Source of the DNA: Fimbriimonadaceae bacterium
Lineage (GTDB): Bacteria; Armatimonadota; Fimbriimonadia; Fimbriimonadales; Fimbriimonadaceae
Direction: 5' to 3'
Assembly: GCA_019638775.1 (NCBI GenBank)
Contig: JAHBTD010000002.1
Coordinates: forward strand, 806,001-870,000
Length of the DNA stretch: 64,000 nucleotides
Part shown: in pieces, positions 1 to 64,000 of the stretch
Numbering within the stretch: position 1 is the first letter of the stretch
Layout: each line of letters opens with the position of its first letter
Translations under genes and position numbers: made by a program
The notes under the pieces: model-generated
The model's input: the letters and a program-made list of their open reading frames with translations, nothing else
Database searches by the model: none
What the model was told of the DNA's origin: nothing

Positions 1-152
1 AGCCAGTTCGCAAGAAGAAGAAGAAAGTCGATGTAGGTGAGATCGACGAAAAACTCAACATCCCTCTCGAGCAGATTCGAAAGATGGCCGAAGAGCGACC
101 CGATACCGTTGCCCTGCTGCTTAAGAGCTGGCTCACGGAGGAACGACGATGA
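1..152 (+). CDS. fliF: Flagellar MS-ring protein FliF, C-terminal end (partial)
   Basis: Only the last 49 codons are in the window, read from position 3 to the TGA at 150-152. A lysine-rich patch is followed by a conserved-looking tail ending in AEERPDTVALLLKSWLTEER. In FliF this cytoplasmic tail binds the N-terminal domain of FliG and so couples the membrane ring to the switch complex. The stop overlaps the fliG start by four bases (ATGA), as expected for a translationally coupled flagellar operon. The call rests on the tail sequence and on fliG following directly. Confidence 0.85.
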   Translation, partial: PVRKKKKKVDVGEIDEKLNIPLEQIRKMAEERPDTVALLLKSWLTEERR

Positions 153-1159
153 GACGCAAGGAAGATATTTCATCCCGACAAAAAGCAGCAATCATGCTGA
201 TGATTCTTGGCCCGGAGCAATCGGGCAGCATGATGCGCTTCTTCAAGGAAGAGCAAGTCGAGCAGCTCTCCATTGAGGTCGCCCGTCTTGAGCGCGTCAC
301 CCCCGAGCAAAGAGCCCAGGTCATCCACGAGTTCCATGAGCTTGCCATTGCGCAGGAATACATGGCTGAGGGCGGCATCGAGCATGCAAAGCGTGTGCTC
401 GAACAGGCCTTTGGCGCGGAAAGAGCCGAGTCGATCATAGAGAAAGTCGTCACAGCCATGCAGGTTGTGCCGTTTGAGTTCCTCAAAAAAGCAGACCCCG
501 CACAGGTTCTTAGCTTTATTCAGGACGAGCACCCTCAAACCATCGCGCTCATCCTTGCTTACATGCCCATCAACGCAGCCGCCCAGATCGTATCGAAGCT
601 CCCACAAGATCTTCGTGTTGAGGTTGCTGCTCGAATCGCAAGCATGGAGCAGACGCCTCCTGAAGTTGTCCGACGTATCGAGCAAGTTCTGGAAAAGAAG
701 ATTTCGACCGTTCTCAGCCAAGAGATGACCTATGCCGGAGGCCCCAAAGCTCTCGTAGACCTCTTAAACCGAGTGGATCGAACAACGGAACGGCTTATCA
801 TGGACTCGATCTCCGAATCAGATCCTGAACTTGCCGATACCGTCAAGAATATGATGTTCGTCTTCGAGGACATCATCCAACTCGACGACCGCGCGCTGCA
901 GCAAGTCCTCAAAGAAGTTGATATGAAGGAGCTTGCAACAGCGTTAAAGGGCACTGGCGTTGAGGTTCAAAACAAGTTCTACAAGAACATGTCGGAACGC
1001 GCCGTGGCAATGCTGAAAGAGGACATGGAATTCATGGGACCCGTTCGACTCAAGATCGTCGAAGAAGCTCAGCAGAAGATTGTTGCTGCCATTCGCAGAC
1101 TGGAAGAAGCAGGCGAGATCACTATTTCCCGCGCTGGCGAGGAGGATGTGCTTGTCTAA
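149..1159 (+). CDS. fliG: Flagellar motor switch protein FliG
   Basis: The 336-residue product has normal FliG length. FliG forms the upper part of the cytoplasmic switch and transmits torque from the stator. The middle domain carries the family EHPQT motif (about residues 127-131). The C-terminal domain has the charged torque helix region (LDDRALQQVLKEVD, about residue 240), where stator contacts are made. The ATG is preceded by GGAGGAACGACG, a good Shine-Dalgarno, and overlaps the fliF stop. The end lies against fliH. FliG is a core gene of this export and motor operon. Confidence 0.97.
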   Translation: MRRKEDISSRQKAAIMLMILGPEQSGSMMRFFKEEQVEQLSIEVARLERVTPEQRAQVIHEFHELAIAQEYMAEGGIEHAKRVLEQAFGAERAESIIEKVVTAMQVVPFEFLKKADPAQVLSFIQDEHPQTIALILAYMPINAAAQIVSKLPQDLRVEVAARIASMEQTPPEVVRRIEQVLEKKISTVLSQEMTYAGGPKALVDLLNRVDRTTERLIMDSISESDPELADTVKNMMFVFEDIIQLDDRALQQVLKEVDMKELATALKGTGVEVQNKFYKNMSERAVAMLKEDMEFMGPVRLKIVEEAQQKIVAAIRRLEEAGEITISRAGEEDVLV

Positions 1160-1829
1160 AACCTTTTTGACAGGCGATCATGCTCATGGAGCCTCATCTT
1201 ACTTGCACACGCTTCAACCCGTAGAGGACGCCGTGGATGCTGCCCGCAGACAAGGCAGCACGGACCTCCGAACGAAGTTCAAAAGCGAGCTGGATGGGAT
1301 GCTCAAGCAGGCCCAGGAAGATGGCTTCCACAAGGGTTATGAGGACGGTTATCGAACAGGACGGCTTGAGGGTCAACAGGCCGTTGCCGACGAGCAGGCC
1401 GAATACTTGGCCCGATTTCAGGCTGAGCTGAACGAAGCGCGCGATACGGTCATTCAATCGATTGATCGCTGGTACGAAGCCGCCGAGCCAGAACTCGCCG
1501 AACTTGCCGTATACATTGCATCAAGAATCGTTGGGAACGAACTGACAACCAACCCAGAAGTTATCCTTGGAATCACCAAAGAAGCCCTCGCTGAAATTAC
1601 CAATACCGAAAAAGTTCGTATCCGCGTGAATCCCTTCGATTCGCCAACCTTGAACGAACACAAAGCATCCTTGATGGCGATTTCGCCCAGCGTACGGCAG
1701 GTCGAGATCATCGAAGACCCCTCAATCACGGGTGGCTGCCTAATCGAGTCCGACAGCGGCGCTGCGGATGCGACTGTTCAAACAAAGGTTGAAGCGATCT
1801 TAAACACCCTCCGAGGAGAAGCAGCGTGA
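1146..1829 (+). CDS. fliH: Flagellar export ATPase regulator FliH
   Basis: The product of about 227 residues is charged and helical, with a glycine-spaced stretch (GFHKGYEDGYRTGRLEG, about residues 60-76). This matches the GxxxG repeat region typical of FliH/YscL. FliH dimers bind the FliI ATPase and escort export cargo. The gene overlaps the end of fliG. The start is ambiguous. ATG at 1146 touches the GGAGG at 1141-1145, whereas TTG at 1152 has that motif at ideal spacing, so TTG may be the true start. The stop overlaps the fliI GTG start (GTGA). Confidence 0.88.
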   Translation: MCLSKTFLTGDHAHGASSYLHTLQPVEDAVDAARRQGSTDLRTKFKSELDGMLKQAQEDGFHKGYEDGYRTGRLEGQQAVADEQAEYLARFQAELNEARDTVIQSIDRWYEAAEPELAELAVYIASRIVGNELTTNPEVILGITKEALAEITNTEKVRIRVNPFDSPTLNEHKASLMAISPSVRQVEIIEDPSITGGCLIESDSGAADATVQTKVEAILNTLRGEAA

Positions 1830-3145
1830 GTGTAATCGCGCCCACTTTCCGCGAAGCGCGCAAGCGCATCGACGCTTCTCCACGAATGCGTGTCTATGGC
1901 AGAGTCGTCCAAGTTGTCGGACTCATCGTTGAATCGAGCGGCCCCAACGCCAGGGTCGGTGACTTATGTCTGATCGAGTCAAATCACGGAGAGCTTGTCC
2001 GTGCTGAGGTGGTCGGCTTCAAAGATGATCGCGTCCTCCTGATGCCCCTTGGTGATCTAGCTGGTATCCGCGTTGGCTGCTACGTGCATGGTACGGGGCA
2101 TTGTCTGCGAGTACCCGTCGGTCCAGAACTTCTGGGACGCACCTTGGATGGTATCGGCGAGCCGATGGACGGGCTCGGACCTCTCAATGCGCGCTCGACA
2201 AATCCAATCTACAACACACCTCCCAATGCCCTTGAGCGGAAGATGATTGCCGAGCCCTTCTCTACGGGAGTTCGAGCCATCGACGGGGCGATGACTGTTG
2301 GAATAGGCCAGCGTGTCGGCATCTTCGCGGGTTCGGGAGTCGGCAAAAGCACCTTACTCGGCATGATCGCCCGCGATTGCGATGCCGACGTAAACGTGAT
2401 CGCCCTCGTTGGCGAACGAGGTCGTGAAGTCCGAGAGTTTATCGAAAATGATCTTGGCCCCGAAGGAGTCAAGCGATCTGTGATAGTTTGCGCAACCTCA
2501 GACCAACCCTCACTGGTGCGTATCAAAGCAGCCTTCACGGCGACAGCAATCGCCGAATATTATCGCGATCAAGGCTTGAAGGTTATGCTGATGATGGACT
2601 CCGTCACACGCTTTGCGATGGCTCAGAGAGAAGTTGGGCTGGCGATAGGTGAGCCTCCCAGCACAAAGGGTTACACACCCAGCGTATTTGCCCTCCTCCC
2701 AAAACTGATGGAGCGCGCTGGAAACGACAAAAGCGGGTCCATCACTGCCCTATACACGGTACTCGTTGAGGGTGACGACAACAACGAACCCATTGCCGAC
2801 GCGGCACGTTCGATTCTCGATGGACACATTGTCCTCAATCGAAGGTTGACCAGTCGAGGGCACTACCCTCCTATCGACGTTTTAAACTCCCTTAGTCGTG
2901 TCATGCCCATGGTCACCTCTCCTGAGCACGTCCAGTTGGCACGAGATCTACGCGAGCTGCTTGCTGCTTATGACGACGTAGAGGACCTGGTCACCATCGG
3001 AGCTTACAAACCCGGAGCTAAGCCTCTGGCAGACAAGGCAATCGACAAGTGGGATGCAATAAATGGTTTCCTTCGACAAAACAAATCTGAGGGCACACCG
3101 CTCTCCGAAACACTCACACGCTTGAATGAGGTTATCCATGGCTAA
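1826..3145 (+). CDS. fliI: Flagellum-specific ATPase FliI
   Basis: The 439-residue product has the length and layout of the F1-beta-like ATPase of the flagellar type III export apparatus. Walker A is GSGVGKST (about residues 168-175) and the Walker B region is VMLMMDSVTR (about residue 255). The family stretch GEPPSTKGYTPSVFALLPKL follows. FliI hydrolyses ATP at the membrane base to help unfold and deliver rod, hook and filament subunits. GTG is the start, overlapping the fliH stop by four bases. The 3' end overlaps fliJ. Confidence 0.97.
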   Translation: MSVIAPTFREARKRIDASPRMRVYGRVVQVVGLIVESSGPNARVGDLCLIESNHGELVRAEVVGFKDDRVLLMPLGDLAGIRVGCYVHGTGHCLRVPVGPELLGRTLDGIGEPMDGLGPLNARSTNPIYNTPPNALERKMIAEPFSTGVRAIDGAMTVGIGQRVGIFAGSGVGKSTLLGMIARDCDADVNVIALVGERGREVREFIENDLGPEGVKRSVIVCATSDQPSLVRIKAAFTATAIAEYYRDQGLKVMLMMDSVTRFAMAQREVGLAIGEPPSTKGYTPSVFALLPKLMERAGNDKSGSITALYTVLVEGDDNNEPIADAARSILDGHIVLNRRLTSRGHYPPIDVLNSLSRVMPMVTSPEHVQLARDLRELLAAYDDVEDLVTIGAYKPGAKPLADKAIDKWDAINGFLRQNKSEGTPLSETLTRLNEVIHG

Positions 3146-3557
3146 GTTTCAGTTTCGATTAGAGAGAGTCCGCGATTATAGAGCGATTTTGGAAGAGCAG
3201 GCAAAAGATGCCTACCTGGATGCGAAGGTCGCGCGATTGGAAGCAGAAGCCTTTATCCATTCAATCAACGATCAGCGCAACAGACTGTTGAGCACAGAGA
3301 TGAGCACCGTTCACGAGAGGGTCGCATTGCAGGAGATGGTCCAGGCGCTCGACGATCAAGAGCGACAGCAGAAGATCATCGTTGAAATGCTCGCTCACGA
3401 CGAAGAGAATCGGCGCCTAGAGTGGATTGACAAGAAGATGGAGCTTGAAACGCTCGAGAAATTACGTCAGAAAGAGTACGAGGCTTGGATGCTTGATGAA
3501 AGCAAGAAGGAACAGGCCGCGCTCGACGAGTGGGCAACGACTCGAAAAGCTGCCTAA
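3138..3557 (+). CDS. fliJ: Flagellar export protein FliJ
   Basis: The 139-residue product is almost entirely charged and helical, as expected for the coiled-coil FliJ stalk that inserts in the FliI hexamer ring and contacts FlhA. It opens with MAKFQFRLERVRDYR, the usual FliJ N-terminal pattern. ATG 3138 is preferred over ATG 3126 because GAGG at 3128-3131 lies six bases upstream of it. The gene overlaps the end of fliI by eight bases. FliJ sequences diverge widely, so position in the operon carries much of the evidence. Confidence 0.88.
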   Translation: MAKFQFRLERVRDYRAILEEQAKDAYLDAKVARLEAEAFIHSINDQRNRLLSTEMSTVHERVALQEMVQALDDQERQQKIIVEMLAHDEENRRLEWIDKKMELETLEKLRQKEYEAWMLDESKKEQAALDEWATTRKAA

Positions 3558-3571
3558 CGGAGAAGTAAAAG

Positions 3572-4171
3572 ATGGAACCGCGACTATTGGGCTATCAAAA
3601 CGCAGTCGGACGGATGCAAGAGTTGAAGTCCCGGATTGAGGAGTTGACAACCCGCCACGATGAGTCGGATACATCCACCCCACCCAATGAATTCTCAAAC
3701 CTAATGGGAAAGATCGGTGGCAACGCATCCCTAAAGCCGCTAAATCCATTTGGTCCCGGCGTTAAGGTTGATGGCCTCAGCTCGCCCAACGACCTCAAAC
3801 CAATGATTGACCAAGCCGCAGCGCGAGCTGGCATCGATCCAGGCCTGCTCGACGCCCTTGTTGCAACCGAAAGCGGCTACAACCCGAACGCAAGATCAAG
3901 CGCGGGAGCGATGGGACTCACACAGCTCATGCCCGGTACCGCCAAATCGTTAGGCGTCACCGACCCATTCAATGCCCAGCAGAATTTGATGGGTGGAGCA
4001 AATTATCTTGCTAAGATGATTGACAAGTACGGTGACGTTCGTCTTGCTCTGGCTGCTTACAATGCTGGCCCTGGCGCAGTCGATCGTCATGGTGGACTCC
4101 CGCCGTACAAGGAAACTCAGAACTACGTTCAGAAAGTGCTCGCAACGTATGAAGCAAAGAGGTCTGCATGA
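3572..4171 (+). CDS. Flagellar-operon lytic transglycosylase (SLT domain)
   Basis: This 199-residue protein has a short coiled N-terminus (residues 1-35), a linker, and a C-terminal SLT/GH23 domain. Visible motifs are ATESGYNP with the probable catalytic Glu at about residue 99, then GAMGLTQLMPGTA and ALAAYNAGPGAV. Enzymes of this fold cleave peptidoglycan with anhydro-muramic acid formation. Inside a fli operon, the likely job is opening the cell wall for the rod, replacing the FlgJ muramidase. No signal peptide is visible, so export may occur through the flagellar apparatus. It overlaps the next gene by four bases (ATGA). Confidence 0.9.
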   Translation: MEPRLLGYQNAVGRMQELKSRIEELTTRHDESDTSTPPNEFSNLMGKIGGNASLKPLNPFGPGVKVDGLSSPNDLKPMIDQAAARAGIDPGLLDALVATESGYNPNARSSAGAMGLTQLMPGTAKSLGVTDPFNAQQNLMGGANYLAKMIDKYGDVRLALAAYNAGPGAVDRHGGLPPYKETQNYVQKVLATYEAKRSA

Positions 4172-4656
4172 AAAAGATGCTCATGATTATCATCCCACTT
4201 GTCCTTATCGGTGGAGGAATTTTTGGCGCTGCGAAGATGGGAATGGTACAGATTCCTGGAATCTCACCGGCCAAGAAAACTGCTGGGCTATACGATGCGG
4301 ACAAAGAAGCTCTTGGGCTTTACAACTCAGACAAAATTGAACCCACAGTCCTAGAAGAAACAAGCCCGCCGGCGACTGTCGCAACTCAGCCGACAGTAAA
4401 ACCACCCGAGCCCGATTATCAAGTCGATATCGTGCAAGGCCGCAAGAAGCTCGCCAAGCTCTGGAACTCCATGGATGTGGCGACGCTCTTAAGAATCACC
4501 GCCGACTGGAAGGACGAAGACCTCGCCCCACAGCTAGCCGTGATGGAACCTGAAAAAGTTGCCCTCCTGCTAGGATCGATGGACGCCTCAAGAGCTTCTA
4601 AGATCAGCAAACTGATCCAAGAAGAAGCATCGAAGGTCTACGGCGACGGCGGATAA
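4168..4656 (+). CDS. MotE-like flagellar protein with MgtE_N-like domain
   Basis: The 162-residue product has one N-terminal membrane segment (about residues 4-22), a proline-rich periplasmic linker, and a C-terminal helical domain (about residues 90-158). That domain repeats a pattern seen in MgtE_N/FliG_N-like folds (LLRITADWKDEDLAPQL, then VMEPEKVALLLGSMD). Small proteins of this layout next to fliJ are MotE-type chaperones that stabilise the stator protein MotC or the motor. It is the last gene of the operon, coupled to the transglycosylase, and converges on the serpin gene. The exact role is inferred from context. Confidence 0.7.
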   Translation: MKKMLMIIIPLVLIGGGIFGAAKMGMVQIPGISPAKKTAGLYDADKEALGLYNSDKIEPTVLEETSPPATVATQPTVKPPEPDYQVDIVQGRKKLAKLWNSMDVATLLRITADWKDEDLAPQLAVMEPEKVALLLGSMDASRASKISKLIQEEASKVYGDGG

Positions 4657-4695
4657 TCGACTTTTCTCTAAGCAAGCGAACGCGTGTCCAGCACC

Positions 4696-6027
4696 CTACG
4701 ACTTGCCGTCTTTCTTTGCCCCTGACTCTGCCTTCCCTACCGGGTCTCCAACAACTCCTAGGAAGAGGACAATATCCGTCTTCGAATCGATGATGGCGTA
4801 CACAAACGGGCGATCTGCCTTGAACGTAAAGGTCTTGTCAGGCATCGGCATCGCCGTAGGCTTCATCTCAACGCCCGTCGCGCCTGCTGCCTCCGTTCCT
4901 TCCTCGTTCACTTCAACAAACGTCTTGTGGATGACGCGGTTGATAAACAAGTCTTTCTCTTGCCGCATCCCACTAAAGTCGGCAACTTTAGGATCAAAAG
5001 CGGCAGCCATTCCTAACCCAGACAGCGCATCTTTGAGCATGTACGACTGCTCAACCTTCCAACGCGGGATCGTCACGGTTCCTTGGCTTGTCTTGAAGAG
5101 CTTCATCCAGGCCGCCCAATTCTTGGTATTCACGCCCTTCAAGAAGTCCGCAAACTTCGTGCTGGATTTCGGCAGCAAGACAACCATCTTGACCTGACCT
5201 GCGCCATACGGAATCTGAACCCCTTGGAAATCCTTGTGATCCTGATAGAGGAAATCCTCCTGACCCCGGGTCATCATCGGCACACTCACTTTCTTGCCGT
5301 CGAACTTGGTGAACTCCTCGTCCTTGGTGCGAGTGATATCGAAAGGTGTGCTCCAAAGGCCCTTAAAGTAGACGGCGTTAACCAGCATCATCTTCGCATC
5401 AGGGTCCAGTTCTTCAACGATCTTTGGAATCTTCTCACCGGTATTCTCATTCACCCAACTGTTGATGGTCTTTGTAGCCTCTGGCGCTTTGAAATCAAGG
5501 TTGGTGACGTACGCTCCGAAGTAGCTTTCATTTCTGCTGACAAAGTCGGCTTTGACCTTATACTCCTTATCAATCCAGATGGAGTTCGCGATCTCAAGCT
5601 TGACCTTGGGATCAGGGTTCGCTAGCACAGTCAATATATTCCGGCTGGCCTCATTGAACTGCGAAAGCTCAATCTTGTCGACACCAAGCGTCTTCGCCAT
5701 CGCTGTCTTCGTATCTCCGCCCGCGCCGTTGTATGTCATCCCCAACGCAAGATCAACGCTGACTGGGCTGATGAAGAGATTCGTGTTGGGTGCATCTTTC
5801 CAAAGCTCTCCCAGAAGGCGAAATCCGAAGTCGTTGCCACTATTTGCCACTGCTGCTCCCTTCCCTTCTGTGATCGCCCGTGTAGCCCCCGCCACCTTTT
5901 CTGGGCTGGCTGCAAAGCGATTGACCCCGTAAGGCGAATCGGCCTGACGTCCAGAGCCGCCGCAGCCCACCAGTGCCACCATCGCCGAAATTACTCCTAC
6001 CAACAACGTTGTGCGCTTCATGTCCAT
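4696..6027 (-). CDS. Serpin-family protease inhibitor, lipoprotein
   Basis: This is a full-length bacterial serpin of 441-443 residues. A signal peptide ends in a lipobox (LVGC), so the protein is probably lipid-anchored outside the cell. Serpin hallmarks are NLFISPVSVDLALGM near residue 82, NAVYFKGLW, and a C-terminal ADRPFVYAI. The hinge EEGTEAAGATG has the small residues needed for loop insertion, so the protein should be inhibitory. By hinge alignment P1 lies near KPTAM, which would suit an elastase-like or subtilisin-like target. ATG at 6021 has AAGG eight bases upstream and may be the true start. It is monocistronic. Confidence 0.93.
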   Translation of the reverse strand: MDMKRTTLLVGVISAMVALVGCGGSGRQADSPYGVNRFAASPEKVAGATRAITEGKGAAVANSGNDFGFRLLGELWKDAPNTNLFISPVSVDLALGMTYNGAGGDTKTAMAKTLGVDKIELSQFNEASRNILTVLANPDPKVKLEIANSIWIDKEYKVKADFVSRNESYFGAYVTNLDFKAPEATKTINSWVNENTGEKIPKIVEELDPDAKMMLVNAVYFKGLWSTPFDITRTKDEEFTKFDGKKVSVPMMTRGQEDFLYQDHKDFQGVQIPYGAGQVKMVVLLPKSSTKFADFLKGVNTKNWAAWMKLFKTSQGTVTIPRWKVEQSYMLKDALSGLGMAAAFDPKVADFSGMRQEKDLFINRVIHKTFVEVNEEGTEAAGATGVEMKPTAMPMPDKTFTFKADRPFVYAIIDSKTDIVLFLGVVGDPVGKAESGAKKDGKS

Positions 6028-6064
6028 AACCTTTGTGTTTTGCTGAGTCTATTTGGTTCAACGC

Positions 6065-7450
6065 TCAAACCAGGTCAAATGCTTCGAGATGTTTGGGAAT
6101 CTCGACCTTCCAGCCTAGCTCTTTGACGATTTTGTCACGGAAAACTTCCTGAACAGCCGGTTCGCCATGGACCAAGAAGGTCTTCTTTGGCGGCTGCTTG
6201 AAGTCACCAAGCCACTGCATCATCTCGGCCTGATCGGCATGCGCCGACAGGGCATGCAGCCGCTCAATTCGTGCGCTCACCTTCAGAGTTCTTCTAAAGA
6301 TCTCTATCTCTGGAGCCCCGTCCAGTATCTCTCTGCCGAGCGTTCCCTCAGCTTGGTATCCGGTGAAAACCACAATCGTCGAGGGGTCCTCGATGCGGTG
6401 CAAAAGGTGATGCAGGATACGCCCACCGTTAGCCATCCCACTGCCGGCAATGATCATCATCGGCCCCTTGCGAGAGTTCAGCATCTTCGACATGTCCCGG
6501 TCTCGGACAAACTCAAGAAGCGCTGGCTCGATAGGATTATCATTCATGTCAAAGGCCAGCTTTGCCTCTTCATCGTGCTCTTCGGTTTGATTGAGATACT
6601 CGACCGTCGCCTTGGTCGCCATCGGAGAGTCTACGAAGATCGGAACACGGGGAATCTTCCCCGAATCCTGCAGCTTCTTGACGTAGTACAACACTTCTTG
6701 AGTGCGTCCGATGGCAAAGCTCGGAAGCAAGACCACAGACCCCGCACGAACGGCATCCCCAATCACTCTCTCAAGCTCGCCTTCTGGGTCAGACTGCTCG
6801 TGCAGTCGATCCCCGTAAGTGCTCTCCATCACAAGGTATTCGCCAAAATCGACGCAGCAGGGATCTTTGATGATTGGCGTGTCATATCGCCCGACATCAC
6901 CGCTCATCACTATCCGTTCACCGTTCTCAAAGAACAGTTCAATGAATGCCGAACCAAGGATGTGTCCCGCTGGTGAGTAGCGGAAGATCGCTTTACCGGG
7001 CAAGTCCACGTTCGTTCGATACTTCACCGTGTGGAACTGCTTCAAGCAAGCGTATGCGTCCTTCTCGGTATAGAGCGGCAGGGCCGGTTTGTGGCGAGAA
7101 TATCCGTGCTTGTTCCTGTAGCGTGCGTCCTCTTCCTGCAAACGACCGGAATCTGGAAGGCTGATTCGAGCAAGCCCAAGGGTCGCTTTTGTGGAGTAAA
7201 TCGGCCCTCGATAGCCAAGCTTGACCAATACTGGCAAGAAGCCAAGGTGGTCGGTGTGGGCATGGGTGAGAACGATGGCGTCAATCTCGCGAGGGTCGAT
7301 TGGAAACGGTTCCCAGTTCCGCTCGCGTATCTCTCGACGGCCCTGAAAGAGCCCGCAGTCCACAAGAATCTTCTTGCCATTAGTGGTGATGAGATGCCGC
7401 GACCCCGTTACGGTCTGAGCGGCCCCGCAAAATTGAATCCGGTTTGCCAT
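6065..7450 (-). CDS. Metallo-beta-lactamase/beta-CASP RNA-processing nuclease
   Basis: The 461-residue product has a metallo-beta-lactamase core with the zinc motif THAHTDHLG (about residues 62-70). A beta-CASP insertion follows (PSFAIGRTQEVLYYV region), and then a C-terminal RMMBL domain with SAHADQ and FLVHGEP. This is the YSH1/CPSF73-like class, which cuts or trims RNA using two zinc ions in the cytoplasm. The family sometimes also includes DNA-acting enzymes. No ribosome binding site is obvious; CATACT eight bases before the ATG may be a -10 box. It is transcribed in the same direction as the serpin. Confidence 0.93.
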   Translation of the reverse strand: MANRIQFCGAAQTVTGSRHLITTNGKKILVDCGLFQGRREIRERNWEPFPIDPREIDAIVLTHAHTDHLGFLPVLVKLGYRGPIYSTKATLGLARISLPDSGRLQEEDARYRNKHGYSRHKPALPLYTEKDAYACLKQFHTVKYRTNVDLPGKAIFRYSPAGHILGSAFIELFFENGERIVMSGDVGRYDTPIIKDPCCVDFGEYLVMESTYGDRLHEQSDPEGELERVIGDAVRAGSVVLLPSFAIGRTQEVLYYVKKLQDSGKIPRVPIFVDSPMATKATVEYLNQTEEHDEEAKLAFDMNDNPIEPALLEFVRDRDMSKMLNSRKGPMMIIAGSGMANGGRILHHLLHRIEDPSTIVVFTGYQAEGTLGREILDGAPEIEIFRRTLKVSARIERLHALSAHADQAEMMQWLGDFKQPPKKTFLVHGEPAVQEVFRDKIVKELGWKVEIPKHLEAFDLV

Positions 7451-7516
7451 TCAAGTCAAGTATGGCTGGTTTGAGTCCGGGTTATGCCAGAAGAGAGCAT
7501 GAGGCAATTTCTAAAT

Positions 7517-7555
7517 CGCCGATAGCCGATAGCCGATAGCTGATAGCTGATAGCT
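7517..7555. repeat. Heptamer tandem array, GCCGATA type
   Basis: About five and a half copies of a 7-bp unit, GCCGATA drifting to GCTGATA. The array starts four bases after the stop codon of the minus-strand gene at 7560. The same word family recurs inside glcD near 32150-32360. Confidence 0.9.
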
Positions 7556-7559
7556 ACCC

Positions 7560-8018
7560 TTACCAATACGGAGGAATGATCAGACCATCAACGTTGCGAT
7601 TCTCGGAATAGACGATTTTAAAGGAAGTTGCCGACCACTTGTTCTCACCCTCATTCTTGAGAGTCATCTTCACAACCGCCTTGTCCGTGCCGCCCCAGGG
7701 CGCTTCTTCAACTCCAACGGCGAGGACCCGTGCCTCTTTACCGCTTGTAAAAAGCACCTTGTAATAGCCTAAATCACCCTTGATTCCGGCGTCGGTCAGC
7801 CCCTCTTCGACGGCCGGTTTCATGCCCGACCCCCAAACGCGGGTCATGATCTCAATCCCCCCGTAAGGCGCGATGGTCAAAAAGATGAAGAGACCGATAA
7901 GCACGCGCCAAGATCGCATCTCTCCACGCGCTTGAATCGGCCGCGTAAACGCGTACAAGCTCGTTAGGATCAAGGCAAGGACGAAACATCCGATGCCGTA
8001 AAATATAGCTGCAAGCAT
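7560..8018 (-). CDS. Small membrane protein of unknown function
   Basis: The 152-residue product has two hydrophobic helices (about residues 2-23 and 37-54), followed by a soluble domain of about 95 residues with beta-strand character. That domain mentions no recognisable motif. The likely topology is a membrane anchor with the C-terminal domain facing outward. It stands alone between two secreted-protein genes, and the stop codon is followed at once by a heptamer array. No family was recognised. Frame length and codon use look like a real gene. Confidence 0.7.
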   Translation of the reverse strand: MLAAIFYGIGCFVLALILTSLYAFTRPIQARGEMRSWRVLIGLFIFLTIAPYGGIEIMTRVWGSGMKPAVEEGLTDAGIKGDLGYYKVLFTSGKEARVLAVGVEEAPWGGTDKAVVKMTLKNEGENKWSATSFKIVYSENRNVDGLIIPPYW

Positions 8019-8108
8019 GGCTATTGGAATGATCGGTCATCCAAATGCCGTCGCTCAGGGCAAATCGTAAAGCGCCCTTCTCGCAAACTCAATCGCCGAA
8101 GTTGGGGC

Positions 8109-8807
8109 CTACGTTCGTGTGATCGTAAAGCTGGCGCTCTTTACCGCCATATCTGGCCCGCCTTGCCCCCCAATGCGCATGCCACTGATCGTTCCTTCGT
8201 ACTTCTTGGGCTTACCGCTCGCGACATCGAACCATGCCGTCGTGTTCACCTTTTGCGGCTCTTTTTGACCCTCGGTGGTTACGATCGATCGAATCAAGAC
8301 CTTTGCAACTCCCCCATCAACCGACTGCAAAAGCACAGTGCTCTCAGACTTTTTCTTGGGGTTGTCAGGATCGACATACTCAAATTTCGCCTCGGTGCCA
8401 AGGGTGAGAACCTTATCGAACGACATCATAAGATCGCCGATCCCCGCTGCACCGCTGCGTTGTGCTCCCGACCCCTCAGCTTTCTGTTTTACAAAGAACT
8501 TATTAACCCGAGTCGTAACTTTTGAAGAACTTCCCGAATTCTGCTGAGTTTCCTGACCATTCAGCAAAATCTTCGTGTTGGCAGATTCGACCTCGATGTC
8601 CGCATCGCCGTTCTCATAGACCTTGGTCACCGTGTGAACGATGTCCATGCTCAAATCAACGCTGCCTATCTCAATCTCCATTGCAACCTTGTAGGCATAA
8701 ACATCCTTGTCGCCGACCTTGTACTTCCTTTCCATGCTGAAGGTCTGCTGATTTGCCATACAGGCAGTTGCTGCGAGCAACAAAACGGAGATGATTCGAG
8801 TTTTCAT
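8109..8807 (-). CDS. Secreted protein of unknown function
   Basis: The ATG at 8807 gives a 232-residue protein with a clear signal peptide (MKTRIISVLLLAATACMA), then a beta-rich domain with alternating charged and hydrophobic residues. No catalytic motif stands out. Its plan (signal peptide plus one beta-rich domain measuring a compound such as a lipid) resembles the protein at 52897-53649, but I cannot show homology. The frame stays open upstream to 9332 only because it is antisense to a repeat-coding region, so the longer start is rejected. Confidence 0.7.
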   Translation of the reverse strand: MKTRIISVLLLAATACMANQQTFSMERKYKVGDKDVYAYKVAMEIEIGSVDLSMDIVHTVTKVYENGDADIEVESANTKILLNGQETQQNSGSSSKVTTRVNKFFVKQKAEGSGAQRSGAAGIGDLMMSFDKVLTLGTEAKFEYVDPDNPKKKSESTVLLQSVDGGVAKVLIRSIVTTEGQKEPQKVNTTAWFDVASGKPKKYEGTISGMRIGGQGGPDMAVKSASFTITRT

Positions 8808-8964
8808 GATTGTTTCTGCCGACGCCCTCTTTTGAACGTAGAAAAAGGGAAAGTGTTTCGTTCTTGCAGGGGACTTTACCAGACCAAAATACATGCCAGC
8901 GAACTTAACAGATGAGAAACCGGTCCATAATTCGTCAGTCAAATAGTGTCCCTGAGGCTTTTTT

Positions 8965-10266
8965 ATGCATGCGATCCGACGTCCTGACTTGATTGTAGTT
9001 ATCTTCTTGAGCGTGACCCTCGCGCTGATCATCGGCTGTGGTGGTGGCGGAGCTGGTGGTGGAAGCACAACCAGCGCGACTGCGACCGGTACTGGTTCTG
9101 GGTCGGGCTCCGGCACAGCTACTGGAGGCTCTACAACTTCAACGACGGGTGGCACAACGTCGACAACGGGCTCTACGACTTCAACAACGGGTAGCACCAC
9201 CTCGACGACCGGCAGCACAACGTCAACAACAGGCTCGACCACTTCAACAACGGGTGGCACCACTTCCACAACCGGCAGCACGACAGGATCAACGACAGGC
9301 TCGACAACGGGAAGCACAACAACTGGCGGCACCGGCGGATTCCAACCTGATCGGGTCTATTACGTAAACGGGCTCGGACCTGCGGGGTATGAAATCCGCT
9401 CAGTCCAACCGAACGGCTCTGACGACCAACTCCTCATCGCCTATGTCAAGACCATTCCCGCCGCCGTTCCCAACCCCGGCGGCAGCAAGTTTGCGTTCTT
9501 TGCCCAAACATCCGGCGGCAGCATTCCAAAGTACGACCTGTACACAAATACGACGCCAACGGTAACCGGGGCAACGCGCCTCACCACCCAGAATTTCATC
9601 TACACGGGCACACTGCAGTACACTCCCGACGCCTCGCAGATTGTCTTCACAGCCACGACTTCCGAAGGTGATTTCCGGCTCTACCGGATCAACGCCAACG
9701 GCACCGGCCTCACCAACATGACGAGCGCGGAAGAGGCGGCAATCAGTCCCGACGGCACAAAGATTCTCTATTCCCAATTCCAGGCCACCGCGTCCGATCT
9801 CTTCACAATCCCGATTGGTGGAGGCAGCGCGACACGCCTGACGAACACGGCTGCCGATGAGCGTAATCCCCAGTGGAGCAAAGATGGATCGTTTGTCATC
9901 TTCTCGACCGACCTTGACGGTAACTACAACATCTATCAGATGTCAGCCGCAGGGGGATCGCAAGTACAGGTCACAAACAGTGGACTTGACGAATTTGGAC
10001 CCTCGTTAAACGAAGCTGGCACGCTGGTGTCTTTCTCCATCATCGACCCGATTGCCGGTGTTGACGATCAAGGGCTTTATCGTTGCGATCTCAACGGGGC
10101 AAACCGAATGACACTCGTCCTCGGAAACGTCCAAACCTACACTTTCTGGTCAGCTGGAGGCGGAGGAAGCTCCTTCTCACCGACAGGCTTTGGCGCATTC
10201 GGTTACGGAGGCACTCATCGTCCACCAATTGGGCGGTTCCGAGCGCCGCTCGAATTCCGTCAGTGA
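8965..10266 (+). CDS. TolB-like beta-propeller lipoprotein with Thr/Ser/Gly repeat linker
   Basis: The 433-residue lipoprotein has a hydrophobic signal ending in ALIIGC (lipobox Cys about residue 25). A low-complexity linker of T, S and G (about residues 28-125) is built on repeats of GSTTSTT. A six-strand-type propeller follows with WD40-like/PD40 blades (AISPDGTKILYSQF, NPQWSKDGSFVIFSTD). The linker probably spans the periplasm or cell surface and the propeller binds a partner. GAGG at 8951-8960 supports the ATG. The last seven bases overlap the convergent GNAT gene. Confidence 0.88.
   Translation: MHAIRRPDLIVVIFLSVTLALIIGCGGGGAGGGSTTSATATGTGSGSGSGTATGGSTTSTTGGTTSTTGSTTSTTGSTTSTTGSTTSTTGSTTSTTGGTTSTTGSTTGSTTGSTTGSTTTGGTGGFQPDRVYYVNGLGPAGYEIRSVQPNGSDDQLLIAYVKTIPAAVPNPGGSKFAFFAQTSGGSIPKYDLYTNTTPTVTGATRLTTQNFIYTGTLQYTPDASQIVFTATTSEGDFRLYRINANGTGLTNMTSAEEAAISPDGTKILYSQFQATASDLFTIPIGGGSATRLTNTAADERNPQWSKDGSFVIFSTDLDGNYNIYQMSAAGGSQVQVTNSGLDEFGPSLNEAGTLVSFSIIDPIAGVDDQGLYRCDLNGANRMTLVLGNVQTYTFWSAGGGGSSFSPTGFGAFGYGGTHRPPIGRFRAPLEFRQ
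9127..9325 (+). repeat. Coding repeat: Thr/Ser/Gly linker
   Basis: Imperfect tandem repeats of about 24 bases encode GSTTSTT-type units, then shorter GSTT units. Copy number could vary by slippage, which would change the length of the lipoprotein linker. The complementary strand reads as Val/Pro-rich and is not a gene. Confidence 0.85.
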
Positions 10267-10793
10267 GACGCAAGCCAAGTGGGAAGATCGTACCAAGCAT
10301 AGCCGACGTCGGGATACTCGACGTCGGCTAATTTATACGTCGACTCCTTCGCGAGCGTCCCTCCCAGCTTTCGATAAAACTCAACTGCGGCATTGTCCCG
10401 AAAGGTCCAAACGATCATCGAGCGATGCCCCGCCGCAACAAACCGCCGTACCGCCTCCGTGAGTAGGAGTTTCCCGATTCCACGACCATGCGCTTTCGGG
10501 TGAACATAGAGGGTCTGAATCTCAACCTCGATGCCCTCAGCCGGGGAGGTCTGGGGACCGCCTTCAATGAACCCCAACACTCGATCCTGTGCATCGACAG
10601 CGACAAGCCCAAACTGCTCGACTCCATCATACTGAGACATCCGAGAGAGCATGTTCTTGGTCCGCTCCTCCACATCGAGCGCGTCAAGCATCTGAGCCGG
10701 GAGAATCCCCTGATAGGCGTACCGCCAGCCTTCGACGGAGATATGAGCCATACAATGCGCATCGTCAGCCGTTGCTAAACGGCACTGAACCAT
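10260..10793 (-). CDS. GNAT-family N-acetyltransferase
   Basis: The 177-residue product has the GNAT fold. The acetyl-CoA pyrophosphate loop is seen as HGRGIGKLLL (about residues 108-117), preceded by strand IQTLYVHPKA and followed by NAAVEFYRKLGG, the classic motif B. It transfers an acetyl group to an unknown amine; the family includes antibiotic, polyamine and ribosomal-protein acetylases. ATG at 10793 fits the fold start (MVQCRLATADDA). Its 3' end overlaps the convergent lipoprotein gene by seven bases. Confidence 0.9.
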   Translation of the reverse strand: MVQCRLATADDAHCMAHISVEGWRYAYQGILPAQMLDALDVEERTKNMLSRMSQYDGVEQFGLVAVDAQDRVLGFIEGGPQTSPAEGIEVEIQTLYVHPKAHGRGIGKLLLTEAVRRFVAAGHRSMIVWTFRDNAAVEFYRKLGGTLAKESTYKLADVEYPDVGYAWYDLPTWLASH

Positions 10794-10849
10794 ATGACAG
10801 AGGTCGGAATCGCCACCCACCGACAAAGTCTACAGCAGGAAATGCCCAC

Positions 10850-11311
10850 TTAGGCAGTATGAGCGCCATGTTCGCAGTCTTTACTGTGAACACAGCCGCA
10901 AGACCGATGCCGCATCCACTGGTTGACAACGTGAAAAAGCACAAGACAGGTACCACCGCCAACCGCGGTCAAGGTGGCCCAAAGCGTTGAAGAATGCGCC
11001 TTATGGATCGCGGCTTGGTGTCCATGTCCAAAAACGAAGTGCGAGATTGCGATCAAAGCGATACCAGCGACAAAGATAATCGCCGGGACGATAGAGCCGT
11101 GATGGCGTCGTCCATGAACAATCGCCGCAATGCCGACCACGATGGCTGTGCCGATAAACCCGTATTCGACCCAGGGATTTGCCATAAACCCAAGCCCGAC
11201 AACAGACAGCAAACCCAGCGCAATCCCCGTGAGCAGGCAGTGCACAGCACACAAACCGCTTGCCCACGATCCAAGCTTGTCCCAGTTCAAAGCCTTCACT
11301 GTCTTTGCCAC
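10850..11311 (-). CDS. MerC-domain membrane protein
   Basis: The 153-residue product has four hydrophobic helices. The first carries CAVHC (about residues 21-25), the metal-binding pair expected in MerC-type transporters. A His-rich loop (GRRHHG, HFVFGHGHQ) and a Cys/His tail (SCGCVHSKDCEHGAH) add possible metal ligands. MerC proteins move Hg(II) inward, but relatives outside mer operons are linked to other metals. No merA or merR is nearby. The start is GTG with only a weak AGGA; a promoter six bases upstream implies a leaderless mRNA. Confidence 0.85.
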   Translation of the reverse strand: MAKTVKALNWDKLGSWASGLCAVHCLLTGIALGLLSVVGLGFMANPWVEYGFIGTAIVVGIAAIVHGRRHHGSIVPAIIFVAGIALIAISHFVFGHGHQAAIHKAHSSTLWATLTAVGGGTCLVLFHVVNQWMRHRSCGCVHSKDCEHGAHTA

Positions 11312-11317
11312 AATCCT

Positions 11318-11345
11318 ATTATTGCACTATTTTTGCATTTAACAA
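11318..11345 (-). promoter_or_regulatory. merC promoter with operator-like palindrome in the spacer
   Basis: On the minus strand there is TTGTTA, a 16-bp spacer, AATAAT, then six bases to the GTG. The spacer holds an inverted repeat, ATTGCA-N7-TGCATT on the plus strand (11321-11339). A 19-bp palindrome placed there resembles a repressor site, possibly of a Fur/Zur/Mur-type regulator. The regulator identity is a guess. Confidence 0.5.
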
Positions 11346-11387
11346 AGAGGGTAGGACTTCTTTATGAGAAAAAGAAGGGTTTGGGGA

Positions 11388-11463
11388 TGGCGCGCTCGAG
11401 AGGACTCGAACCTCCGACCTACAGGTCCGCAACCTGTTGCTCTATCCACTGAGCTACGAGCGC
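11388..11463 (-). tRNA. tRNA-Arg (anticodon GCG)
   Basis: A complete cloverleaf is visible on the minus strand. The acceptor stem GCGCTCG pairs with CGAGCGC, the D stem is GCTC/GAGC, the anticodon stem is ACAGG/CCTGT with loop TTGCGGA, and the T loop is TTCGAGT. The anticodon is GCG, reading CGC. The 3' CCA is encoded at 11388-11390. Length is 73 nt plus CCA. Confidence 0.95.
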
Positions 11464-11527
11464 GTTGGCCCGATGAATATACCGCATCCCTGTCTGGACG
11501 CAGGGCAAATTGGGCCCGGGCAAAGCA

Positions 11528-11693
11528 GGAAATCAGAGATCGGACATCCGAAATCAGTGGAGGGCATCACAGACTTAAGGTTAAAGATCATAAGATAGAT
11601 TTCCGATTTTGGATTTTGGATTTTGGATTTTGGATTTCCAATCTCCAATCTGCAATCCTCAATCTCCAATCTCCAATCCTCAATCTACAATTC
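11528..11693. repeat. Heptamer arrays of three words (AATCGGA, GATTTTG, AATCTCC types)
   Basis: Three neighbouring 7-bp arrays fill the gap between tRNA-Arg and the FKBP gene. A short GATCGGA-like run lies at 11528-11560, six GATTTTG/GATTTCC units at 11598-11639, and about eight AATCTCC-like units at 11637-11693. The word changes sharply between arrays but the period stays seven. Confidence 0.85.
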
Positions 11694-11704
11694 CTCCCCC
11701 CTGC

Positions 11705-11710
11705 CATAAT
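11705..11710 (+). promoter_or_regulatory. -10 box of FKBP gene (leaderless)
   Basis: CATAAT preceded by TGC (extended -10) lies exactly six bases before the ATG at 11717, and no Shine-Dalgarno is present. Transcription should start at or next to the A of the start codon. Confidence 0.5.
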
Positions 11711-11716
11711 GTCCCA

Positions 11717-12043
11717 ATGTCCGAACTCATTATTGAAGACATCACCGTAGGCGATGGCGCAGAGGCGACCGCCGGCAAGAACATCAGCGTCCACTACACC
11801 GGATATTTCGAAGATGGCAACGTCTTCGACTCCAGCAAGAACCGTGGACCCTTCAACTTCAAACTCGGCGCAGGCCGCGTCATCAAGGGCTGGGACCAAG
11901 GATTCGACGGCATGAAGGTCGGCGGCTCGCGCAAGCTCACCATTCCAAGCCACCTGGCTTACGGCGAGCGCGGCGCTCCTGGTGCAATTCCCCCGAATTC
12001 TACGCTCATTTTCGACGTCGAACTTCTTGCGGTGGAAGACTAA
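11717..12043 (+). CDS. FKBP-type peptidyl-prolyl isomerase
   Basis: The 108-residue protein is a single FKBP domain without signal peptide. Family motifs are VHYTGYFEDGNVFDSS, GWDQGFDGMKVGG, LAYGERGAPGAIPPNSTLIF and FDVELL. The residues lining the active site (Y, F, D, W and the IPPN segment) are all present, so it should catalyse proline cis-trans isomerisation in the cytoplasm. It is followed after three bases by a pair of M16 peptidase genes and is probably co-transcribed with them. The mRNA appears leaderless. Confidence 0.96.
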   Translation: MSELIIEDITVGDGAEATAGKNISVHYTGYFEDGNVFDSSKNRGPFNFKLGAGRVIKGWDQGFDGMKVGGSRKLTIPSHLAYGERGAPGAIPPNSTLIFDVELLAVED

Positions 12044-12046
12044 ACG

Positions 12047-13210
12047 ATGCTCGCTATGCTCTGCGCGATGACGGCCCTCATCCAGTTGGATCAGGGCTTT
12101 GCCTGGAAACGGGTCAATCTGGACAACGGTTCCGCCGTGATCGTGCAGAGCCTGCCAAACGCCAAGACGATCTCCGTCAACCTCTTCGCCGCATCGCGCG
12201 GTGTTCAAGAATCGGCCGAGACGCACGGCATGCGGCACCTGCTGGAGCATATTCTCGCCAAAGGCCCAGATAAGGACCTTGATCGAAAGATCGAAACCAA
12301 AGGCTTGTTCTTAACCGCCGAGACGTATCGCGATGCGATGCAGTTTGAAGTGCGCGGAACATTTCTCCAACTCAACGAAGCTCTAAGCGTTCTTGAGGAC
12401 CTCCTAAAACCGGTGAAAACCACAACCCAGGAGATCGGGAAAGAGATTAAGATCATCAGCCAAGAACTGGCGATTCTGCCCGATTCCGCACGGCTATCCT
12501 CTGCGGCCTGGAACCTTGCCTATGGAACCGAGGGCTTTGACCCCCTCGGCAATTTGGCGATCATGGCAAAGGCCACGCCCGAAAGCTTGCTTGCCCTGCA
12601 GCAGAAGCACTTCACCGCCGGAAACTTGGTCATCAGCATTGCCGGACCGATTCCCGAGACCGAGGCCATCGCCGCCGCCCGAAAAATTCTTGAACCACTC
12701 AAGGGAACGCCAGACATGAACTGGTCCAAGCGGCCGGACGCAAAGCCCGGCAACGGCGAAGCAGAGATCGCTCGCGGCTCAGCCAGAGGCGCCGGTGTTG
12801 GTCGTTACTCCGAGGCCGACACGGCCTGGACCATCGCCGCTGCTTTCGGTGTGGCAACGGAGTTTGATGACGGCTTCTTCATCTACACGCCAAGTATCCA
12901 AAATGGCCTCGTGTTGGTCGGCAGCACTAGCGACAAGACCTTTGTAAACCGCATCGATGGCCTCAGCCAAGAGGAAGCCTTGGGATTGTTCGCTCAAGGC
13001 CGGCTCAATGCTAGGGCTTGGCTCCTCAACCGTCTCTCCACCCCTTCTGGCGCTGCCTATCTACGCGGATACATCGGCTGCCAAGCGTTCGGAGGAAAGC
13101 CCGAGCAGATACTTGAAAACCTAAACTCTATGACCCCATCTCAGTTTATGCAGGGCTTTGAAAAGCTCAAGTACGGCAATGGCGTTCAAGTGATCGGAGG
13201 CCGAATATGA
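12047..13210 (+). CDS. M16-family zinc peptidase, catalytic partner
   Basis: The 387-residue product has the inverted zinc motif HLLEH (about residues 64-68) with a downstream Glu-rich helix (EIGKEIKIISQEL), matching active M16 (pitrilysin/PqqL/insulinase-type) subunits. A short hydrophobic N-terminus may be a signal peptide. Family members act as clamshells built from an active half and an inactive half. The next gene, overlapping by four bases (ATGA), looks like the inactive half. The substrate is unknown. It is shorter than the usual 420 residues, with a C-terminal domain that is hard to align. Confidence 0.85.
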   Translation: MLAMLCAMTALIQLDQGFAWKRVNLDNGSAVIVQSLPNAKTISVNLFAASRGVQESAETHGMRHLLEHILAKGPDKDLDRKIETKGLFLTAETYRDAMQFEVRGTFLQLNEALSVLEDLLKPVKTTTQEIGKEIKIISQELAILPDSARLSSAAWNLAYGTEGFDPLGNLAIMAKATPESLLALQQKHFTAGNLVISIAGPIPETEAIAAARKILEPLKGTPDMNWSKRPDAKPGNGEAEIARGSARGAGVGRYSEADTAWTIAAAFGVATEFDDGFFIYTPSIQNGLVLVGSTSDKTFVNRIDGLSQEEALGLFAQGRLNARAWLLNRLSTPSGAAYLRGYIGCQAFGGKPEQILENLNSMTPSQFMQGFEKLKYGNGVQVIGGRI

Positions 13211-14412
13211 CGGCGCTCTTGGCAACATTGGTTCTTGCAACCGGGCTTGTGCAAACTCAGGGCGCTACCTTTATCGAAGCCCCCGACTCCAGCGAGAGCC
13301 GAATCACCATCCAAGCGCTGGTACGCCTGCCCGAACTGCACCTCGGCGACCGCGCCGCAGCCGAGGTCCTCGTGGGTGCGATGCGGGACGGCAGCAACGA
13401 ATACGGACGCGTGACCATGCGCCGAAACTCCGCGCCAGGTTACGAGCCTCGATTCATCCTCATGCCCGATCACATCCGTGTATCCGTCACGGTCGATCGT
13501 GGAGAGCTCTCCACCGGCCTTGGCATGATCGTCTCGCTTCTCCGCGATCCGCTCCTCTCTGATGAAGCCCTCAACGCTGCCATTGGAGAAGCAGACAGAA
13601 CCCCCGAAACACCTTGGCTGACAGCTCTGAGGCCAGAACTCCTGGCAGTAAACAAGGTTCGGCGGGTTGAAGTCGTCGAGCTTTATCAAACCCTCTTCCA
13701 ACCCTCAAACATCTTCGTCGTCGCCATGGGAGAGTTCGATCCTGGCAGAGCCGAACAGGAATGGAACACGCGAACCAAGGACTGGCAAGATAAGAGGATC
13801 GGACGCCGAGGCTATTACGGGCCACCGCTGAGCTTGCGTGAAAAGCACGACCAGGCAGTGACAACCGTGGAGCTTGTCGGACCCGCCATGAAGGCAACAG
13901 ACGCCGATTATCCATCAAAGATGCTCGCGCTGTATGCACTTGGCGTGGGCAAAGGCTCAACCCTTCATCGAATTGTGCGCGACCGCGAAGCCCTCAGCTA
14001 CCGTCAGGAAGCCATTCTTTGGCCCTCACCCAGCGGCTTCCGGGCGCGGTTCTTGCTGGAAACCATCCCCACCGAAGACGACAAGGCGCTTCCCGAAAAG
14101 CTGCGAACTTTGCTAGCCGAGGACATCAAGGCTTGGACGCAGGCTGACGTCGACCGCGCCCTTGGGCTTGCCAACGCATCGCTGAACTACGGTATCGGTC
14201 CCAATCCGCTGTACTGGTCAGAAAACGGGCCGCTGGGCAAAGACCTGCCCGATAGGGCGTTCCTTATCGGCTATTGGCGCATGAAGGCAGGCAAGGACTG
14301 GGATCCGGCGGCGCTGGTCCAAGACATGCGCAAGGTGGGATTGGAAGATTTGAAAACGGCTGGAGAAAGGTTGGTGCTCACCGCGCTGCCGAGAGTGATT
14401 TCGGGGAAGTAA
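13207..14412 (+). CDS. M16-family peptidase-like protein, non-catalytic partner
   Basis: The 401-residue product has a cleavable-looking signal (residues 1-20) and an M16 C-terminal-like fold, including IFVVAMGEFDP and GSTLHRIVRDREALSYRQEA. The latter is the region that holds the substrate-binding R/Y pair in non-catalytic M16 subunits. No HxxEH motif is present. It is translationally coupled to the catalytic partner upstream, so the two probably form an extracytoplasmic heterodimer. It converges on the nuclease gene with a one-base gap. Confidence 0.83.
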   Translation: MTALLATLVLATGLVQTQGATFIEAPDSSESRITIQALVRLPELHLGDRAAAEVLVGAMRDGSNEYGRVTMRRNSAPGYEPRFILMPDHIRVSVTVDRGELSTGLGMIVSLLRDPLLSDEALNAAIGEADRTPETPWLTALRPELLAVNKVRRVEVVELYQTLFQPSNIFVVAMGEFDPGRAEQEWNTRTKDWQDKRIGRRGYYGPPLSLREKHDQAVTTVELVGPAMKATDADYPSKMLALYALGVGKGSTLHRIVRDREALSYRQEAILWPSPSGFRARFLLETIPTEDDKALPEKLRTLLAEDIKAWTQADVDRALGLANASLNYGIGPNPLYWSENGPLGKDLPDRAFLIGYWRMKAGKDWDPAALVQDMRKVGLEDLKTAGERLVLTALPRVISGK

Positions 14413-14413
14413 C

Positions 14414-15205
14414 TCAAGTCTCGTCATTTAGCAGGCTGCGATATTCCTCAGCAAACTCCGGATGCTTCATGCAGAGCTCCAAGAAGTCGCATTCCGGGCA
14501 GATATCCAGCACCTTCGGCTCCAGTTCATAGAATTCGGTCGTCAGGATTTCATCGCCGATGATTTGCATGTCTCGCGTCAATGGTTCGACATCCTCATCT
14601 GGCAACGCGTAAGAGGCAGTATCACCCGTGCGCAGGGCTAAGATCGTCCCGAAAACACGCCGACCGGGATACATCTTCCTCAGCATGAGCTGGTAGCAGT
14701 TCATCGCCAGGTCGCTGGCCACGTCTTGAGCCTCAACCGTAAGCCGTCCCGACTTGTAATCGACAACTTCGATTGACCCATCCGGGCGCTCGTCCACCCG
14801 GTCGATGCGCCCAATCAAGTCCCACCCCTTCATCTCCATCCGCAGCATCTTTTCGGTGAGGAGCGTTGTGACCTCTTTGTCCCCAGCCATCACGGCCTCG
14901 GCCTGCTTCTGAATGATCTTCTCCCCCTCCACCAACGCTTCCGCAGCCGCCTGTGGCGATTCATACCCCGCTTCGATCCAGCCCGACTTCAGCGCCTCGA
15001 CCGCTTGCTCAGCCGTCTGCACCTCGGCATCAAAAGGGTCGTGCAACCTTTGAAGGACGTTGTGGAGCACGGTGCCGAAGCTGTAATAGCTCTTGGCGCG
15101 CATGTAGAATCTCCCGCTGCCGTCCACATACGTCCAGCGGTACTTGACCGGACAGGCCAAATACGTCTTGATCTTGCTGGGGCTCAGGCTGGGTTTGCGG
15201 GGCAT
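14414..15205 (-). CDS. PD-(D/E)XK nuclease of the RecB/Cas4 type with Fe-S cysteines
   Basis: The 263-residue product has the RecB-family core. GRIDRVDE gives the acidic residue and VVDYKSG gives the D-x-K pair (about residues 135-155), followed by the QLMLRKMY helix with the motif Gln/Tyr. One N-terminal Cys (LACPVKY, residue 18) and a C-terminal cluster CPECDFLELC fit the four cysteines that bind a 4Fe-4S cluster in AddB/Cas4/Dna2-like enzymes. It likely processes DNA ends in repair. No CRISPR array or cas1 is near, so a Cas4 role is not supported. Confidence 0.88.
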   Translation of the reverse strand: MPRKPSLSPSKIKTYLACPVKYRWTYVDGSGRFYMRAKSYYSFGTVLHNVLQRLHDPFDAEVQTAEQAVEALKSGWIEAGYESPQAAAEALVEGEKIIQKQAEAVMAGDKEVTTLLTEKMLRMEMKGWDLIGRIDRVDERPDGSIEVVDYKSGRLTVEAQDVASDLAMNCYQLMLRKMYPGRRVFGTILALRTGDTASYALPDEDVEPLTRDMQIIGDEILTTEFYELEPKVLDICPECDFLELCMKHPEFAEEYRSLLNDET

Positions 15206-15263
15206 GGTCTATTTTGGAAGCTGAATTAGGGAGATAGGGACGCACAGCTACTACGTGTATAAA

Positions 15264-15749
15264 TCATCCTGGCAAAGGCACGACGGCCTTATTGACGAGT
15301 TTTCCATCGATGTACGTAAACTCGATTCCAACCCCGTCTCCAACAAACGTGTCAGCGTAAGAGTCGAGGATAAAGAAGACAACCCCTGTAAACCCTTGAG
15401 TCGGAGGACAATCCTCTGAGTAATGCCCGAGCTCCTTTTGACGGAAATCTCCATATTTCGTGCCTAAGATCACGCCACTCTCGCGAAGTTTCTTGTAGGT
15501 CGCTTGTGAGAGGTCATCCGTCCGGATCCACTCAGTGACAGGCCGATAGGATGCCGTGTTGTACTCATCGACAATTCTGAGCGCGCGAACATCCGATCCA
15601 AGCGGCACCCTCGCGAAGATCTGCTTAATCTCGCTTTCCCGGGTGTCGATGCAGAGGGGTCTTAAGATGACACAACAAAAGAGCATAGCGATGGCACAGC
15701 ATAGAAGCCAGTGCCTTCGTCTTGGTTCTGTTGATGCTTCAGCGTGCAT
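15264..15749 (-). CDS. Hypothetical single-pass membrane protein
   Basis: About 161 residues. A short basic N-terminus (EPRRRHW) is followed by one hydrophobic helix (about residues 15-32) rich in Cys, then a soluble outer domain of about 125 residues with no recognised motif. In-frame TTG (15776) and GTG starts also exist; ATG 15749 is chosen for its codon and because it sits just before the basic stretch. Single-cistron placement. No family was recognised. Confidence 0.6.
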   Translation of the reverse strand: MHAEASTEPRRRHWLLCCAIAMLFCCVILRPLCIDTRESEIKQIFARVPLGSDVRALRIVDEYNTASYRPVTEWIRTDDLSQATYKKLRESGVILGTKYGDFRQKELGHYSEDCPPTQGFTGVVFFILDSYADTFVGDGVGIEFTYIDGKLVNKAVVPLPG

Positions 15750-15802
15750 CTGCTTCACTGCTATGTTCCCTCGCAAGCTATTGTCTAGATGTCACGGCTG
15801 CA

Positions 15803-15888
15803 CTTTGATGCCCCAGATCGCGCACTCCCCATCCCTTTTCCAGCCTCATCCCTCAGCCCTGAGGCTAAGACCATCAACACCTGAACTC
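15803..15888 (+). repeat. Dispersed 85-bp element, copy A
   Basis: This stretch aligns without gaps to 42459-42544 at roughly 70-75% identity by eye. Shared landmarks are CTTTGATGCC near the start, CTCCAGCC-like sequence in the middle, and AGCCCTGAGGCTAA towards the end. It lies between genes and has no coding potential. Confidence 0.65.
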
Positions 15889-15992
15889 ACCCTCCAAGTA
15901 TACGACGGACCTCCCCAGCCCCCCTCTATCTCGAGCCACCGCCCCTTTACCGCCTTACCCCTTACAACCCTTACGCATCTCCTCCCTCACGC

Positions 15993-16088
15993 TCCAATCC
16001 AAAATCCAAAATCTAAAATTCCAAAACCCCCCTGCGCCCTTTCGCCCCAATTCCCGATCCAAAATCCAAAATCCAAAATCCAAAATCT
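15993..16088. repeat. Heptamer arrays, CCAAAAT type
   Basis: Two runs of CCAAAAT units (the complement of GATTTTG) are separated by about 40 bp of C-rich sequence. They lie just upstream of mqnD. The same word is found at 11598-11639 and, inside glcD, at 32118-32150. Confidence 0.85.
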
Positions 16089-16112
16089 CCCGGAGGGGTA
16101 CCCTTTCACACA

Positions 16113-16955
16113 ATGAAAATCCGACTTGGGCACTCCCCCGACTCCGACGACGCCTTTATGTTTTGGGGCCTTGCCAGCGGGGAGGTCAAAAGCGACCACG
16201 AGTTCGAGCACATCCTCCGCGACATCCAGACCCTGAACGAATGGGCGATGGAAGGCAAGCTCGAATCGACCGCCATCTCCGTCCACGCCTTCGCCCACGT
16301 AGCCGACAAGTACGCCCTGCTGCGCCACGGCGGCTCGTTCGGCTGGGATTACGGCCCCATGCTTGTGGCAAGCAAGGCTCTCACAATGGACGACCTGAAA
16401 GAGCAGACCATTGCCATTCCCGGGAAACTGACGTCCGCTTTCCTTGAACTGAATCTTTGGTGGAAGGAACAGTTTGGCGAGGGCGTCCCCCTCAAGTTCG
16501 AAGTCGTCCCGTTCGACGAAATCATCCCAAGCATCCAAGCCGGAAAGTACACCGCCGGACTAATTATTCACGAGGGCCAACTCACCTACAAGGATGACGG
16601 CATGGAGCTGATCGCCGACATGGGAGTGTGGTGGAAGGCCAAGACCGGACTTCCCTTGCCCCTCGGCGTGAACGTCGTTCGTAAAGACCTGGGTGCCGAA
16701 GCCGTCGCCGACGTTTCCCGCTGTATGCGCGAGTCGATTTCGGCAGGACTCAACAACCGCGCCACTGCGCTTGAGTACGCCCTTCAGTTTGCTCGTGGGC
16801 TGGACACCGACACAAGCGACGAGTTCGTCGGCATGTATGTGAACGAACGAACGATGGACATGGGAGAAGATGGCGTAAAGGCGATCAAACTCTTGTTACA
16901 GATGGGCTCGGATGCGGGACTGGTTCCGGCAGTTGAAGTGGCGGTGGTGGACTAG
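16113..16955 (+). CDS. mqnD: 1,4-dihydroxy-6-naphthoate synthase MqnD
   Basis: The 280-residue product matches MqnD, which converts cyclic dehypoxanthine futalosine to 1,4-dihydroxy-6-naphthoate in the futalosine route to menaquinone. Visible hallmarks are LGHSPDSDDAFMF at the N-terminus, SFGWDYGPM, and the IHEGQLTY stretch containing the catalytic His (about residue 151). The fold is a periplasmic-binding-protein-like two-lobe cytoplasmic enzyme. No other mqn gene is nearby. The start lacks a proper Shine-Dalgarno; TACCCT eight bases upstream may be a -10. Its presence indicates menaquinone-based respiration. Confidence 0.95.
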   Translation: MKIRLGHSPDSDDAFMFWGLASGEVKSDHEFEHILRDIQTLNEWAMEGKLESTAISVHAFAHVADKYALLRHGGSFGWDYGPMLVASKALTMDDLKEQTIAIPGKLTSAFLELNLWWKEQFGEGVPLKFEVVPFDEIIPSIQAGKYTAGLIIHEGQLTYKDDGMELIADMGVWWKAKTGLPLPLGVNVVRKDLGAEAVADVSRCMRESISAGLNNRATALEYALQFARGLDTDTSDEFVGMYVNERTMDMGEDGVKAIKLLLQMGSDAGLVPAVEVAVVD

Positions 16956-17096
16956 GGGATAGTAGAGGTTGTAAGGATTGTAAGGGGGTAAAGATTGCTC
17001 TTCAAGATCAGCCCAGATCCAGTGCCGCACCACCCCTGCATCCTTACGATCCTTACGACCCTTACAATCCTTACAATCCTTACAATCCTTACAAGC
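16956..17096. repeat. Nonamer arrays in inverted orientation
   Basis: GTAAGGATT-type units at about 16962-16990 are followed after about 50 bp by six or more TTACAATCC units at 17041-17095. The two words are complementary, so the region could fold into a large imperfect hairpin. The period is 9 bp, unlike the 7-bp arrays elsewhere. Confidence 0.8.
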
Positions 17097-17150
17097 CCCA
17101 AATAGGCCTCCCCGATCCATTTCCGCCGATTCTGCGTCAAAAGAAGCAGA

Positions 17151-17909
17151 ATGTACAAATCTCCGACAAGCTATCGACTGACGCGTTGGTCAACCGTGAA
17201 CCGCTGGCGACGCTGGCCCAGATTCATAAGCGCCCTCACCCTACTTACCCTGTTCGCCGGGCAGGCATTCTGCCAAAGCGCGGGTACAAGCCTATTCAAA
17301 CTTAGCATCGCCAAGAGCCAAAGCGCGACGAACAGCCAAGAATGGAACCCCTCCTCCGTCACGCTCAGAGGAGTGCGAGCGCTCGATATCGTAACGTTCG
17401 TGCACCGCGTAAACCCCGCCTACATATTCGGCGGAGAAAAGCTGCTTAACGAACGCTTCGACGTGGATTACCAATCAACCTCCCTTTCGCGCAGCATGGG
17501 CGAAGGGATCATCATGGATTCGGTCTTGCGAATGCTAGGCATGCGCGTTGTGCTCAAACAAATGGACGTCGATGTTGTCATCATCGACAAGCCTCGAAAG
17601 CTCGGTCCAGCCATCTGGGCGTCCTACGAAGCCAATAGCTCGATCACCATCGGCAGCGGTTCTACCGTAGGGCACACGACCATGGAAGGCCTTGGCCTCT
17701 ATCTGGAAAAGTTCTACAACCGACCCGTCATCGATCGCACAAAGATGATCGGCCTCTTTAAGTGGGAACTGGCCATTCAGCAAGGCATCCACGAAAATGA
17801 GCTGACCGCAGAGATTAAGAACAAGCTCGGGCTGGATATGAAGTTTGCCCGCGAACGCATGAGCATGTATGTGGTCGAACCAGTTGAGACGGAAGACGGA
17901 AAAAGCTAG
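17151..17909 (+). CDS. Secreted protein resembling the TIGR03435/DUF3738 family
   Basis: The 252-residue product has a long basic N-terminus and a signal helix ending in AFC (about residues 28-42). The C-terminal half follows the order known in TIGR03435 proteins. A PVIDRTKMIGLFKWEL segment comes first, then an amphipathic stretch ending in KNKLGLDMKFARERMSMYVV. These are exported proteins of unknown role, common in soil bacteria. The last four bases overlap the convergent pnkp stop. The family assignment is by pattern only. Confidence 0.65.
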   Translation: MYKSPTSYRLTRWSTVNRWRRWPRFISALTLLTLFAGQAFCQSAGTSLFKLSIAKSQSATNSQEWNPSSVTLRGVRALDIVTFVHRVNPAYIFGGEKLLNERFDVDYQSTSLSRSMGEGIIMDSVLRMLGMRVVLKQMDVDVVIIDKPRKLGPAIWASYEANSSITIGSGSTVGHTTMEGLGLYLEKFYNRPVIDRTKMIGLFKWELAIQQGIHENELTAEIKNKLGLDMKFARERMSMYVVEPVETEDGKS

Positions 17910-20449
17910 AGCCGCGGATCCACAGGCTCGCTCTCCATTGCCAGCACCCCGAACGCGCATTCGTGTACCCGCCTCAGCGGCTCCTTCTCCACGAACCGAT
18001 GCAGCGCCTCCAGCCCCAGCGCATACTCGCGCAGGGCGAGCGACCGCTTGAATGCCAGACCTCTCTTTCTCAGCCGCGAAAGGTTCTCGGGCCGCAGATA
18101 TTCCGGACCGTAGATGATGCGCAGATACTCCGGCCCGCGACACTTGACCGCCGGCTGCGCCAACCCCTTCTGCCCGCGCACGGTGAAGCCGAGCGGCTTG
18201 ACGACCATCCCTTCCCCACCCTTGGCGGTCAGCTCTTCCCACCATTTCACGGCCTCGCCAACCTGCGCCTCGTCGCTCAGATCGACGGTTCGCCACGGCG
18301 TCTGCATTAGGATGCCCGTGCCGCCCTCGCACAGTCCGGCAAGCTCCGTCATGTGCCACTCGTGGCTCTTGGTGTCGTGGACCGCGCCCTCCGTCGCCAA
18401 CAGGTGAAACGGTGCGAGCTTGAGATCCTGCGGGCCCGAAACCTCCCAGCAGTAGTGGCGATAGGCCTGCACAAACCGATCCGCCATCTCCCGGCGGTCG
18501 ATAGCCTCTTGGAGCAGCGGCGTCACGTCCGGGTTTGTCATGGACGCGGCATGAAGGGCGTCGTGCGCGGCCTTCAGCGCATGGGAGGACGCCGACCCAA
18601 CCAGCGCATACTGCGTACGCAAAAGCTCCTGGGCCTTTGCCGACCACGGCATCAGTTCGCAGTCGAGGATCATCCAGTCGGTGCTGTGGCGAGCCCAAAA
18701 GTCGGTCTTATTCGCGGCCTCTCGAATCTCGCTCAGAAGCGCGGCTTCCATCGCTAGGTCGTCGAAGAATCGTCGTCCGGTGCGGGTGTAGACGATCCCC
18801 GACTCCTCTTCGAGAATCCCGAACCGCCTTTTCGCCGCCTCTGCGTCGCGGCAGACGATCGCCACCGCCCGCGAGCCCATGTGCTTCTCTTCGCAGACAA
18901 CCTTGTCGATGCTCTCGCTCTTGAAGTAGGCGAAAGCCTCCTCCGGCCTTTCCAGGTAGCCGTAGGCTTCGCTGGTCCCGCAAGGCGACATGGTCGGCGG
19001 CAGATAGACCAGCCACTTGGGATTTGCGGCAAAGCGGCTCATCGCCTCCAGCGCGGCGCTGGAGTTCTCTTCCCGGATCGTTACGTTGCCGTGAACCCGC
19101 GTGTGGATAATTCGGCGGCCTAGGATATCGCTGATATCCAGCACGTCGTCGGACGTGTGCTGGAGTGTGCGGCTTCCCAGCTCAAGCGGCTTTGCCGATT
19201 CGGCGTAGGTTTCTTTGGCGGGAACGTCGATCAGGGTCATCTCCGGGTATCGGAGCGCGGTAAGCTTCCCGCCAAAAACGCAGCCCGTATCGAGACAGAT
19301 CGTGTTGTTCAGCCACTCCGCCATCGGCACGGGCGTATGCCCGTAGACGATTTTCGTCCGTCCCCGATAGTCCGCCGCCCACTGATAGCGCACAGGCAGG
19401 CCGAACTCGTCAGTCTCCCCAGTGGTCTCGCCGTACATGGCAAACTCGCGCACGGCGCGAGAGCTGCGTCCGATCATCTCCTCCTTCATCCCGGCGTGGG
19501 CCACGCACAGCTTCCCTCCATCCAGCCAGTAGTGGCTCACTAGACCTTCTAGGAATTTGGAAAGCTTGTCGCGGAACTCCGGCGGCTCCTTCTCCAGCTG
19601 CTCGATGGTCTCCGCAAGGCCGTGCTTGATCTGAACGTCCCTTCCCCCCAAGTACCGGTAGAACTTCTCATCGTGGTTTCCGGGGATACAAAGGGCCGTC
19701 CCCGCGTTCACCATCGACATCGCCAGCTTCAGCGCCTCCATGCTCTTCGGACCGCGATCCACTAGATCGCCTAGGAAGATGGCGGTGCGGCCTTCTGGGG
19801 GAATTACGGCGACCTCCTCCCCGGTGCCTTCGATGCGGTAGCCAAGACGGTCGAAAAGCTCGGTTAGCTCGTCGTAGCATCCGTGCACGTCACCGATGAT
19901 GTCGAACGGTCCGGCGAGCTCTCGCTTGTCGTTGAAGAGCGGCTCGCGGACAATCTCGAACGCATCGATGTCCTCCACCGACTTCAGCCAGAACTGGTTC
20001 CGAATCCCCTCCTTCTGCATCAGCGGCGCGCTTCGCTTAAGCTCCTGATTCTGCCGCCGAATGACGTGAATCCCGAAGTCGCGATTCGCGCGGTTTTGGT
20101 TGCGCTCGAAGCAGAGGGAGTCGGGCAGGGAGAAAACGATGGCGTAGGTCAGCGCGTGATAGCTCTGGGCGATCTTCACGATCTCTCGGCGCGACTGCGA
20201 CTGTACGTTCGTGGCGTCGATCACGCATAGACGCCGGTTCTTCAGCCGCACCTTCAGCATGGTGTGGAGCAGCTCGAAGGCGTCGCTCGTGGCGTGCTGA
20301 GCTGTCTCATCGTCGCTGACGGCAGCACGGCACCAGTCGGAGGAAAGCACCTCGCTGGGCAGGAAGTGCTTGGCGGCAAAGCTGGACTTTCCGCAACCCG
20401 ACGGCCCCACCAGAAGCACGACGCAAAAGTCGGGAATCTTGAAAGTCAT
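17906..20449 (-). CDS. pnkp: Polynucleotide kinase-phosphatase-ligase (bacterial Pnkp)
   Basis: The 847-residue three-domain RNA repair enzyme matches the length of characterised bacterial Pnkp. The kinase domain (residues 1-170) has P-loop GPSGCGKSS. The binuclear phosphatase (about 180-420) has GDVHGCYDEL, GDLVDRGP and GNHD. The adenylyltransferase module (about 470-840) has the nucleotidyl Lys in EEKHMGSR (about residue 522). It heals 2',3'-cyclic phosphate and 5'-OH ends of cut RNA, and seals them together with Hen1. The ATG overlaps the hen1 stop by four bases. All key motifs look intact. Confidence 0.96.
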   Translation of the reverse strand: MTFKIPDFCVVLLVGPSGCGKSSFAAKHFLPSEVLSSDWCRAAVSDDETAQHATSDAFELLHTMLKVRLKNRRLCVIDATNVQSQSRREIVKIAQSYHALTYAIVFSLPDSLCFERNQNRANRDFGIHVIRRQNQELKRSAPLMQKEGIRNQFWLKSVEDIDAFEIVREPLFNDKRELAGPFDIIGDVHGCYDELTELFDRLGYRIEGTGEEVAVIPPEGRTAIFLGDLVDRGPKSMEALKLAMSMVNAGTALCIPGNHDEKFYRYLGGRDVQIKHGLAETIEQLEKEPPEFRDKLSKFLEGLVSHYWLDGGKLCVAHAGMKEEMIGRSSRAVREFAMYGETTGETDEFGLPVRYQWAADYRGRTKIVYGHTPVPMAEWLNNTICLDTGCVFGGKLTALRYPEMTLIDVPAKETYAESAKPLELGSRTLQHTSDDVLDISDILGRRIIHTRVHGNVTIREENSSAALEAMSRFAANPKWLVYLPPTMSPCGTSEAYGYLERPEEAFAYFKSESIDKVVCEEKHMGSRAVAIVCRDAEAAKRRFGILEEESGIVYTRTGRRFFDDLAMEAALLSEIREAANKTDFWARHSTDWMILDCELMPWSAKAQELLRTQYALVGSASSHALKAAHDALHAASMTNPDVTPLLQEAIDRREMADRFVQAYRHYCWEVSGPQDLKLAPFHLLATEGAVHDTKSHEWHMTELAGLCEGGTGILMQTPWRTVDLSDEAQVGEAVKWWEELTAKGGEGMVVKPLGFTVRGQKGLAQPAVKCRGPEYLRIIYGPEYLRPENLSRLRKRGLAFKRSLALREYALGLEALHRFVEKEPLRRVHECAFGVLAMESEPVDPRL

Positions 20450-21830
20450 CGGGCAAACACCCCCATCTGCGAAGGCGCCCCCGCATTCTCATCCTCCGGG
20501 CCGATCCCTCTGATCTCGACGGAGTATCCGAACCTTTCGCATACCGAGTCGCACCAAGCCTTGAACTCCTCGCGGGTCCATTCAAACCGATGGTCGCGGT
20601 GCCGCATCTTGCCTTCCTCCAAGCCGGGAAAGAGCGCGTTGTACTCCCGGTTCGGCGTGGTCACAAGAACATAAGTCGGCCTAGCGAATTCGAAAACGTT
20701 CCGCTGGAACGCCGCAAGCCTGGGCGGGTCCATGTGCTCGATCACTTCGACCACGGTCGCCGCGTCAAACCCCTCGATCCTCGGGTCGCGATACATCAGC
20801 GATCCGTGGATGATCTTCAGCTTCTCCCTATGCTTGGCCGGCAGCTGATGGATGCGCAAGCTCTTCTCGGCTCGGCTGAGCGCATAGTCGGAAACATCCA
20901 TCCCCACCACCTCGGAAAGCTGCTTCTCCTTGAGGATCATCTTGAGCAGGCGACCCTCGCCGCAGCCCAGATCGACGACCCGCTTCACACCCAAATCCAA
21001 CAGCCTTTGGCGCACCGTTTCCAGCCGAATCTCGTGCAGCGAGATCTTCTTCTCGGCCTCTTCCTCGGCGGCCTGAGCCTCCTGCAGCTGCTCGTCGGGG
21101 TCTTCCGTCTCGGCAAGCTGCTGAAGAGCGAGCCGGGTCAGCACGCGCCGCTTTTGCAGATAGCGGCTGACGATCGCCTCTTTGCTAGGGTGGCTAGGCA
21201 GCCACGACTCCGCCCGTCGCATCAGCTTCTCCACTTCGTCGTCGGCGATGAAGTAGTGCTTGCTGTTGTCCAAAACCGGGATCAGCACATAAAGGTGGGC
21301 CAGCATATCCTTCAGCAGTCCGGTGTAGCGGAGCGTGACGCTGAAGTACGGGCTCGCCCCCAGCCCGGAAAGCGGTCATCGAGCGGCAAAGGAGCCGCCT
21401 CGACGGCATAGCCTAGGGGCTCGAACAATCCGCGCAGGAACCCTTCCCCACCCCGGCAGCATAGCACGGGAACGTTCACGACCAAGCTCAGCGGCGAAGC
21501 CGCCAGCTCGGGCCGTTCCTTGCTTCGCCCGGACATCGCCGTGGAGAAGAATTCGGTGATCGCCGAGCTTAGGAATGAGGAGGCCGCGTAGGGACGGTCG
21601 TTCACATACTGGTCCAGCATCCCGCCTTCGCTCTTCTTCCCCCGCACCAGCCGAACCGGATCGACCTCGATCATCAGCGCGGCCGTGCATCGCTCTTCGG
21701 TGGCTTCGGGATAGAACACATGCGCCTTGCCGAAGGTCATTTCGGCAGTGTGAAGCCGCCCAGGATTCTTGTGCAGGAGGTATCCCAGGTCGGTCGCGGG
21801 CTTATGTTCAAGCGTGATCGTAAGCAACAT
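20446..21830 (-). pseudogene. hen1: Hen1 3'-terminal RNA ribose 2'-O-methyltransferase, frameshifted
   Basis: Two reading frames together give one Hen1. The first (21830 to about 21360) is the N-terminal ligase-activating domain, opening MLLTITLEHKPATDLGYLLH and ending ...DRFPGWG. The second (about 21360 to 20446) continues SPYFSVTLRYTGLLKDMLAH and carries the methyltransferase: DLGCGEGRLL for SAM binding, then EVIEHMD and HRDHRFEWT for the metal site. The join lies at a run of five G (21357-21361); one more G would restore a single frame. This is either a real mutation or a homopolymer sequencing error. Hen1 marks repaired RNA ends and activates the Pnkp ligase. Confidence 0.9.
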
Positions 21831-21862
21831 GTCCAATCCCAAATTCGGGATTGGACATTATA
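21831..21862 (-). promoter_or_regulatory. hen1-pnkp promoter with perfect palindrome before the start codon
   Basis: TATAAT (minus strand, 21857-21862) is followed directly by the inverted repeat GTCCAATCCC-N6-GGGATTGGAC (21831-21856), which ends at the base before the hen1 ATG. The predicted transcription start falls inside the palindrome. It therefore looks like a repressor operator, or a hairpin at the 5' end of the mRNA. No Shine-Dalgarno is visible. Confidence 0.65.
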
Positions 21863-21887
21863 CGCCTGTGCCGATAAGGAATCGGGA

Positions 21888-22565
21888 CTATCCAGCCTTT
21901 GGAGGCTCAAAGTCGGACGGCTTAACGTCGGGGTTCTCTTTCTGATTCGAGTAAAGCTGATAGCCGACTTTGCCCTGCGACTTCCACTCGTGCCCAAGAA
22001 ACTTCTTTTTATCTTCCGAGAGGAACATCCAAACCTCGGGGCCTTCCTTTGCCTCGGTCTGTGTAATCTTAAGCACAATCTCCTTCGTCTTCTGCCCGTG
22101 CCATTCCGTTCGGCTTCCCCATGCATAGTCAAACTTGTATCCTTTTGGAGGCTCAAAAAATCGATCGATCGCTGGGGATTTGAGCATCCAAGAAAGGATC
22201 ATCGACCCCGTCACTTCATACCCAGGCATCTGGTTCTCGTCCGTGTTCAAGTCGGCTGTAAAGCGCTCATCCCCGCGCAAGGTGACGACCTTCTTTCCCG
22301 CGCTATAGTAGTAATCGTAGGCACAGCCGTCTGGCCTCTTCTCGCACTTGTCCACCTTCACCGTCAGCCGAAAACCGTTCTTCTTGCTAACAAGCAACTC
22401 TTGCTGATACTTGCCAGGAAACAGACCAGAACTGAAGTCGTGTTCAATCTCCACGCTAAGGCTTTCCAGCTTGGTATACCTATCGCGCAGATCAAGCAGA
22501 ACCTGCCGCGGACTGTCCGACTGAATCGCGAACATGGAAACAAAGACAAGCGCTGAAGTCATCAT
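21888..22565 (-). CDS. LolA/DUF2092-like secreted lipoprotein-binding protein
   Basis: The 225-residue product has a short signal peptide (MMTSALVFVSMFAIQS), then a helix QVLLDLRDRYTKLESLSVEIE, the usual opening of LolA-like and DUF2092 domains. Beta strands follow (QQELLVSKKNGFRLTV). Such proteins form an open beta barrel that holds an acyl chain or lipoprotein in the periplasm. The match is structural in pattern only. GAGG five bases before the first ATG supports the start. It lies divergent from nothing; the next upstream gene is in the same direction. Confidence 0.65.
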   Translation of the reverse strand: MMTSALVFVSMFAIQSDSPRQVLLDLRDRYTKLESLSVEIEHDFSSGLFPGKYQQELLVSKKNGFRLTVKVDKCEKRPDGCAYDYYYSAGKKVVTLRGDERFTADLNTDENQMPGYEVTGSMILSWMLKSPAIDRFFEPPKGYKFDYAWGSRTEWHGQKTKEIVLKITQTEAKEGPEVWMFLSEDKKKFLGHEWKSQGKVGYQLYSNQKENPDVKPSDFEPPKAG

Positions 22566-22662
22566 CGGTACCTCAATGTAGTGACGGACTCTACTCCCAT
22601 TTATTCACAGACGTGAACTGAAATCCGTCTCTGAATGCCCCGAAACTCTCCCTTTAGTATCC

Positions 22663-22733
22663 CTCACTACTCACTACTCACTACTCACCACTCACAACTC
22701 ACAACTCACAACTCACGACTCACAACTCACGAC
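22663..22733. repeat. Heptamer array, CTCACTA/CTCACAA type
   Basis: About ten degenerate 7-bp units run without a gap into the stop codon of the minus-strand gene at 22734. A matching array is found at 35389-35485 after copA. Confidence 0.9.
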
Positions 22734-24539
22734 TTACCAACTTCCGCCTCCACCACCGCCGAAGCCACCGCCTGAGAATCCGCCTCCACCGCTAAATCCA
22801 GACGATCCGCCACTCGCCCCCGATGATCGAGGAGGCGTGGTCGCTGCCGTAGAAACAGAATTCGTCGCCGAGGTCAAGCTGTTCATAAACATGTATGTAC
22901 TGAAATGCCCGCCGTACGGACTGTGGTACCAAGTCGGATTCTCAATCGTGACATCCTTGAACGCATCCGCCCACTCTTCACCCAAGCCAAACGCCATCGC
23001 ATAAGGAAGATACTCCTCGAACAAGACTTGGTTGGGCATCTTCTTCGACATCCAATCCAACTCATTCTTACGGGCTCTGCGAATAAACTCCTCAAACCCA
23101 AGCACTCGCTGTCGCACTTTTGAGCCCTCTTTCGTCCGCTTCGGCATCTGTCTGGCAAAGATCAGCACAATGACGACGGAGATAATGGCTCCGATGATCG
23201 CCGGAGCAGGCGAGAAAGCAACACTCATGACGTGCAGCAAGAATGCTAAGGCAATCACCGCAAGAACGCCCAGACAGCCCCACGTTTGACGCACCGTGTT
23301 GGGGTTCGCCAGGTAGTAGCCCTTGTCGGCAAGCTCCTGATAGAGCACGTTCTTGAGTTCATTAATATGCGGGGCCACATTTGACCGAAGTTCCGCCTCT
23401 GTTACGGTTTCGCCGCAGTCCCGCAGGCGCTCGTAAAGCTCCGTCTCAAAGCGCGTCAGTTCACCTTTGGGATTGGTTGCCTTCATGAGCAGCGTGGTTG
23501 TCGTCGATTTGAAAATGCCGCCCGATTCTTGAACCTCAATCTCCATGTAGCCCTTTTGCGCAATGCTCACCATGGCTGCACCAAGGTCGCGCAGGTCAAC
23601 GCTTTCATCTGTGATCGTTCCGCAAGCGGCGGGGCCAAGTCCGTCAGGAGGCTCAAACTGCACCACCATCGGACCACCCTTGGGGTCGCGTCCAAACGCC
23701 ATCCAGAAGAGGAATATAGCTGGCAGAACAAGGATCGGGTTGATTAAGCCCAGATTGGCCAGCATCAAAGTCCAGAGAGAAGCCAGAAATCCAGGCTCAG
23801 GAATTGAATCGGCAGGAAGGTTGAGGACCACAGTGGCCCCGTTTTTGACTTCCAGTGGGCTTAGCCGCTCTCCCCGAATCGATCTGCCGTCTTGCCAAAT
23901 CGTAAAGTCGGTCTCTCGTCCATAGTCGCCCCGTGCGGGTCCGTTGACTATCTGCTGCTGAGTGCTCCCATAAGGTCCGACAAACATCTTCGACCGCACT
24001 CTCTGTGCATCCTTAACCTCTGGAAACCTAATCTCAAAGGAGGTCCGCTTGATCACGGTATCCCACTCGTCACCCGTCAAGTTCCAATAAAGCTCCACCC
24101 ATGCTTCCCACGCTTCATCCTTGTCGAACCAGTTGAGCATCCCGAAGACGGAGTACCGAATGACATAGGTCTTGCGTGTTCCTGGCGGGAGAAAGACCTT
24201 TTCTCTGCCTATGCGGATGTTAATCGATTCGCCTTCGCTTGTGATCTTTGTGCCAGGGTTGCCTCCTCCCTCCTCAACCTGGATGTCCTTCATCAACACC
24301 TTTCGCCCAAACCCTTGGCCCGATCGATAAACCACAGGGATGCGTCGGAAGATGCCGCGGCGAGTTTCGTTGAACGTGACCTCAATCTTCTCTTCCACAT
24401 TCATCCAGCCATCAGACTTGAGATCGATATTGACGCTGTAGCCCTCGATCACATATGGATAGCCGGAGAAGTTTTGCGCAACCGACAAAGAACATGTCGT
24501 CAGGCTGAGAAGGAGGAGAACCCACCGCAAAAGCTTCAT
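22734..24539 (-). CDS. DUF2207 membrane protein with Gly/Ser-rich tail
   Basis: The 601-residue protein follows the DUF2207 plan. A signal peptide (residues 1-21) is followed by an extracellular beta domain (about 25-250; YPYVIEGYSVNIDLKSDGW). A transmembrane helix lies near 260-285, a cytoplasmic region with winged-helix-like segments follows, and two helices near 425-465 precede a tail of repeated GGGFSGGG ending in W. The glycine-rich tail is typical of the family. Function is unknown. The mRNA looks leaderless. Confidence 0.88.
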   Translation of the reverse strand: MKLLRWVLLLLSLTTCSLSVAQNFSGYPYVIEGYSVNIDLKSDGWMNVEEKIEVTFNETRRGIFRRIPVVYRSGQGFGRKVLMKDIQVEEGGGNPGTKITSEGESINIRIGREKVFLPPGTRKTYVIRYSVFGMLNWFDKDEAWEAWVELYWNLTGDEWDTVIKRTSFEIRFPEVKDAQRVRSKMFVGPYGSTQQQIVNGPARGDYGRETDFTIWQDGRSIRGERLSPLEVKNGATVVLNLPADSIPEPGFLASLWTLMLANLGLINPILVLPAIFLFWMAFGRDPKGGPMVVQFEPPDGLGPAACGTITDESVDLRDLGAAMVSIAQKGYMEIEVQESGGIFKSTTTTLLMKATNPKGELTRFETELYERLRDCGETVTEAELRSNVAPHINELKNVLYQELADKGYYLANPNTVRQTWGCLGVLAVIALAFLLHVMSVAFSPAPAIIGAIISVVIVLIFARQMPKRTKEGSKVRQRVLGFEEFIRRARKNELDWMSKKMPNQVLFEEYLPYAMAFGLGEEWADAFKDVTIENPTWYHSPYGGHFSTYMFMNSLTSATNSVSTAATTPPRSSGASGGSSGFSGGGGFSGGGFGGGGGGSW

Positions 24540-24545
24540 GGAGTT

Positions 24546-24551
24546 AGTTTA
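24546..24551 (-). promoter_or_regulatory. -10 box of DUF2207 gene (leaderless)
   Basis: TAAACT on the minus strand lies six bases (AACTCC) before the ATG at 24539. There is no Shine-Dalgarno. Confidence 0.5.
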
Positions 24552-24703
24552 CGCGGAAAGAGCCGAGTGGGTTTTGAAGCCACTGGTTCGAGGGCAGAGA
24601 CGACAACTCCCATCAAGGTCTTGACGCTGCCCCGATTCAGAGCACACGCGAGGCTTCTTCAAACCTTTTCAACCAAGCGGACTCAGTATCCGCCGCAATT
24701 AAC

Positions 24704-25759
24704 TCAGTCCGCCTCGTCGTCAACTAGGTACTCGGCAATCAGCGCGGTTGTATCGTTCAGAGCATCAACGTGCGTGCGTTCATAACCATGGCTCGTATCC
24801 ACTCCTGGGCCAATGAGAGCTACCTGCGCCTGCCCGCCGCCTTGCCAATAAACGGAGCCGTCCGAACTGTAAAACGGATAGACGTCAGTTTTGAGATCAA
24901 TCCCTGCCCGGTCGGCAATTCCACGAAGCTTCTCCGTAAGTCGGCGACTATAGGGGCCGCTAGAGTCCTTGACGCAAATCGAACAGTGATACTCGTCGCC
25001 TTGGAGCCCATCCCCCAAAGCCGCCATATCGATGACAACCAGTTCGGCAAGGTCGCTAGGAAGCCCGTCCAAGCCTCCGTGCCCAACCTCTTCATAGTTG
25101 CTGAACAGAATCGAAGACCTCTGGGCTGGAGCAATGCCATTGTCTCTCAAGGCCTTCATTGCTGCGAGAATACAGGCAACAGCCGCTTTATCGTCCAAGA
25201 ACCGCGAACGAATAAACCCCGATTCGCTTTGTTCGACTCGCGGGTCGAACAAACAAAAATCACCAACTTCAATACCAAGTACACGCGTCTCGTCGGCGCT
25301 GGTTGTCCTTTCGTCAAGTCGGACCTCAAGCGTATCCTCATTTCTAGGGCCGCTTCGAGCCTCTTTGTTGACGTGAATCGCGCCATTGGCAAAAACGATT
25401 GACCCGCGAATACGCGTACCCGACCTAGTTTCAATCCAAACGCCTTCGCTCTCAACGCTTGGCCACATCACTCCGTTCAGTGCCGTCAGTTTCAGCCGGC
25501 CGTTCGACTTGATCTCCTTCACCATCGCGCCAAGGGTGTCTACGTGAGCCGTGAGCGCCCGCGGACGATCCTCCCTAAGCCCGTCAAAACTCGCAATCAA
25601 AGCTCCTTTATTCGTCCGATAGTAAAACACACCCATCTCGTCAAGCTCTTGCTCAACAAAGCTCATCGCCCAATCGGTATATCCGGTCGGACTCGGCGTA
25701 TTAAGGAGGTCGGTGAGGACGCGGGTGAGGTATTCGGTGGAGATCTGGAACCTGGCCAC
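24704..25759 (-). CDS. M42-family metallo-aminopeptidase
   Basis: The 351-residue cytoplasmic enzyme has all M42 metal-site segments in order: TAHVDTLGAMV (His ligand), SRFLDDKAA (bridging Asp), NYEEVGHGG (catalytic Glu pair), VIDMAA (Asp) and a late SHGYERTH (His). The family forms large tetrahedral dodecamers that trim short peptides, and some members were named endoglucanase by mistake. Two metal ions, usually Zn or Co, are expected. The start is GTG with TAAATT six bases upstream, so the mRNA is probably leaderless. It is divergent from the TolB-like gene at 25833. Confidence 0.94.
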   Translation of the reverse strand: MARFQISTEYLTRVLTDLLNTPSPTGYTDWAMSFVEQELDEMGVFYYRTNKGALIASFDGLREDRPRALTAHVDTLGAMVKEIKSNGRLKLTALNGVMWPSVESEGVWIETRSGTRIRGSIVFANGAIHVNKEARSGPRNEDTLEVRLDERTTSADETRVLGIEVGDFCLFDPRVEQSESGFIRSRFLDDKAAVACILAAMKALRDNGIAPAQRSSILFSNYEEVGHGGLDGLPSDLAELVVIDMAALGDGLQGDEYHCSICVKDSSGPYSRRLTEKLRGIADRAGIDLKTDVYPFYSSDGSVYWQGGGQAQVALIGPGVDTSHGYERTHVDALNDTTALIAEYLVDDEAD

Positions 25760-25765
25760 GGGGAG

Positions 25766-25771
25766 AATTTA
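25766..25771 (-). promoter_or_regulatory. -10 box of M42 peptidase gene (leaderless)
   Basis: TAAATT on the minus strand lies six bases (CTCCCC) before the GTG start at 25759. No Shine-Dalgarno is present. Confidence 0.5.
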
Positions 25772-25832
25772 CCCGACTGCCCAAAGACGCCGACGTCGGA
25801 ACATCAGAATTAACGAGAGTCGTAGCACTTTT

Positions 25833-26768
25833 ATGCTTGCCTGTTTACTGAGTTTGTCGCTTTTATGGACTTCACCCGAAGCCGCAACTCCCGAGATCGC
25901 CTACATGCGAGGCGGTGAAGTAAGGCTGGTCAGAACCGACGGTAGCAACGACCGGCTCGTCGCCAAGACCGATCACGACCGTCAGGTCAGTTGGTACCCC
26001 GACGGAAAACGATTGATCTACCGACACGACAGCACCGATGCAGGCTGGAACATGTACTGGATCAATCCAGAGACAAAGACGTCCGGTGAGCTCACCAAGA
26101 AAAGAACAAAGGACAATCGATCGCCATCCTTTTCCCCAGATGGTAAAAGGATCGCTTATATCTCTGGGTATCAAGGGATTTGTGTCATCGACTCCGAAGG
26201 CACGAAAGTTCAAATTCTCGGCAGCGAAGCGCACCGCGACGTTGCTCCCACATGGTCCGCCGACAGCCGCTTGCTGTACTTTGAGCGTCACGAAGAATCT
26301 GTGGAGGTTCTCTCTATCGATGTCACGACAAAGGCCGTGAAAAGGGTCACCGCCGGAATGCAGCATCGACTTTCTGGAGATCGAAAAATCATGTTCTTCA
26401 TCAAGCCAAAACCGGCTGGCAAGTGTGAACTCTGGGCTCGAAATCTTCCTTCCGGAAAAGAAGAAATGTGGCTTGGAACAGATTGGAGTCCATGGGAATA
26501 CAACGTCGATCCAAATCGGGCAACCGTTGCGTTTTACGGCCCACCTGGCAAGCCAGGCATTTACGTTTGCAGCGGCCCCTCAAAAGCCCCCACGAAGGTC
26601 GGAGCCGTAGGAGCCACTGGTGTCTCAACGGTCGAATTCTCGCCCGACGGAAAGCGGCTTGCTTACATGTCAGGCTCAAGTCAAGATGAGGAAGTTTGGA
26701 TAGCAAACATCGCAGCCAAAACTTCGAGACGACTTGTCAAAGGCTCGTGGCCAGTTTGGCGTCCGTAG
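25833..26768 (+). CDS. Secreted TolB-like beta-propeller protein
   Basis: From ATG 25833 the product is 311 residues with a signal peptide (MLACLLSLSLLWTSPEA). Six PD40/TolB-type blades follow, each with the SPDGKRIAY-like turn (SWYPDGKRLIY, SFSPDGKRIAYI, EFSPDGKRLAYM). Such propellers bind proteins in the periplasm; this one is not in a tol-pal cluster, so its partner is unknown. It shares its propeller type with the lipoprotein at 8965-10266 but lacks the linker. It converges on the YchF-like gene. Confidence 0.85.
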   Translation: MLACLLSLSLLWTSPEAATPEIAYMRGGEVRLVRTDGSNDRLVAKTDHDRQVSWYPDGKRLIYRHDSTDAGWNMYWINPETKTSGELTKKRTKDNRSPSFSPDGKRIAYISGYQGICVIDSEGTKVQILGSEAHRDVAPTWSADSRLLYFERHEESVEVLSIDVTTKAVKRVTAGMQHRLSGDRKIMFFIKPKPAGKCELWARNLPSGKEEMWLGTDWSPWEYNVDPNRATVAFYGPPGKPGIYVCSGPSKAPTKVGAVGATGVSTVEFSPDGKRLAYMSGSSQDEEVWIANIAAKTSRRLVKGSWPVWRP

Positions 26769-26769
26769 A

Positions 26770-27825
26770 TTAGCTCTTGTTGCGGATGTGGATCAGATCG
26801 CCGTCCTGAATGACGTAGTCCTTCCCTTCCAAGCTCATCTTCCCAGCCGAGTAAGCTGCATCCAGCGAGCCCGCCGCCACATAGGCGTCGTAATGCACAA
26901 TCTCCGCGCGAATAAACCCTTTGGCGATGTCGTTGTGAATCGTCGCTGCCGCTTTGAGCGCGCTTGATCCTTTCTTCAAAGCCCATGCGCGTGTGTCGTT
27001 ATCGCCTGCGGTGAAGAAAGTAATCAACCCCATCGCATCATAAACAGCGCGGATAACTCGGTTCGAAGCGGGCTCAGTCAGTCCGAGCGACTCCAAAAAC
27101 TCTGGCTGGTCCGCTGGGTCGAGCTGAGCAATCTCCTCCTCGATGGTCGCACATACAGCAAAGGCAGGGGTTCCCTGTCCCGATAGCTCGTCGATCCGCT
27201 TTTGCAGTTCGGCAGGCGGGTTGGCGGCATCGTCTTCGCTAACGTTAAACGCCACCACCATCTGCTGGAAACTCAGGAACTGATAGTTTTTGATGATGCT
27301 CAGCTCGTTCTCATCAAGATCGAGCGCACGCAGCGGAGTGCCACTTTCGAGTGGGTCCTTGATTCTCTCGAATAACGCCTTCTCAAGATAGTCGGGCGAC
27401 CCCGGCTGCTTGACGGTCATCGACTTTTGCAGCTTCTCCAGACGATTTTCAACGATCTGCAGGTCCGCCAAAACCAGCTCCACATCCACTGCTTCTTGAT
27501 CCCTTAAGGGATTGATCGCTGCATGGTAAGCCGACATGTTTGACTCAAACCCTCGAACGATGTGAAGCAAAACATCAGCCCGGCGCGCGTTGTCCAAAAA
27601 CTTCTGGGTGAAGTGCTTGCCAGATGCCTGGATAGCATCCATATCGTCCTGCAGAGTAACCGTTGCTGGAGTGATTTTCTTTGGCTGAACCTGCGCCACG
27701 ATCTTATCGAATCGCGGATCAGGAACCGGGACGGCGGTCACTTCGCCCTTGGCGATGCCACGGGCGGCGGCTCGATAAAGCGTACTCTTGCCCGATTGCG
27801 GGTATCCGATCACTGCGACTTTCAT
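26770..27825 (-). CDS. YchF/Obg-like GTPase, divergent
   Basis: The 351-residue product has YchF layout. The N-terminal P-loop is GYPQSGKST (residues 7-15), a helical insert follows (about 130-190), and a C-terminal TGS domain includes FFTAGDNDTRAWALKKG and DLIHIRNK. YchF proteins usually hydrolyse ATP and bind ribosomes. This one is unusual: the P-loop is not GLPNVGKS, and the G3 segment that should read DIAGLV is replaced by LQDDMDA, so switch II is altered. The base-binding NVSE segment (FNVSEDD) remains. It may be a paralogue rather than the housekeeping YchF. The start overlaps the upstream small gene. Confidence 0.82.
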   Translation of the reverse strand: MKVAVIGYPQSGKSTLYRAAARGIAKGEVTAVPVPDPRFDKIVAQVQPKKITPATVTLQDDMDAIQASGKHFTQKFLDNARRADVLLHIVRGFESNMSAYHAAINPLRDQEAVDVELVLADLQIVENRLEKLQKSMTVKQPGSPDYLEKALFERIKDPLESGTPLRALDLDENELSIIKNYQFLSFQQMVVAFNVSEDDAANPPAELQKRIDELSGQGTPAFAVCATIEEEIAQLDPADQPEFLESLGLTEPASNRVIRAVYDAMGLITFFTAGDNDTRAWALKKGSSALKAAATIHNDIAKGFIRAEIVHYDAYVAAGSLDAAYSAGKMSLEGKDYVIQDGDLIHIRNKS

Positions 27826-28112
27826 GGTTGTGTTGGGGAATCTGTCTCTGTCGGCTTGGGATGAGCTTCAGCCTTCTCTTTTTGACCCTTGGTTTCGTCG
27901 GTTGCTTTGCTGGCTGGTGGCTGCGTAGAGTTTGCGTAGCTGGTCTTAACTTCCGGCGCGGCCTGAGGCCCAACAAACTCCTTCTGTCCGTTCAATTGCC
28001 AGGGCAATATCCAGAAGGCGTAGACCGATCCGAGCAGAAGCACAAGGGCAAGCCACGGAAATTTCCGGCGTTTTGGGCCGGCGATAGGACGGGCCATTTC
28101 CGGCTTGCTCAT
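27822..28112 (-). CDS. Small single-pass membrane protein
   Basis: The 96-residue product has a basic N-terminus (PKRRKFPW), one hydrophobic helix (about residues 20-38), and a long Pro/Lys/Glu-rich disordered tail. Its stop overlaps the YchF-like start by four bases, so the two are co-translated. TATCCT with a preceding TGG (extended -10) lies eight bases before the ATG. No family was recognised. Confidence 0.6.
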   Translation of the reverse strand: MSKPEMARPIAGPKRRKFPWLALVLLLGSVYAFWILPWQLNGQKEFVGPQAAPEVKTSYANSTQPPASKATDETKGQKEKAEAHPKPTETDSPTQP

Positions 28113-28139
28113 GGAGAAAGAGGATACCAGGGGACGTCA

Positions 28140-28205
28140 GGCCTGGGGTGTTAGGCCTGGGGCCTCACGCCTCACGCCTCACGCCTCACAACTTACGACT
28201 CCCGA
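28140..28205. repeat. Heptamer array, CTCACGC type, running into folE2
   Basis: Degenerate CTCACGC and AGGCCTGGGG-like units occupy the gap after folE2. The array continues past the stop codon into the last six sense codons, so the SRES end of FolE2 is encoded by repeat units. Confidence 0.8.
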
Positions 28206-29005
28206 CTCCTCGCCACATACGCATAAGCGTTGTGCGCGTGGATCGACTCGTGGTTCTCAACCTCAATCTCATAGCCAGCGATCCTATCGTCGGCATCAAA
28301 CCGAAGCGCCACTTCGCGGATCATATCCTCCACGAATCGAGGGTTGTCGAAGGCGTGTTCCGTGACCCACTTCTCATCAGGTCGTTTCAGCACAGGATAC
28401 AGATCGCAAGAAGCCGACTCTTCGACCATCTCAACGATCTCTTCCAGCCAAACATGCTGTCCTTCCTGCGCTCGCACCTTCACGGTCACATAACCTCGTT
28501 GGTTGTGTGCTCCCCGTGCTGAGATCTCCTTGCTGCAAGGGCAGAGGGTCGTCACCGGCACCTGCACATACATCACCATGTCAAGCTCACCGTTGGCCTC
28601 GGCAATGAAGCCACAGTTGTATGGCATCATGCCCTCTTTTTTAGTCACCGGAGCAGCCTTGGTCATAAAGAACGGAAAATACACTTCAAGATGAGCGCTC
28701 TCTGCGTGGAGGCGGTCCTTCAGCGCCTTGAGAATCTTGGGAATACCGTGAACGCTGACCTCTTTCTTGTGGTCGTTCAAGACCTCCAAGAATCGACTCA
28801 TATGCGTACCCTTAAAGTGGTGCGGCAGATTCACTGTTAGCGTGAAATCGCCGATTGTGTGCTGCCGTTCATCCTGTCGGTCCAGCACAGCAATAGGATA
28901 TTTGACGCCGCGTACGCCCACTTTATCAATGGGGATGTTGCGCGTGTCGCGCGTGTTCTGCATATCGGGCAACGGGCCCTTCGTCTCCTTCGCGTGCATA
29001 CTCAT
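28193..29005 (-). CDS. folE2: GTP cyclohydrolase FolE2 (type IB)
   Basis: The product of about 270 residues matches the FolE2 family, which converts GTP to 7,8-dihydroneopterin triphosphate, the first step of folate (and queuosine) synthesis. Family segments seen include MQNTRDTRNIPIDKVGV, the metal-binding Cys in TTLCPCSKEIS, GAHNQRG, and HAHNAYA near the end. FolE2 does not depend strictly on zinc, unlike FolE. The ATG at 29005 has AGGA six bases upstream; ATG 29011 and 28999 are alternatives. The very end is encoded by heptamer repeat. Confidence 0.95.
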   Translation of the reverse strand: MSMHAKETKGPLPDMQNTRDTRNIPIDKVGVRGVKYPIAVLDRQDERQHTIGDFTLTVNLPHHFKGTHMSRFLEVLNDHKKEVSVHGIPKILKALKDRLHAESAHLEVYFPFFMTKAAPVTKKEGMMPYNCGFIAEANGELDMVMYVQVPVTTLCPCSKEISARGAHNQRGYVTVKVRAQEGQHVWLEEIVEMVEESASCDLYPVLKRPDEKWVTEHAFDNPRFVEDMIREVALRFDADDRIAGYEIEVENHESIHAHNAYAYVARSRES

Positions 29006-29105
29006 CGGCATTCCTATTGTGACTCGCAAACCCCAATGCCGTTTTACGTCATTAGGTTCCCTTGCGTTCAAGAGTCCTAAGTCAAGCAGACGCTGCTCTT
29101 GGGAG

Positions 29106-29125
29106 GGCAGCGCTTCGTCGCTGCC
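29106..29125. repeat. REP hairpin 1
   Basis: GGCAGCG-N6-CGCTGCC with GGGAG just before it. It sits 3' of the RAYT gene and is inverted relative to the two copies on the other side. Confidence 0.88.
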
Positions 29126-29136
29126 ATAGACACCTA

Positions 29137-29622
29137 TTAGGGGTCATACCATTCAAACTCGTTCAGCTCACCCTGATAAGGCCAATCTTCTGGTCTCTCG
29201 ACTAACCAGTGTCGAATCGGATTCGATCGCACATACTCCCACTTAGCATTGTAGTTTTCATGAGATCGCAACTGTCGATCCCAATAGTCGATCTGCCAAA
29301 TGGGGTGCTGATCAGGAAGAGGCCACTCTTTGCTGGCCAGCGCCTTCCAATACTTGATCCATCTGCTCAGACTATAGGCAGGCCGTTCACTCGGGGCGCA
29401 AAAGAAGTGTATGTGGTCCGGAAGAATGACGTACCTGCCCACCTTCCACTTCTCGGCTTGCTGCCATGCTTCTACAATAGTCTTAGCAGCCTGTGCGTCA
29501 ACCAGAATTTTCTTGCGATGGTTTGTGCAGACCGTCACAAATAGAATCGTCGAACGGTTGCGGTATGCCTTGTTTGGCAAGTGAACAGGGTGCAGACGCT
29601 TCGGCAAATCTGGGTTGCTCAT
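29137..29622 (-). CDS. REP-associated tyrosine transposase (RAYT, Y1 family)
   Basis: From ATG 29622 the product is 161 residues. It carries the HUH metal motif as DHIHFF (about residues 70-75) and the catalytic tyrosine in ENYNAKWEYVRSNP (about residue 130). Flanking REP hairpins at 29106, 29636 and 29674 are its expected single-stranded DNA substrates, so the unit resembles a complete REPtron. RAYTs cut and join REP sequences and are domesticated relatives of IS200/IS605 transposases. The gene is inserted between folE2 and glcF. Confidence 0.92.
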   Translation of the reverse strand: MSNPDLPKRLHPVHLPNKAYRNRSTILFVTVCTNHRKKILVDAQAAKTIVEAWQQAEKWKVGRYVILPDHIHFFCAPSERPAYSLSRWIKYWKALASKEWPLPDQHPIWQIDYWDRQLRSHENYNAKWEYVRSNPIRHWLVERPEDWPYQGELNEFEWYDP

Positions 29623-29635
29623 GTATAACTGATAC

Positions 29636-29655
29636 GGCAGCGACAAAGCGCTGCC
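29636..29655. repeat. REP hairpin 2
   Basis: GGCAGCG-N6-CGCTGCC, in the orientation opposite to REP 1, 14 bases upstream of the RAYT start codon. Confidence 0.88.
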
Positions 29656-29669
29656 CTCGCACTTCGATT

Positions 29670-30881
29670 TTACGGCAGCGACGAAGCGCTGCCCTCCCAG
29701 CCCGAACAAACCAACTCCAGTATCTCAGCCAAATACAGAACTTTCAGGCGCTCCCCATGCTCCCGGACCGCCTGCGCGATCCAGCCGTGACATCCAGGAT
29801 TCCCCATCACGATCAGGCTCGCTCCGGTCGATTCGGCGTTCGCATACTTCCGCTCCAGAAGCTCTCGCGCGAGCTTAGGCTGGGTGACGTTGTAAATCCC
29901 TGCGCTGCCGCAGCACATGTCCGCCTCCGGCATCTCGATCAGCTCCAATCCTGGGATTGCATTCAAGAGTTGCCGAGGCTGGATGCGAATCTTCTGCCCG
30001 TGGGCAAGGTGGCAGGCATCGTGATAGGTGGCGGTCGCTTCCCTTCTCGGCAGCTCACTGAGCAGATCGAGCAGACCGTTCTCGACAAAGAACTCGGAGA
30101 TATCTTTCACCCGGTCGCCAAAGGCGGTTTGCTCCTTCATGTGGCTGCCGCATCCGGCAGAGTTCACCACGATGGGAAGATCGCCGGGCATGGTCTCGGC
30201 GAGCCGCTTCGCGTACTGCTGTCCGACCTCCAAGAACCCGTTGTGCGCGTGAAGAGCCCCGCAGCAGCCGGAGCTGCTGGGCTTGACAGCATAGCCGAGT
30301 CTTCTCAAAAGCCTGCGCGTGGCCTCGTGGACGTTCGGATACATCACCCGCATGACGCACCCCTCCAGCATGTACACCTGACCCTTGATCTCGGGGAGCG
30401 CGGCTTCGTCGAGCGGAGGCCAGGGGAAGCTCGGCTGAGGGGTGGGCTTGTCGGCTTCGGGCGATTGCCCGCTGAGGATGCGGCTTAGAATCGCGGGGAT
30501 GCGCTTTCCCGGGATGATCTTGGAAAGGCCAAGCTGAATCCTCATCTTGGTTGGGCTGCTCAGACCGTCCAAGAACATCCGTTTGGCCCGATGCTTGTGA
30601 ACCTCTTCGACCCGCGTTCTTGCCATCTCCAGGATCGCGCCGTATTCGACCCCGCTGGGACAGGCCGTTTCGCAAGCTCGGCAGCCGAGGCACTGGTCGA
30701 GGTGCGGCCCGACGTCTTCCTTCCAATCCAGCTTGCCCTCGTCGGCGGTGCGTGCCAGGTAAATGCGTCCGCGCGGGGATTCGGTCTCCTGCCCGGTCAG
30801 CACGAAGGTTGGGCAGCTTTCCAGGCAAAAGCCGCACCGGATGCAGTGGGAGGTGAGGTCGGAAAGCTTGTGGTCGCTCAA
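29670..30881 (-). CDS. glcF: Glycolate oxidase iron-sulfur subunit GlcF
   Basis: The 403-residue product has two N-terminal 4Fe-4S motifs (CIRCGFCLESCP and CLGCRACETACP, about residues 13-75). Two CCG domains follow (GCCGALHAHNG and MCCGSAGIYN), as in GlcF and lactate/glycolate oxidase partners. It passes electrons from the GlcD/GlcE flavoproteins towards the quinone pool. The start is TTG, overlapping the glcE stop (TTGA), and the order glcD-glcE-glcF is one operon. The last ten residues are encoded by a REP element, so the original end has been replaced. Confidence 0.93.
   Translation of the reverse strand: MSDHKLSDLTSHCIRCGFCLESCPTFVLTGQETESPRGRIYLARTADEGKLDWKEDVGPHLDQCLGCRACETACPSGVEYGAILEMARTRVEEVHKHRAKRMFLDGLSSPTKMRIQLGLSKIIPGKRIPAILSRILSGQSPEADKPTPQPSFPWPPLDEAALPEIKGQVYMLEGCVMRVMYPNVHEATRRLLRRLGYAVKPSSSGCCGALHAHNGFLEVGQQYAKRLAETMPGDLPIVVNSAGCGSHMKEQTAFGDRVKDISEFFVENGLLDLLSELPRREATATYHDACHLAHGQKIRIQPRQLLNAIPGLELIEMPEADMCCGSAGIYNVTQPKLARELLERKYANAESTGASLIVMGNPGCHGWIAQAVREHGERLKVLYLAEILELVCSGWEGSASSLP
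29674..29700. repeat. REP hairpin 3, overlapping the glcF end
   Basis: GGCAGCG-N6-CGCTGCC (29674-29693) followed by CTCCCAG. It forms the last codons of glcF, so the GWEGSASSLP tail of GlcF is REP-derived. Confidence 0.88.
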
Positions 30882-31540
30882 AAGATGCCCATCTCCCCTG
30901 GATTGAGTTTGTGCGTCGGGTCGAAGATCTCCTTGGCCCGCTTCATGTAGCGGATCATGGCGGGGTCGGTGATTTGGGGAATCTGGGATTGGGCGTTCGG
31001 TGATGCAAAGTCAGCAGGCGTTGCACTCAGCGAGGATGAGATCGGCTTGAGCGGATTCGTCTTCAAGATGACTTCAGCCACGACTCCGAGTGTGCCCCGA
31101 GCACCGATAAACAGCTTCTGAACGTCGTACCCCGCGACATTTTTGACGGCTCGGCTGCCGCACTTTCGAACACAGCCGTCTGCAGTAACAACCGTCATCC
31201 CCAACACCCAGTCTCGCCAAGAACCATACTCCGACTGCAAGCGATGTGGTGCATTGGTCGATAAGGCCCCACCAACCGTCGGGTCGCTCACGCCGCCGGA
31301 GATAGGCAGACACTGTCCCTTTGAAGCCAGCTCCTCTTGAAGCACTGACAGCGGCGTTCCCGCCCTTACGACGGCAACCTGATCCTCAGGAATGCAGTCG
31401 ATCAGTCCCGCATAGGCGGACATCGCTAGCACGTCTTCACCTTGCTCCTCAACATCTTGAAGGAAGCCTCGAATTCGCAGCCGATCAGCCGAAGCCACAG
31501 CCTCGACAATCCCCGTCAAGCTATCTGGACGATGGATCAC
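30878..31540 (-). CDS. glcE: Glycolate oxidase FAD-binding subunit GlcE, short form
   Basis: From the GTG that overlaps the glcD stop (GTGA) the product is 220 residues. The FAD-binding type 4 fold is clear: LPISGGVSDPTVGGALSTNA, RDWVLGMTVVTADG, KNVAGYDVQKLFIGARGTLG. It ends with FDPTHKLNPGEMG, the normal family ending. It is much shorter than the roughly 350 residues of E. coli GlcE, because the cap domain between FAD domain and tail is missing or reduced. It acts with GlcD and GlcF to oxidise glycolate or D-lactate. Confidence 0.88.
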   Translation of the reverse strand: MIHRPDSLTGIVEAVASADRLRIRGFLQDVEEQGEDVLAMSAYAGLIDCIPEDQVAVVRAGTPLSVLQEELASKGQCLPISGGVSDPTVGGALSTNAPHRLQSEYGSWRDWVLGMTVVTADGCVRKCGSRAVKNVAGYDVQKLFIGARGTLGVVAEVILKTNPLKPISSSLSATPADFASPNAQSQIPQITDPAMIRYMKRAKEIFDPTHKLNPGEMGIF

Positions 31541-33204
31541 CACGCCACCCCGCGCCAGCGCTTCTGATGCTCCACGCAGCTCTTCTGATTCGGCAGAATC
31601 TTGCACGGGTTGCACAGCATTCCGTCGTTGAAGATGCGCTTCGCCATCGCCTGCAGCTCCAAGTCCGCCGGACTGAACATCAGCGGCATCAGGTCGACCT
31701 TCTCTACGCCGATCCCGTGCTCGCCGGTGACGCTGCCTCCAAGCTCGATGCACCGCCGCACGATCACTTCCCCGGCCTCGACCACGCGCTTCACCTGGTC
31801 GGGGTCGCGGTCGTCGAAGTAAAAGCAGGGGTGAAGGTTGCCATCGCCCGCATGGAACAGGTTGGCGACGCCCAGGCCGTGCTCCTCGGCGACTTTGTAC
31901 ACAAAGTCCAGCATCTCCGGGAGCTTGGAGCGGGGGATCACGCCGTCGTGGGTGACGATGCTGGGCGCAAGCCGCCCCATCGCCCCGATGCCCTTCTTTC
32001 GGGCGGTCCAAAGCTCTTGCCGCTCGCGCTCGTCCTTGGCGATGCGGACCTCCAGCGCGCCGTTTTCCTGGCAGATTCGGGAGACGGCGGACATTTCGTT
32101 TTGGACAACATCTTCCGAATTTTGGATTTTGGATTTTGGATTTTGGATTGGATCGCCGATTGCCGATAGCTGATCTCCGATATCTACGCCCCGATCGCTG
32201 ATCGCCGATAGCTGATCGCCCCCAAAACTCCCCTCCCCCTGCGACGAAGGAGCGAGGGGGAGGGGGTTGGGGGAGGGGGTTTCCCGATGACCGATCCCTG
32301 ATCTCCGATCTCCGATATCCACACCCCGATCGCTGATCGCCGATAGCTGATCGCTACTGTCACACTCCACCAACAGCAGCGCCTCTGCGCCTTCGGGATA
32401 CTGCAGATTGAACGCGGCTTTGAGAGCTTTAAGGATCCCCTTGTCCATGATCTCCATCGCCGCTGGGAGCACCCCCTCGGCGATGATCTGCGCCACGGCC
32501 TGCGTGGCTCCGCGCACCGTCGGGAACGCGGCGAGCGCTGTCTTGACGGCTGCCGGAACGGGCGTCAGTTTCACCCAAGCCTCCGTCACGATGCCCAGCG
32601 TCCCTTCCGAACCCACGATCAGACCCAGAAAGTCATAACCCGGCCCGCCGGGGACCTCCCCGCCAAAGCGCACCACTTCCCCATTCGGCTCGACCATCGT
32701 GATGCCCAGGATGTGCTGAACCGTCACCCCATACTTCAGCGTGTGCGGCCCGCCCGAGTTCTCGGCGATATTGCCGCCGAGGGTCGAGACGGTCTGGCTG
32801 CTGGGGTCGGGGGCAAAGTGCAGGCCGTGCTCGGCGACGGCGTCGGAGATGCGCTTGTTCGCGATCCCAGCTTGGGCAAGCAGGCAGCGATTCTCGACGT
32901 CGATCTCCAGAATCTTCGTGAGCTTCTTGGTGGAGATGATCACGCCCCCCATCGCCGCCAGCGCGCCGCCGCTCAGTCCCGTGCCCGCGCCCCGCGCCGT
33001 GTAGGGGACAGAGTTTGCCACGCACCACTGCACCACCTTCTGCACCTCATCGGTGGATTCGGGAAGGACGACGACAGCCGGCTTGCTGCGGTCGACGGTG
33101 TAGGCGTCGCAGTCGTAAGCCCGCAAAGCCCCTGGCCCAGAAAGCACTTTGTGCGCTTCCAGGATGGACTCCATTCCACGGGCGATCTGCTCAGCGTCAG
33201 TCAT
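31537..33204 (-). CDS. glcD: Glycolate oxidase subunit GlcD with repeat-derived insertion
   Basis: The 555-residue flavoprotein has an FAD-binding domain (TARGAGTGLSGGAL near residue 70; GGNIAENSGGPHTLKYG near 145; GSEGTLGIVTEA) and a C-terminal oxidase domain (ANLFHAGDGNLHP, GEHGIGVEK). Between LLLVECD (about residue 281) and DVVQNEMSAV (about 363), where homologues have only a few residues, lie about 80 extra residues. They contain DQLSAISDRGVDIGD twice and NPKSKIQN. These are translated intergenic-type heptamer repeats. The frame is preserved, so the enzyme may still fold with an exposed loop. It oxidises glycolate or D-lactate. Confidence 0.92.
   Translation of the reverse strand: MTDAEQIARGMESILEAHKVLSGPGALRAYDCDAYTVDRSKPAVVVLPESTDEVQKVVQWCVANSVPYTARGAGTGLSGGALAAMGGVIISTKKLTKILEIDVENRCLLAQAGIANKRISDAVAEHGLHFAPDPSSQTVSTLGGNIAENSGGPHTLKYGVTVQHILGITMVEPNGEVVRFGGEVPGGPGYDFLGLIVGSEGTLGIVTEAWVKLTPVPAAVKTALAAFPTVRGATQAVAQIIAEGVLPAAMEIMDKGILKALKAAFNLQYPEGAEALLLVECDSSDQLSAISDRGVDIGDRRSGIGHRETPSPNPLPLAPSSQGEGSFGGDQLSAISDRGVDIGDQLSAIGDPIQNPKSKIQNSEDVVQNEMSAVSRICQENGALEVRIAKDERERQELWTARKKGIGAMGRLAPSIVTHDGVIPRSKLPEMLDFVYKVAEEHGLGVANLFHAGDGNLHPCFYFDDRDPDQVKRVVEAGEVIVRRCIELGGSVTGEHGIGVEKVDLMPLMFSPADLELQAMAKRIFNDGMLCNPCKILPNQKSCVEHQKRWRGVAW
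32118..32362. repeat. Composite repeat insertion inside glcD
   Basis: From low to high coordinate: GATTTTG heptamers (32118-32150), GATCGCC/GATAGCT heptamers (to about 32217), a GC-rich hairpin with four G5 tracts (about 32225-32281), then more GATCGCC-type heptamers. All parts except the hairpin match arrays found between genes elsewhere in the window. Confidence 0.9.
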
Positions 33205-33302
33205 CGGTTGTGGTTAGTTTAGCTTTGCATTCCAAATGCATCGCCCTTCATAGCCAACCTAAACGACGAATACGCCCTACAAGACCTAAATCCAGGCCCA
33301 CC

Positions 33303-33505
33303 AAAAAAAACGGGCGTGCTCAGCACGCCCTAGTTGCTCGTCTTTCTTGCGATCATCGACTCGGGCCGTTAAGGCCGATTCTGATCGCGGCTTTTCTGCT
33401 CAATATGCCGGGCTTTCGCCTCTCAGCCAATCGAGTCAAAAATCGCTATGTTCGGGATTACGCCCGCCTACTGAACCCGGTTCCCGCGAGTAGGACCGAC
33501 TGCGT
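33303..33505 (-). ncRNA. Candidate structured RNA ending in an intrinsic terminator
   Basis: Read on the minus strand, TTGGTC-N17-TGTACT (33540 to 33512) could be a promoter with start near 33505. About 200 nt follow, with nested pairings: CCTACT with AGTAGG, GCGAT with ATCGC enclosing GACTCG with CGAGTC, and GGCC-N5-GGCC. The region ends with a GC hairpin (GGGCGTGC/GCACGCCC, 33312-33330) and eight T. No known family was recognised; size would suit 6S RNA but motifs do not confirm it. Alternatively it is a mosaic of small palindromes like 47559-47735, or a leader of glcD. Confidence 0.4.
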
Positions 33506-33591
33506 GAAATCAGTACATTGTTTGGCAACTTTGGGACCAACCGACTACCAATGAATCGCACATGCCTGAGCAGGCCAGCGCTTTCAAGGTC

Positions 33592-33597
33592 TACAAT
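33592..33597 (+). promoter_or_regulatory. -10 box of Gfo/Idh gene (leaderless)
   Basis: TACAAT lies seven bases before the ATG at 33605, and no Shine-Dalgarno is seen. Confidence 0.5.
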
Positions 33598-33604
33598 GAG
33601 CATC

Positions 33605-34585
33605 ATGGGTTCGGTTAAGGTTGGCCTCCTCGGGGCCGGAGGCATCGGCAACGTTCACGCCCGACACTATTCCGCAATGCCCGATGTGGAACTCCACGTC
33701 TTCGATATTCACCCCGAAAAAGTCGATACCATCGCTAAAGCCCATCGGGCAATCCCCTGCTCGTCTTTCGATGATCTCATCGCTAAAGTTGATGCCGTCG
33801 ATATCTGCCTGCCGTCGAACCTGCATTACGAATTCGGGATGAAATCCATCGCAGCAGGCAAGCCGACGATGGTCGAAAAGCCGATAGCCACAACCCTCGA
33901 GCATGCCTCAGAGATGATGGAGGCGTCCGAAAAAGCGGAGGTGCCGCTCTTTGTCGGCCAAGTCGTTCGCTTCTTTCCCGAATTCCGTACCGCACACAAC
34001 CTCGTCGAAAACGGAACAGTCGGCATTCCAGCTGCAGCACGAATGCGCAGGGGCGGTGGACCTCCGCGATCCCACGCAGAGTGGTTCTTCGATCACGAGA
34101 AGTCGGGTGGAGTTCTGCTCGATCTGGCCATCCACGATTTCGATTGGCTACGCTGGACGCTTGGCGAAGTCAAGCATCTCTATTCGCGCTCGGTAGGGGC
34201 GAAGACCGGTAAAGGCCTCGACTATGCCCTCACCACTCTCACCTTCGACAGCGGCGCGGTAGCCCACACAGAGACCACCTGGATGGATCCGGGCGGATTC
34301 CGAGTCGCTCTGGAAGTGTGTGGAAGCGAAGGGATGATTGAATTTGACTCTCGACACCTGCCAACACTCCGTGTCAACACCGGCGATATCAAGGTAACCG
34401 AAGGTCCGCTCGCCCCGAAAGATGACCCTTACTACCGCGAACTCAGCGCCTTCCTTGCTGCCGTCACAAAAGGCGAACCCTTGCCGATCACGGCTTACGA
34501 CGGTTTCATGGCTCTTAGCATCAGTCTCGCCGCACTTGACTCAGCCAGAACTGGTCGCGTCGTTGCACCGGCCCGACAGATTTAG
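33605..34585 (+). CDS. Gfo/Idh/MocA-family oxidoreductase
   Basis: The 326-residue cytoplasmic protein has the Rossmann motif GLLGAGGIGNVHARHY (residues 7-22), the family Lys in MVEKPIATT (EKP, about residue 95), and the HDFDWLRW segment (His about residue 178), where the sugar-handling His usually sits. It probably oxidises or reduces a cyclic polyol or sugar with NAD(P). The substrate cannot be told from sequence. ATG 33596 is in frame but would remove the promoter spacing; 33605 starts directly before the fold. Monocistronic. Confidence 0.9.
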   Translation: MGSVKVGLLGAGGIGNVHARHYSAMPDVELHVFDIHPEKVDTIAKAHRAIPCSSFDDLIAKVDAVDICLPSNLHYEFGMKSIAAGKPTMVEKPIATTLEHASEMMEASEKAEVPLFVGQVVRFFPEFRTAHNLVENGTVGIPAAARMRRGGGPPRSHAEWFFDHEKSGGVLLDLAIHDFDWLRWTLGEVKHLYSRSVGAKTGKGLDYALTTLTFDSGAVAHTETTWMDPGGFRVALEVCGSEGMIEFDSRHLPTLRVNTGDIKVTEGPLAPKDDPYYRELSAFLAAVTKGEPLPITAYDGFMALSISLAALDSARTGRVVAPARQI

Positions 34586-34719
34586 TCCAGATACGATATC
34601 CTAGAGGGAACCAATTTCGTTTTCTTGGCTTCCGCATAACAGGAGATCGCGGACGATTCACCTTAAATGTGAGGCCAACGCCCGGTTGATCACGACCCAA
34701 AAACAACAAGGAAAGACTT

Positions 34720-35295
34720 ATGATTACAACGCTTATTGCTGCTATGACACTCTTCGCCCCTGCTGGCGCCGATACCCCCCTGGCTTGTCCGATCATGGGC
34801 AGCCCGACCAACGCAAAATCGCAAGCGCTGGACTACAACGGCGCACGCTTCCGCATGTGTTGTGGCGGCTGCGACGGTGCATTTAAGAAAGATGCCGCCA
34901 ACGTGGTTGGAAAGTTGAAGGCAGACAGCAAAGCGATCGGAGAATTCCTCTTCGACCCCACAACAGGTCTCCCGATTGACGCCAAGAAAGCGAAGGCAAC
35001 AACGGACTACAACGGCATCCGCTACCACTTCGCAACCGAGGCTGGCAAGGACACCTTCACCAAGAACGCCAAGACCCTCGCCGTGATGCCGAAGAAAGAA
35101 GTCATGAGCTGCCCGGTTATGGGAAGCCATGCAGTAGCAAGCTACGCCAAGGCTGGCGGTTACGCCGACCATGATGGCGTTCGCTACTACTTCTGCTGCG
35201 CGGACTGCGTTGCTAAGTTCCGAGCTGAACCGGCCAAGTATGCCAAAGCCGCTTCTGCAAAGGCAAAAGCTCCCGTCGTTCAGGACGTAAAGTAA
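34720..35295 (+). CDS. Secreted YHS/TRASH-like metal-binding protein
   Basis: The 191-residue product has a short signal peptide (residues 1-17) and three related domains of about 50 residues. The first (LACPIMG...FRMCCGGC) and third (MSCPVMGS...YYFCCADC) keep a C-P-x-M-G plus CCxxC pattern; the second has lost its cysteines (FDPTTGLP, YHFATEAG). Such YHS/TRASH-type domains bind Cu, Zn or Fe. The position next to copA and csoR suggests a copper-binding role outside the membrane. A clear Shine-Dalgarno (AAGGAAAG) precedes the ATG, and a strong terminator follows. Confidence 0.82.
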   Translation: MITTLIAAMTLFAPAGADTPLACPIMGSPTNAKSQALDYNGARFRMCCGGCDGAFKKDAANVVGKLKADSKAIGEFLFDPTTGLPIDAKKAKATTDYNGIRYHFATEAGKDTFTKNAKTLAVMPKKEVMSCPVMGSHAVASYAKAGGYADHDGVRYYFCCADCVAKFRAEPAKYAKAASAKAKAPVVQDVK

Positions 35296-35321
35296 GCGTT
35301 TTCTACGCAGACTCCCATTAG

Positions 35322-35358
35322 AAGAGCCGCATCCCACTTGGGATGCGGCTCTTTATTT
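35322..35358 (+). terminator. Intrinsic terminator after the YHS-like gene
   Basis: A perfect 14-bp stem AAGAGCCGCATCCC / GGGATGCGGCTCTT with an ACTT loop, followed by TTATTT. Confidence 0.92.
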
Positions 35359-35388
35359 ATGGTGGCCCATATGAGGTTTCTAGGTTCC

Positions 35389-35485
35389 TACTCCTCACTA
35401 CTCACTACTCACTACTCACTACTCACTCCCCGCTACTTACTCCCCGCTACTCACTCATAGCTACTCACTACTCACGACTCACTCC
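35389..35485. repeat. Heptamer array, ACTACTC type, after copA
   Basis: About thirteen 7-bp units, many exactly CTCACTA, run directly into the copA stop codon from the 3' side. The word is the same as at 22663-22733. Confidence 0.92.
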
Positions 35486-38026
35486 TTAGACAAACCTCTT
35501 CAACCTAAGCGAGTTCAGAATCACCGACACACTGCTAAACGCCATCGCCGCCGCCGCGAACATCGGATTGAGCATCCCCATCACAGCGAGCGGGATCATG
35601 AGAACGTTATAGCCAAACGCCCAAACCAGATTCCAGCGGATTGTCGTGAGCGTGGCTCTGGCAAGCCTGATCGATTGGGCAACACCTCTCAAGTCCGACC
35701 GAAGCAGCGTAATCTGCGCCGTCTCCATCGCAACGTCTGTGCCTCCGCCCATCGCAATTCCAAGGTCGGCCTGGGCAAGCGCGGGCGCGTCGTTGATACC
35801 ATCGCCGACCATGGCAACTCGGTTTCCGTTCGTTTGATGACTGACAACGATATTCGCCTTGTCGGCAGGCAACACCTGTGCTTCAATCCGGCTAATCCCC
35901 ACCTCTTTGGCAATGGCTTCCGCAGTCTTTCGGTTGTCACCGGTCACCATCACAGGCTCAACCCCCATTCGCTCAAGCTGCTTCACAGCCTCACGACTAT
36001 GCTCATCCACGCGGTCAGACACAGCCAGGAGGGCCTGAACTTTGCCGTCAACGGCAACCGCCATCACGGTCTTAGCTTGGGATTCGAGCTGCGTGAACTT
36101 GGCCCGAAGCACATCGCTCAGCGCCAAACTCCAATCCTCCAAAATCCTAGCGCTCCCAACAACAACCATCTTGCCATCGACGACAGCCTGGATACCTTTA
36201 CCGCTGTGCGCTTCGAAGGACTCCGCCTTGATCGGCATGTAGCCACGCTTCTTGGCGCCATCAACGATTGCACGAGCAACCGGATGTTCCGACCCTTCCT
36301 CGGCCCCAGAAGCCAGGCGCATCACCTCGGCCTCAGTCAAATCTCCAGCGACGATCACATCAGAAAGCTCAGGGCGTCCCTTCGTAATGGTTCCTGTTTT
36401 ATCAAGGAGAACAGTCTTGATGGACCCCGCCTTCTCCAAGGCCGAACCGTCTTTGATCAAGATGCCCAGCTCAGAACCACGACCCGTGCCAACCATCACT
36501 GCTGTCGGTGTGGCCAAGCCGAGGGCGCATGGGCAAGCAATAACGAGAACCGTTACGGCTGGTATGAGCGCGGCAGCAATATCCGCCCCTCTCAACATCC
36601 ACCCAGCAAAGGTGAGGATGGCCGTAAGGATAACGAGCGGCACAAACACGGAAGACACTTTGTCGGCAAGCTTTTGAACCGGGGCCTTCGAGCCTTGAGC
36701 ACGCTCCACAAGCTTAACAATATGTGCCAAAGCTGTATCAGCGCCAACCTTGGTTGCTCGGTAAAGCAAAGCCCCCGAGGTATTCAGGGTGCCCCCCGTC
36801 ACTTCATCACCCACCGACTTCTCAACAGGCACCGGCTCACCCGTGAGCATGGATTCGTCGATGAATGAACTTCCTTCAACTACCTCTCCATCCACAGCAA
36901 CCTTTTCACCCGGCTTCACCCGAATGATGTTGCCAACCTGAATATGTTCAATGGGATGCTGCGCCTCGTTTCCATCAGGCCCGACGACATTGGCAACCTT
37001 CGGCGCCAATCCCATAAGCTTTTCAATGGCTCCCGACATCCGCCGCTTCGAGCGTGCTTCGAGATACTTCCCTACCAGGATCAGCGATACGATCGCCGCT
37101 CCGGTTTCGAAGTAGATATGATCCGAAACCATCGAGTGCCCAGCGTGCTCTCGATAAGCGATCAGGGCGTACGTACTGTATGCCCAAGCTGCAAAAGCGC
37201 CAATCGCGATCAGCGAATCCATCGTCGCCGCGAAGTGCTTCAGGCCCTTCCACGTAGACACGAAGAATTGCCGTCCATTCCAGAAAACAACCGGAGTCAC
37301 CAGCGCAAAAAGCAGCCAGTTTGCCCAAGCCGGTCTTGGATGCCAAAACATCGACAGCCCGACAGCCGGGATCGTAAGGGCAATCGCCATCCACAAGTTA
37401 AACCGCTGAGCTTTAAGTTCGCGGTCCGATTCAACCTTCATATGCTCGGCATGTTCATCATGAGCGCCATGATCCATTGCTGGCATTGGGGCAGCGGACA
37501 TCATATGCCCGGCATGGGGGTCGGCAGCCTTTGGCTTTGATGCAACCGCTTCGTAACCCGCGTCAGAAACTGCCTTCTGCAAAGCTTCGACGGTGACGTT
37601 CCCGCCCGCGACGATCGTTGCTTTCTCCGTAGCAAAGTTGACATTGGCATCGACTACGCCATGAACGCCCTTGAGCGCTTTCTCGACCCGGGCAACGCAC
37701 GACGCGCACGTCATGCCCTTGATCGGAAACTCGATTTGCTGAGGTTTAGGCCGAGCCGCCGCGAGGCCAAGACCCTTCATCGGATCGGGCTTAGCATTGG
37801 GAAGCACCGCCTCATAACCCGCATCGGATACGGCCTTTGCCAGAGCATCCATTTGAACGTCAGACTGTGCGACGACGGTCGCCTTGTCAGTGGCAAAGTT
37901 GACGTTTGCTTCGACAACTCCTTCCACCTTTGCAAGCGCCTTCTCGACACGCGCCACACAGGAAGCACAGGTCATGCCCTTGATCGGTATCTGGATCTCG
38001 TTTGTGTCGTGATGTGTGTGTGTCAT
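35486..38026 (-). CDS. copA: Copper-exporting P1B-type ATPase CopA
   Basis: The 846-residue pump opens with His-rich MTHTHHD, then two heavy-metal domains with GMTCASC (about residues 18 and 92). A His/Met-rich linker with HAGHMM and [12 protein letters not shown] leads into eight membrane helices. The Cu(I) motif [11 protein letters not shown], the phosphorylation site [18 protein letters not shown] and [11 protein letters not shown] are all present. It exports Cu(I) (or Ag) from the cytoplasm. AGGAGAA before ATG 38026 fixes the start. A 24-bp CsoR-type palindrome overlaps its promoter. Confidence 0.97.
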
Positions 38027-38045
38027 GTGATTTCTCCTACATTCA

Positions 38046-38074
38046 AAATATACCCCATGGGGTATATTTGTATA
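38046..38074 (-). promoter_or_regulatory. copA promoter and CsoR operator
   Basis: A perfect 24-bp palindrome (38046-38069), AAATATACCCCA with its complement, lies between TATACA (-35-like) and TATATT (-10-like), 16 bp apart on the minus strand. The core TACCCC...GGGGTA is the known CsoR site form. CsoR bound here would block RNA polymerase until copper releases it. Confidence 0.88.
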
Positions 38075-38108
38075 GGTCCTTAAGGCCGTCCTGAACTGAA
38101 ACAGGGTC

Positions 38109-38399
38109 CTATCGGACCATTCGGGACATCGTCTTGCGAAGCTCCTCGACGAGCTGGTGAGGAGTTTGCGTCTTTGCCTGGTCATGCTCCGAGCCCGTGC
38201 CATGCCCGAGGATGCAGCCTTTCATATGGGCTGCCGCGATCTCCGCTGAGAGTTGCTCCAGCGCAGCGCGCACAGCCGCAACCTGAGTGAGGATGTCGAT
38301 ACAATACTGGTCCTCGTTCAGCATCCGACGAACTCCCCGCACCTGGCCTTCCAAGCGTGCAAGTCGACGATCAAGCGATTGTTTGGATTCTGCGTCCAT
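38109..38399 (-). CDS. csoR: Copper-sensing repressor CsoR
   Basis: The 96-residue all-helical protein has the CsoR/RcnR fold. The Cu(I) ligands are C33, H58 and C62, with exactly the spacing of M. tuberculosis CsoR (C36, H61, C65); H58-x3-C62 is in AHMKGC. The opening [13 protein letters not shown] is the DNA-binding helix pattern. It represses copA and itself: palindromic operators lie before both genes. It is upstream of copA on the same strand, each with its own promoter. The mRNA is probably leaderless, since TATAAT is six bases before ATG. Confidence 0.96.
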
Positions 38400-38405
38400 G
38401 ACGAT

Positions 38406-38424
38406 ATTATACCCTATAGGGTAT
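38406..38424 (-). promoter_or_regulatory. csoR promoter and CsoR operator (leaderless)
   Basis: Consensus TATAAT (38406-38411) ends six bases before the csoR ATG. It overlaps a perfect 16-bp palindrome ATACCCTA/TAGGGTAT (38409-38424), a shorter form of the copA operator. This fits negative autoregulation. Confidence 0.85.
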
Positions 38425-38489
38425 TCACAGGGAGCAGACGAAAGACCAAAACTGGGCAGTAAGAGGCAGCGGAAATCAGGCCCAGAAGA

Positions 38490-39407
38490 CTAATCTTTAT
38501 CTGGTGCTTGATCAATAGCGGTCATCTTCACGATCTCAGGATCGGCAATCATAGCCGCATCAGGCTGGTCCAACCAGGATTCAAACTCAATTCGTGCCTT
38601 GTTCTCCGAGTCCAGAGAGCTTTGCAAGCTTGCGAGGCGGTCAATCGCTTTTGATGCTGTAAAGTTGAGCAGAGTGAGTTCTGTGAGCCGGTCATCCGCC
38701 TCTTCATGAACGTTCTTAACCAGTTCTCCCGCTTCGCGAATGACATCGATATCCCGACTGATGTCCCACATCAGTTCAAACTGAGCCGCCAATTCGATGA
38801 CCGGGCGCACTATCTCATCGGCCTCTTGCAACCTAGCTTCAAGAAGCGCATCTGCCTTTTGCAAGCCCTGAAGTGTTTCAAGCGCCTTTGCCCGTTTGCT
38901 AAGCATAAGAAGCCGCATTGTCTCATCGGCCTGTTCATCCAAACGCTTATCCAGCCGAGAGATGGACTCGGATGTGCGTATCGCGGCCTCGTTGACGAGC
39001 TTCCTTTTCTCTGCGACCCGTGCCTTGATCTCCTCGGAAGTGAAGAGAGGCTGGCTTTTGACGTGATCGACGACGACTCGGAGAACGCGAGGGTTACGAA
39101 CGTCTAGGCTCCTGAGTTCGCGCTGACGGTTGATCTTCCTAATCTTCCGTTCTGACATCTCCCAAAGGTAAGGACCTAAGAAGGCGAACATCAGGATGCA
39201 AAGAAAGGCTATGCCCTTGGCTTCGGTCTGAACAAAAAAGAGTGCAGCGATAAGCGTGAGCAACGTCCACCAAATGCGCAGTCTCTTGATCCTTGAATCG
39301 GCAAGCGCTTTATAGGCATCGTCCAGACTCTTCGTCGCCTCACCATAAAGCCGACGGATTTCTTCGTCCGACATGGGCAAGGCGTTCCTTAAATCCAGTT
39401 CTTCCAT
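38490..39407 (-). CDS. Membrane-anchored coiled-coil protein of unknown function
   Basis: The 305-residue product has two adjacent hydrophobic helices (about residues 45-85), separated by a short turn, then about 200 residues of charged, heptad-like helix (residues 120-285). The N-terminus and long C-terminal coil are probably cytoplasmic. No conserved catalytic residues are seen. It follows a heptamer/nonamer-rich gap and is monocistronic. No family was recognised. Confidence 0.7.
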   Translation of the reverse strand: MEELDLRNALPMSDEEIRRLYGEATKSLDDAYKALADSRIKRLRIWWTLLTLIAALFFVQTEAKGIAFLCILMFAFLGPYLWEMSERKIRKINRQRELRSLDVRNPRVLRVVVDHVKSQPLFTSEEIKARVAEKRKLVNEAAIRTSESISRLDKRLDEQADETMRLLMLSKRAKALETLQGLQKADALLEARLQEADEIVRPVIELAAQFELMWDISRDIDVIREAGELVKNVHEEADDRLTELTLLNFTASKAIDRLASLQSSLDSENKARIEFESWLDQPDAAMIADPEIVKMTAIDQAPDKD

Positions 39408-39772
39408 CAGCCTGTCAATCTCTTACATTTTTGGTTCAACTAAGGTTCCACACCTTCCCCATCCGTCACTCATCACTTCTCCCCTTTGCGTCTTTACGCC
39501 TTTGCGAGAAAGAAAACAGAGATCAGAAATCGGACATCGGAAATCGGAAATCCGAGTCGGATCACCGATTACGGATCACGGTCCCTTCCCCATTCGTCGT
39601 TCATCATTTCCCTTCCCATTCATCATTCATCGTTCATCGTTCATAACTCATCGTTCATCCTTCATCCTTCCCCTCCGTGACCTCTGTGGCCCTCAGTGCG
39701 CTCCGTGAGAAATCCCGACGACTCTGCAATCTCCAATCTCACGTCTCAGGTCCCGGTAAACTCAAACCACCT
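39408..39772. other. Gene-free stretch filled with repeats
   Basis: This 365-bp gap between divergent genes contains AATCGGA heptamers (39519-39565), CGTTCAT/CATTCAT heptamers (39593-39672), CCTCCGTGA-type nonamers (39674-39709) and a short AATCTCC run (39725-39740). TAAACT at 39752-39757 may be the -10 of the lyase gene. No gene is seen. Confidence 0.75.
39519..39709. repeat. Heptamer and nonamer arrays upstream of the lyase gene
   Basis: Three words in succession: AATCGGA (period 7), CGTTCAT (period 7, about ten units) and CCTCCGTGA (period 9, about four units). Confidence 0.85.
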
Positions 39773-41170
39773 ATGAACTTCCGCATCGAAAAGGACTCTT
39801 TGGGCGATGTCAACGTCCCCGCCGACGCTTATTGGGGCTCGCAGGCCGAGCGCACCCGCAACCTCTTCCAGATCAGCGGGCTCACCGAGCACCCCAAGAT
39901 GATCGACGCATACGTCATGCTCAAAAAGGCGTGCGCCGAGGCCAACACCGAGCTTGGTCTGCTGGACAAGGAAGTGGGCGGAGCGATCGTCAAAGCCGCC
40001 GACGAAGTCCTTGGTGGGAAGTTCCGCGACCAGTTCCCGGTCGACGTCTTCCACATGGGCGCGGGCACCTCGTTCAACATGAACACCAACGAGGTTTTGG
40101 CCAACCGCGCCGAAGAGATTCTCGGCGGGGAGAAGGGCAAGTACACCCGCGTCAACCCGAACGACCACGTCAACTACGGGCAGTCCACCAACGACACCTT
40201 CCCCAGCGCCATGCGCATCATGACGCGCCTGATGCTCACCGACCTCTTCAAGGCCGTCGATACCCTTGCCGACGCCTTCGAGGCCAAGGGTGTCGAGTTC
40301 GACACGATCCTGAAATCGGGCCGGACCCACCTGCAGGACGCGGTTCCGATCCGTCTCGGACAGGAGTTCGCCGCTTACGGATTGGCCATTCGCAAAGCGC
40401 GAAAGTGGCTGGAGCATGCCGCCTACGAACTGGAAGAGCTGGGCATCGGCGGTTCGGCAGCCGGAACGGGCCTGAACACGCACCCGCAGTATCGGTTTAT
40501 CGTGGTGGAGCGGCTGAAAGGCTACACCGGCATCGAATTCCGCAACGCCCCCAGCCTGGTCGAATCTATGCAGAGCCAGATGTGCATGGCGGCGCTGGCT
40601 TCGGGTCTGCGCATCCTGTGTCTGGAGCTCACCCGCATCTCGAACGACCTGCGCCTGATGTGCAGCGGCCCGCTCACCGGCATTGCCGAGATCGTGCTTC
40701 CGGCGGTCCAGCCGGGGTCCAGCATCATGCCCGGAAAGGTGAACCCCAGCATGGCGGAAAACCTGAACCTGGTCCTCTTCCAGGTGCTTGGGCAGTGTCA
40801 GTCGCTCGACTACTGCGTGCAGGCCGGACAGCTTGAGCTGAACGTGATGATGCCGAGCATGGCCTTTAGCGCGCAGTTCTCCATCCAAATTCTGGCGAAC
40901 ACGCTGAACACCTTCACCGAGAACTGCGTGCGCGGCATCAAGGCCGACGAAGAGCGTTGCAAGCACTACGCCGAAACCTCCCCGTCGCTGGCTACCGCGC
41001 TGAACGTCTACCTGGGGTATCAGACAGCGGCCCAGGTGGTGAAGACGGCGTTGAAGGAGAAGAAGTCAATCCCGGATGTTGTCCGCGAGCAAAGACTGCT
41101 GGATGAAGAAACGTTGCAGAAAGTCCTCGATCCGGCGAAGCTGACAGAACCGGGGATTCCTGGGAAGTAA
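39773..41170 (+). CDS. Class II fumarase / aspartase superfamily lyase
   Basis: The 465-residue product carries the superfamily signature GSSIMPGKVNP (about residues 315-325, with the catalytic Ser loop), SGRTHLQDAVP and GGSAAGTGLNTHP. THLQDA and GLNTHP point to class II fumarase (fumarate to malate). The C-terminal region (QLELNVMMP, SLATALNVYLGY) is closer to aspartate ammonia-lyase in places, so aspartase cannot be excluded. It is a soluble tetramer. ATG 39773 starts the fold directly. No Shine-Dalgarno is evident. Confidence 0.88.
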   Translation: MNFRIEKDSLGDVNVPADAYWGSQAERTRNLFQISGLTEHPKMIDAYVMLKKACAEANTELGLLDKEVGGAIVKAADEVLGGKFRDQFPVDVFHMGAGTSFNMNTNEVLANRAEEILGGEKGKYTRVNPNDHVNYGQSTNDTFPSAMRIMTRLMLTDLFKAVDTLADAFEAKGVEFDTILKSGRTHLQDAVPIRLGQEFAAYGLAIRKARKWLEHAAYELEELGIGGSAAGTGLNTHPQYRFIVVERLKGYTGIEFRNAPSLVESMQSQMCMAALASGLRILCLELTRISNDLRLMCSGPLTGIAEIVLPAVQPGSSIMPGKVNPSMAENLNLVLFQVLGQCQSLDYCVQAGQLELNVMMPSMAFSAQFSIQILANTLNTFTENCVRGIKADEERCKHYAETSPSLATALNVYLGYQTAAQVVKTALKEKKSIPDVVREQRLLDEETLQKVLDPAKLTEPGIPGK

Positions 41171-41198
41171 CCGCAGGAATGTAATTGTGAGGCATGTG

Positions 41199-41780
41199 AT
41201 GACAAGGCCTATTCTTCCGTTCTTGGTCAGCGCAGCGATTTTTGCTGGCGCGGCAACAGCGAACCCACAAAACAGGCAATCTGAAGCGAAACTAACGTTT
41301 AAGCTTCAAGGTACAGATGGCAAAATGTACGGTCCTTCAGACATGGGTTTTGGCAAGCCCACGTTCTTAGTCTTTCTCTCAGGATCACAAATGTTGAGGG
41401 AAGGTATCAGAGACATAAGACGCTTAGCTCATTTGCTGAATTACAAGATACGAGTAGTGGGCATTGTTACCGATGATCTTAATGACGCTGTACTATTGAA
41501 GCGAGAGTATGGACTAGATTTTTTATTATTGTGCGACGGCAAAGATGTTGTTGAAAAACTTGGACACTATGAAGGCACCGAAGTTTTCACTACAGCGATT
41601 GTAATGCCGGACGGATCAGTTCTCAGTCAAAGTCCTGGATATAGTCGAACCACAATTAAGAAGATGCTGTCAGCAGTATCGAAGAAGACTGGATCGAAGG
41701 TCAGCGTAAATCTCAGTCGATTCCCGAAGAAGCTGTTCGGAGGGGACAAGATTTTTTGGGGCTTGCCGCCTCCAATTTGA
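41199..41780 (+). CDS. Secreted redoxin-like protein without peroxidatic cysteine
   Basis: From ATG 41199 the product is 193 residues with a signal peptide (RPILPFLVSAAIFAGAATA). A peroxiredoxin/AhpC-TSA-like fold follows: KPTFLVFLSGSQMLREGIRDIRRL, then VVGIVTDD and a C-terminal TAIVMPDGSVL. The position after FLVFL where redoxins place Cys reads SGSQ. The only Cys is in LLLCDG. It is probably a non-enzymatic or altered member. Base composition is AT-richer than its neighbours (TTTTTTATTATT near 41520), which may indicate transfer. Confidence 0.62.
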   Translation: MTRPILPFLVSAAIFAGAATANPQNRQSEAKLTFKLQGTDGKMYGPSDMGFGKPTFLVFLSGSQMLREGIRDIRRLAHLLNYKIRVVGIVTDDLNDAVLLKREYGLDFLLLCDGKDVVEKLGHYEGTEVFTTAIVMPDGSVLSQSPGYSRTTIKKMLSAVSKKTGSKVSVNLSRFPKKLFGGDKIFWGLPPPI

Positions 41781-41981
41781 TGCTCTTGGTGCACCATATT
41801 CCGATCTCGCCGCGGAGGTCGAGTCACAATTGACCCAGTGCTAACCGCCGCCGACCATCGCAAGCTAAAGGGTTTCAAGGGCCTGCGGCCTGCCTTTGCA
41901 AGAATGGCGGTGGTGCTCTCCTTCCTTGCCGCATGCCTCCAATGGATCCTGTGCCGAGAGCCCGTGTATCACTCCCCCATG

Positions 41982-41987
41982 TACACT
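41982..41987 (+). promoter_or_regulatory. -10 box of VOC gene (leaderless)
   Basis: TACACT lies six bases (CAGCGT) before the ATG at 41994; no Shine-Dalgarno is present. Confidence 0.5.
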
Positions 41988-41993
41988 CAGCGT

Positions 41994-42452
41994 ATGAATT
42001 CAACCCAACCGCCAAGCCTGACCATGCACAACACCGGAATCGTTGTGCAGTCCCTCGATACGGCGATTGCCTTCTTCACGGAACTCGGCATGGAGTTGGA
42101 AGGCCGAGCCATGATCGAGGGCGAATGGGCGGGCCGCGTCACTGGACTTGGCGACCAGCAGGTCGAAATCGCTATGATGGTGACGCCCGATGGCCATAGC
42201 CGACTGGAGCTGTCTCAATTCCTAAGGCCAGAGGTCGTCGCCGACCACCGCACGGCACCCGTAAATGCTTGGGGCTATCTGCGGGTCATGTTCGGCGTCA
42301 GCGATCTCAACGCAACGCTCGAACGCCTCGCCAAGCATGGCGCGGAGGTTGTCGGTGAAGTGGTCCAGTACGAAGACATCTACCGCCTTTGCTACATTCG
42401 CGGCCCCGAAGGAATCCTTATTGGCTTAGCCGAAGAATTGAATCCTATCTAA
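41994..42452 (+). CDS. VOC (glyoxalase/bleomycin-resistance) family protein
   Basis: The 152-residue protein has two beta-alpha-beta-beta-beta modules. Metal-type positions are H15 in TMHNTGIVV, E in RLELSQF, and E in the late YIRGPEGILIGLAEEL. The GPEGILI...E ending is typical of the fold. Activity (isomerase, dioxygenase or resistance protein) cannot be told. The frame is open further upstream, but ATG 41994 is chosen because the fold begins there and a -10 box is correctly spaced. Confidence 0.85.
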   Translation: MNSTQPPSLTMHNTGIVVQSLDTAIAFFTELGMELEGRAMIEGEWAGRVTGLGDQQVEIAMMVTPDGHSRLELSQFLRPEVVADHRTAPVNAWGYLRVMFGVSDLNATLERLAKHGAEVVGEVVQYEDIYRLCYIRGPEGILIGLAEELNPI

Positions 42453-42458
42453 GGCTCA

Positions 42459-42544
42459 CTTTGATGCCTCAGGGTGCGCCTTCCTCTCTCCCTCTCCAGC
42501 CACAACCCAGAGCCCTGAGGCTAAAACCACAGCCTCAGGACTCC
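42459..42544 (+). repeat. Dispersed 85-bp element, copy B
   Basis: Gap-free alignment with 15803-15888 (see copy A). It lies just after the VOC stop codon. Confidence 0.65.
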
Positions 42545-42627
42545 AGACAAACGTAAGCAGGCGGCAACAGAAGGCGTGTGTTTGGCCTTATAAATATGGG
42601 GGCCATAATGGATTGAGGTTTGTACCA

Positions 42628-43296
42628 ATGGCTGATGTCCTACCAAAAATCACCAGTAAAGAGTTCTCACTAGACTCAATCATCCGCTATTTTATCGGCG
42701 GTGTTGTTTTGCTCGCTTGCTGGGCCATCGCCTTTCCTGACATTCTCGAGAGCGATGTTATCTCTAAGTTTGGGGCTGCTGGCTTGGCGACACTCGCGTT
42801 GTCGGTTGGAATTCTTTCCTACGGGGTCTATCGTGCAGCAATATATCCACTGCTGTTGTGCATCCACGCGCTATGGCCAGGCAGTAGTCCGTCGAAGTTT
42901 CGAAGTGGACACGAGGATGCTGCCAGTCAGTACCCTAGCTTTGAGCATCGCTTGAGGAAAGAGTACGGAATGTCAATCTTTGAGGCTGATATTATCTCGG
43001 GCCAAATTACCAGAGAGCTGGGTCCGAGCGATCAGGCTGAGTTTTCTCGTACGTTTGCAGCGGAGGCTCACCTCTTATATCTTAGCGGCTTCACAGCGAT
43101 TACACTTGGAATACTTGGTTGGTTCTTCACTAAAGCAGAAACTGCCATCTTAAGTCTCGCTGGGCTTGTCATCTTCTGCCTGGGGATTTTTCATCACGCA
43201 CGCTTTCGCCGTACTCGCCAGATTGTGCTGAAATGGATTTCTGAAAAAGATCAGGATAAATGGCTTGCGGCCCACGGCTATAAAAAGGTTCTTTGA
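42628..43296 (+). CDS. Multi-pass membrane protein of unknown function
   Basis: The 222-residue product has four hydrophobic helices (about residues 17-36, 44-75, 148-165 and 170-190), with a polar central loop of 70 residues and a basic C-terminus. TTG at 42613 is in frame, but ATG 42628 with GAGG nine bases upstream is more likely. CATAAT at 42605-42610 may be the -10. Base composition is slightly AT-rich. No family was recognised. Confidence 0.65.
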   Translation: MADVLPKITSKEFSLDSIIRYFIGGVVLLACWAIAFPDILESDVISKFGAAGLATLALSVGILSYGVYRAAIYPLLLCIHALWPGSSPSKFRSGHEDAASQYPSFEHRLRKEYGMSIFEADIISGQITRELGPSDQAEFSRTFAAEAHLLYLSGFTAITLGILGWFFTKAETAILSLAGLVIFCLGIFHHARFRRTRQIVLKWISEKDQDKWLAAHGYKKVL

Positions 43297-43387
43297 CGCC
43301 TATAGTCGCGCCATCACCTCTCCCTTACCTGCCTCGACAGAAAGCCCAGCAGCCAGCGCCCAAGACCTGCTGTAGAATATTCCAACA

Positions 43388-43858
43388 GTGCTCAGCAGGA
43401 TCAGCTATCCATCCATCATCGGCACAACACTGGCGATCGCAGTTGTGCTCTTCTGCTGCCTCATCGGCGTGTTCCAACTCTTACAGCCGGGTATCAACCA
43501 ATGGCCCACCGCAGCATCGATAGCGTTGGTTGTCAGCATTGCCAGTTCTGCTATCGGTCTCTACAGACACTCCCGACGCAAGCCGACTCAAAGCCAAGAG
43601 GATGAGCCGGCGGATTTTTGGACCTTCTTGCTTGCGGGAGTACTGACGGCGATCATCATGATCTTCTGCCGAGCAGGACTGGAAACGCTTGCAGAAAGCA
43701 TGCGCCGTGACACAACGATGCAAACGCCTTGGAGCGATCATATCTACTTTGGAATCGCGATGAGCGCTATGATGACCTTCCTTTATTGGCTGACCGACAG
43801 AAGGAAGTCCGGTCGAGATCACCAAGGCTCGCCAGACGAACGCGACCGGCACCTCTAA
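43388..43858 (+). CDS. Small multi-pass membrane protein
   Basis: The 156-residue product has four hydrophobic helices (about residues 10-33, 41-60, 78-97 and 118-135). Charged loops (RHSRRKPTQSQEDEP) lie between pairs. The start is GTG with TAGAAT nine bases upstream and no Shine-Dalgarno. It lies 91 bp after another membrane protein gene. A hairpin element follows the stop. No family was recognised. Confidence 0.6.
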   Translation: MLSRISYPSIIGTTLAIAVVLFCCLIGVFQLLQPGINQWPTAASIALVVSIASSAIGLYRHSRRKPTQSQEDEPADFWTFLLAGVLTAIIMIFCRAGLETLAESMRRDTTMQTPWSDHIYFGIAMSAMMTFLYWLTDRRKSGRDHQGSPDERDRHL

Positions 43859-43866
43859 AACGCAAA

Positions 43867-43903
43867 CCCCTCCCTGTCAAACTCTCCGCTTAACAAGGAG
43901 GGG
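43867..43903. repeat. Dispersed hairpin element, copy 1
   Basis: CCCCTCC and GGAGGGG close a stem over about 23 bases. The sequence, including the GCAAACC lead-in and the AACAAGGAGGG arm, resembles 53762-53796. Lying between convergent genes, it may act as a bidirectional terminator, although a T run is missing. Confidence 0.6.
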
Positions 43904-43934
43904 AATTACTCAGCAACCTGCCGACCATCCCCAA

Positions 43935-45392
43935 TCACATATACTTCGCCAGCACTTCCCTAACCTCCGGACTGCCAGCCGGACTCTCGGGCAGCTTTGC
44001 CCCTGCCTTAATCAGCAGCTCCACCGTTCGAGGATAGTTGCCGTCCTTCCGCCAACCGTTCACCGACCCGTACGTACAGGTTCCCAAGGGCGTCCCGCCG
44101 TACACATTCTTGATCTCCAAATCCGGCCCGTAAGGCAAGATTAGCTCCACAATGTCGTCGAATCCGTGGAAAGCTCCGTTGGCGATCGGGGTCAAGCGCT
44201 CGCCGTTGAGCGTGTTCACGTCAAACCCAAGCTCCAGCATCAGCTTCACTGAGTCGGCCTTCCGGTTCCATGCCGCGTCGCAGATCAGCCGCTTGTCCTT
44301 TAGGGCCAGGTTCGCAACCATGTCCGGGTTCTCCGCCACGATCCGCCGCGCCACCGCACCATCACCCTTCCAACAAGCCGCTAGCAGTTGCAATCGGGGC
44401 GGCGACCGGTCAAACAGGAACTGATAAGCAAGCTCCCTATCCAAATTCGCTGCGGCCTGCAATGGGGTGACCCCGCCGAGCACATAGGAATAGATATGTC
44501 GCCCAGGGGCGACCGGGATCATCGCGCTCCCCGGCTCGTTGATAGGTCGCTCCAAGACCCCGGCATCCTCCTCGACATGCCATTTCAGGAGGTCCATCTT
44601 CTCCAGCGCAACCGCCATAAAGATGTCGGTGCTCGCGCCGCGCTCTACCAAATACCGCAGCACCTCCTCGTTTTTCAGCAGGAACTGTGCGGCGGTTCCG
44701 TGATGGTCGAGGTCACGCGCGTCGATGTCCGCCCCCGCATCCAAAATGATCCCGGCGATTTCGGGGGTCTTGGAAAAGTGCAAAGGGTACTGGCCATCCC
44801 CGCCACGCTCATGAACCACATTCGGGTCTTTGGCGATAATCGCCTTCAGCTCCTTGACTTTGCCAAGCCGTGCCGCCGCGTGGGCCGTCAGCTTTGCGCC
44901 TTTAGAGATGAGGTAGTTCGAAATCTCCTCACTCGCCGAATCCAGCGGACCAAATCCCCCCGCCCACCAGTCGCTTTTGGCATTCACGTCGGCCCCGTGC
45001 TCCAAGAGGAGATCGATCATCGGGCGATCTTCGCGGTTTACCGCCGCGATCATCGGCGTGGCCCCAAACTCGGTCGGGTCCTTGGATCGAATCACGTCCG
45101 GACTCTCGGCAAGGATCTTTCGCACACGCTCTCGATCACCGGCTTTGATGGCAGCAAAGAAAGCGTTCCGGTGCGTTTCATAGCCCTCGACGTAGCGTTT
45201 CAGCTTGGACCAGCTAGGGTAGCCATATTCGCGGGCGATGGCGAGCTGGGAGTCGGTGAGTCGCGCTTTTGCGGGGGTCTGGCCCATGCGGGCAAGAGCT
45301 TCGGGATCGTTGGTCTTGGCAAGGCGAAGAAGGGCCTTGGCTTCGTTTTTGAGATGCTCCAGATTGGGGCGCTCGGGCAGTTGTTTCGACAT
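43935..45392 (-). CDS. Ankyrin-repeat protein
   Basis: The 485-residue protein contains a series of ankyrin repeats between about residues 60 and 480. Examples are FGATPMIAAVNREDRPMIDLLLEHGADVN, written here only as the match to the xxxTPLHxAxxxGxxxxVxxLLxxGAD pattern at about residues 105-135, and LTPIANGAFHGFDDIVELIL near 420. The N-terminus has a short helical domain (PNLEHLKNEAKALL) found in several bacterial ankyrin proteins. It should bind a protein partner in the cytoplasm. GGAGG five bases before ATG 45392 fixes the start. Confidence 0.9.
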   Translation of the reverse strand: MSKQLPERPNLEHLKNEAKALLRLAKTNDPEALARMGQTPAKARLTDSQLAIAREYGYPSWSKLKRYVEGYETHRNAFFAAIKAGDRERVRKILAESPDVIRSKDPTEFGATPMIAAVNREDRPMIDLLLEHGADVNAKSDWWAGGFGPLDSASEEISNYLISKGAKLTAHAAARLGKVKELKAIIAKDPNVVHERGGDGQYPLHFSKTPEIAGIILDAGADIDARDLDHHGTAAQFLLKNEEVLRYLVERGASTDIFMAVALEKMDLLKWHVEEDAGVLERPINEPGSAMIPVAPGRHIYSYVLGGVTPLQAAANLDRELAYQFLFDRSPPRLQLLAACWKGDGAVARRIVAENPDMVANLALKDKRLICDAAWNRKADSVKLMLELGFDVNTLNGERLTPIANGAFHGFDDIVELILPYGPDLEIKNVYGGTPLGTCTYGSVNGWRKDGNYPRTVELLIKAGAKLPESPAGSPEVREVLAKYM

Positions 45393-45608
45393 ATAAACCT
45401 CCATGCGATCGCCTAAGGTCCGCGATTAGGCCGCACTTTGGTTAAGTGTTTAAGCTATGTGATCGGTGAGCTAAGCTCTTTCCGCGGACCCGGTTGCGCC
45501 CGATGCGCCTGCAAAGATTATACACGCAACGCTTGTGGACGAAAGCGAGTCAAGAGGGCTGAATCCTCGAATAGAATAAACACGTACTCTATCGAAAAGA
45601 GCGTCAAC

Positions 45609-46040
45609 ATGCTCAAAAACGGCCTGCTTATCCTGTGTGTTTTTGTCTTTCTGAACGGGATCGAAAAGATCGTGTTACGCAGTGATATCCCCTGGAGCTA
45701 CCTAGCCGTCATGGCCATCCCGATCACCTGGTTCCTCATTCGGATCGTTCAATCCAGGACACAATTCTCGTCGCAAGACGGCAAGAATATATTTGAAAGT
45801 TTCCCTTGGCCGGTTGGTTGGCTGGCTGTCCCGATCTTGGCATTTGTGTTCATCGGGGCATCTGGGGCCGAAACGATCATTCACGAACTACTCGGCGATG
45901 CAAACGACGGCAAGGCAAACCTGGGCTACGCTCTGGTCATCATCGGGCTCTTCTTCGGGGTTGGTCCGGCGCTTTTCAGTGCCCTTCCCCCTCCCCGGGC
46001 CGACCGCGCCAAGATCAAAATCGACTATTCCGGCAAGTAG
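45609..46040 (+). CDS. Small membrane protein of unknown function
   Basis: The 143-residue product has four hydrophobic helices (about residues 3-20, 28-46, 68-86 and 105-127). A polar loop (HELLGDANDGKAN) lies before the last, and a short basic tail follows. ATG 45609 starts directly at the first helix. The frame is open upstream, but that part is Arg/Cys-rich and unlikely to be coding. It is divergent from the ankyrin gene. No family was recognised. Confidence 0.6.
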   Translation: MLKNGLLILCVFVFLNGIEKIVLRSDIPWSYLAVMAIPITWFLIRIVQSRTQFSSQDGKNIFESFPWPVGWLAVPILAFVFIGASGAETIIHELLGDANDGKANLGYALVIIGLFFGVGPALFSALPPPRADRAKIKIDYSGK

Positions 46041-46154
46041 TCTCAGACGTGGACCTTCTTTCAAGCATTTAGTGCGGTTTTGGCTGCACGCCGCGATTGC
46101 TGCCTCCGATGCTTGATTTGCCGCAGACCCCATCGGTAACCTCAGCGCACGGCT

Positions 46155-47555
46155 ATGAGTATCACCCGACGCGAACTATTGGGCATGCTTGGGGCAGCAA
46201 GCCTGCCTCTCCCTCGGCTCGACGGCTTCACTTGGGAGGAAGCCCAAGATGACATCACCCTGCCCACGCCCAAGCGCCCCGCCTACCGCAAGCCAAACCG
46301 CCCGGTCACGGCAATTGTCCTGGGCTACGGCGGACGCGGAGGCTACTACGGCTATATGGAAAGCCAGATGCCCGACGACTGGAAGATCGTGGGCGTTGCC
46401 GAACCGATCGACTATCGCCGCGAGCAGGCGATCTCTCGGCACAAGCTGGGGCCGGAGGTCGTCTTCGACACTTGGGAGAAGGTCTTCGACAAGCCCAAGT
46501 TCGCCGACGTGATCGTTGTCTCCACACCGGACAATCTCCACATCGGTCCCGCTCTCGCCGCACTGAACAAGGGCTATCACCTCCTGCTCGAAAAGCCGAT
46601 CGCGCAGTCGTGGAGGCAGTGCCGCGACATCTTGTTTGCCGCTGAGAAGGCGAAGGCTTACACGGCGGTCTGCCACGTTTTGCGGTACGCGCCCTACTTT
46701 GTGCAGATGGAGGCCGTCCTTCGCAGCGGACTGATCGGCGATGTCGTCTCGATCCAGCATCTAGAGCCGATCCACTATCGGCACTTTGCTCACTCGTATG
46801 TGCGGGGACCGTGGCACAACGAGAAGGATTCCAACCCGTCTCTGCTCGCTAAGAGCTGCCACGATCTCGATCTGATCAAATGGTTTGCGGGTGTGCCGTG
46901 CCGCCGCGTCAGCAGCTTTGGCGGGCTCACACACTTCTCCAAGAAGTATGCCCCGGAGGGTGCCCCTACCCACTGCAGCAAGGGCTGCCCCATCGTCGAA
47001 ACCTGCCCCTACGAAGCCTCCAACTTCTATGTGAAGAAGAAGCTGTGGAGCACCCACCACATCATCTCTCGCGACCGCTCCGACGAGGCGATTTTGCGGG
47101 CGATGAAGGAAACTCAATACGACGCCTGCGTGTATCGGCACCGCAACGACGTTTGCGACCATCAGACGGTGATGATGGAATTCGATGGGAACATCACCGC
47201 CAACTTCAATATGGAGGCGAATTCGAGCTATGGCGGCCGTCGCACCCGCATCTTCTGCACGGGAGGTGACATCGTGGGCGACGAGCGATTCCTCGATGTC
47301 TATAACTTCCAGACCGGGAAGGCGGTGCGGTGGGATGTCGCTCAACACAATCAGGGCTTAGACGGACACGGCGGAGGCGATCAGCGGATGGTCCGCGATC
47401 TTTGCCAAGCGATCGCTTGGGACGATTCGGCGTTCTTGCTAACCGACCTTCAAGAGTCGATGGAGAGCCACCATATCGGGTTCCAATCGGAAGTTAGCCG
47501 CCACAAGGGCGGGCAAGTGCAAAAAGTAGACATCAAGTCTGCTGTGAAGAGATAG
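46155..47555 (+). CDS. Tat-exported Gfo/Idh/MocA-family oxidoreductase
   Basis: The 466-residue protein starts with a twin-arginine signal (TRRELLGMLGAASLPLP), so it is exported folded. The Rossmann motif is VLGYGGRGGYYG (about residue 55), the catalytic-type Lys lies in LLEKPIAQ, and a SCHDLDLIKWFAG segment matches the family His/Asp site. A cysteine cluster CSKGCPIVETCPYE (about residues 276-290) is found in a secreted subfamily. The likely substrate is a glycoside or polyol outside the membrane. It is followed by a MITE-like element. Confidence 0.9.
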   Translation: MSITRRELLGMLGAASLPLPRLDGFTWEEAQDDITLPTPKRPAYRKPNRPVTAIVLGYGGRGGYYGYMESQMPDDWKIVGVAEPIDYRREQAISRHKLGPEVVFDTWEKVFDKPKFADVIVVSTPDNLHIGPALAALNKGYHLLLEKPIAQSWRQCRDILFAAEKAKAYTAVCHVLRYAPYFVQMEAVLRSGLIGDVVSIQHLEPIHYRHFAHSYVRGPWHNEKDSNPSLLAKSCHDLDLIKWFAGVPCRRVSSFGGLTHFSKKYAPEGAPTHCSKGCPIVETCPYEASNFYVKKKLWSTHHIISRDRSDEAILRAMKETQYDACVYRHRNDVCDHQTVMMEFDGNITANFNMEANSSYGGRRTRIFCTGGDIVGDERFLDVYNFQTGKAVRWDVAQHNQGLDGHGGGDQRMVRDLCQAIAWDDSAFLLTDLQESMESHHIGFQSEVSRHKGGQVQKVDIKSAVKR

Positions 47556-47558
47556 CAC

Positions 47559-47735
47559 TTTTGGGAGTGAGCGAATTAATTCGCGCTTTCATAGCGGCGA
47601 TTTATCGCAGCCAGCATCTTCCGGCAAGGTGTTGGCACGCTATATAGCGAGTGCACTCTACAGAAAACTTCAAGTGGTGCTGACCCGATGAATCGGGTCA
47701 GCTAAAAGCGCGAATAAATTCGCGCACTCCCAAAA
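47559..47735. mobile_element. MITE-like palindromic element
   Basis: Terminal inverted repeats of about 31 bp (47559-47589 and 47704-47735, three to four mismatches) begin TTTTGGGAGTG and end in CACTCCCAAAA. Inside are three more palindromes: GCGAT-TT-ATCGC, GCTATATAGC and GCTGACCCGAT-GA-ATCGGGTCAGC. There is no coding sequence. It fills the whole gap between two convergent genes. No target duplication is obvious. Confidence 0.75.
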
Positions 47736-49277
47736 CTAGTGGGCATTCCGAAAGCCGTCGCTAATGGACCAGGCAGTAGCCGCCGCTTCCGACCCTCCGC
47801 CGTTAGCGGCGACAGAGTGCATCCCCCCCTGCTGAGCGTTGGCAAGGATCGCTGCCAGCTCGTCCGGGATCGTCTCCCCCAGCGACCATTCCGCAAACTC
47901 ACGCCCCAAGAACCCGGTGTCCATTCTCCCGGCTTGAAAGTCGGGGTGGTCCAGCACGTCGAGCATGTAGGCCACATTCGTCTTCACACCGATCACATGG
48001 AAGTCCAGCAAAGCGTTCTTCAGCCTGCGGATGGCCTCCGACCGTGTCGCTCCAAACGCGATCACCTTGGCGATCATCGAGTCGTAGTAGCGGGTCACTT
48101 CCGAGCCTGCGGCAAAGCCGGTGTCCACCCGAATCCCTGGCGCCTTCGGCTCGGCCCAGGCGATGATTTTGCCGATGCTCGGCATGAACCCGCTGGCTGG
48201 GTCTTCGGCGACGATGCGGGCCTCGATCGCATGGCCGTTCAAGGCTCCTCGCTCGCCGTTCATGACGGCTTGCGGCAGGTTCAAAGCCTCGCCTGAAGCC
48301 ACCCGAAGCTGCCACTGCACCAGGTCCAGCCCGGTTACCATCTCGGTCACCGGATGCTCCACCTGCAGCCGTGCGTTGACCTCCAGGAAGTAAAACTCCT
48401 TGGCGGCTTCGTCGACGATGAATTCGACCGTGCCCGCGTTCGTATACTTCGCCGCTTTGATGAGGGCAACGCAGGCCTCGCGCATCTTGGGCCAAAGCTC
48501 GACCAGCGCGCCGGGGTTGGCGGGGTACTCGCTGGAGTAAAGCGGGGAAGGGGCCTCTTCGAAGAGCTTCTGATGCCGACGCTGGATCGAGCATTCGCGC
48601 TCGAACAGCGCGGCGACGCTGCCGTGTTGGTCGGCAAGGATCTGCACTTCCACGTGGCGGGGGCGTTCCACCAGCTTCTCCACCATCATCGCCCCATCGC
48701 CGAAGGCTTTAATCGCCTCCTCGCTGGCAAGCTTGAGCTCATTGTCGAAGTCGCCGGGGTTGCGCACGATCCTCATGCCGCGCCCGCCTCCGCCCGCGCT
48801 GGCCTTGAGCATCACGGGGTAGCCGATCTCATTCGCCGCTTCCTTAAGCTGGGCGTCGGTCGCCCCGGGCTGGAAGAAGCCGGGAGTCACGGGGACGCCC
48901 ACGCTCACCGCCAGGTTCTTCGCCCCGATCTTGCCGCCCAAAAGCCGCATCGCATCCCCGCTCGGACCGACGAAGGTGATCCCCGCTTCCTGGCATGCGT
49001 CGGCGAATTCGGCTCGCTCGGAAAGAAATCCGTAGCCGGGGTGGATGGCATCGGTCCCGGTCTGCTTGGCGGCGTCGGTGATCTTGCCGATGTCGAGATA
49101 GGAGCTTGCGGGCTCGGGCGGGCCGATGTGGACGGCTTCGTCGGCAAGCTGGGTGTGCATGGCCTGTGCGTCTGCGTCCGAATAGACGGCGACGGTGCGG
49201 ATGCCCATTTCGCGGGCGGCCCGGATGACGCGGACGGCGATTTCTCCGCGATTGGCGATGAGGAGTTTAGAGATCAT
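47736..49277 (-). CDS. Acyl-CoA carboxylase, biotin carboxylase subunit
   Basis: The 513-residue protein has the biotin carboxylase fold. LLIANRGEIAVRVIRAAREMG opens the N-terminal domain, shown here to identify residues 5-25. ATP-grasp follows with the KASAGGGGRGMR loop (about residues 158-169), ECSIQRRHQKLFEEAPSP, and the VNARLQVEHPVTE metal and catalytic segment. It carboxylates biotin on a partner carrier protein using bicarbonate and ATP. No biotinyl domain is present. FEEAPSP and the neighbouring hydratase suggest methylcrotonyl- or propionyl-CoA carboxylase rather than AccC, but this is not settled. Confidence 0.92.
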   Translation of the reverse strand: MISKLLIANRGEIAVRVIRAAREMGIRTVAVYSDADAQAMHTQLADEAVHIGPPEPASSYLDIGKITDAAKQTGTDAIHPGYGFLSERAEFADACQEAGITFVGPSGDAMRLLGGKIGAKNLAVSVGVPVTPGFFQPGATDAQLKEAANEIGYPVMLKASAGGGGRGMRIVRNPGDFDNELKLASEEAIKAFGDGAMMVEKLVERPRHVEVQILADQHGSVAALFERECSIQRRHQKLFEEAPSPLYSSEYPANPGALVELWPKMREACVALIKAAKYTNAGTVEFIVDEAAKEFYFLEVNARLQVEHPVTEMVTGLDLVQWQLRVASGEALNLPQAVMNGERGALNGHAIEARIVAEDPASGFMPSIGKIIAWAEPKAPGIRVDTGFAAGSEVTRYYDSMIAKVIAFGATRSEAIRRLKNALLDFHVIGVKTNVAYMLDVLDHPDFQAGRMDTGFLGREFAEWSLGETIPDELAAILANAQQGGMHSVAANGGGSEAAATAWSISDGFRNAH

Positions 49278-49591
49278 TCAGAAACCCGCTGGCATTCAAT
49301 TGGAGAGACTGTGATCCCTCCATAACTGCGTTATGGAGGGTACTTGTTTCCAGACAATCGTCGCTGGAATCAGCCTCCTATTCGTCACACACTATGGGTC
49401 ATTAAGGCTGGATGGGAACATCCTTACAGTCCATTCACCGAAGGCAGCGCCCCATCAAATTTGACTTTGCGTCTTTGCGAGAAACCAAAAGAAGCTCCAT
49501 ACATACCCACGATATCCTTAGATTCCTTTTTCTAACCCGTCCCCTCATCTTCTCTCCTTCGTCGGGACGAGGCCGGGATTCACCTACGCCT
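49278..49591. other. Gene-free stretch before the biotin carboxylase gene
   Basis: This 314-bp gap contains a perfect 11-bp hairpin CCCTCCATAAC-TGC-GTTATGGAGGG (49316-49340), a CTTTGCGTCTTTGCGAGAAA phrase near 49463 also found near 39485, and a CTCCTTCGTCGGGACGAGG element near 49556. The last is related to the GC-rich hairpins at 32225 and 56224. No gene was seen. Confidence 0.6.
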
Positions 49592-50347
49592 TCAAATCTC
49601 AACAACAAAGCTCGCTTTCCGCTTCTCCAAAAATGCCCCAACTCCCTCTTTCCCTTCCTCGCTCGCCCGAGCCGCTGCGAGCCGTCGCGCGCACTCTTCA
49701 ATCGGCAAACTGCCGTCCAGGACGATCTTCTTGGACGCCGCAACCGCATTCGGCCCTGCTGCCAAAATCCACTTCAACTTCGCGTTCACGGCTTCATCAA
49801 GTGACTCCGAAGAGGCAACCTGATGCACCAGACCAATGTGAAAGGCGTGCGCAGCATCAAAAGCCTCTCCGGTCGTAAACAGCGCCCGGGCATGCCCAGC
49901 CCCGATCTTGGGGATCACGAACGCCGAAATCGTGCCCGGAATAAGCCCGAGCCGAACCTCGCTGAAAGCGAACTTCGTTTCGGTCTCCGCAATCGCGATA
50001 TCCGCGCAAGCCACAACCCCAGCCCCACCGCCAAAAGCCGCGCCATGCACCTTTGCGATCACCACCGCCGGACAATTGGCAATGCTCTCAAACAGCTTGC
50101 CCAACTTCACCGCATCCTGATAGTTCTGCTCTTCGGTATAAGCCGCCGCCTTGCGCATCCACTCCAAATCGCCCCCCGCACAGAACGACTTTCCTTCCCC
50201 ACTCATGACAACGACCCGAGTTTCGGAACCGACGCCAGAGAAGACGTCGGTCAGCTTGGAAATCAGTTCGTCGTTGAAGGCATTGCGCACTTCGGGGCGG
50301 TTCAAAGTGACGTACAAAACGGGTCCACGGGACTCAGCATTGAGCAT
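49592..50347 (-). CDS. Enoyl-CoA hydratase/isomerase family protein
   Basis: The 251-residue crotonase-fold protein has the oxyanion-hole segments SFCAGGDLEWM (about residue 60) and HGAAFGGGAGVVACADI (about 103-119). The catalytic Glu region is FSEVRLGLIPGTIS (about 130-143). FSEVRLGLIP..IS with the following KIG is typical of 3-methylglutaconyl-CoA hydratase. Together with the carboxylase subunit downstream this hints at leucine or isovalerate breakdown. Such a role is an inference. ATG 50347 has CATACT six bases upstream; the mRNA is probably leaderless. Confidence 0.92.
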   Translation of the reverse strand: MLNAESRGPVLYVTLNRPEVRNAFNDELISKLTDVFSGVGSETRVVVMSGEGKSFCAGGDLEWMRKAAAYTEEQNYQDAVKLGKLFESIANCPAVVIAKVHGAAFGGGAGVVACADIAIAETETKFAFSEVRLGLIPGTISAFVIPKIGAGHARALFTTGEAFDAAHAFHIGLVHQVASSESLDEAVNAKLKWILAAGPNAVAASKKIVLDGSLPIEECARRLAAARASEEGKEGVGAFLEKRKASFVVEI

Positions 50348-50353
50348 GGGAAA

Positions 50354-50359
50354 AGTATG
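50354..50359 (-). promoter_or_regulatory. -10 box of enoyl-CoA hydratase gene (leaderless)
   Basis: CATACT preceded by TGC (extended -10 form) on the minus strand, six bases before the ATG at 50347. Confidence 0.5.
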
Positions 50360-50456
50360 GCATGACCCAAACACTCGGCCCACTGACCCCAGGAAAGGGT
50401 AACTCCCCAAATACCAGGACGTCGGAAAAGTAACCCAACTCCAATCGAGGTGATTT

Positions 50457-50963
50457 ATGAACCTAAGCAAAGGAATTTTCATTACCGTCTGCGCCGCATT
50501 TGTCGGCACCATGGCCTACGCAGCATGGGACCACGTCGAATGCGTCAAGGTCGAAAGCAAGGACGGCCGCTATGCAGAAAGGCGTATGGACCTGCGTGAT
50601 GCGCGGGTTCGAGTCCAAGACAGACTCTCCGACGCCCGATGCATCGAAGGCCGAACTTGGGGCTACGACAGCCGCAAAATCTGGGTCGACGACGGATGTC
50701 GCGCGGTCTTTGAGGTGCGGCAATACGGCCGAGATGACCGAAGAGACGACCGCCGTGATGACAGACGCGACGACTGGAAACGCGTGAAGGTGGAAAGCAA
50801 AGATCGACGTCTGGCCACCTATTTCATCGCAACACGAAACCAAGTTCGACTCGTCAAGCGACTCAGCGATGCCCCCTGCACCTATGGTCGATCATGGGGA
50901 TACACGAACGCCCATATCTGGGTCGATAACGGATGCCGAGCCGAGTTTGAAGTTCGTCGTTAG
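50457..50963 (+). CDS. Secreted DUF3011-like protein
   Basis: The 168-residue product has a signal peptide (residues 1-22) and two DUF3011-like repeats. Each ends with GxxWGYxxxxIWVDxGCRAxFEV (about residues 66-88 and 145-167). They are joined by a charged linker of DDRR units (about residues 93-105). The two cysteines per repeat probably form disulfides. DUF3011 proteins are secreted and of unknown role. A GAGGTGA Shine-Dalgarno precedes the ATG, and a perfect terminator follows the gene. Confidence 0.85.
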   Translation: MNLSKGIFITVCAAFVGTMAYAAWDHVECVKVESKDGRYAERRMDLRDARVRVQDRLSDARCIEGRTWGYDSRKIWVDDGCRAVFEVRQYGRDDRRDDRRDDRRDDWKRVKVESKDRRLATYFIATRNQVRLVKRLSDAPCTYGRSWGYTNAHIWVDNGCRAEFEVRR

Positions 50964-50985
50964 GCTCTCAGTAACCCTTACCAAT

Positions 50986-51022
50986 CAAAGATGCGCCGAG
51001 AGGAAGTCTCGGCGCATCTTTG
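50986..51022 (+). terminator. Intrinsic terminator after the DUF3011 gene
   Basis: A perfect 16-bp stem CAAAGATGCGCCGAGA with its complement around a GGAAG loop, followed by ATTTCGCTTT. The T run is imperfect. Confidence 0.88.
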
Positions 51023-51103
51023 ATTTCGCTTTGGTGTCTGCCCACCAAGTATTAGCGGAATGCATGCCTGAAATCAGGCCTATTGAGTATCCTGAGCAGT
51101 CCT

Positions 51104-52882
51104 ATGGAATCAGGAGTCATGCAAGGATTGGTGTTGGTGCTCCTGCTAGGAGTAGGCGCGCAATGGATCGCTTGGCGCACTCGCTTGCCTGGGATTCTGC
51201 TCCTCCTGCTTGCCGGAATCGTCGCCGGACCCGTGACCGGCATTCTCAAACCCGATGAAACGTTCGGACGCGACGTAGTCCTTTCCGTGGCCTCCCTTGC
51301 CGTCTCGATCATCCTCTTCGAAGGCGCATTAAGCTTAAAATTCCGAGAGCTCAAAGCAACCGGAGCCGTCGTTCCATTGCTCGTGACAGTCGGCCTCGCC
51401 GCTGGGTGGGCCGTCGGCGCTTCAGCCGCTGTTCTGATAGCAGGTTTTGAACTCAGGCTCGCCCTGCTTTGGGGAGCTTTGATGACCGTCAGCGGCCCCA
51501 CCGTCATCCTCCCACTCCTTCGTCAAGTCCGTCCGGTGGCTCGTCTACGCTCAATCTTAAAGTGGGAATCGATAGTTGCCGACCCCATCGGCGCGATCCT
51601 CGCTGTGATCGTCTTCGAGATCGCCTATCTCCAGCCCGACCTCCCCACCAACCAGGCTGCCCTCATGATCGTCAAGCTGTTGGCTACGGGCACTGGAATT
51701 GGCCTGGGCGGCGCAGCATTGATCGTCATCGCCCTCCGCCGCTTCTGGGTTCCCGACCACCTTCACGTGCCGCTAACTCTTGGACTCGTCGTCGGCGTGT
51801 ACTCCATCTCAAATATGGCGTTTCATGAATCCGGCCTGCTCGCGGTCACCGCGATGGGGCTCGTGATGGCGAACCAGTCACTGGTGAAGGTTGAACACAT
51901 TCTTGAGTTCAAAGAGAACCTGCGAGTTCTGCTCATCTCAACGCTCTTTATCCTGCTCTCGGCAAGGCTCGAACCGACGGTCGCAAGGCTCATCACGCCA
52001 ACCAGCATCGTCGTGATTCTCGTTCTCATCGTTGTTGCACGGCCTGTGACAGTCTTCGTCTCGACGGCATTCTCTTCGTTAAAATGGCACGAACGTCTCT
52101 TCCTGGCGGGCGTGATGCCTCGCGGTATCGTCGCCGCTGCCGTATCCACCGTCTTTGCCCTGCGACTCACCGAAACCAGACTCAGTGGCGGTGAAGAGCT
52201 TGCGACCTACTCGATCCTCACTATCGTCATCACGGTCTTCATTTACGGCCTCGGGGCTGCTCCACTCGCTCGATATCTCAAAGTTGCCGATGAAGACCCC
52301 CAAGGGGTTGTTATCGCCGGAGCAGATGATGTGGGAATACGATTAGGGCTTGCATTGCAAAAGCTGGGACAAAGGGTGCTCCTCCTAGATATCGATCCTG
52401 CTAAGGTCGCACAAGCCGAAAAAGCGGGTCTACAAGCCGCCGAATGCAGCGCCTTCGACGATCACAGCACCTCTGATCTGGACCTGCGTGGAATCGGAAG
52501 ATTCATCGGCGCGACACCTAGCGATGAAGTCAACGACCTTGCTGTGGTTCACTGGACACCCCACTTTGGACGGGCCAACGTCTTCCGCCTCAACCCCAAT
52601 CGAAAGGCCGACGACCCCCACAACAATCACGGTCGAGTCCTTGGAAGTCCGGCATTAAAGCACGGGCAAGTCTTAGAAGCCCTGCACAATGGTGGAAGCA
52701 TCGAAGCGATTAACGCAGAGGATCTGAATTCCCACGAAGGTGCGATCGTTCTGGCGAGCGGCAATATGAAGCGCTATTCATTGCACTCGAAAGGCACCAA
52801 AACTGCAACTGATCTTGAAACGATTGTCGCGATAATCCCATCAGTTCCAGACCAAAATCGATCCGAGATTATGAGCTCTTAG
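51104..52882 (+). CDS. CPA1-type Na+(K+)/H+ antiporter with NAD-binding domain
   Basis: The 592-residue protein has about twelve hydrophobic helices (residues 5-390). LLLLAGIVAGPVTG and the LFEGALSLKF helix belong to the antiporter fold, and the ESIVADPIGAILAV helix (about residue 155) carries the ion-binding ND/DP-type Asp. After the membrane part comes a TrkA-N/RCK-like domain (VVIAGADDVGIRLGLALQ, LLLDID; about residues 402-480), which may sense nucleotides. It exchanges monovalent cations for protons. TTG 51083 and ATG 51119 are alternative starts. TATCCT at 51090 may be the -10. Confidence 0.92.
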   Translation: MESGVMQGLVLVLLLGVGAQWIAWRTRLPGILLLLLAGIVAGPVTGILKPDETFGRDVVLSVASLAVSIILFEGALSLKFRELKATGAVVPLLVTVGLAAGWAVGASAAVLIAGFELRLALLWGALMTVSGPTVILPLLRQVRPVARLRSILKWESIVADPIGAILAVIVFEIAYLQPDLPTNQAALMIVKLLATGTGIGLGGAALIVIALRRFWVPDHLHVPLTLGLVVGVYSISNMAFHESGLLAVTAMGLVMANQSLVKVEHILEFKENLRVLLISTLFILLSARLEPTVARLITPTSIVVILVLIVVARPVTVFVSTAFSSLKWHERLFLAGVMPRGIVAAAVSTVFALRLTETRLSGGEELATYSILTIVITVFIYGLGAAPLARYLKVADEDPQGVVIAGADDVGIRLGLALQKLGQRVLLLDIDPAKVAQAEKAGLQAAECSAFDDHSTSDLDLRGIGRFIGATPSDEVNDLAVVHWTPHFGRANVFRLNPNRKADDPHNNHGRVLGSPALKHGQVLEALHNGGSIEAINAEDLNSHEGAIVLASGNMKRYSLHSKGTKTATDLETIVAIIPSVPDQNRSEIMSS

Positions 52883-52896
52883 GTCGTACAATCGAA

Positions 52897-53649
52897 TCAA
52901 TGAGAGTTAAGCGGCGTTTTGGCCTGTGTAAGCTCAAGCTCCAGATAAAACGCAGAATGTCCAGGCCCCGCACTCACCTTTCCGCAGGCTTCTTCGCGAG
53001 TGCCGATCTGCACACGCACAACTTTGCCGTCGGAAGAATCCAGCCAATACGTCCCTGAGCATTTCACTTGCGGGTTGTCCGATGCGTCAGTTCGAGTAAA
53101 CGACACCTTGAAGCAGTCACGCTTCCGAACCTGTTCTTTGCCAACGTAGGTAAAGGTCAGAGCGCTGACTCCCTTCTTGACCACAGTCCACGACTCATTG
53201 AGTCCAACAACGTTTCTTGGATACTGAATTCCGCACCCAGAAACTGCTTCCGACACCCAAAATCGATTGAGTGGAAGCGCTCCCTCTGCGTCCATCGGTT
53301 CGCCGTAGTTGTTGAGCTTTTGGGTCGTCACCGGCATTCGGTCCACATCCCATCGTGTTCGCCAATCGCCAGCCTTGACCGCTTCGGATAGCGTGCGAAA
53401 TCGAGTCTGGACAAAAAGCTCGTCCTGCTTGACAGAAAGAACCATGAGTCGAGTGGTCGCCTGCCATTCCGTAAATCTATCGCCGTTCCAAGTGCCAAAG
53501 CGGGTCCAGTATTCGAGCTGCTGCCCGGCTACGGGCTCCCACGCAATAAGCTCACGCGAAGGACCAGTTGAGGCGATTACGGGTTGCTGCGGCGCATCGA
53601 CGCAACACGTCGCAAGGGTGACAAGGGCAAGGCCGAGGCTCATACCCAT
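52897..53649 (-). CDS. Secreted or lipoprotein of unknown function
   Basis: The 250-residue product has a hydrophobic signal ending in LATCC, possibly a lipobox with two adjacent cysteines. A beta-rich domain of about 220 residues with repeated Tyr/Trp follows. Four further cysteines (GCGIQY, RDCF, VKCSG, EEACG) could form two disulfides. No motif was recognised. It converges on the antiporter gene with a 14-bp gap. Confidence 0.65.
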   Translation of the reverse strand: MGMSLGLALVTLATCCVDAPQQPVIASTGPSRELIAWEPVAGQQLEYWTRFGTWNGDRFTEWQATTRLMVLSVKQDELFVQTRFRTLSEAVKAGDWRTRWDVDRMPVTTQKLNNYGEPMDAEGALPLNRFWVSEAVSGCGIQYPRNVVGLNESWTVVKKGVSALTFTYVGKEQVRKRDCFKVSFTRTDASDNPQVKCSGTYWLDSSDGKVVRVQIGTREEACGKVSAGPGHSAFYLELELTQAKTPLNSH

Positions 53650-53761
53650 AATCGTCGGTGTTACTGCTATTTTTTGCAGGGTTCTTTGGGACAGGATTCG
53701 CTAATAAAACGAATGACGTTTGCACCTAACAATGCCCTTCGGCTAACCCCACAAATGCAAA

Positions 53762-53796
53762 CCTCTCTCATCAACGCCGAACGTTGACAAGGGAGG
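53762..53796. repeat. Dispersed hairpin element, copy 2
   Basis: CCTCTCT/AGGGAGG and TCAACG/CGTTGA form a two-part stem. Sequence and position between genes resemble 43867-43903. Confidence 0.6.
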
Positions 53797-53813
53797 AATA
53801 TCCGGGAGAGATA

Positions 53814-54563
53814 TTAGCCCCGGTTTCGCCGACGACGAATCAAGGCTATTGCACCAATGCCGAGAGCTGCAAGACTCGCAGGCTCAGGGACTGGGGCGCT
53901 CGTAGCAATCGACAGCCCATCGAAAACTGCGCCATCATTTCCGCCGAAAGATCGGTTGAAGATTGCCGTTCCCCAGTGCTCTGCTGGTCCAGGCAAGATA
54001 GCCCACTGACCAATAAACGCGTCATTAAAGTAGACCGAAGCATTCTTGGCGATATAGTCGATGTCTATCCGGTAGCGGTTCCAAACGTTCCGTGCGACCG
54101 TTGTGTTGGTCTCGACAGTTCCAATCCAACCGTTGCGAACCGTAAGCTTGTTGTTCTGGTTAATGCCCACCGTCATACGCTCTTCTAAGCCCCAAAAAGC
54201 GCTCATCCCCCAAAGATCGCTCTTGACGGAACCATCAAGCGCATACATGTCCCACTCCATCGTGGTCACCGGATGCTCAGGGGTCATGATCCACCCAGAA
54301 TGCTCGACGTAAGCCCCAAAGGTTGCTGGGCTTGTCGCTGTCCGATCAAAGCGGACTGCCTGCGAGCCTGATTTAACGATGTCGGTTTGAACCAGCCCAG
54401 CCGTAGTGCCCTCTGAGATTGGAGTCCAGCCGTTCGCTCCGGTTAGCGTAGAGCCATTCGAGTAGTCGGGAGCCTCAAATCCGTTCGTGATCGTGATGGC
54501 CTGAGCTCCTACAGCGAGGACGGCCAGAGCGGCCGCCGCAGTTGCATATTTTGTTGTTTGCAT
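53814..54563 (-). CDS. PEP-CTERM sorting-domain protein
   Basis: The 249-residue secreted protein has a signal peptide (residues 1-22) and a jelly-roll-like beta domain. A textbook PEP-CTERM tail follows: VPEPAS, a hydrophobic helix (LAALGIGAIALI) and RRRRNRG. Such tails are cut by an exosortase and target the protein to the outer surface or matrix; no exosortase lies in this window. AAGGAAG before ATG 54563 fixes the start. The 5' leader contains a terminator-like hairpin (54588-54616), so expression may be controlled by attenuation. Confidence 0.92.
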   Translation of the reverse strand: MQTTKYATAAAALAVLAVGAQAITITNGFEAPDYSNGSTLTGANGWTPISEGTTAGLVQTDIVKSGSQAVRFDRTATSPATFGAYVEHSGWIMTPEHPVTTMEWDMYALDGSVKSDLWGMSAFWGLEERMTVGINQNNKLTVRNGWIGTVETNTTVARNVWNRYRIDIDYIAKNASVYFNDAFIGQWAILPGPAEHWGTAIFNRSFGGNDGAVFDGLSIATSAPVPEPASLAALGIGAIALIRRRRNRG

Positions 54564-54587
54564 GTTGCTTCCTTCGTTTAACAAAAA

Positions 54588-54657
54588 GCCCGTACCTGCC
54601 AAATCGCAGGCGGGGCGCTAAGAGTGATACCGAAGGAGACTCAGAGCGCTGTTAGCG
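54588..54657 (-). promoter_or_regulatory. Attenuator-like leader of the PEP-CTERM gene
   Basis: On the minus strand a three-way element closed by CGCTAA/TTAGCG (54657-54616) encloses CAG-CGCT-CTG and GAGT/ACTC hairpins. It is followed by a GC hairpin (CCTGC/GCAGG inside CCCG/CGGG) and TTTTT, all between a TATATA-type promoter near 54740 and the gene's Shine-Dalgarno. This order suggests premature termination control. No known riboswitch consensus was matched. Confidence 0.45.
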
Positions 54658-54804
54658 TTCGGGTCCAAGGACTGCGTGCACCCGCAAAGAAAGGGGCAGA
54701 GGTCTCAGTGGAGATGTGCCCTAAAGAGTGCTTTGGGACTATATAAAAGGAAGGGCGATAGATGAGCAGAATGACCGCTGCTGATCTGTCATTAATACTC
54801 AACG

Positions 54805-56115
54805 CTACTTCTCTGGGCGCGTAATCCGCGCAATCACCGTGCTTCCCCGCCCCTTTTCATTCGCGACGCTCTGGATCGTCCACATATCGGTCAAGTTATC
54901 GCCGTCTACCACCGTACCGCTATAGTCGCCCCAAGAGCCGCCTTCCGTCGCTGCAACACCTTCACCTAACTTAAGGATGTCACGCACAGAACCCATCGGG
55001 TCATCCACCAGCCGCAAAGCACACCGCCCGCTGATAAACATCTCTGGCCCGGTCTCCTGAAAGCCAATAAGCGCATCTCCAAACTTGTTCACCGCAAGAG
55101 TGGTCTGGATATAGCTGTTCACCGAATCGGCAATCAACCCCGACTGAATCAATGTTCCATCCAACTTAAACTGGTGCCATTGCACCGCAGCACGGCCTTC
55201 AACATTGACCGCATGTGAGAACCACAACCGTCCACTTTGGACAACCAATACCTTAGGGTTCCGGTCTCCCGATGCGGTCGTAACGGACACGCCCTTCATC
55301 GGTGATGCCGGAGGCCAACCAAAATACTTAAAGCCGTGCGCCTGCTTCACAACCGAAGCGACAACCGGTGTTCCCTTTCCATCATCGGTCACGCGGGTGA
55401 GGACGATCTCACGATCGGTTAGGCGAACGAAATACAAGTCGTCGCTTGGGTCTTGAACATTCACCGGATGCCCAAGGCTGCCCGAAAAGTGATACACCGT
55501 TGCGGGCTTGCCCGCCTTTGCCTCGGCCATCTTCATCACAAATGTCTGCTCTGGCCCACCGGGGAACGAGTATCCGATCCACTTCCGGCTGTAACCGATC
55601 CCGCCACCATCAACCCCGCCCGGAGCCGGTACCGGATAGGTGTTCCAAGCTCCCGTTGGGTTTGAAGTTTCTGAGATGGAGATGTTGACCGGTTTCAGCT
55701 TCGCGTCGTCCCAGGGGTTCCAAAGATCGAATCCAAAAACCCGGTTGTGAATGTCGAAGAACATCTTCGGGTCGATGCCGTTGTTGAACTCCGATTGCGG
55801 CACACCCTGCACGTAATTGCCCTTCTTGTCGTAAATCACAAGGCCGTTGTTGGTGCCGTGCAATACATAGCCCCCGCCAACTGCGATCTGCGGATCGACT
55901 TGCCGGTTGCCATCAGATGAGCCGTCAAAGATGAGAATGCCATCGACCGTGCGGGGATTCCCACCCTGCCGCCGCTCCTTCGCCGCCCCCTCCTTATTGA
56001 AGGTCTTGTTGCGGATGGGGGTGATGACCTCGGTCCGAACGGGGTGTATGGGCTCAATCTGAGCAAAGGATGAATTGTCAGAAACGATCAGGGCGATGGC
56101 GAGGACGGTTATCAT
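54805..56115 (-). CDS. Secreted protein, probable beta-propeller
   Basis: The product of about 436 residues has a signal peptide (ITVLAIALIVSDNSSFA) and a long beta-rich domain. Repeated strand-turn units (GGGYVLHGTNNGLVIYD, WNTYPVPAPGGVDGGGIGY, FGDALIGFQETGPEMFI) suggest a propeller, but no blade signature is strict. Several Gly/Asp-rich turns could bind calcium. GTG 56127 is an alternative start. The function was not recognised. It lies in the same direction as the PEP-CTERM gene but about 240 bp apart, with a separate promoter likely. Confidence 0.68.
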   Translation of the reverse strand: MITVLAIALIVSDNSSFAQIEPIHPVRTEVITPIRNKTFNKEGAAKERRQGGNPRTVDGILIFDGSSDGNRQVDPQIAVGGGYVLHGTNNGLVIYDKKGNYVQGVPQSEFNNGIDPKMFFDIHNRVFGFDLWNPWDDAKLKPVNISISETSNPTGAWNTYPVPAPGGVDGGGIGYSRKWIGYSFPGGPEQTFVMKMAEAKAGKPATVYHFSGSLGHPVNVQDPSDDLYFVRLTDREIVLTRVTDDGKGTPVVASVVKQAHGFKYFGWPPASPMKGVSVTTASGDRNPKVLVVQSGRLWFSHAVNVEGRAAVQWHQFKLDGTLIQSGLIADSVNSYIQTTLAVNKFGDALIGFQETGPEMFISGRCALRLVDDPMGSVRDILKLGEGVAATEGGSWGDYSGTVVDGDNLTDMWTIQSVANEKGRGSTVIARITRPEK

Positions 56116-56223
56116 AGGCGACACCAACAGGGGCTTGAGGGATTATAGTCGGCCTTGGCTAAACTCAGGCTCAACTGTGATGGCTGCTACCCCAATACAC
56201 GAGAGCTTACAGATGGTAACAGT

Positions 56224-56262
56224 CATCCTCCCCCGTCGAGGGGGAGGAGCGAGGTGGGGGTA
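56224..56262. repeat. GC-rich hairpin element
   Basis: CCTCCCCC-GTCGA-GGGGGAGG followed by AGCGAGGTGGGGG. It is related to the GC-rich part of the glcD insertion and to sequence near 49556. It lies just after the surE stop codon. Confidence 0.65.
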
Positions 56263-56266
56263 GCTA

Positions 56267-57031
56267 TCATTGCTCCTCAAACTCTCTCTGCGCCTCCTCC
56301 AGATACGCATGATCCGTCCAGTCCAGCGTCACCGGCGTCACCGTCACATATCCATCGTTGATCGCCGCAACGTCCTTTTCCGCCTGCTCCTCGTTCATCA
56401 CCACAACCCCGCCCTGCCAGTAATAGGGCCGCCCCCAGGGGTCCTCGCGCTGAACCAGACGCTCTTCATACACCCTCTCCCCCATCCCCACCATCTTCGC
56501 CCCGGCAATGCCGTCAAAGGCGATCGCCGGGATGTTCACGTTCAGGAAGGTGAGCCGCTTGCGCGGGAGCCTCAGCAGCCGCTCCATGTTTTCGCACAGC
56601 CACTGCTCGCCGGTGGCAAAGTGCGGCGGCGCGCCAGAGACGAAGATCGCCATGCTGACGGCGATGGAGAAGATGCCGTTGATCGCCCCTTCCATCGCCC
56701 CGGCGACGGTGCCGGAATAGGTAGTGTCGAACCCCAGATTCGGGCCGTAGTTGACCCCGCTCAGCACTAGGTCGCAGCCTTCGGGCCAGCCCAGTTCCAG
56801 CCCGACGTTCACACAGTCCACCGGAAAGCCGTCCACTTCCCACGCTTGGCACCCCTCGACCGCTGTTTCGACGGCGCGGATCGGGTCGCGCAGGGTCATG
56901 GCGTGGGAGCAGGCGCTGCGCTCGCGGTCGGGAGCCGCGATCTTCACTTCGCCGAACTGCTTTGCGACGCGCGCAAGCACGCGCAGGCCTTCGGCGCGGA
57001 TGCCGTCGTCATTGGTAATCAGAATGCGCAT
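56267..57031 (-). CDS. surE: 5'/3'-nucleotidase SurE
   Basis: The 254-residue product matches SurE. MRILITNDDGIRAEGLRVL holds the metal-binding DD pair (residues 8-9), APDRERSACSHAMT holds the Ser/Asn phosphate site, and VLSGVNYGPNLG and YSGTVAGAMEG follow. It removes phosphate from nucleoside monophosphates and polyphosphate with Mg or Mn, in the cytoplasm. The C-terminus has the usual TPVTLDWTD ending. No Shine-Dalgarno is evident. It is divergent from the VanZ-like gene. Confidence 0.97.
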   Translation of the reverse strand: MRILITNDDGIRAEGLRVLARVAKQFGEVKIAAPDRERSACSHAMTLRDPIRAVETAVEGCQAWEVDGFPVDCVNVGLELGWPEGCDLVLSGVNYGPNLGFDTTYSGTVAGAMEGAINGIFSIAVSMAIFVSGAPPHFATGEQWLCENMERLLRLPRKRLTFLNVNIPAIAFDGIAGAKMVGMGERVYEERLVQREDPWGRPYYWQGGVVVMNEEQAEKDVAAINDGYVTVTPVTLDWTDHAYLEEAQREFEEQ

Positions 57032-57077
57032 GGAGTTTGAGGTAGGTTACTCGGAAGACCACCCACGGGTACAACAA

Positions 57078-57908
57078 ATGCCGAGACTGCTGCCGAAGGA
57101 CTATGATGCTCTGCACCAGAGAAAACTACGGCTCGTTGTGTGGCTCAGCTTAGTGCCTTTGCCCGTAGCGATTTGCTTGACCATAGCATGGCCCATAGCC
57201 GGATGGATGGCTTCATCGGTTGCAGCGACGCTATTCGTCCTTTGGTCACAATTTGTAACTCCTCGCCCCTGGACTAAAACTGACCTGTTTGAATTCATTG
57301 CTTGGCCCTTCTTGTTTTGTGCGGTAGCTCAGTTTTCACTTGCAAGCGAGGTCAAGCCCGACCTCCCAGAGAGTGCCATTCTATATATTTTCTTACCTTT
57401 GTTGCTCATCCAGTCCTTTTTCCAAGACCTCAAAGTTCAGAAAACTCTACGTGACAGATCGTGGTTGCGCAACTCATTAACGATCTTTATGTTGCTGGTA
57501 GCGGCCTATTCAAGTTCCAAAGGCGGCGCTGACCCCATGCACAAAGCCCTCATGGACTGGTTCGGCCTCACTTCCCAAGCCGCCGACATCGCCACGATCG
57601 CCATCCGCAAGACGATCCACTTCGCCTTCTACGGCGTCGCCGGATACCTCGCCTTCCGATATGTCATCGCCTCAAGAACTGTTTTCAGCCTGAATGAGAA
57701 GTGGAAGACGAACCCTCCCACGATCAAGCTCGGCCTGATGCTTGCCCTACCCTACGTCGCCATCCTCGCCGCTTACGACGAAACCCGCCAACTTTTCTCC
57801 TCCAACCGCAGTGGCTCGGCGCTGGATTTTCTCCTCGACATGGCAGGAGCGCTTTTCTTCATTTGGCTCTTCGGAACCCGCTATCACGCAAAAGTCACAA
57901 ATCCGTAG
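57078..57908 (+). CDS. VanZ-like membrane protein
   Basis: The 276-residue product has about seven hydrophobic helices. The last part holds the VanZ signature: a helix with YDETRQLFSSNRSGSALDFLLD (about residues 225-246; the DE..Q.F...R.GS..D..D pattern), followed by a final helix. VanZ proteins give low-level teicoplanin resistance in enterococci, while most homologues have no known role. GC content is lower in the first half. The start at ATG 57078 is uncertain, as no Shine-Dalgarno is present. Confidence 0.85.
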   Translation: MPRLLPKDYDALHQRKLRLVVWLSLVPLPVAICLTIAWPIAGWMASSVAATLFVLWSQFVTPRPWTKTDLFEFIAWPFLFCAVAQFSLASEVKPDLPESAILYIFLPLLLIQSFFQDLKVQKTLRDRSWLRNSLTIFMLLVAAYSSSKGGADPMHKALMDWFGLTSQAADIATIAIRKTIHFAFYGVAGYLAFRYVIASRTVFSLNEKWKTNPPTIKLGLMLALPYVAILAAYDETRQLFSSNRSGSALDFLLDMAGALFFIWLFGTRYHAKVTNP

Positions 57909-57989
57909 GACCCGCGATACAACCTGACTGTCTCCAGCGACGTATCATGTAGTGAAGTTCGCAATTATTGAATCTTCTCGGGTGATGTT

Positions 57990-60236
57990 ATGAAAAAAGC
58001 TCAAATGTGGGGGGTTGCTTTCGCCGTCGCGATCGCAATTCCAATGCTCGTCCAAGCCAGATCGCAGGAGCCAGCGCAAGATCCGCTATCCAAGCCGATT
58101 AGCCTTTCGATGAAGGCCACAACGGTCGAGAAGATCGTCGCCGAAGTTGCCAAAAAGCTGGACATGCAGCTCGAAGTGCTGCCTCAAGTAAAGAACGAGA
58201 TTCTTATTGTTTCCGTTGATAACGTCACCGGCAAGCAGCTTCTCGACAAAATTGCCGCCGCATCCGTTGGAGTGTGGGTTAAAGACGGAGACGTCATGCG
58301 CCTCCAACGAAACTTCTCTCAAATGCAGCGTGAAGACCGCGAAGCAGCGCAGGCTGCGACAGCGAAGATCAAGAAAGAGATAAAAGAACTTTACGATGAA
58401 GTCACCGGCAAAAACAAAAAGCCCGACGACGAGTTTGAAGCCGAAATGATGCAGATGGGGATGTTCGGCGGAGGTGGGTCAGACGTCAAAGCCATCTCTT
58501 ATCTCCTTATGGGAGTCGATCCTTCGCTCATCGCGTCTGTGCGCAACAACGAAAGACTCGTCTTTGCTTCGCCAAACACCCGAATGCAACGCCCTCTGCC
58601 AGGAAACGTCGCCAACATTATCTCAGCTTGGGTTGCAGACCATAACAAGACTGCGAAAGAGCGCGAAGCCAACAAGAATAAAAGCGACGAGATCGAAGTT
58701 GAGAATGTCGATATGAAGGAGCTCGAAGAGTTCATGAAACTCTTCGGTATCACTGAGCCCAAGGCCGTTGACGAACGCCCCGCAAAGGTAATCATGGTCA
58801 TCACCCGAGGCATGATGGGAATGGGGATGGCGATCGGCCCCTTTGGCGACGACAGCATCTCCGTAGAACTGAAGCTCTATAACAGCAAAGGCCAGGTCAT
58901 CCTCCGAGGCGGACACCAGCTTGGGTTCAATGTTGGCAACCTCACAGAGCTATCAGGTGCGCTTGATCCCAAGAAGGCTCAGGATACCAAGCCAGACGAG
59001 AACGACACCAAGATTGAATTCAGCAAAGAAACTCAGTCGATGATGACGATGTTCAGCAATTCGATGCAGGGAGGACCTCCCAAGCTCGACGAAGCACTTG
59101 AGAAGCTTCTGCTCAGGCCCGACGAGCATGATCCCCTCAGCTTTGCCCAGTCCGAAGCACTCATAGCGATAGCCAAAGCAAAGAAGCTAAATATCGTCGC
59201 AAATCTATCGGACGATGAGATTTCACTCTTCGGAATGATCCTCAGCCGTGGTCAGGCCATGACTGTCAACACGTATCTTAAGAAGCTCAAAGAGGATAAA
59301 TCGCTTTGGGTGACCACAGAAGGCACGTGGATGACGATCACACCCAAAGACCCGACCGCCGCACGAGCATCGCGCACAAACCGAGTTGCGTTGGCAGGCC
59401 TCCTTGCCAACATCCAAACTAAAGGCATGGCAACTCTCGACGACCTTGCCGCTTACGCACAAGTCGCCGAATCTCCCATGACAACACCAGCCGCCCAGCT
59501 CTACTTGATGCTGTTCGCTCCTGGTGCTATGCAGCAAGGATTCATTGGCATGACCGATTGGGATGCGCTGCGCTTCTACGGCACGCTGAATCTGTCACAA
59601 CGCCAAACCCTCGCCAACGACGGACGACTTCCCTACGGAAACCTTGCCCCGCAGCAGCGCGACCTTGTCGCAAAGATGGCCTTCGGATCAAGCACAAAGC
59701 TTCAAATCGGTTCTGAACAGAAACCGGAAGTGGGGGGTTTCCTCGCCCTGATGACCCAATTCTTGCCAACCCAGGACAAGGATTACCGGCAAGAACCCAC
59801 CGAAGTCATGCCGAACGGACTCCCCTCAAACGGATACGTAACTGGCAACTTCAAGGAGATGTTCATCGGCACGGCTACTGGCCTCGGTGTGGGGATGGGA
59901 ATGATGGACCGCATGCCATTGGGTATTGATGAGCTGGCAATGTTTGAGTGGATGAAGACCGACCCGAACATGTCCCAAATGACGGGAGAAATGCCCCAGA
60001 TTCAACAGCTTAAGCCTGGCGTTCGCACCCAGTACAGCTTCTCGTTCTTTGTTTCAAACGACGTGCTGTTCACACGCACGTTAAATGACGACCGCATTCC
60101 AAAAGATGCGCAGCCAGTCTCGATCTCTAACCTCCCACAAGACGTTCAAGATCAAATCAAGAAAAAGGTCGAGGAGTTTAAGAAGAGCCCATTCCCGATG
60201 TTCGGTGGAGGAACGGTGCGCCCCCCACTTCCCTAA
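57990..60236 (+). CDS. Large secreted protein with STN-like N-terminal domain
   Basis: The 748-residue product has a signal peptide (residues 1-24). A domain follows with the pattern of STN/secretin-type folds (PISLSMKATTVEKIVAEVAKKLDMQ, residues 38-60 region, then LIVSVDNVTGKQLLDKIAAASVG). A charged helix (110-150) and a long region without recognised motifs come next, ending in a proline-rich tail. It resembles lineage-restricted Armatimonadota-type proteins in style only. Methionine content is unusually high (MMGMGMAIG, GMGMMDRMP). GGTGATG before the ATG is a weak Shine-Dalgarno. It converges on the glycosidase gene. Confidence 0.72.
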   Translation: MKKAQMWGVAFAVAIAIPMLVQARSQEPAQDPLSKPISLSMKATTVEKIVAEVAKKLDMQLEVLPQVKNEILIVSVDNVTGKQLLDKIAAASVGVWVKDGDVMRLQRNFSQMQREDREAAQAATAKIKKEIKELYDEVTGKNKKPDDEFEAEMMQMGMFGGGGSDVKAISYLLMGVDPSLIASVRNNERLVFASPNTRMQRPLPGNVANIISAWVADHNKTAKEREANKNKSDEIEVENVDMKELEEFMKLFGITEPKAVDERPAKVIMVITRGMMGMGMAIGPFGDDSISVELKLYNSKGQVILRGGHQLGFNVGNLTELSGALDPKKAQDTKPDENDTKIEFSKETQSMMTMFSNSMQGGPPKLDEALEKLLLRPDEHDPLSFAQSEALIAIAKAKKLNIVANLSDDEISLFGMILSRGQAMTVNTYLKKLKEDKSLWVTTEGTWMTITPKDPTAARASRTNRVALAGLLANIQTKGMATLDDLAAYAQVAESPMTTPAAQLYLMLFAPGAMQQGFIGMTDWDALRFYGTLNLSQRQTLANDGRLPYGNLAPQQRDLVAKMAFGSSTKLQIGSEQKPEVGGFLALMTQFLPTQDKDYRQEPTEVMPNGLPSNGYVTGNFKEMFIGTATGLGVGMGMMDRMPLGIDELAMFEWMKTDPNMSQMTGEMPQIQQLKPGVRTQYSFSFFVSNDVLFTRTLNDDRIPKDAQPVSISNLPQDVQDQIKKKVEEFKKSPFPMFGGGTVRPPLP

Positions 60237-62425
60237 ACAGCGCGGCCGTTTTCGATCCTAACACTCTGTAAACCAGAAGGATCGGGAATCCCAGAGCATT
60301 CGATCCACTCTACACCCGCAAGGGGGAGTGGATCGAAACTCTTTGTGTCGGGCTGATAGCCAACAGCATGGCGAAGAATCAAATCGACGATCCACGAGTG
60401 CATGTAGTCGTCATATCCTCGGTAGACGGAGGCTTGCCCCGTCAAAGGATCATAGTGCTCGTAGCTGTTCGGACGATCCGGGTCGCCCTCGTGAAACATC
60501 ATTCGGATACAACCCATCAATGCCTCACCGGCAAGTGCACAAAACTCTGGGTTTGATCTTGCAACAGTCGCGAGTTCGTCAACGATATGCGAGTTCGCCA
60601 TGGGCCAGCTCCTGCCGTTCCACGGACAGTTCAACCGCTTCCCTTTCCAAGAGCCCAAACTGTCGAAGGTTGGCTCTGTGGCTGCTTCCGCAAAAAACCC
60701 AAAGCCTCTGCGAAAAAGTCCGGGTTCGGAGAGCCACTTCCGAATCATCTCTTGGGTCTGATCTGCGTTGTGGCCCAATCCATTCTCCGAAAGTCCATAC
60801 AATCCCGTCGCAGGGCGGGCAGGCGAGATCAATCCATCCTCGGTCGAATCGCACAAGTACCGCGAATCGGAATCATAGGCAGAGGCTCTAGTTTGCGACA
60901 GCGCTTTGTCGGCAAGCTCAATCCAATCTTTTCGGTCATGCTGCAAACCTAACTTTTGCACCAACCTCGCCAATCGCAGAACATAGACCGTCGCCTCAAC
61001 CCCCACGATTCGGAAAGACTCCCATTGGTCGGCGTTTGGGTTGGCGAAGAGGTACCGGTTCATATACTCTTGCCCGGTTTCGTTCTGATCGAAGACCATG
61101 AAACCAGCTCGATTCTTTGCCCATCGAGCCTCAACGAAGTACATGAGGGATCGAGCAAGGGACTCCGCCACCGACGGGCTCACGACGGATCCGTGCAGAG
61201 CCTCCAACAGCTCGCACCCCGTCGCAAAGTCGGCGTGATAAAAATCGCGGCTCGGCCTGCACGAGTAGTTGTGTCCAGGGTAGCTCCCGTTACTGCGCTG
61301 AATCCTGACAAGGTTATCGACAATGCCTAACGCAAGCGCCGGATCGTGCATCCAAGCAACCTCACGCAAATGAGCTTGAGCGGAATAAGTAACGAAGTTC
61401 CGGAAGAAGCCCACCCCTTCCGTCACAAATGGAGAGAACGACTGAGACGACTCTGCATTCGGAAGGTCGGGAATCGAGACCGTATTGAGCCGAAGCCCAT
61501 ACCATCGGTACCAATAGGCATTCGTCAAGTACGGATCGCTGGATTCAAACTGCGGAACGCCACCAAAAAACGCCTTCCAGCTATTCTCACTCGCTTGAGC
61601 CGGGTCACTGCCCAAAGCCGTTTCCAAGTTGCTCATCGACAGTTCTGAACTCAATCCCGCTGCAGAGCCCAAAACAATTGTCTCACCTTCCCCGACGCTG
61701 TAAGTCAAACCCAGGTGGACAAATCCGAGTTCAGGATCATCACCAAGTAATCCACCCCCAACGAACGTATGGAGTTCGCCCCCTAACAAAGCACATGTCT
61801 CGTGGAGCGGTCCATCAAAGTGACGCTGAGCATGCTGCACGAAACGGCTCCGCGCAGGTTTGTCAGCCCCCAGCGTCATATACAAAGGTAAAGCCCTCCC
61901 CATCCCCCCACCGACGGACAATGCTTCTTGATCCACCGCCGTTCGATCAGGCTTAAAGTCGAGAGGCCAAGCCGTATCAAATCGATACTGGAGGAAGTCG
62001 CCCATCACTTCAACCGAAGTAATGCTTTGCCAGGGGGTTCCAACACCCGTCGGATCGTAGGCTTGCAACGACCATAGTGCAACGTCAACCGGATCACTCC
62101 CAGATTTCAGGACTTCGATCATTGACACCCAGGAGTGACACGGGAGGACAAGCCGAGTTTCAAGGAGCTTTAGGTTATCGCTTGCATGCTCCAAGAGGAG
62201 CCGGTCGGGCCGCCAATCAACCGTTCGAGATTGGAGCCGACAAGCCTTGCCGTTCTGAAAAAAGAGACCAATAAATAGTCTTTGCAACCGAACATCGGCA
62301 AAATACGATTCGTCCCAAAAACCAACAGTGCTCAGCCACTGCGGAAAAACCGGTGCGTAGATGGAACCCGTACCTCCGCCCAAGAACCATTTGTCCTTTC
62401 GGCGCAGTCTTTCTAACGGGTTCAT
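60233..62425 (-). CDS. GH63-like (alpha/alpha)6-barrel glycosidase
   Basis: The 730-residue cytoplasmic-type protein has an N-terminal beta domain (about residues 1-290) and an (alpha/alpha)6 barrel (about 300-710). Landmarks are YHADFATGCELL, CPWNGRSWPMANSHIVDEL (catalytic-loop-like) and YDPLTGQASVYRGYDDYMHS near the end, the order found in GH63/MGH1-like and debranching-type glycosidases. It probably trims alpha-linked oligosaccharides such as trehalose- or glucosylglycerate-type sugars; the exact substrate is unknown. No signal peptide was seen. The mRNA is leaderless by promoter spacing. It is divergent from the S41 gene. Confidence 0.85.
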   Translation of the reverse strand: MNPLERLRRKDKWFLGGGTGSIYAPVFPQWLSTVGFWDESYFADVRLQRLFIGLFFQNGKACRLQSRTVDWRPDRLLLEHASDNLKLLETRLVLPCHSWVSMIEVLKSGSDPVDVALWSLQAYDPTGVGTPWQSITSVEVMGDFLQYRFDTAWPLDFKPDRTAVDQEALSVGGGMGRALPLYMTLGADKPARSRFVQHAQRHFDGPLHETCALLGGELHTFVGGGLLGDDPELGFVHLGLTYSVGEGETIVLGSAAGLSSELSMSNLETALGSDPAQASENSWKAFFGGVPQFESSDPYLTNAYWYRWYGLRLNTVSIPDLPNAESSQSFSPFVTEGVGFFRNFVTYSAQAHLREVAWMHDPALALGIVDNLVRIQRSNGSYPGHNYSCRPSRDFYHADFATGCELLEALHGSVVSPSVAESLARSLMYFVEARWAKNRAGFMVFDQNETGQEYMNRYLFANPNADQWESFRIVGVEATVYVLRLARLVQKLGLQHDRKDWIELADKALSQTRASAYDSDSRYLCDSTEDGLISPARPATGLYGLSENGLGHNADQTQEMIRKWLSEPGLFRRGFGFFAEAATEPTFDSLGSWKGKRLNCPWNGRSWPMANSHIVDELATVARSNPEFCALAGEALMGCIRMMFHEGDPDRPNSYEHYDPLTGQASVYRGYDDYMHSWIVDLILRHAVGYQPDTKSFDPLPLAGVEWIECSGIPDPSGLQSVRIENGRAV

Positions 62426-62431
62426 GTGCAG

Positions 62432-62437
62432 ATTTTA
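62432..62437 (-). promoter_or_regulatory. -10 box of glycosidase gene (leaderless)
   Basis: TAAAAT on the minus strand (within TATAAAAT) lies six bases (CTGCAC) before the ATG at 62425. Confidence 0.5.
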
Positions 62438-62524
62438 TACGCACGCGGTGTATCTGCGCCGAGAATAATACGTATCATCATTGACAACACCGAACACGCC
62501 GTTGAATCGGTTTCGAGGATCTTT

Positions 62525-63802
62525 ATGCGACTGCTCCAAAGAGTTTTAGTTTCGTTCGCCATTATCGCCACCGCCCTCCCAGTGCTCGCACAGGAAACGA
62601 CGGGGCAGCAAGGCATGTCCGCCGAGGCAAAGAAAGAAGTTATTGCTGGCTTGACAAACGTCGTCAAGGAGCGAGCTTTCGTTCCCGGAGTCGATTTCAC
62701 GAAGTGGGACGAGTTCATCAAGTCCAAAGAGCAAGAGATCAACGACGTGAAGTCCCCAGAACAGTTGTCTGATCTCATCAACGAAGAGATGGTCCGATTC
62801 TTCAAGGCAAGCCACCTCGTGCTCATCAACCCCAAGGCTGCCGAAGCCAGAAAGGATCGATCCGCCGTCGGTGTTGGTATCCGTGTCGAAGGGCTTGAAG
62901 AGGGTCTTCGTGTCGTGAAGGTTTTCCCCGACACGCCCGCAGCGATTGCTGGCATTCAGCCGGGCGATGTGGTGCTCGAAGCGGACGGCAGAAAGCTCAA
63001 AGGCGGAATGACCTTCCAGGGTCCCGTTGGAACAAACGTCGGACTCAAGGTCAAGCGTGGCGAAGACATTCTTGAATTTACGATTGAGCGCAAAAAGTAC
63101 TCCATCGACGAGCCAGACACACTAACTTGGCTCGACAATGAAACCGCCGTACTTCAAGTTCATACCTTCATGGACGGCTACAGCAGCAAGCGCATCGAAA
63201 CACTCATGACCGAAGCGCAGAAAGCAAAGCGCATCGTGCTCGACCTGCGCGGAAACGGTGGCGGCATCGTGTTAAACATGATGAACCTGCTGGGCTACTT
63301 CCTCGATCCCGACGATGCCTTCGGCTACTTCGTGAATAGCTCGATGGTTAAGAAGTACGAGAAGGACACGATGGCCGATTCGACCGACCTTAAAAAGGTT
63401 GTCGATCACGTGAAGCCAAGAGGAATGACCGCAACCAAATCCAAGCTCGGACTTTATAAAGGCAGCCTCGCCGTTCTCGTCGATGGCGGTTCGGGCAGCG
63501 CCTCCGAAATCACTGCGATGGCTCTTCGAGAGTTCCGCGGGGCGCCGGTCATCGGCTCCAAATCGGCAGGCGCGGTGCTTGTTTCCATGATTGCTGAACT
63601 GCCGAACGGTTGGCAGGTTCAATTCCCATTCATGGATTACATCTCCGCTCGTGGTGTACGCCTCGAAGGAAATGGAGTCGTCCCCGACTCTGAAGCCCGC
63701 ACACCGCGATTCGGAGAAAAGGACACCGCCCCCGAGATTGCCAAGCAACTGCTCGAAAAGAAGCCCAACGCACTCAGCGGCGGCGGCAAAATCGGAGCAT
63801 AG
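62525..63802 (+). CDS. S41-family (CtpA-like) peptidase, altered active site
   Basis: The 425-residue protein has a signal peptide (MRLLQRVLVSFAIIATALPVLA; residues 1-22) and a helical domain. A PDZ domain follows (GVGIRVEGLEEGLRVVKVF near residue 117, then AGIQPGDVVLEADG), and then the S41 protease core (VLDLRGNGGG; GSGSASEITAMAL). The Ser of GSAS (about residue 325) is kept. At the position 25 residues later, where CtpA/Tsp has the catalytic Lys (FGKG), this protein has AGAV, so the general base is Ala. A nearby Lys (GSKSAG) is four residues earlier. GAGGA five bases before the ATG fixes the start. Confidence 0.88.
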   Translation: MRLLQRVLVSFAIIATALPVLAQETTGQQGMSAEAKKEVIAGLTNVVKERAFVPGVDFTKWDEFIKSKEQEINDVKSPEQLSDLINEEMVRFFKASHLVLINPKAAEARKDRSAVGVGIRVEGLEEGLRVVKVFPDTPAAIAGIQPGDVVLEADGRKLKGGMTFQGPVGTNVGLKVKRGEDILEFTIERKKYSIDEPDTLTWLDNETAVLQVHTFMDGYSSKRIETLMTEAQKAKRIVLDLRGNGGGIVLNMMNLLGYFLDPDDAFGYFVNSSMVKKYEKDTMADSTDLKKVVDHVKPRGMTATKSKLGLYKGSLAVLVDGGSGSASEITAMALREFRGAPVIGSKSAGAVLVSMIAELPNGWQVQFPFMDYISARGVRLEGNGVVPDSEARTPRFGEKDTAPEIAKQLLEKKPNALSGGGKIGA

Positions 63803-63868
63803 CAACGCTGCATAAGACTCAGAAATCGCCGCCCCAAGTCCTACCCGTAGTTTGCGGTTGCCCGACGC

Positions 63869-63877
63869 TGGTATAAT
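63869..63877 (+). promoter_or_regulatory. Extended -10 promoter upstream of the probable rpsD
   Basis: TGG-TATAAT is a strong extended -10; the -35 is weak. The start is expected near 63884, leaving a leader of about 78 nt that contains a GGCG/CGCC hairpin. A ribosomal-protein autoregulatory leader is possible. Confidence 0.6.
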
Positions 63878-63961
63878 CCCCTCTTGCGGCTGTTTGAGGC
63901 CGGAGGCGAATCCTAAGCGCCACCGCCCAATAACGTTTTCTAAGATAGAAATACAGAAGCT

Positions 63962-64000
63962 ATGGCGACTTACCGAGGAAGAAAAACCGACATCTGCCGA
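63962..64000 (+). CDS. Probable ribosomal protein S4, N-terminus (partial)
   Basis: Only 13 codons are inside the window: MATYRGRKTDICR. The MxxYRG start with basic residues and a Cys resembles S4 (RpsD), which opens MSRYRGP or MARYTGP with a later C-x2-C in many bacteria. The strong upstream promoter and leader fit a ribosomal-protein gene. With so few residues the call stays tentative. Confidence 0.45.
   Translation, partial: MATYRGRKTDICR

Follow-up and report, generated by a model that had tools for sequence, protein, structure and literature searches.

Heptamer and hairpin repeats apparently translated as an extra loop of glycolate oxidase subunit GlcD in a Fimbriimonadaceae bacterium

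Results

An 80-codon in-frame insert in glcD

The window, a stretch of 64,000 nucleotides from the genome of a Fimbriimonadaceae bacterium, carries a glycolate oxidase locus on its reverse strand, where glcD is followed by a glcE-like frame, glcF and a gene for a REP-associated tyrosine transposase (RAYT). The features of the locus are as follows, in the sense direction of glcD.

31537–33204, reverse strand: glcD, a 555-residue glycolate oxidase subunit with an 80-residue in-frame insert, identified by family and PDB matches
about 32116–32355, reverse strand: GlcD insert, residues 284–363 (80 codons, 240 nt), delimited by alignments and gaps between HSPs, missing in 77 relatives
32286–32354, reverse strand: GATCAGC-type heptamer block, copy 2
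32222–32281, reverse strand: GC-rich hairpin module with a G-rich/C-rich tail, TPSPNPLPLAPSSQGEGSFGG
32151–32219, reverse strand: GATCAGC-type heptamer block, copy 1, DQLSAISDRGVDIGDQLSAIGD
32119–32149, reverse strand: CCAAAAT heptamer array, 4.4 perfect units (TRF), reading IQNPKSKIQN
30878–31600, reverse strand: glcE-like open frame with an FAD_binding_4 domain, directly after glcD, start approximate
29670–30881, reverse strand: glcF, GlcF-like with CCG and 4Fe-4S domains, last codons and stop inside a REP palindrome
29137–29709, reverse strand: RAYT (NF047646, 91 bits), just after glcF
29100–29128, 29633–29661 and 29671–29699: inverted REP palindromes around RAYT

The identification of GlcD is based on its FAD_binding_4 and FAD-oxidase_C domains (Pfam) and on the glcE-like and glcF-like neighbours. 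The matches of the protein to these domains and to TIGR00387 (NCBIfam) flank the insert on both sides. TIGR00387 scored 440.8 bits, under the family cut-off of 567.9, and matched in two stretches with the insert between them, and the PDB glycolate oxidase 9qgz aligned to GlcD residues 13–282 and 381–537, with the break at the insert. Outside the insert GlcD is complete; the sequence on either side of it is intact and in frame, on a contig of 1.16 Mb. The first-pass annotation, made from the sequence alone, had claimed that the reading frame is kept and the rest of GlcD is intact, and this holds, as both halves match GlcD and glcE and glcF follow.

In the sense direction the insert is composed of a GATCAGC-type block, the GC-rich hairpin module, a second GATCAGC-type block and the CCAAAAT array. 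The two blocks are 69 nt each, 86% identical and 135 nt apart, and they encode DQLSAISDRGVDIGD, which is present twice in the insert. TRF reported GATCGCC/GATAGCT arrays besides the CCAAAAT array, and the GC-rich section folds into a hairpin. The earlier description of the insert as a heptamer repeat plus a GC-rich hairpin, with DQLSAISDRGVDIGD in duplicate, is thus borne out. The insert as a whole was also considered as a functional RNA fold and rejected, since it folded no better than its shuffles (z −1.36). In an AF2 model built from three sequences, which is poor (mean pLDDT 47), the insert is unstructured, with a strand before it and a helix after it.

The insert is absent from GlcD of relatives

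The GlcD protein was searched against 85 genomes of the family, its own included; 78 matched, of which 77 are relatives from other genera. The insert was not found in any of these 77. Two-part matches listed among the relatives leave 0–63 nt between the parts, and an alignment of 29 relatives has a short loop at the insert site. Residues 284–363 therefore lack a counterpart where homologues have a short loop, as had been noticed at first, and the comparison with relatives, by which a conserved protein segment would have come to light, found none at this position. GlcD of Nostoc and of Chloroflexaceae also lacks the insert, and a search for related loci gave only distant GlcD among genome contigs and nothing among viral contigs. 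At the same loop, the GlcD of G058 (genus g23, locus L017) has a segment unlike the insert, rich in proline and about 25 residues long, which suggests that this loop tolerates insertions.

The modules recur in the genome but the composite is unique

A word of two heptamer units, GATTTTGGATTTTGG, was counted 82 times in the genome, against 0 for its reversed control, so it is more frequent than expected by chance. Each of 84 family relatives has 0–2 copies, and across 291 genomes of the phylum high counts were seen elsewhere only in G150 (64) and G226 (17). The arrays are tandem 7-nt units, dispersed genome-wide and mostly intergenic, and in this they are STRR-like. Two of them lie in likely operons, between rimI and tsaD (L100:8431–8466) and between motA and motB (L109:4019–4033). 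The GlcD hairpin has four further copies in the genome with 1–3 mismatches each. No other copy of the full-length GlcD composite was found in the genome, the best other matches being short (e.g. 53–104 nt at 79–92%). The modules are therefore common to other sites, and their combination is unique to GlcD. Of the original proposal that a composite intergenic repeat had inserted into glcD, the part concerning intergenic repeat modules stands, but a single piece moving in does not agree with the lack of a full-length copy elsewhere.

At least ten host genes carry modules in frame

We analysed 43 stretches around repeat matches, in which genes were called with a home-made codon-usage script and then checked against families. 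Modules lie in frame also in ArgS, LeuS, MetG, MiaB, TrmFO (twice), UvrA, HisH, LpxK and an alpha-L-rhamnosidase-like protein, so that this genome has, GlcD included, at least ten host genes. The MiaB insert comprises about 140 residues where seven aligned relatives have 4; the two TrmFO inserts (about 25 and 115 residues), the UvrA insert (about 50–60 residues) and the short repeat segments of ArgS are likewise missing in the aligned relatives. HisH and LpxK contain the same repeat-derived peptide as other carriers. The insert sites of LeuS and MetG are linkers of variable length in relatives too, and the length of the ArgS loop also varies. In MetG, MiaB, LeuS and UvrA the insert is placed between Pfam domains. 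In other genera, too, GC hairpins were found in frame, for example in ArgS and MetG (G052) and in UvrA (G029).

ArgS (L078:3744–6116) has in addition a non-repeat segment of about 120–150 residues near residues 180–325 that is missing in seven relatives. The UvrA frame (L113:3315–5444) stops after the first half of the protein (709 residues), with no second half encoded adjacent to it; several relatives have short UvrA frames as well, in some cases with a TAG within the matched region.

Repeats within genes are also found in an independent case. G226, which belongs to another family of the phylum, has at least three in-gene heptamer arrays (L168, L172 and L173), all reading PKSKIQN, in ValS, an acyl-CoA dehydratase activase and UvrA. 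Its UvrA array sits in the same loop as the UvrA array of the window's genome. Large open reading frames over arrays in L171, L175 and L177 were judged to be spurious antisense frames.

The genome search returned a single match for each of LeuS, ArgS, MetG, TrmFO and UvrA, so no clean second copy was seen; that tRNA enzymes with one match are among the carriers speaks for the carriers being functional. These data bear on whether the insert is an assembly error or GlcD a decaying pseudogene. Heptamer arrays can be mis-sized in short-read assemblies, and this genome is in 126 contigs with a contamination of about 4%. Nonetheless, we give an artefact or decay hardly any credence, given the intact flanks of GlcD on a long contig and the same type of event in ten genes, including several tRNA enzymes with a single match, as well as in an independent genome.

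Arrays within genes are read in one direction only

CCAAAAT is translated as PKSKIQN and its reverse strand as ILDFGFW, and both strands are stop-free in all frames. A 7-nt unit cycles through the three codon frames, therefore the same heptapeptide results whatever the frame. The two peptides differ in hydropathy (GRAVY −1.81 for PKSKIQN versus +1.30 for ILDFGFW). In a census of 52 CCAAAAT arrays, 12 were within predicted genes and 12/12 read NPKSKIQ, versus a 9:14 split for arrays between co-directional genes (Fisher p 0.0006), in a test that is small, depends on a home-made gene caller and reflects in part ascertainment of in-frame copies inside open reading frames. One in-gene array (L083) is doubtful, because a probable lipoprotein start lies downstream of it, and dropping it leaves 11/11. 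When only family-confirmed in-gene arrays were taken, from the window's genome and G226, 14/14 were hydrophilic and none read ILDFGFW (two-sided binomial about 0.0001). The in-gene arrays occupy all three codon phases. Several CCAAAAT arrays have a GATCAGC array as a neighbour in the same orientation. The reverse strand of GATCAGC contains TGA stops, so such sites provide no independent evidence of orientation; this confounding appears not to affect ArgS, the first TrmFO insert or the three G226 sites. An orientation bias within genes and none between them, with both strands stop-free, points to selection acting at the level of the presumably translated protein.

Although the sequence is mostly coding, genes hold only 12 of the 52 arrays, which are thus much rarer there than in intergenic DNA, suggesting that most insertions are probably harmful. 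None of the nine co-directional flanking pairs tested (of ten listed) proved to be one gene split by an array. The open-frame fraction was 0.47 for intergenic arrays and 0.44 for matched controls, indicating that arrays in general are not unusually open. Compared with intergenic arrays, those in genes tend to have greater length and fewer imperfections.

This last tendency would be expected if the inserts were retained for a function, as flexible linkers, binding or regulatory loops, or DNA or RNA signals that help the host genes. The heptamer in the same UvrA loop in two distant lineages and the position of several inserts at interdomain linkers agree with such retention. We nevertheless consider it unlikely, since relatives manage without the inserts, the host genes share no single pathway, the insert sequence tracks the DNA repeat with no conserved protein motif, and in-gene copies are strongly depleted.

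The direction of reading is also informative as to whether the inserts could be missing from the mature protein through ribosome bypass, RNA splicing or protein processing. Several inserts contain stable hairpins, and hairpins of such kind mark bypass elements in some mitochondria. However, all inserts examined are in frame and stop-free, which would be unnecessary if they were skipped, the orientation bias tracks amino-acid properties, and no intein family match was obtained in GlcD or the other carriers. Removal of the inserts thus appears highly improbable.

Discussion

The extra loop of GlcD is probably translated repeat DNA that spread at the DNA level, with only in-frame, hydrophilic copies in loops surviving. 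Heptanucleotide arrays (CCAAAAT, GATCAGC and others) and GC-rich hairpins would have multiplied between the genes of this lineage, and some may have landed or grown within genes. A stop-free heptamer unit would be open in every frame and give the same seven-residue cycle, PKSKIQN in the case of CCAAAAT. Within a gene, a copy would survive only if its total length kept the frame, its sense reading was stop-free and hydrophilic, and it lay in a loop or interdomain linker able to tolerate a disordered segment. Heptamers may move by slippage or recombination and hairpins possibly by REP-like mobilisation. The surviving inserts are, on this account, presumably disordered and close to neutral.

The first-pass annotation saw in GlcD a clear case of non-coding repeats becoming protein sequence in an enzyme. 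The in-frame modules in at least ten genes strengthen this reading; translation itself we infer from the kept frame, the avoidance of stops and the bias in orientation, and on these grounds the cell apparently makes its carrier enzymes with added 'junk' loops. More broadly, and tentatively, some heptanucleotide repeats might be a protein-compatible kind of spreading sequence: a unit without stops on its sense strand yields one hydrophilic heptapeptide whatever the frame, and so could enter loops of essential proteins in any phase. Such entry would have taken place independently in distant lineages and would provide new linkers, some of them perhaps co-opted, as the UvrA loop used twice might suggest.

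The principle is known from the Rickettsia palindromic elements (RPE), also present in Wolbachia. As described in PMC2229807, which refers to Ogata 2000 and Abergel 2006, and in PMC3767692, these intergenic repeats also lie in frame in conserved genes, in 19 reading frames, and a guanylate kinase carrying one is translated and active. The likeness is the in-frame position in conserved protein genes, here GlcD and nine more. An RPE is a single palindromic unit of about 100–150 bp in intracellular Alphaproteobacteria, whereas the present inserts combine heptamer microsatellites with GC hairpins in a mosaic that lacks a fixed unit; only module-length matches occur elsewhere in the genome, and no discrete 100–150 bp palindromic unit with a conserved family sequence was found there. 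What is new is this heptamer and hairpin mosaic in another phylum. Bacterial MITEs, e.g. QMITE2 in Coxiella, are small dispersed repeats that similarly extend or interrupt open reading frames in frame (PMC5896051, PMC2229807), but heptamers are not MITEs, and no inverted repeat pair resembling MITE termini was detected in 32090–32380 at the settings used.

Many dispersed, mostly intergenic arrays of tandem 7-nt units are described for cyanobacteria, Xanthomonas and Beggiatoaceae in the relevant sections of PMC4692102 and PMC4679880, which regard them as intergenic or regulatory elements and note that the Xanthomonas and Nostoc repeats are under-represented on the coding strand of open reading frames. 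Those sections contain no report of in-frame heptamer arrays in tRNA enzymes with such an orientation bias. The present case would extend selfish DNA in proteins, as in Rickettsia, to simple heptamer repeats, to another phylum and to core tRNA enzymes, following the simple rule that 7 nt in three frames make one peptide. With both strands open and one used, the repeats offer a built-in control for protein-level filtering of repeats in genes, and a route from non-coding DNA to protein loops becomes directly testable.

The GlcD hairpin resembles REP/RAYT systems in being short and GC-rich, and glcF is closely followed by a RAYT between REPs, but the sequence of the hairpin is not that of the RAYT's REP (GGCAGCGACGAAGCGCTGCC). 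These REPs were rejected as the source of the hairpin on account of the sequence mismatch, and they were not found in the GlcD insert at up to 4 mismatches. Because of this difference RAYT is named here only as a possible agent in moving the modules, and a link between the RAYT/REP system and the mobilisation of GlcD-type hairpins is a conjecture. At glcF itself, the REP encodes the C-terminus WEGSASSLP and the stop codon.

Follow-up and report, generated by a model that had tools for sequence, protein, structure and literature searches.

A candidate lineage-specific small RNA predicted at an orphan terminator between glcD and a Gfo/Idh/MocA oxidoreductase gene in a Fimbriimonadaceae bacterium

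INTRODUCTION

The small RNAs that depend on Hfq to act in trans are encoded between genes, lack an open reading frame, and have hairpins that lead into a U-rich intrinsic terminator. The usual entry site for Hfq is a U8 tail lying behind a G-C-rich hairpin. Orphan terminators were among the criteria in a screen for small RNAs in Sinorhizobium meliloti, where 14 of the 18 candidates were detected (PMC2573895). The other described systems that bear on the present locus are PhrS (RF01673), the ribosomal protein L10 leader (RF00557) and 6S RNA (RF00013). Our literature searches turned up nothing on small RNAs of Fimbriimonas or of its phylum, and a single paper that mentions both Armatimonadetes and 6S RNA.

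We have analyzed a window of 64 kb (the whole stretch of DNA, C2:806001-870000) from the 4.3-Mb genome of a member of the Fimbriimonadaceae (Armatimonadota). Within it a candidate RNA element sits where two genes diverge, glcD on the minus strand and the gene for a Gfo/Idh/MocA oxidoreductase (the Gfo/Idh gene) on the plus strand. Like the Hfq-dependent RNAs the element is intergenic and without an open reading frame, and it comprises hairpins and a U-rich intrinsic terminator in a genome that encodes Hfq (94.6 bits). It differs from them in having no recognized promoter and no homologues in the genomes searched, and as an RNA it is predicted from sequence.

The likeness to the other systems is partial. 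PhrS is the best sub-threshold match in Rfam, the terminator part of the element aligning with it at the permissive level with 16.3 bits (E 0.06); this is far under the gathering score of 37 bits and the agreement is mainly that of a generic terminator, so that we do not class the element as PhrS. The L10 leader of the same genome (C1:378979-379146) likewise has a strong terminator in a divergent gap, ahead of a gene on its own strand. There is no visible sequence relation between this leader and the element, and in the present case glcD has a proximal -10-like element. The element is comparable in size to 6S RNA and might likewise form a long stem, but it matches the model at no threshold and is not conserved in the family, and we do not place it there. 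We find no antiterminator, no conserved leader and no known family that would make it a riboswitch or attenuator.

RESULTS

An orphan intrinsic terminator

The original prediction held that a strong minus-strand terminator with eight T residues lies in this gap, and this is present as described (Table 1). It is the sole terminator in the 64-kb window with at least seven T in eight, and its sequence is unique in the genome when up to three mismatches are allowed. The whole element is also single copy in the genome, which disposes of the concern that the stretch might be a multi-copy palindrome mosaic.

Table 1. Positions of the features of the element and its neighbors in the 64-kb window
Feature	Position	Strand	Remarks
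glcD, FAD-linked (glycolate) oxidase subunit	31537-33204	minus	Pfam FAD_binding_4 and FAD-oxidase_C; downstream neighbor
-10-like TAAACT at -17 of the glcD ATG (33204)	33216-33221	minus	Downstream of the orphan terminator
T8 tract, which would give the RNA its 3' end (U8 tail of the Hfq type)	33303-33310	minus	Read from the sequence; Hfq encoded
Intrinsic terminator hairpin GGGCGTGC-TGA-GCACGCCC, then G and T8 (33311-33303)	33312-33330	minus	8 bp, 7 of them G-C
Purine-rich linker AAGAAAGACGAGCAACTA, from HP2 to terminator	33331-33348	minus	Unpaired in the minimum free energy (MFE) fold; possible seed
Hairpin HP2, GCGATCAGAATCGGCC-TTAAC-GGCCCGAGTCGATGATCGC	33345-33388	minus	-19.4 kcal/mol, z -3.75; plus-strand z -3.17
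Competing long stem, GCGAUUUUUGACUCG (33446-33432) with CGAGUCGAUGAUCGC (33363-33349)	33349-33446	minus	14 of 15 pairs
Hairpin HP1, apical part GCGAAAGC	33389-33447	minus	-23.1 kcal/mol, z -4.19; plus-strand z 0
Presumed 5' part, without stable structure of its own	33448-33505	minus	z +0.24 for 33446-33510
Weak sigma-54-like site TGGTCCCAAAGTTGCC	33524-33539	minus	8 of 12 consensus letters; RNA start near 33513, conjectural
-10-like TACAAT, just before the Gfo/Idh start ATG 33605	33592-33597	plus	Read from the sequence
Gfo/Idh/MocA oxidoreductase gene	33605-34585	plus	Pfam GFO_IDH_MocA; divergent upstream neighbor

We have surveyed 2.0 Mb of this genome (C1:1-1,200,000 and C2:300,001-1,100,000) for strong terminators, calling genes with a simple gene caller. 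There are 54 on the two strands together. Of these, 34 lie no more than 80 nt downstream of a same-strand gene, and eight are inside called ORFs. Among the remaining 12, 5S rRNA and tRNA-Met precede one terminator each, one is within the Rfam L10 leader, and one lies ~165 nt behind the terminator of an rRNA operon. Two are found 134-138 nt past a gene, and four follow genes that the caller missed, namely the end of a thioredoxin-like gene, rpmF, a gene for a small secreted protein and one further ORF, the identities of the thioredoxin-like gene and rpmF being read from the translation and not from a database result. Only 33330-33312 and C1:449673-449698 are terminators in divergent gaps with nothing known before them. 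That the terminator of the element follows no adjacent gene, as had been claimed, thus stands. Almost every strong terminator in this genome ends a gene or a known RNA, and therefore a stand-alone minus-strand RNA ending at 33303 is the best reading of the locus. The survey is the main evidence for such an RNA.

The second orphan terminator, C1:449673-449698 on the minus strand, lies 86 nt upstream of the gene for a 375-aa PD40 beta-propeller protein, with a -10-like TACAAT hexamer ~80 nt before the terminator. It is a candidate for either a small RNA or an attenuator leader. Elsewhere in C1, the terminators at C1:366403, C1:367838 and C1:353131 lie close to small genes; these encode products with a common motif, DN(Q/E)IRKENP, two of which have lipoprotein-like N-termini. 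The genome also encodes a selenocysteine tRNA (C1:873986-874076; RF01852, 70.8 bits), and therefore the organism probably makes selenoproteins.

The fold of the element

On the minus strand the whole element folds with -79.1 kcal/mol and z -3.34, compared with z -1.63 on the plus strand. The structural signal is confined to the 3' 145 nt (33303-33447), comprising the hairpins HP1 and HP2 and the terminator. Each hairpin is ~4 standard deviations beyond dinucleotide shuffles in stability, with boundaries that were picked after the fold was seen. The stability of HP1 is restricted to the minus strand; that of HP2 is almost as great on the plus strand. Structure in the stretch of about 200 nt is confirmed for its 3' part and not for the 5' part, which is no more stable than its shuffles. 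In a scan with fixed windows of 120 nt the region reaches z -3.46 and ranks 14th of 1068 windows, 23 of which reach z -3; the stability of the fold is unexceptional and alone would not single out the element.

Several nested long-range pairings had also been proposed, and these correspond to the long stem of Table 1. The stem itself is real, in that 60 mononucleotide shuffles gave a maximum of 13 pairs. But it and the pair HP1 and HP2 are mutually exclusive, and at -40.8 kcal/mol it is 1.3 kcal/mol worse than the two-hairpin fold at -42.1 kcal/mol, with a pair probability of ~0.06. The claim that the element contains no ORF is upheld, the longest minus-strand ORF wholly within it being just 28 aa with a TTG start (33353-33439).

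Homologues and RNA families

Searched at the gathering level of Rfam, the whole 64-kb window yields a tRNA only, and no family matches the element; this was a check proposed with the original prediction of a new RNA. BLAST revealed no homologue in 60 relatives, all of them from other genera. Recurrent 27-nt matches to query positions 163-189 were seen in many relatives, and we rejected these as coincidence because their single recurrent context is, on the reverse strand, a prepilin N-terminal signal. A covariance model built on the single sequence found only the element itself in 85 genomes of the family and nothing in 113 genomes of the order, although a model of this kind grows less sensitive as sequences diverge and a fast-evolving relative could escape it. 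Matches of 14-17 bits in five family genomes were rejected as chance, and the sole full-length match with a real terminator proved to be the end of a gene with its terminator. Plasmid and phage records gave no match. Thus, homologues with covarying pairs, as expected of a conserved RNA family, were found in none of the 60 relatives, 85 family genomes and 113 order genomes, and among the genomes searched the element occurs in this species only.

We have also searched for 6S RNA with RF00013. The model found none in the 85 Fimbriimonadaceae genomes, and was positive in four of 14 control genomes. The 6S RNA of the family may therefore be either undetectable by the Rfam model or missing. With RF00013 negative across all 85 genomes, the lack of an annotated 6S RNA says little.

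Promoter signals and flanking genes

The plausible promoter of the original prediction could not be confirmed. On the minus strand there is no sigma-70 site for the element with at least 9 of 12 matches, and 33390-33604 has no TANNNT on that strand, against an expectation of 2.9. TTGGTC-17-TGTACT, probably the promoter that was intended, scores 5.19, less than the 5.64 that is the median of the best scores in windows of equal length. The best weight-matrix site, TTGGCT-17-CATATT, lies within HP1 and would yield an RNA of 95 nt. It is not outstanding, since among 554 windows of equal length across the 64 kb, 66 have a score as high or higher. The weak sigma-54-like site TGGTCCCAAAGTTGCC keeps the conserved GG/GC spacing, and RpoN is encoded in the genome; sites with 9 of 12 matches number 490 in 2 Mb, and therefore this poorer site is only a lead. 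Separately, C1 and C2 contain five intergenic near-consensus sigma-54 sites (11 of 12), which with the encoded RpoN form a candidate RpoN regulon.

Both flanking genes have -10-like hexamers of their own close to the start, and therefore neither gene needs the element as a core promoter. In most relatives, too, glcD has a -10-like hexamer near its start. Across the starts of 822 genes in the 2.0 Mb, TANRNT hexamers show a 2-3 fold peak between -18 and -1, which suggests widespread leaderless or very-short-leader transcription in this genome. The Gfo/Idh start is most likely the ATG at 33605 because orthologues align from there.

The relatives of glcD found by protein search are Fimbriimonadaceae and Armatimonadota records of at most 75% identity, and glcD adjoins none of 29 orthologues of the Gfo/Idh gene. 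At residues ~285-363 of glcD there is an in-frame insertion of ~79 residues with repeated peptides (QLSAISDRGVDIGD...). It is not found in relatives, whose alignments cover residues 1-284 and 364-555, and it has the appearance of small repeat elements that have inserted there.

DISCUSSION

We predict that the minus strand of the gap between glcD and the Gfo/Idh gene encodes a stand-alone small RNA specific to this lineage, and hold the chances for and against it to be evenly balanced. This is the best-supported reading, and to that extent the stand-alone RNA of the original prediction survives, supported mainly by the orphan terminator. The RNA would be ~145-210 nt in length, or ~95 nt were it to start within HP1, and would end at the terminator 33330-33303; that it is transcribed, and from where, we infer. 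The element shares with small RNAs a terminator that belongs to no gene and an absence of coding capacity. Hfq would bind the U8 tail, and the unpaired linker AAGAAAGACGAGCAACUA could serve as a seed that base pairs with mRNAs in trans.

Predicted duplexes between the linker and gene starts are mostly within the range of shuffles, and neither glcD nor the Gfo/Idh gene is a preferred target. The best duplex is with the signal-peptide region of a gene for a DUF2961 protein (C2:615210-617192), at -27.9 kcal/mol. This is just marginally beyond the shuffles and probably coincidental, and we do not take that gene as a target.

The main rival is that the terminator insulates or acts against antisense transcription, which we consider somewhat unlikely. 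The transcripts ended would be leaky or divergent minus-strand ones from the Gfo/Idh promoter region, or 5'-end antisense, and the RNA itself would be functionless; with minus-strand transcription stopped, glcD would be driven solely by its own promoter. The position of the glcD -10-like element downstream of the terminator agrees with this, as do the unstructured 5' third, the lack of conservation and the lack of a recognizable dedicated promoter. Against it stand the two stable hairpins before the terminator, one of them strand-specific. Moreover, the only other divergent-gap terminators in 2 Mb are C1:449673 and that of the L10 leader, and therefore this genome does not habitually insulate in such a way. 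The element lies on the same strand as glcD with its terminator 107 nt before that gene, and it could instead be a leader or attenuator of glcDEF, as was originally allowed, with a start near 33513, a default stop at 33303, and read-through into glcDEF upon a signal. The one identified divergent-gap terminator of the survey does belong to such a cis leader (L10, 38 nt before its gene). Yet glcD has TAAACT at -17, with a similar start-proximal hexamer in most relatives and the same TANRNT peak at gene starts across the genome. The glcD upstream regions of 29 relatives differ and none contains the element, and Rfam offers no riboswitch or leader family. Nor is there an antiterminator, the longest upstream complement to the 5' arm of the terminator being 5 nt, against 5-8 nt in shuffles. 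Given the hexamer of glcD itself, relatives that lack the element and the missing antiterminator, the conditional leader is therefore distinctly unlikely.

Two further explanations carry still less weight. An intergenic stretch in decay, in which a hairpin and a T-tract have arisen by chance, would be consistent with the lack of conservation and with a scan in which 23 of 1068 windows reach z -3, but strong terminators are too rare (54 on both strands of 2.0 Mb) and too regularly placed after a transcript for chance to be other than very improbable. That the element is a housekeeping RNA that has diverged, for instance a 6S RNA beyond the reach of the Rfam model, is extremely unlikely. The failure of RF00013 in all 85 family genomes and the rod-like shape of the long-stem alternative would accord with it; against this, homologues expected in sister genera were not found, no 6S match appears even at a permissive threshold, and the MFE structure is two hairpins and not a rod with a central bubble.

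Returning to the stand-alone small RNA, the two nearly isoenergetic folds raise the idea of a bistable, lineage-specific RNA in which a switch between them alters exposure of the seed, possibly under RpoN control and bound by Hfq. We regard this as quite improbable. If true, it would to our knowledge count as one of the first descriptions of a regulatory small RNA from Armatimonadota.

The element, if real, is ordinary in kind. Strong U-rich terminators are few in this genome, so that the orphan ones provide an efficient route to a list of candidate small RNAs and leaders, and the calibration of terminators is reusable. If the present element is expressed, it would provide a concrete test case.
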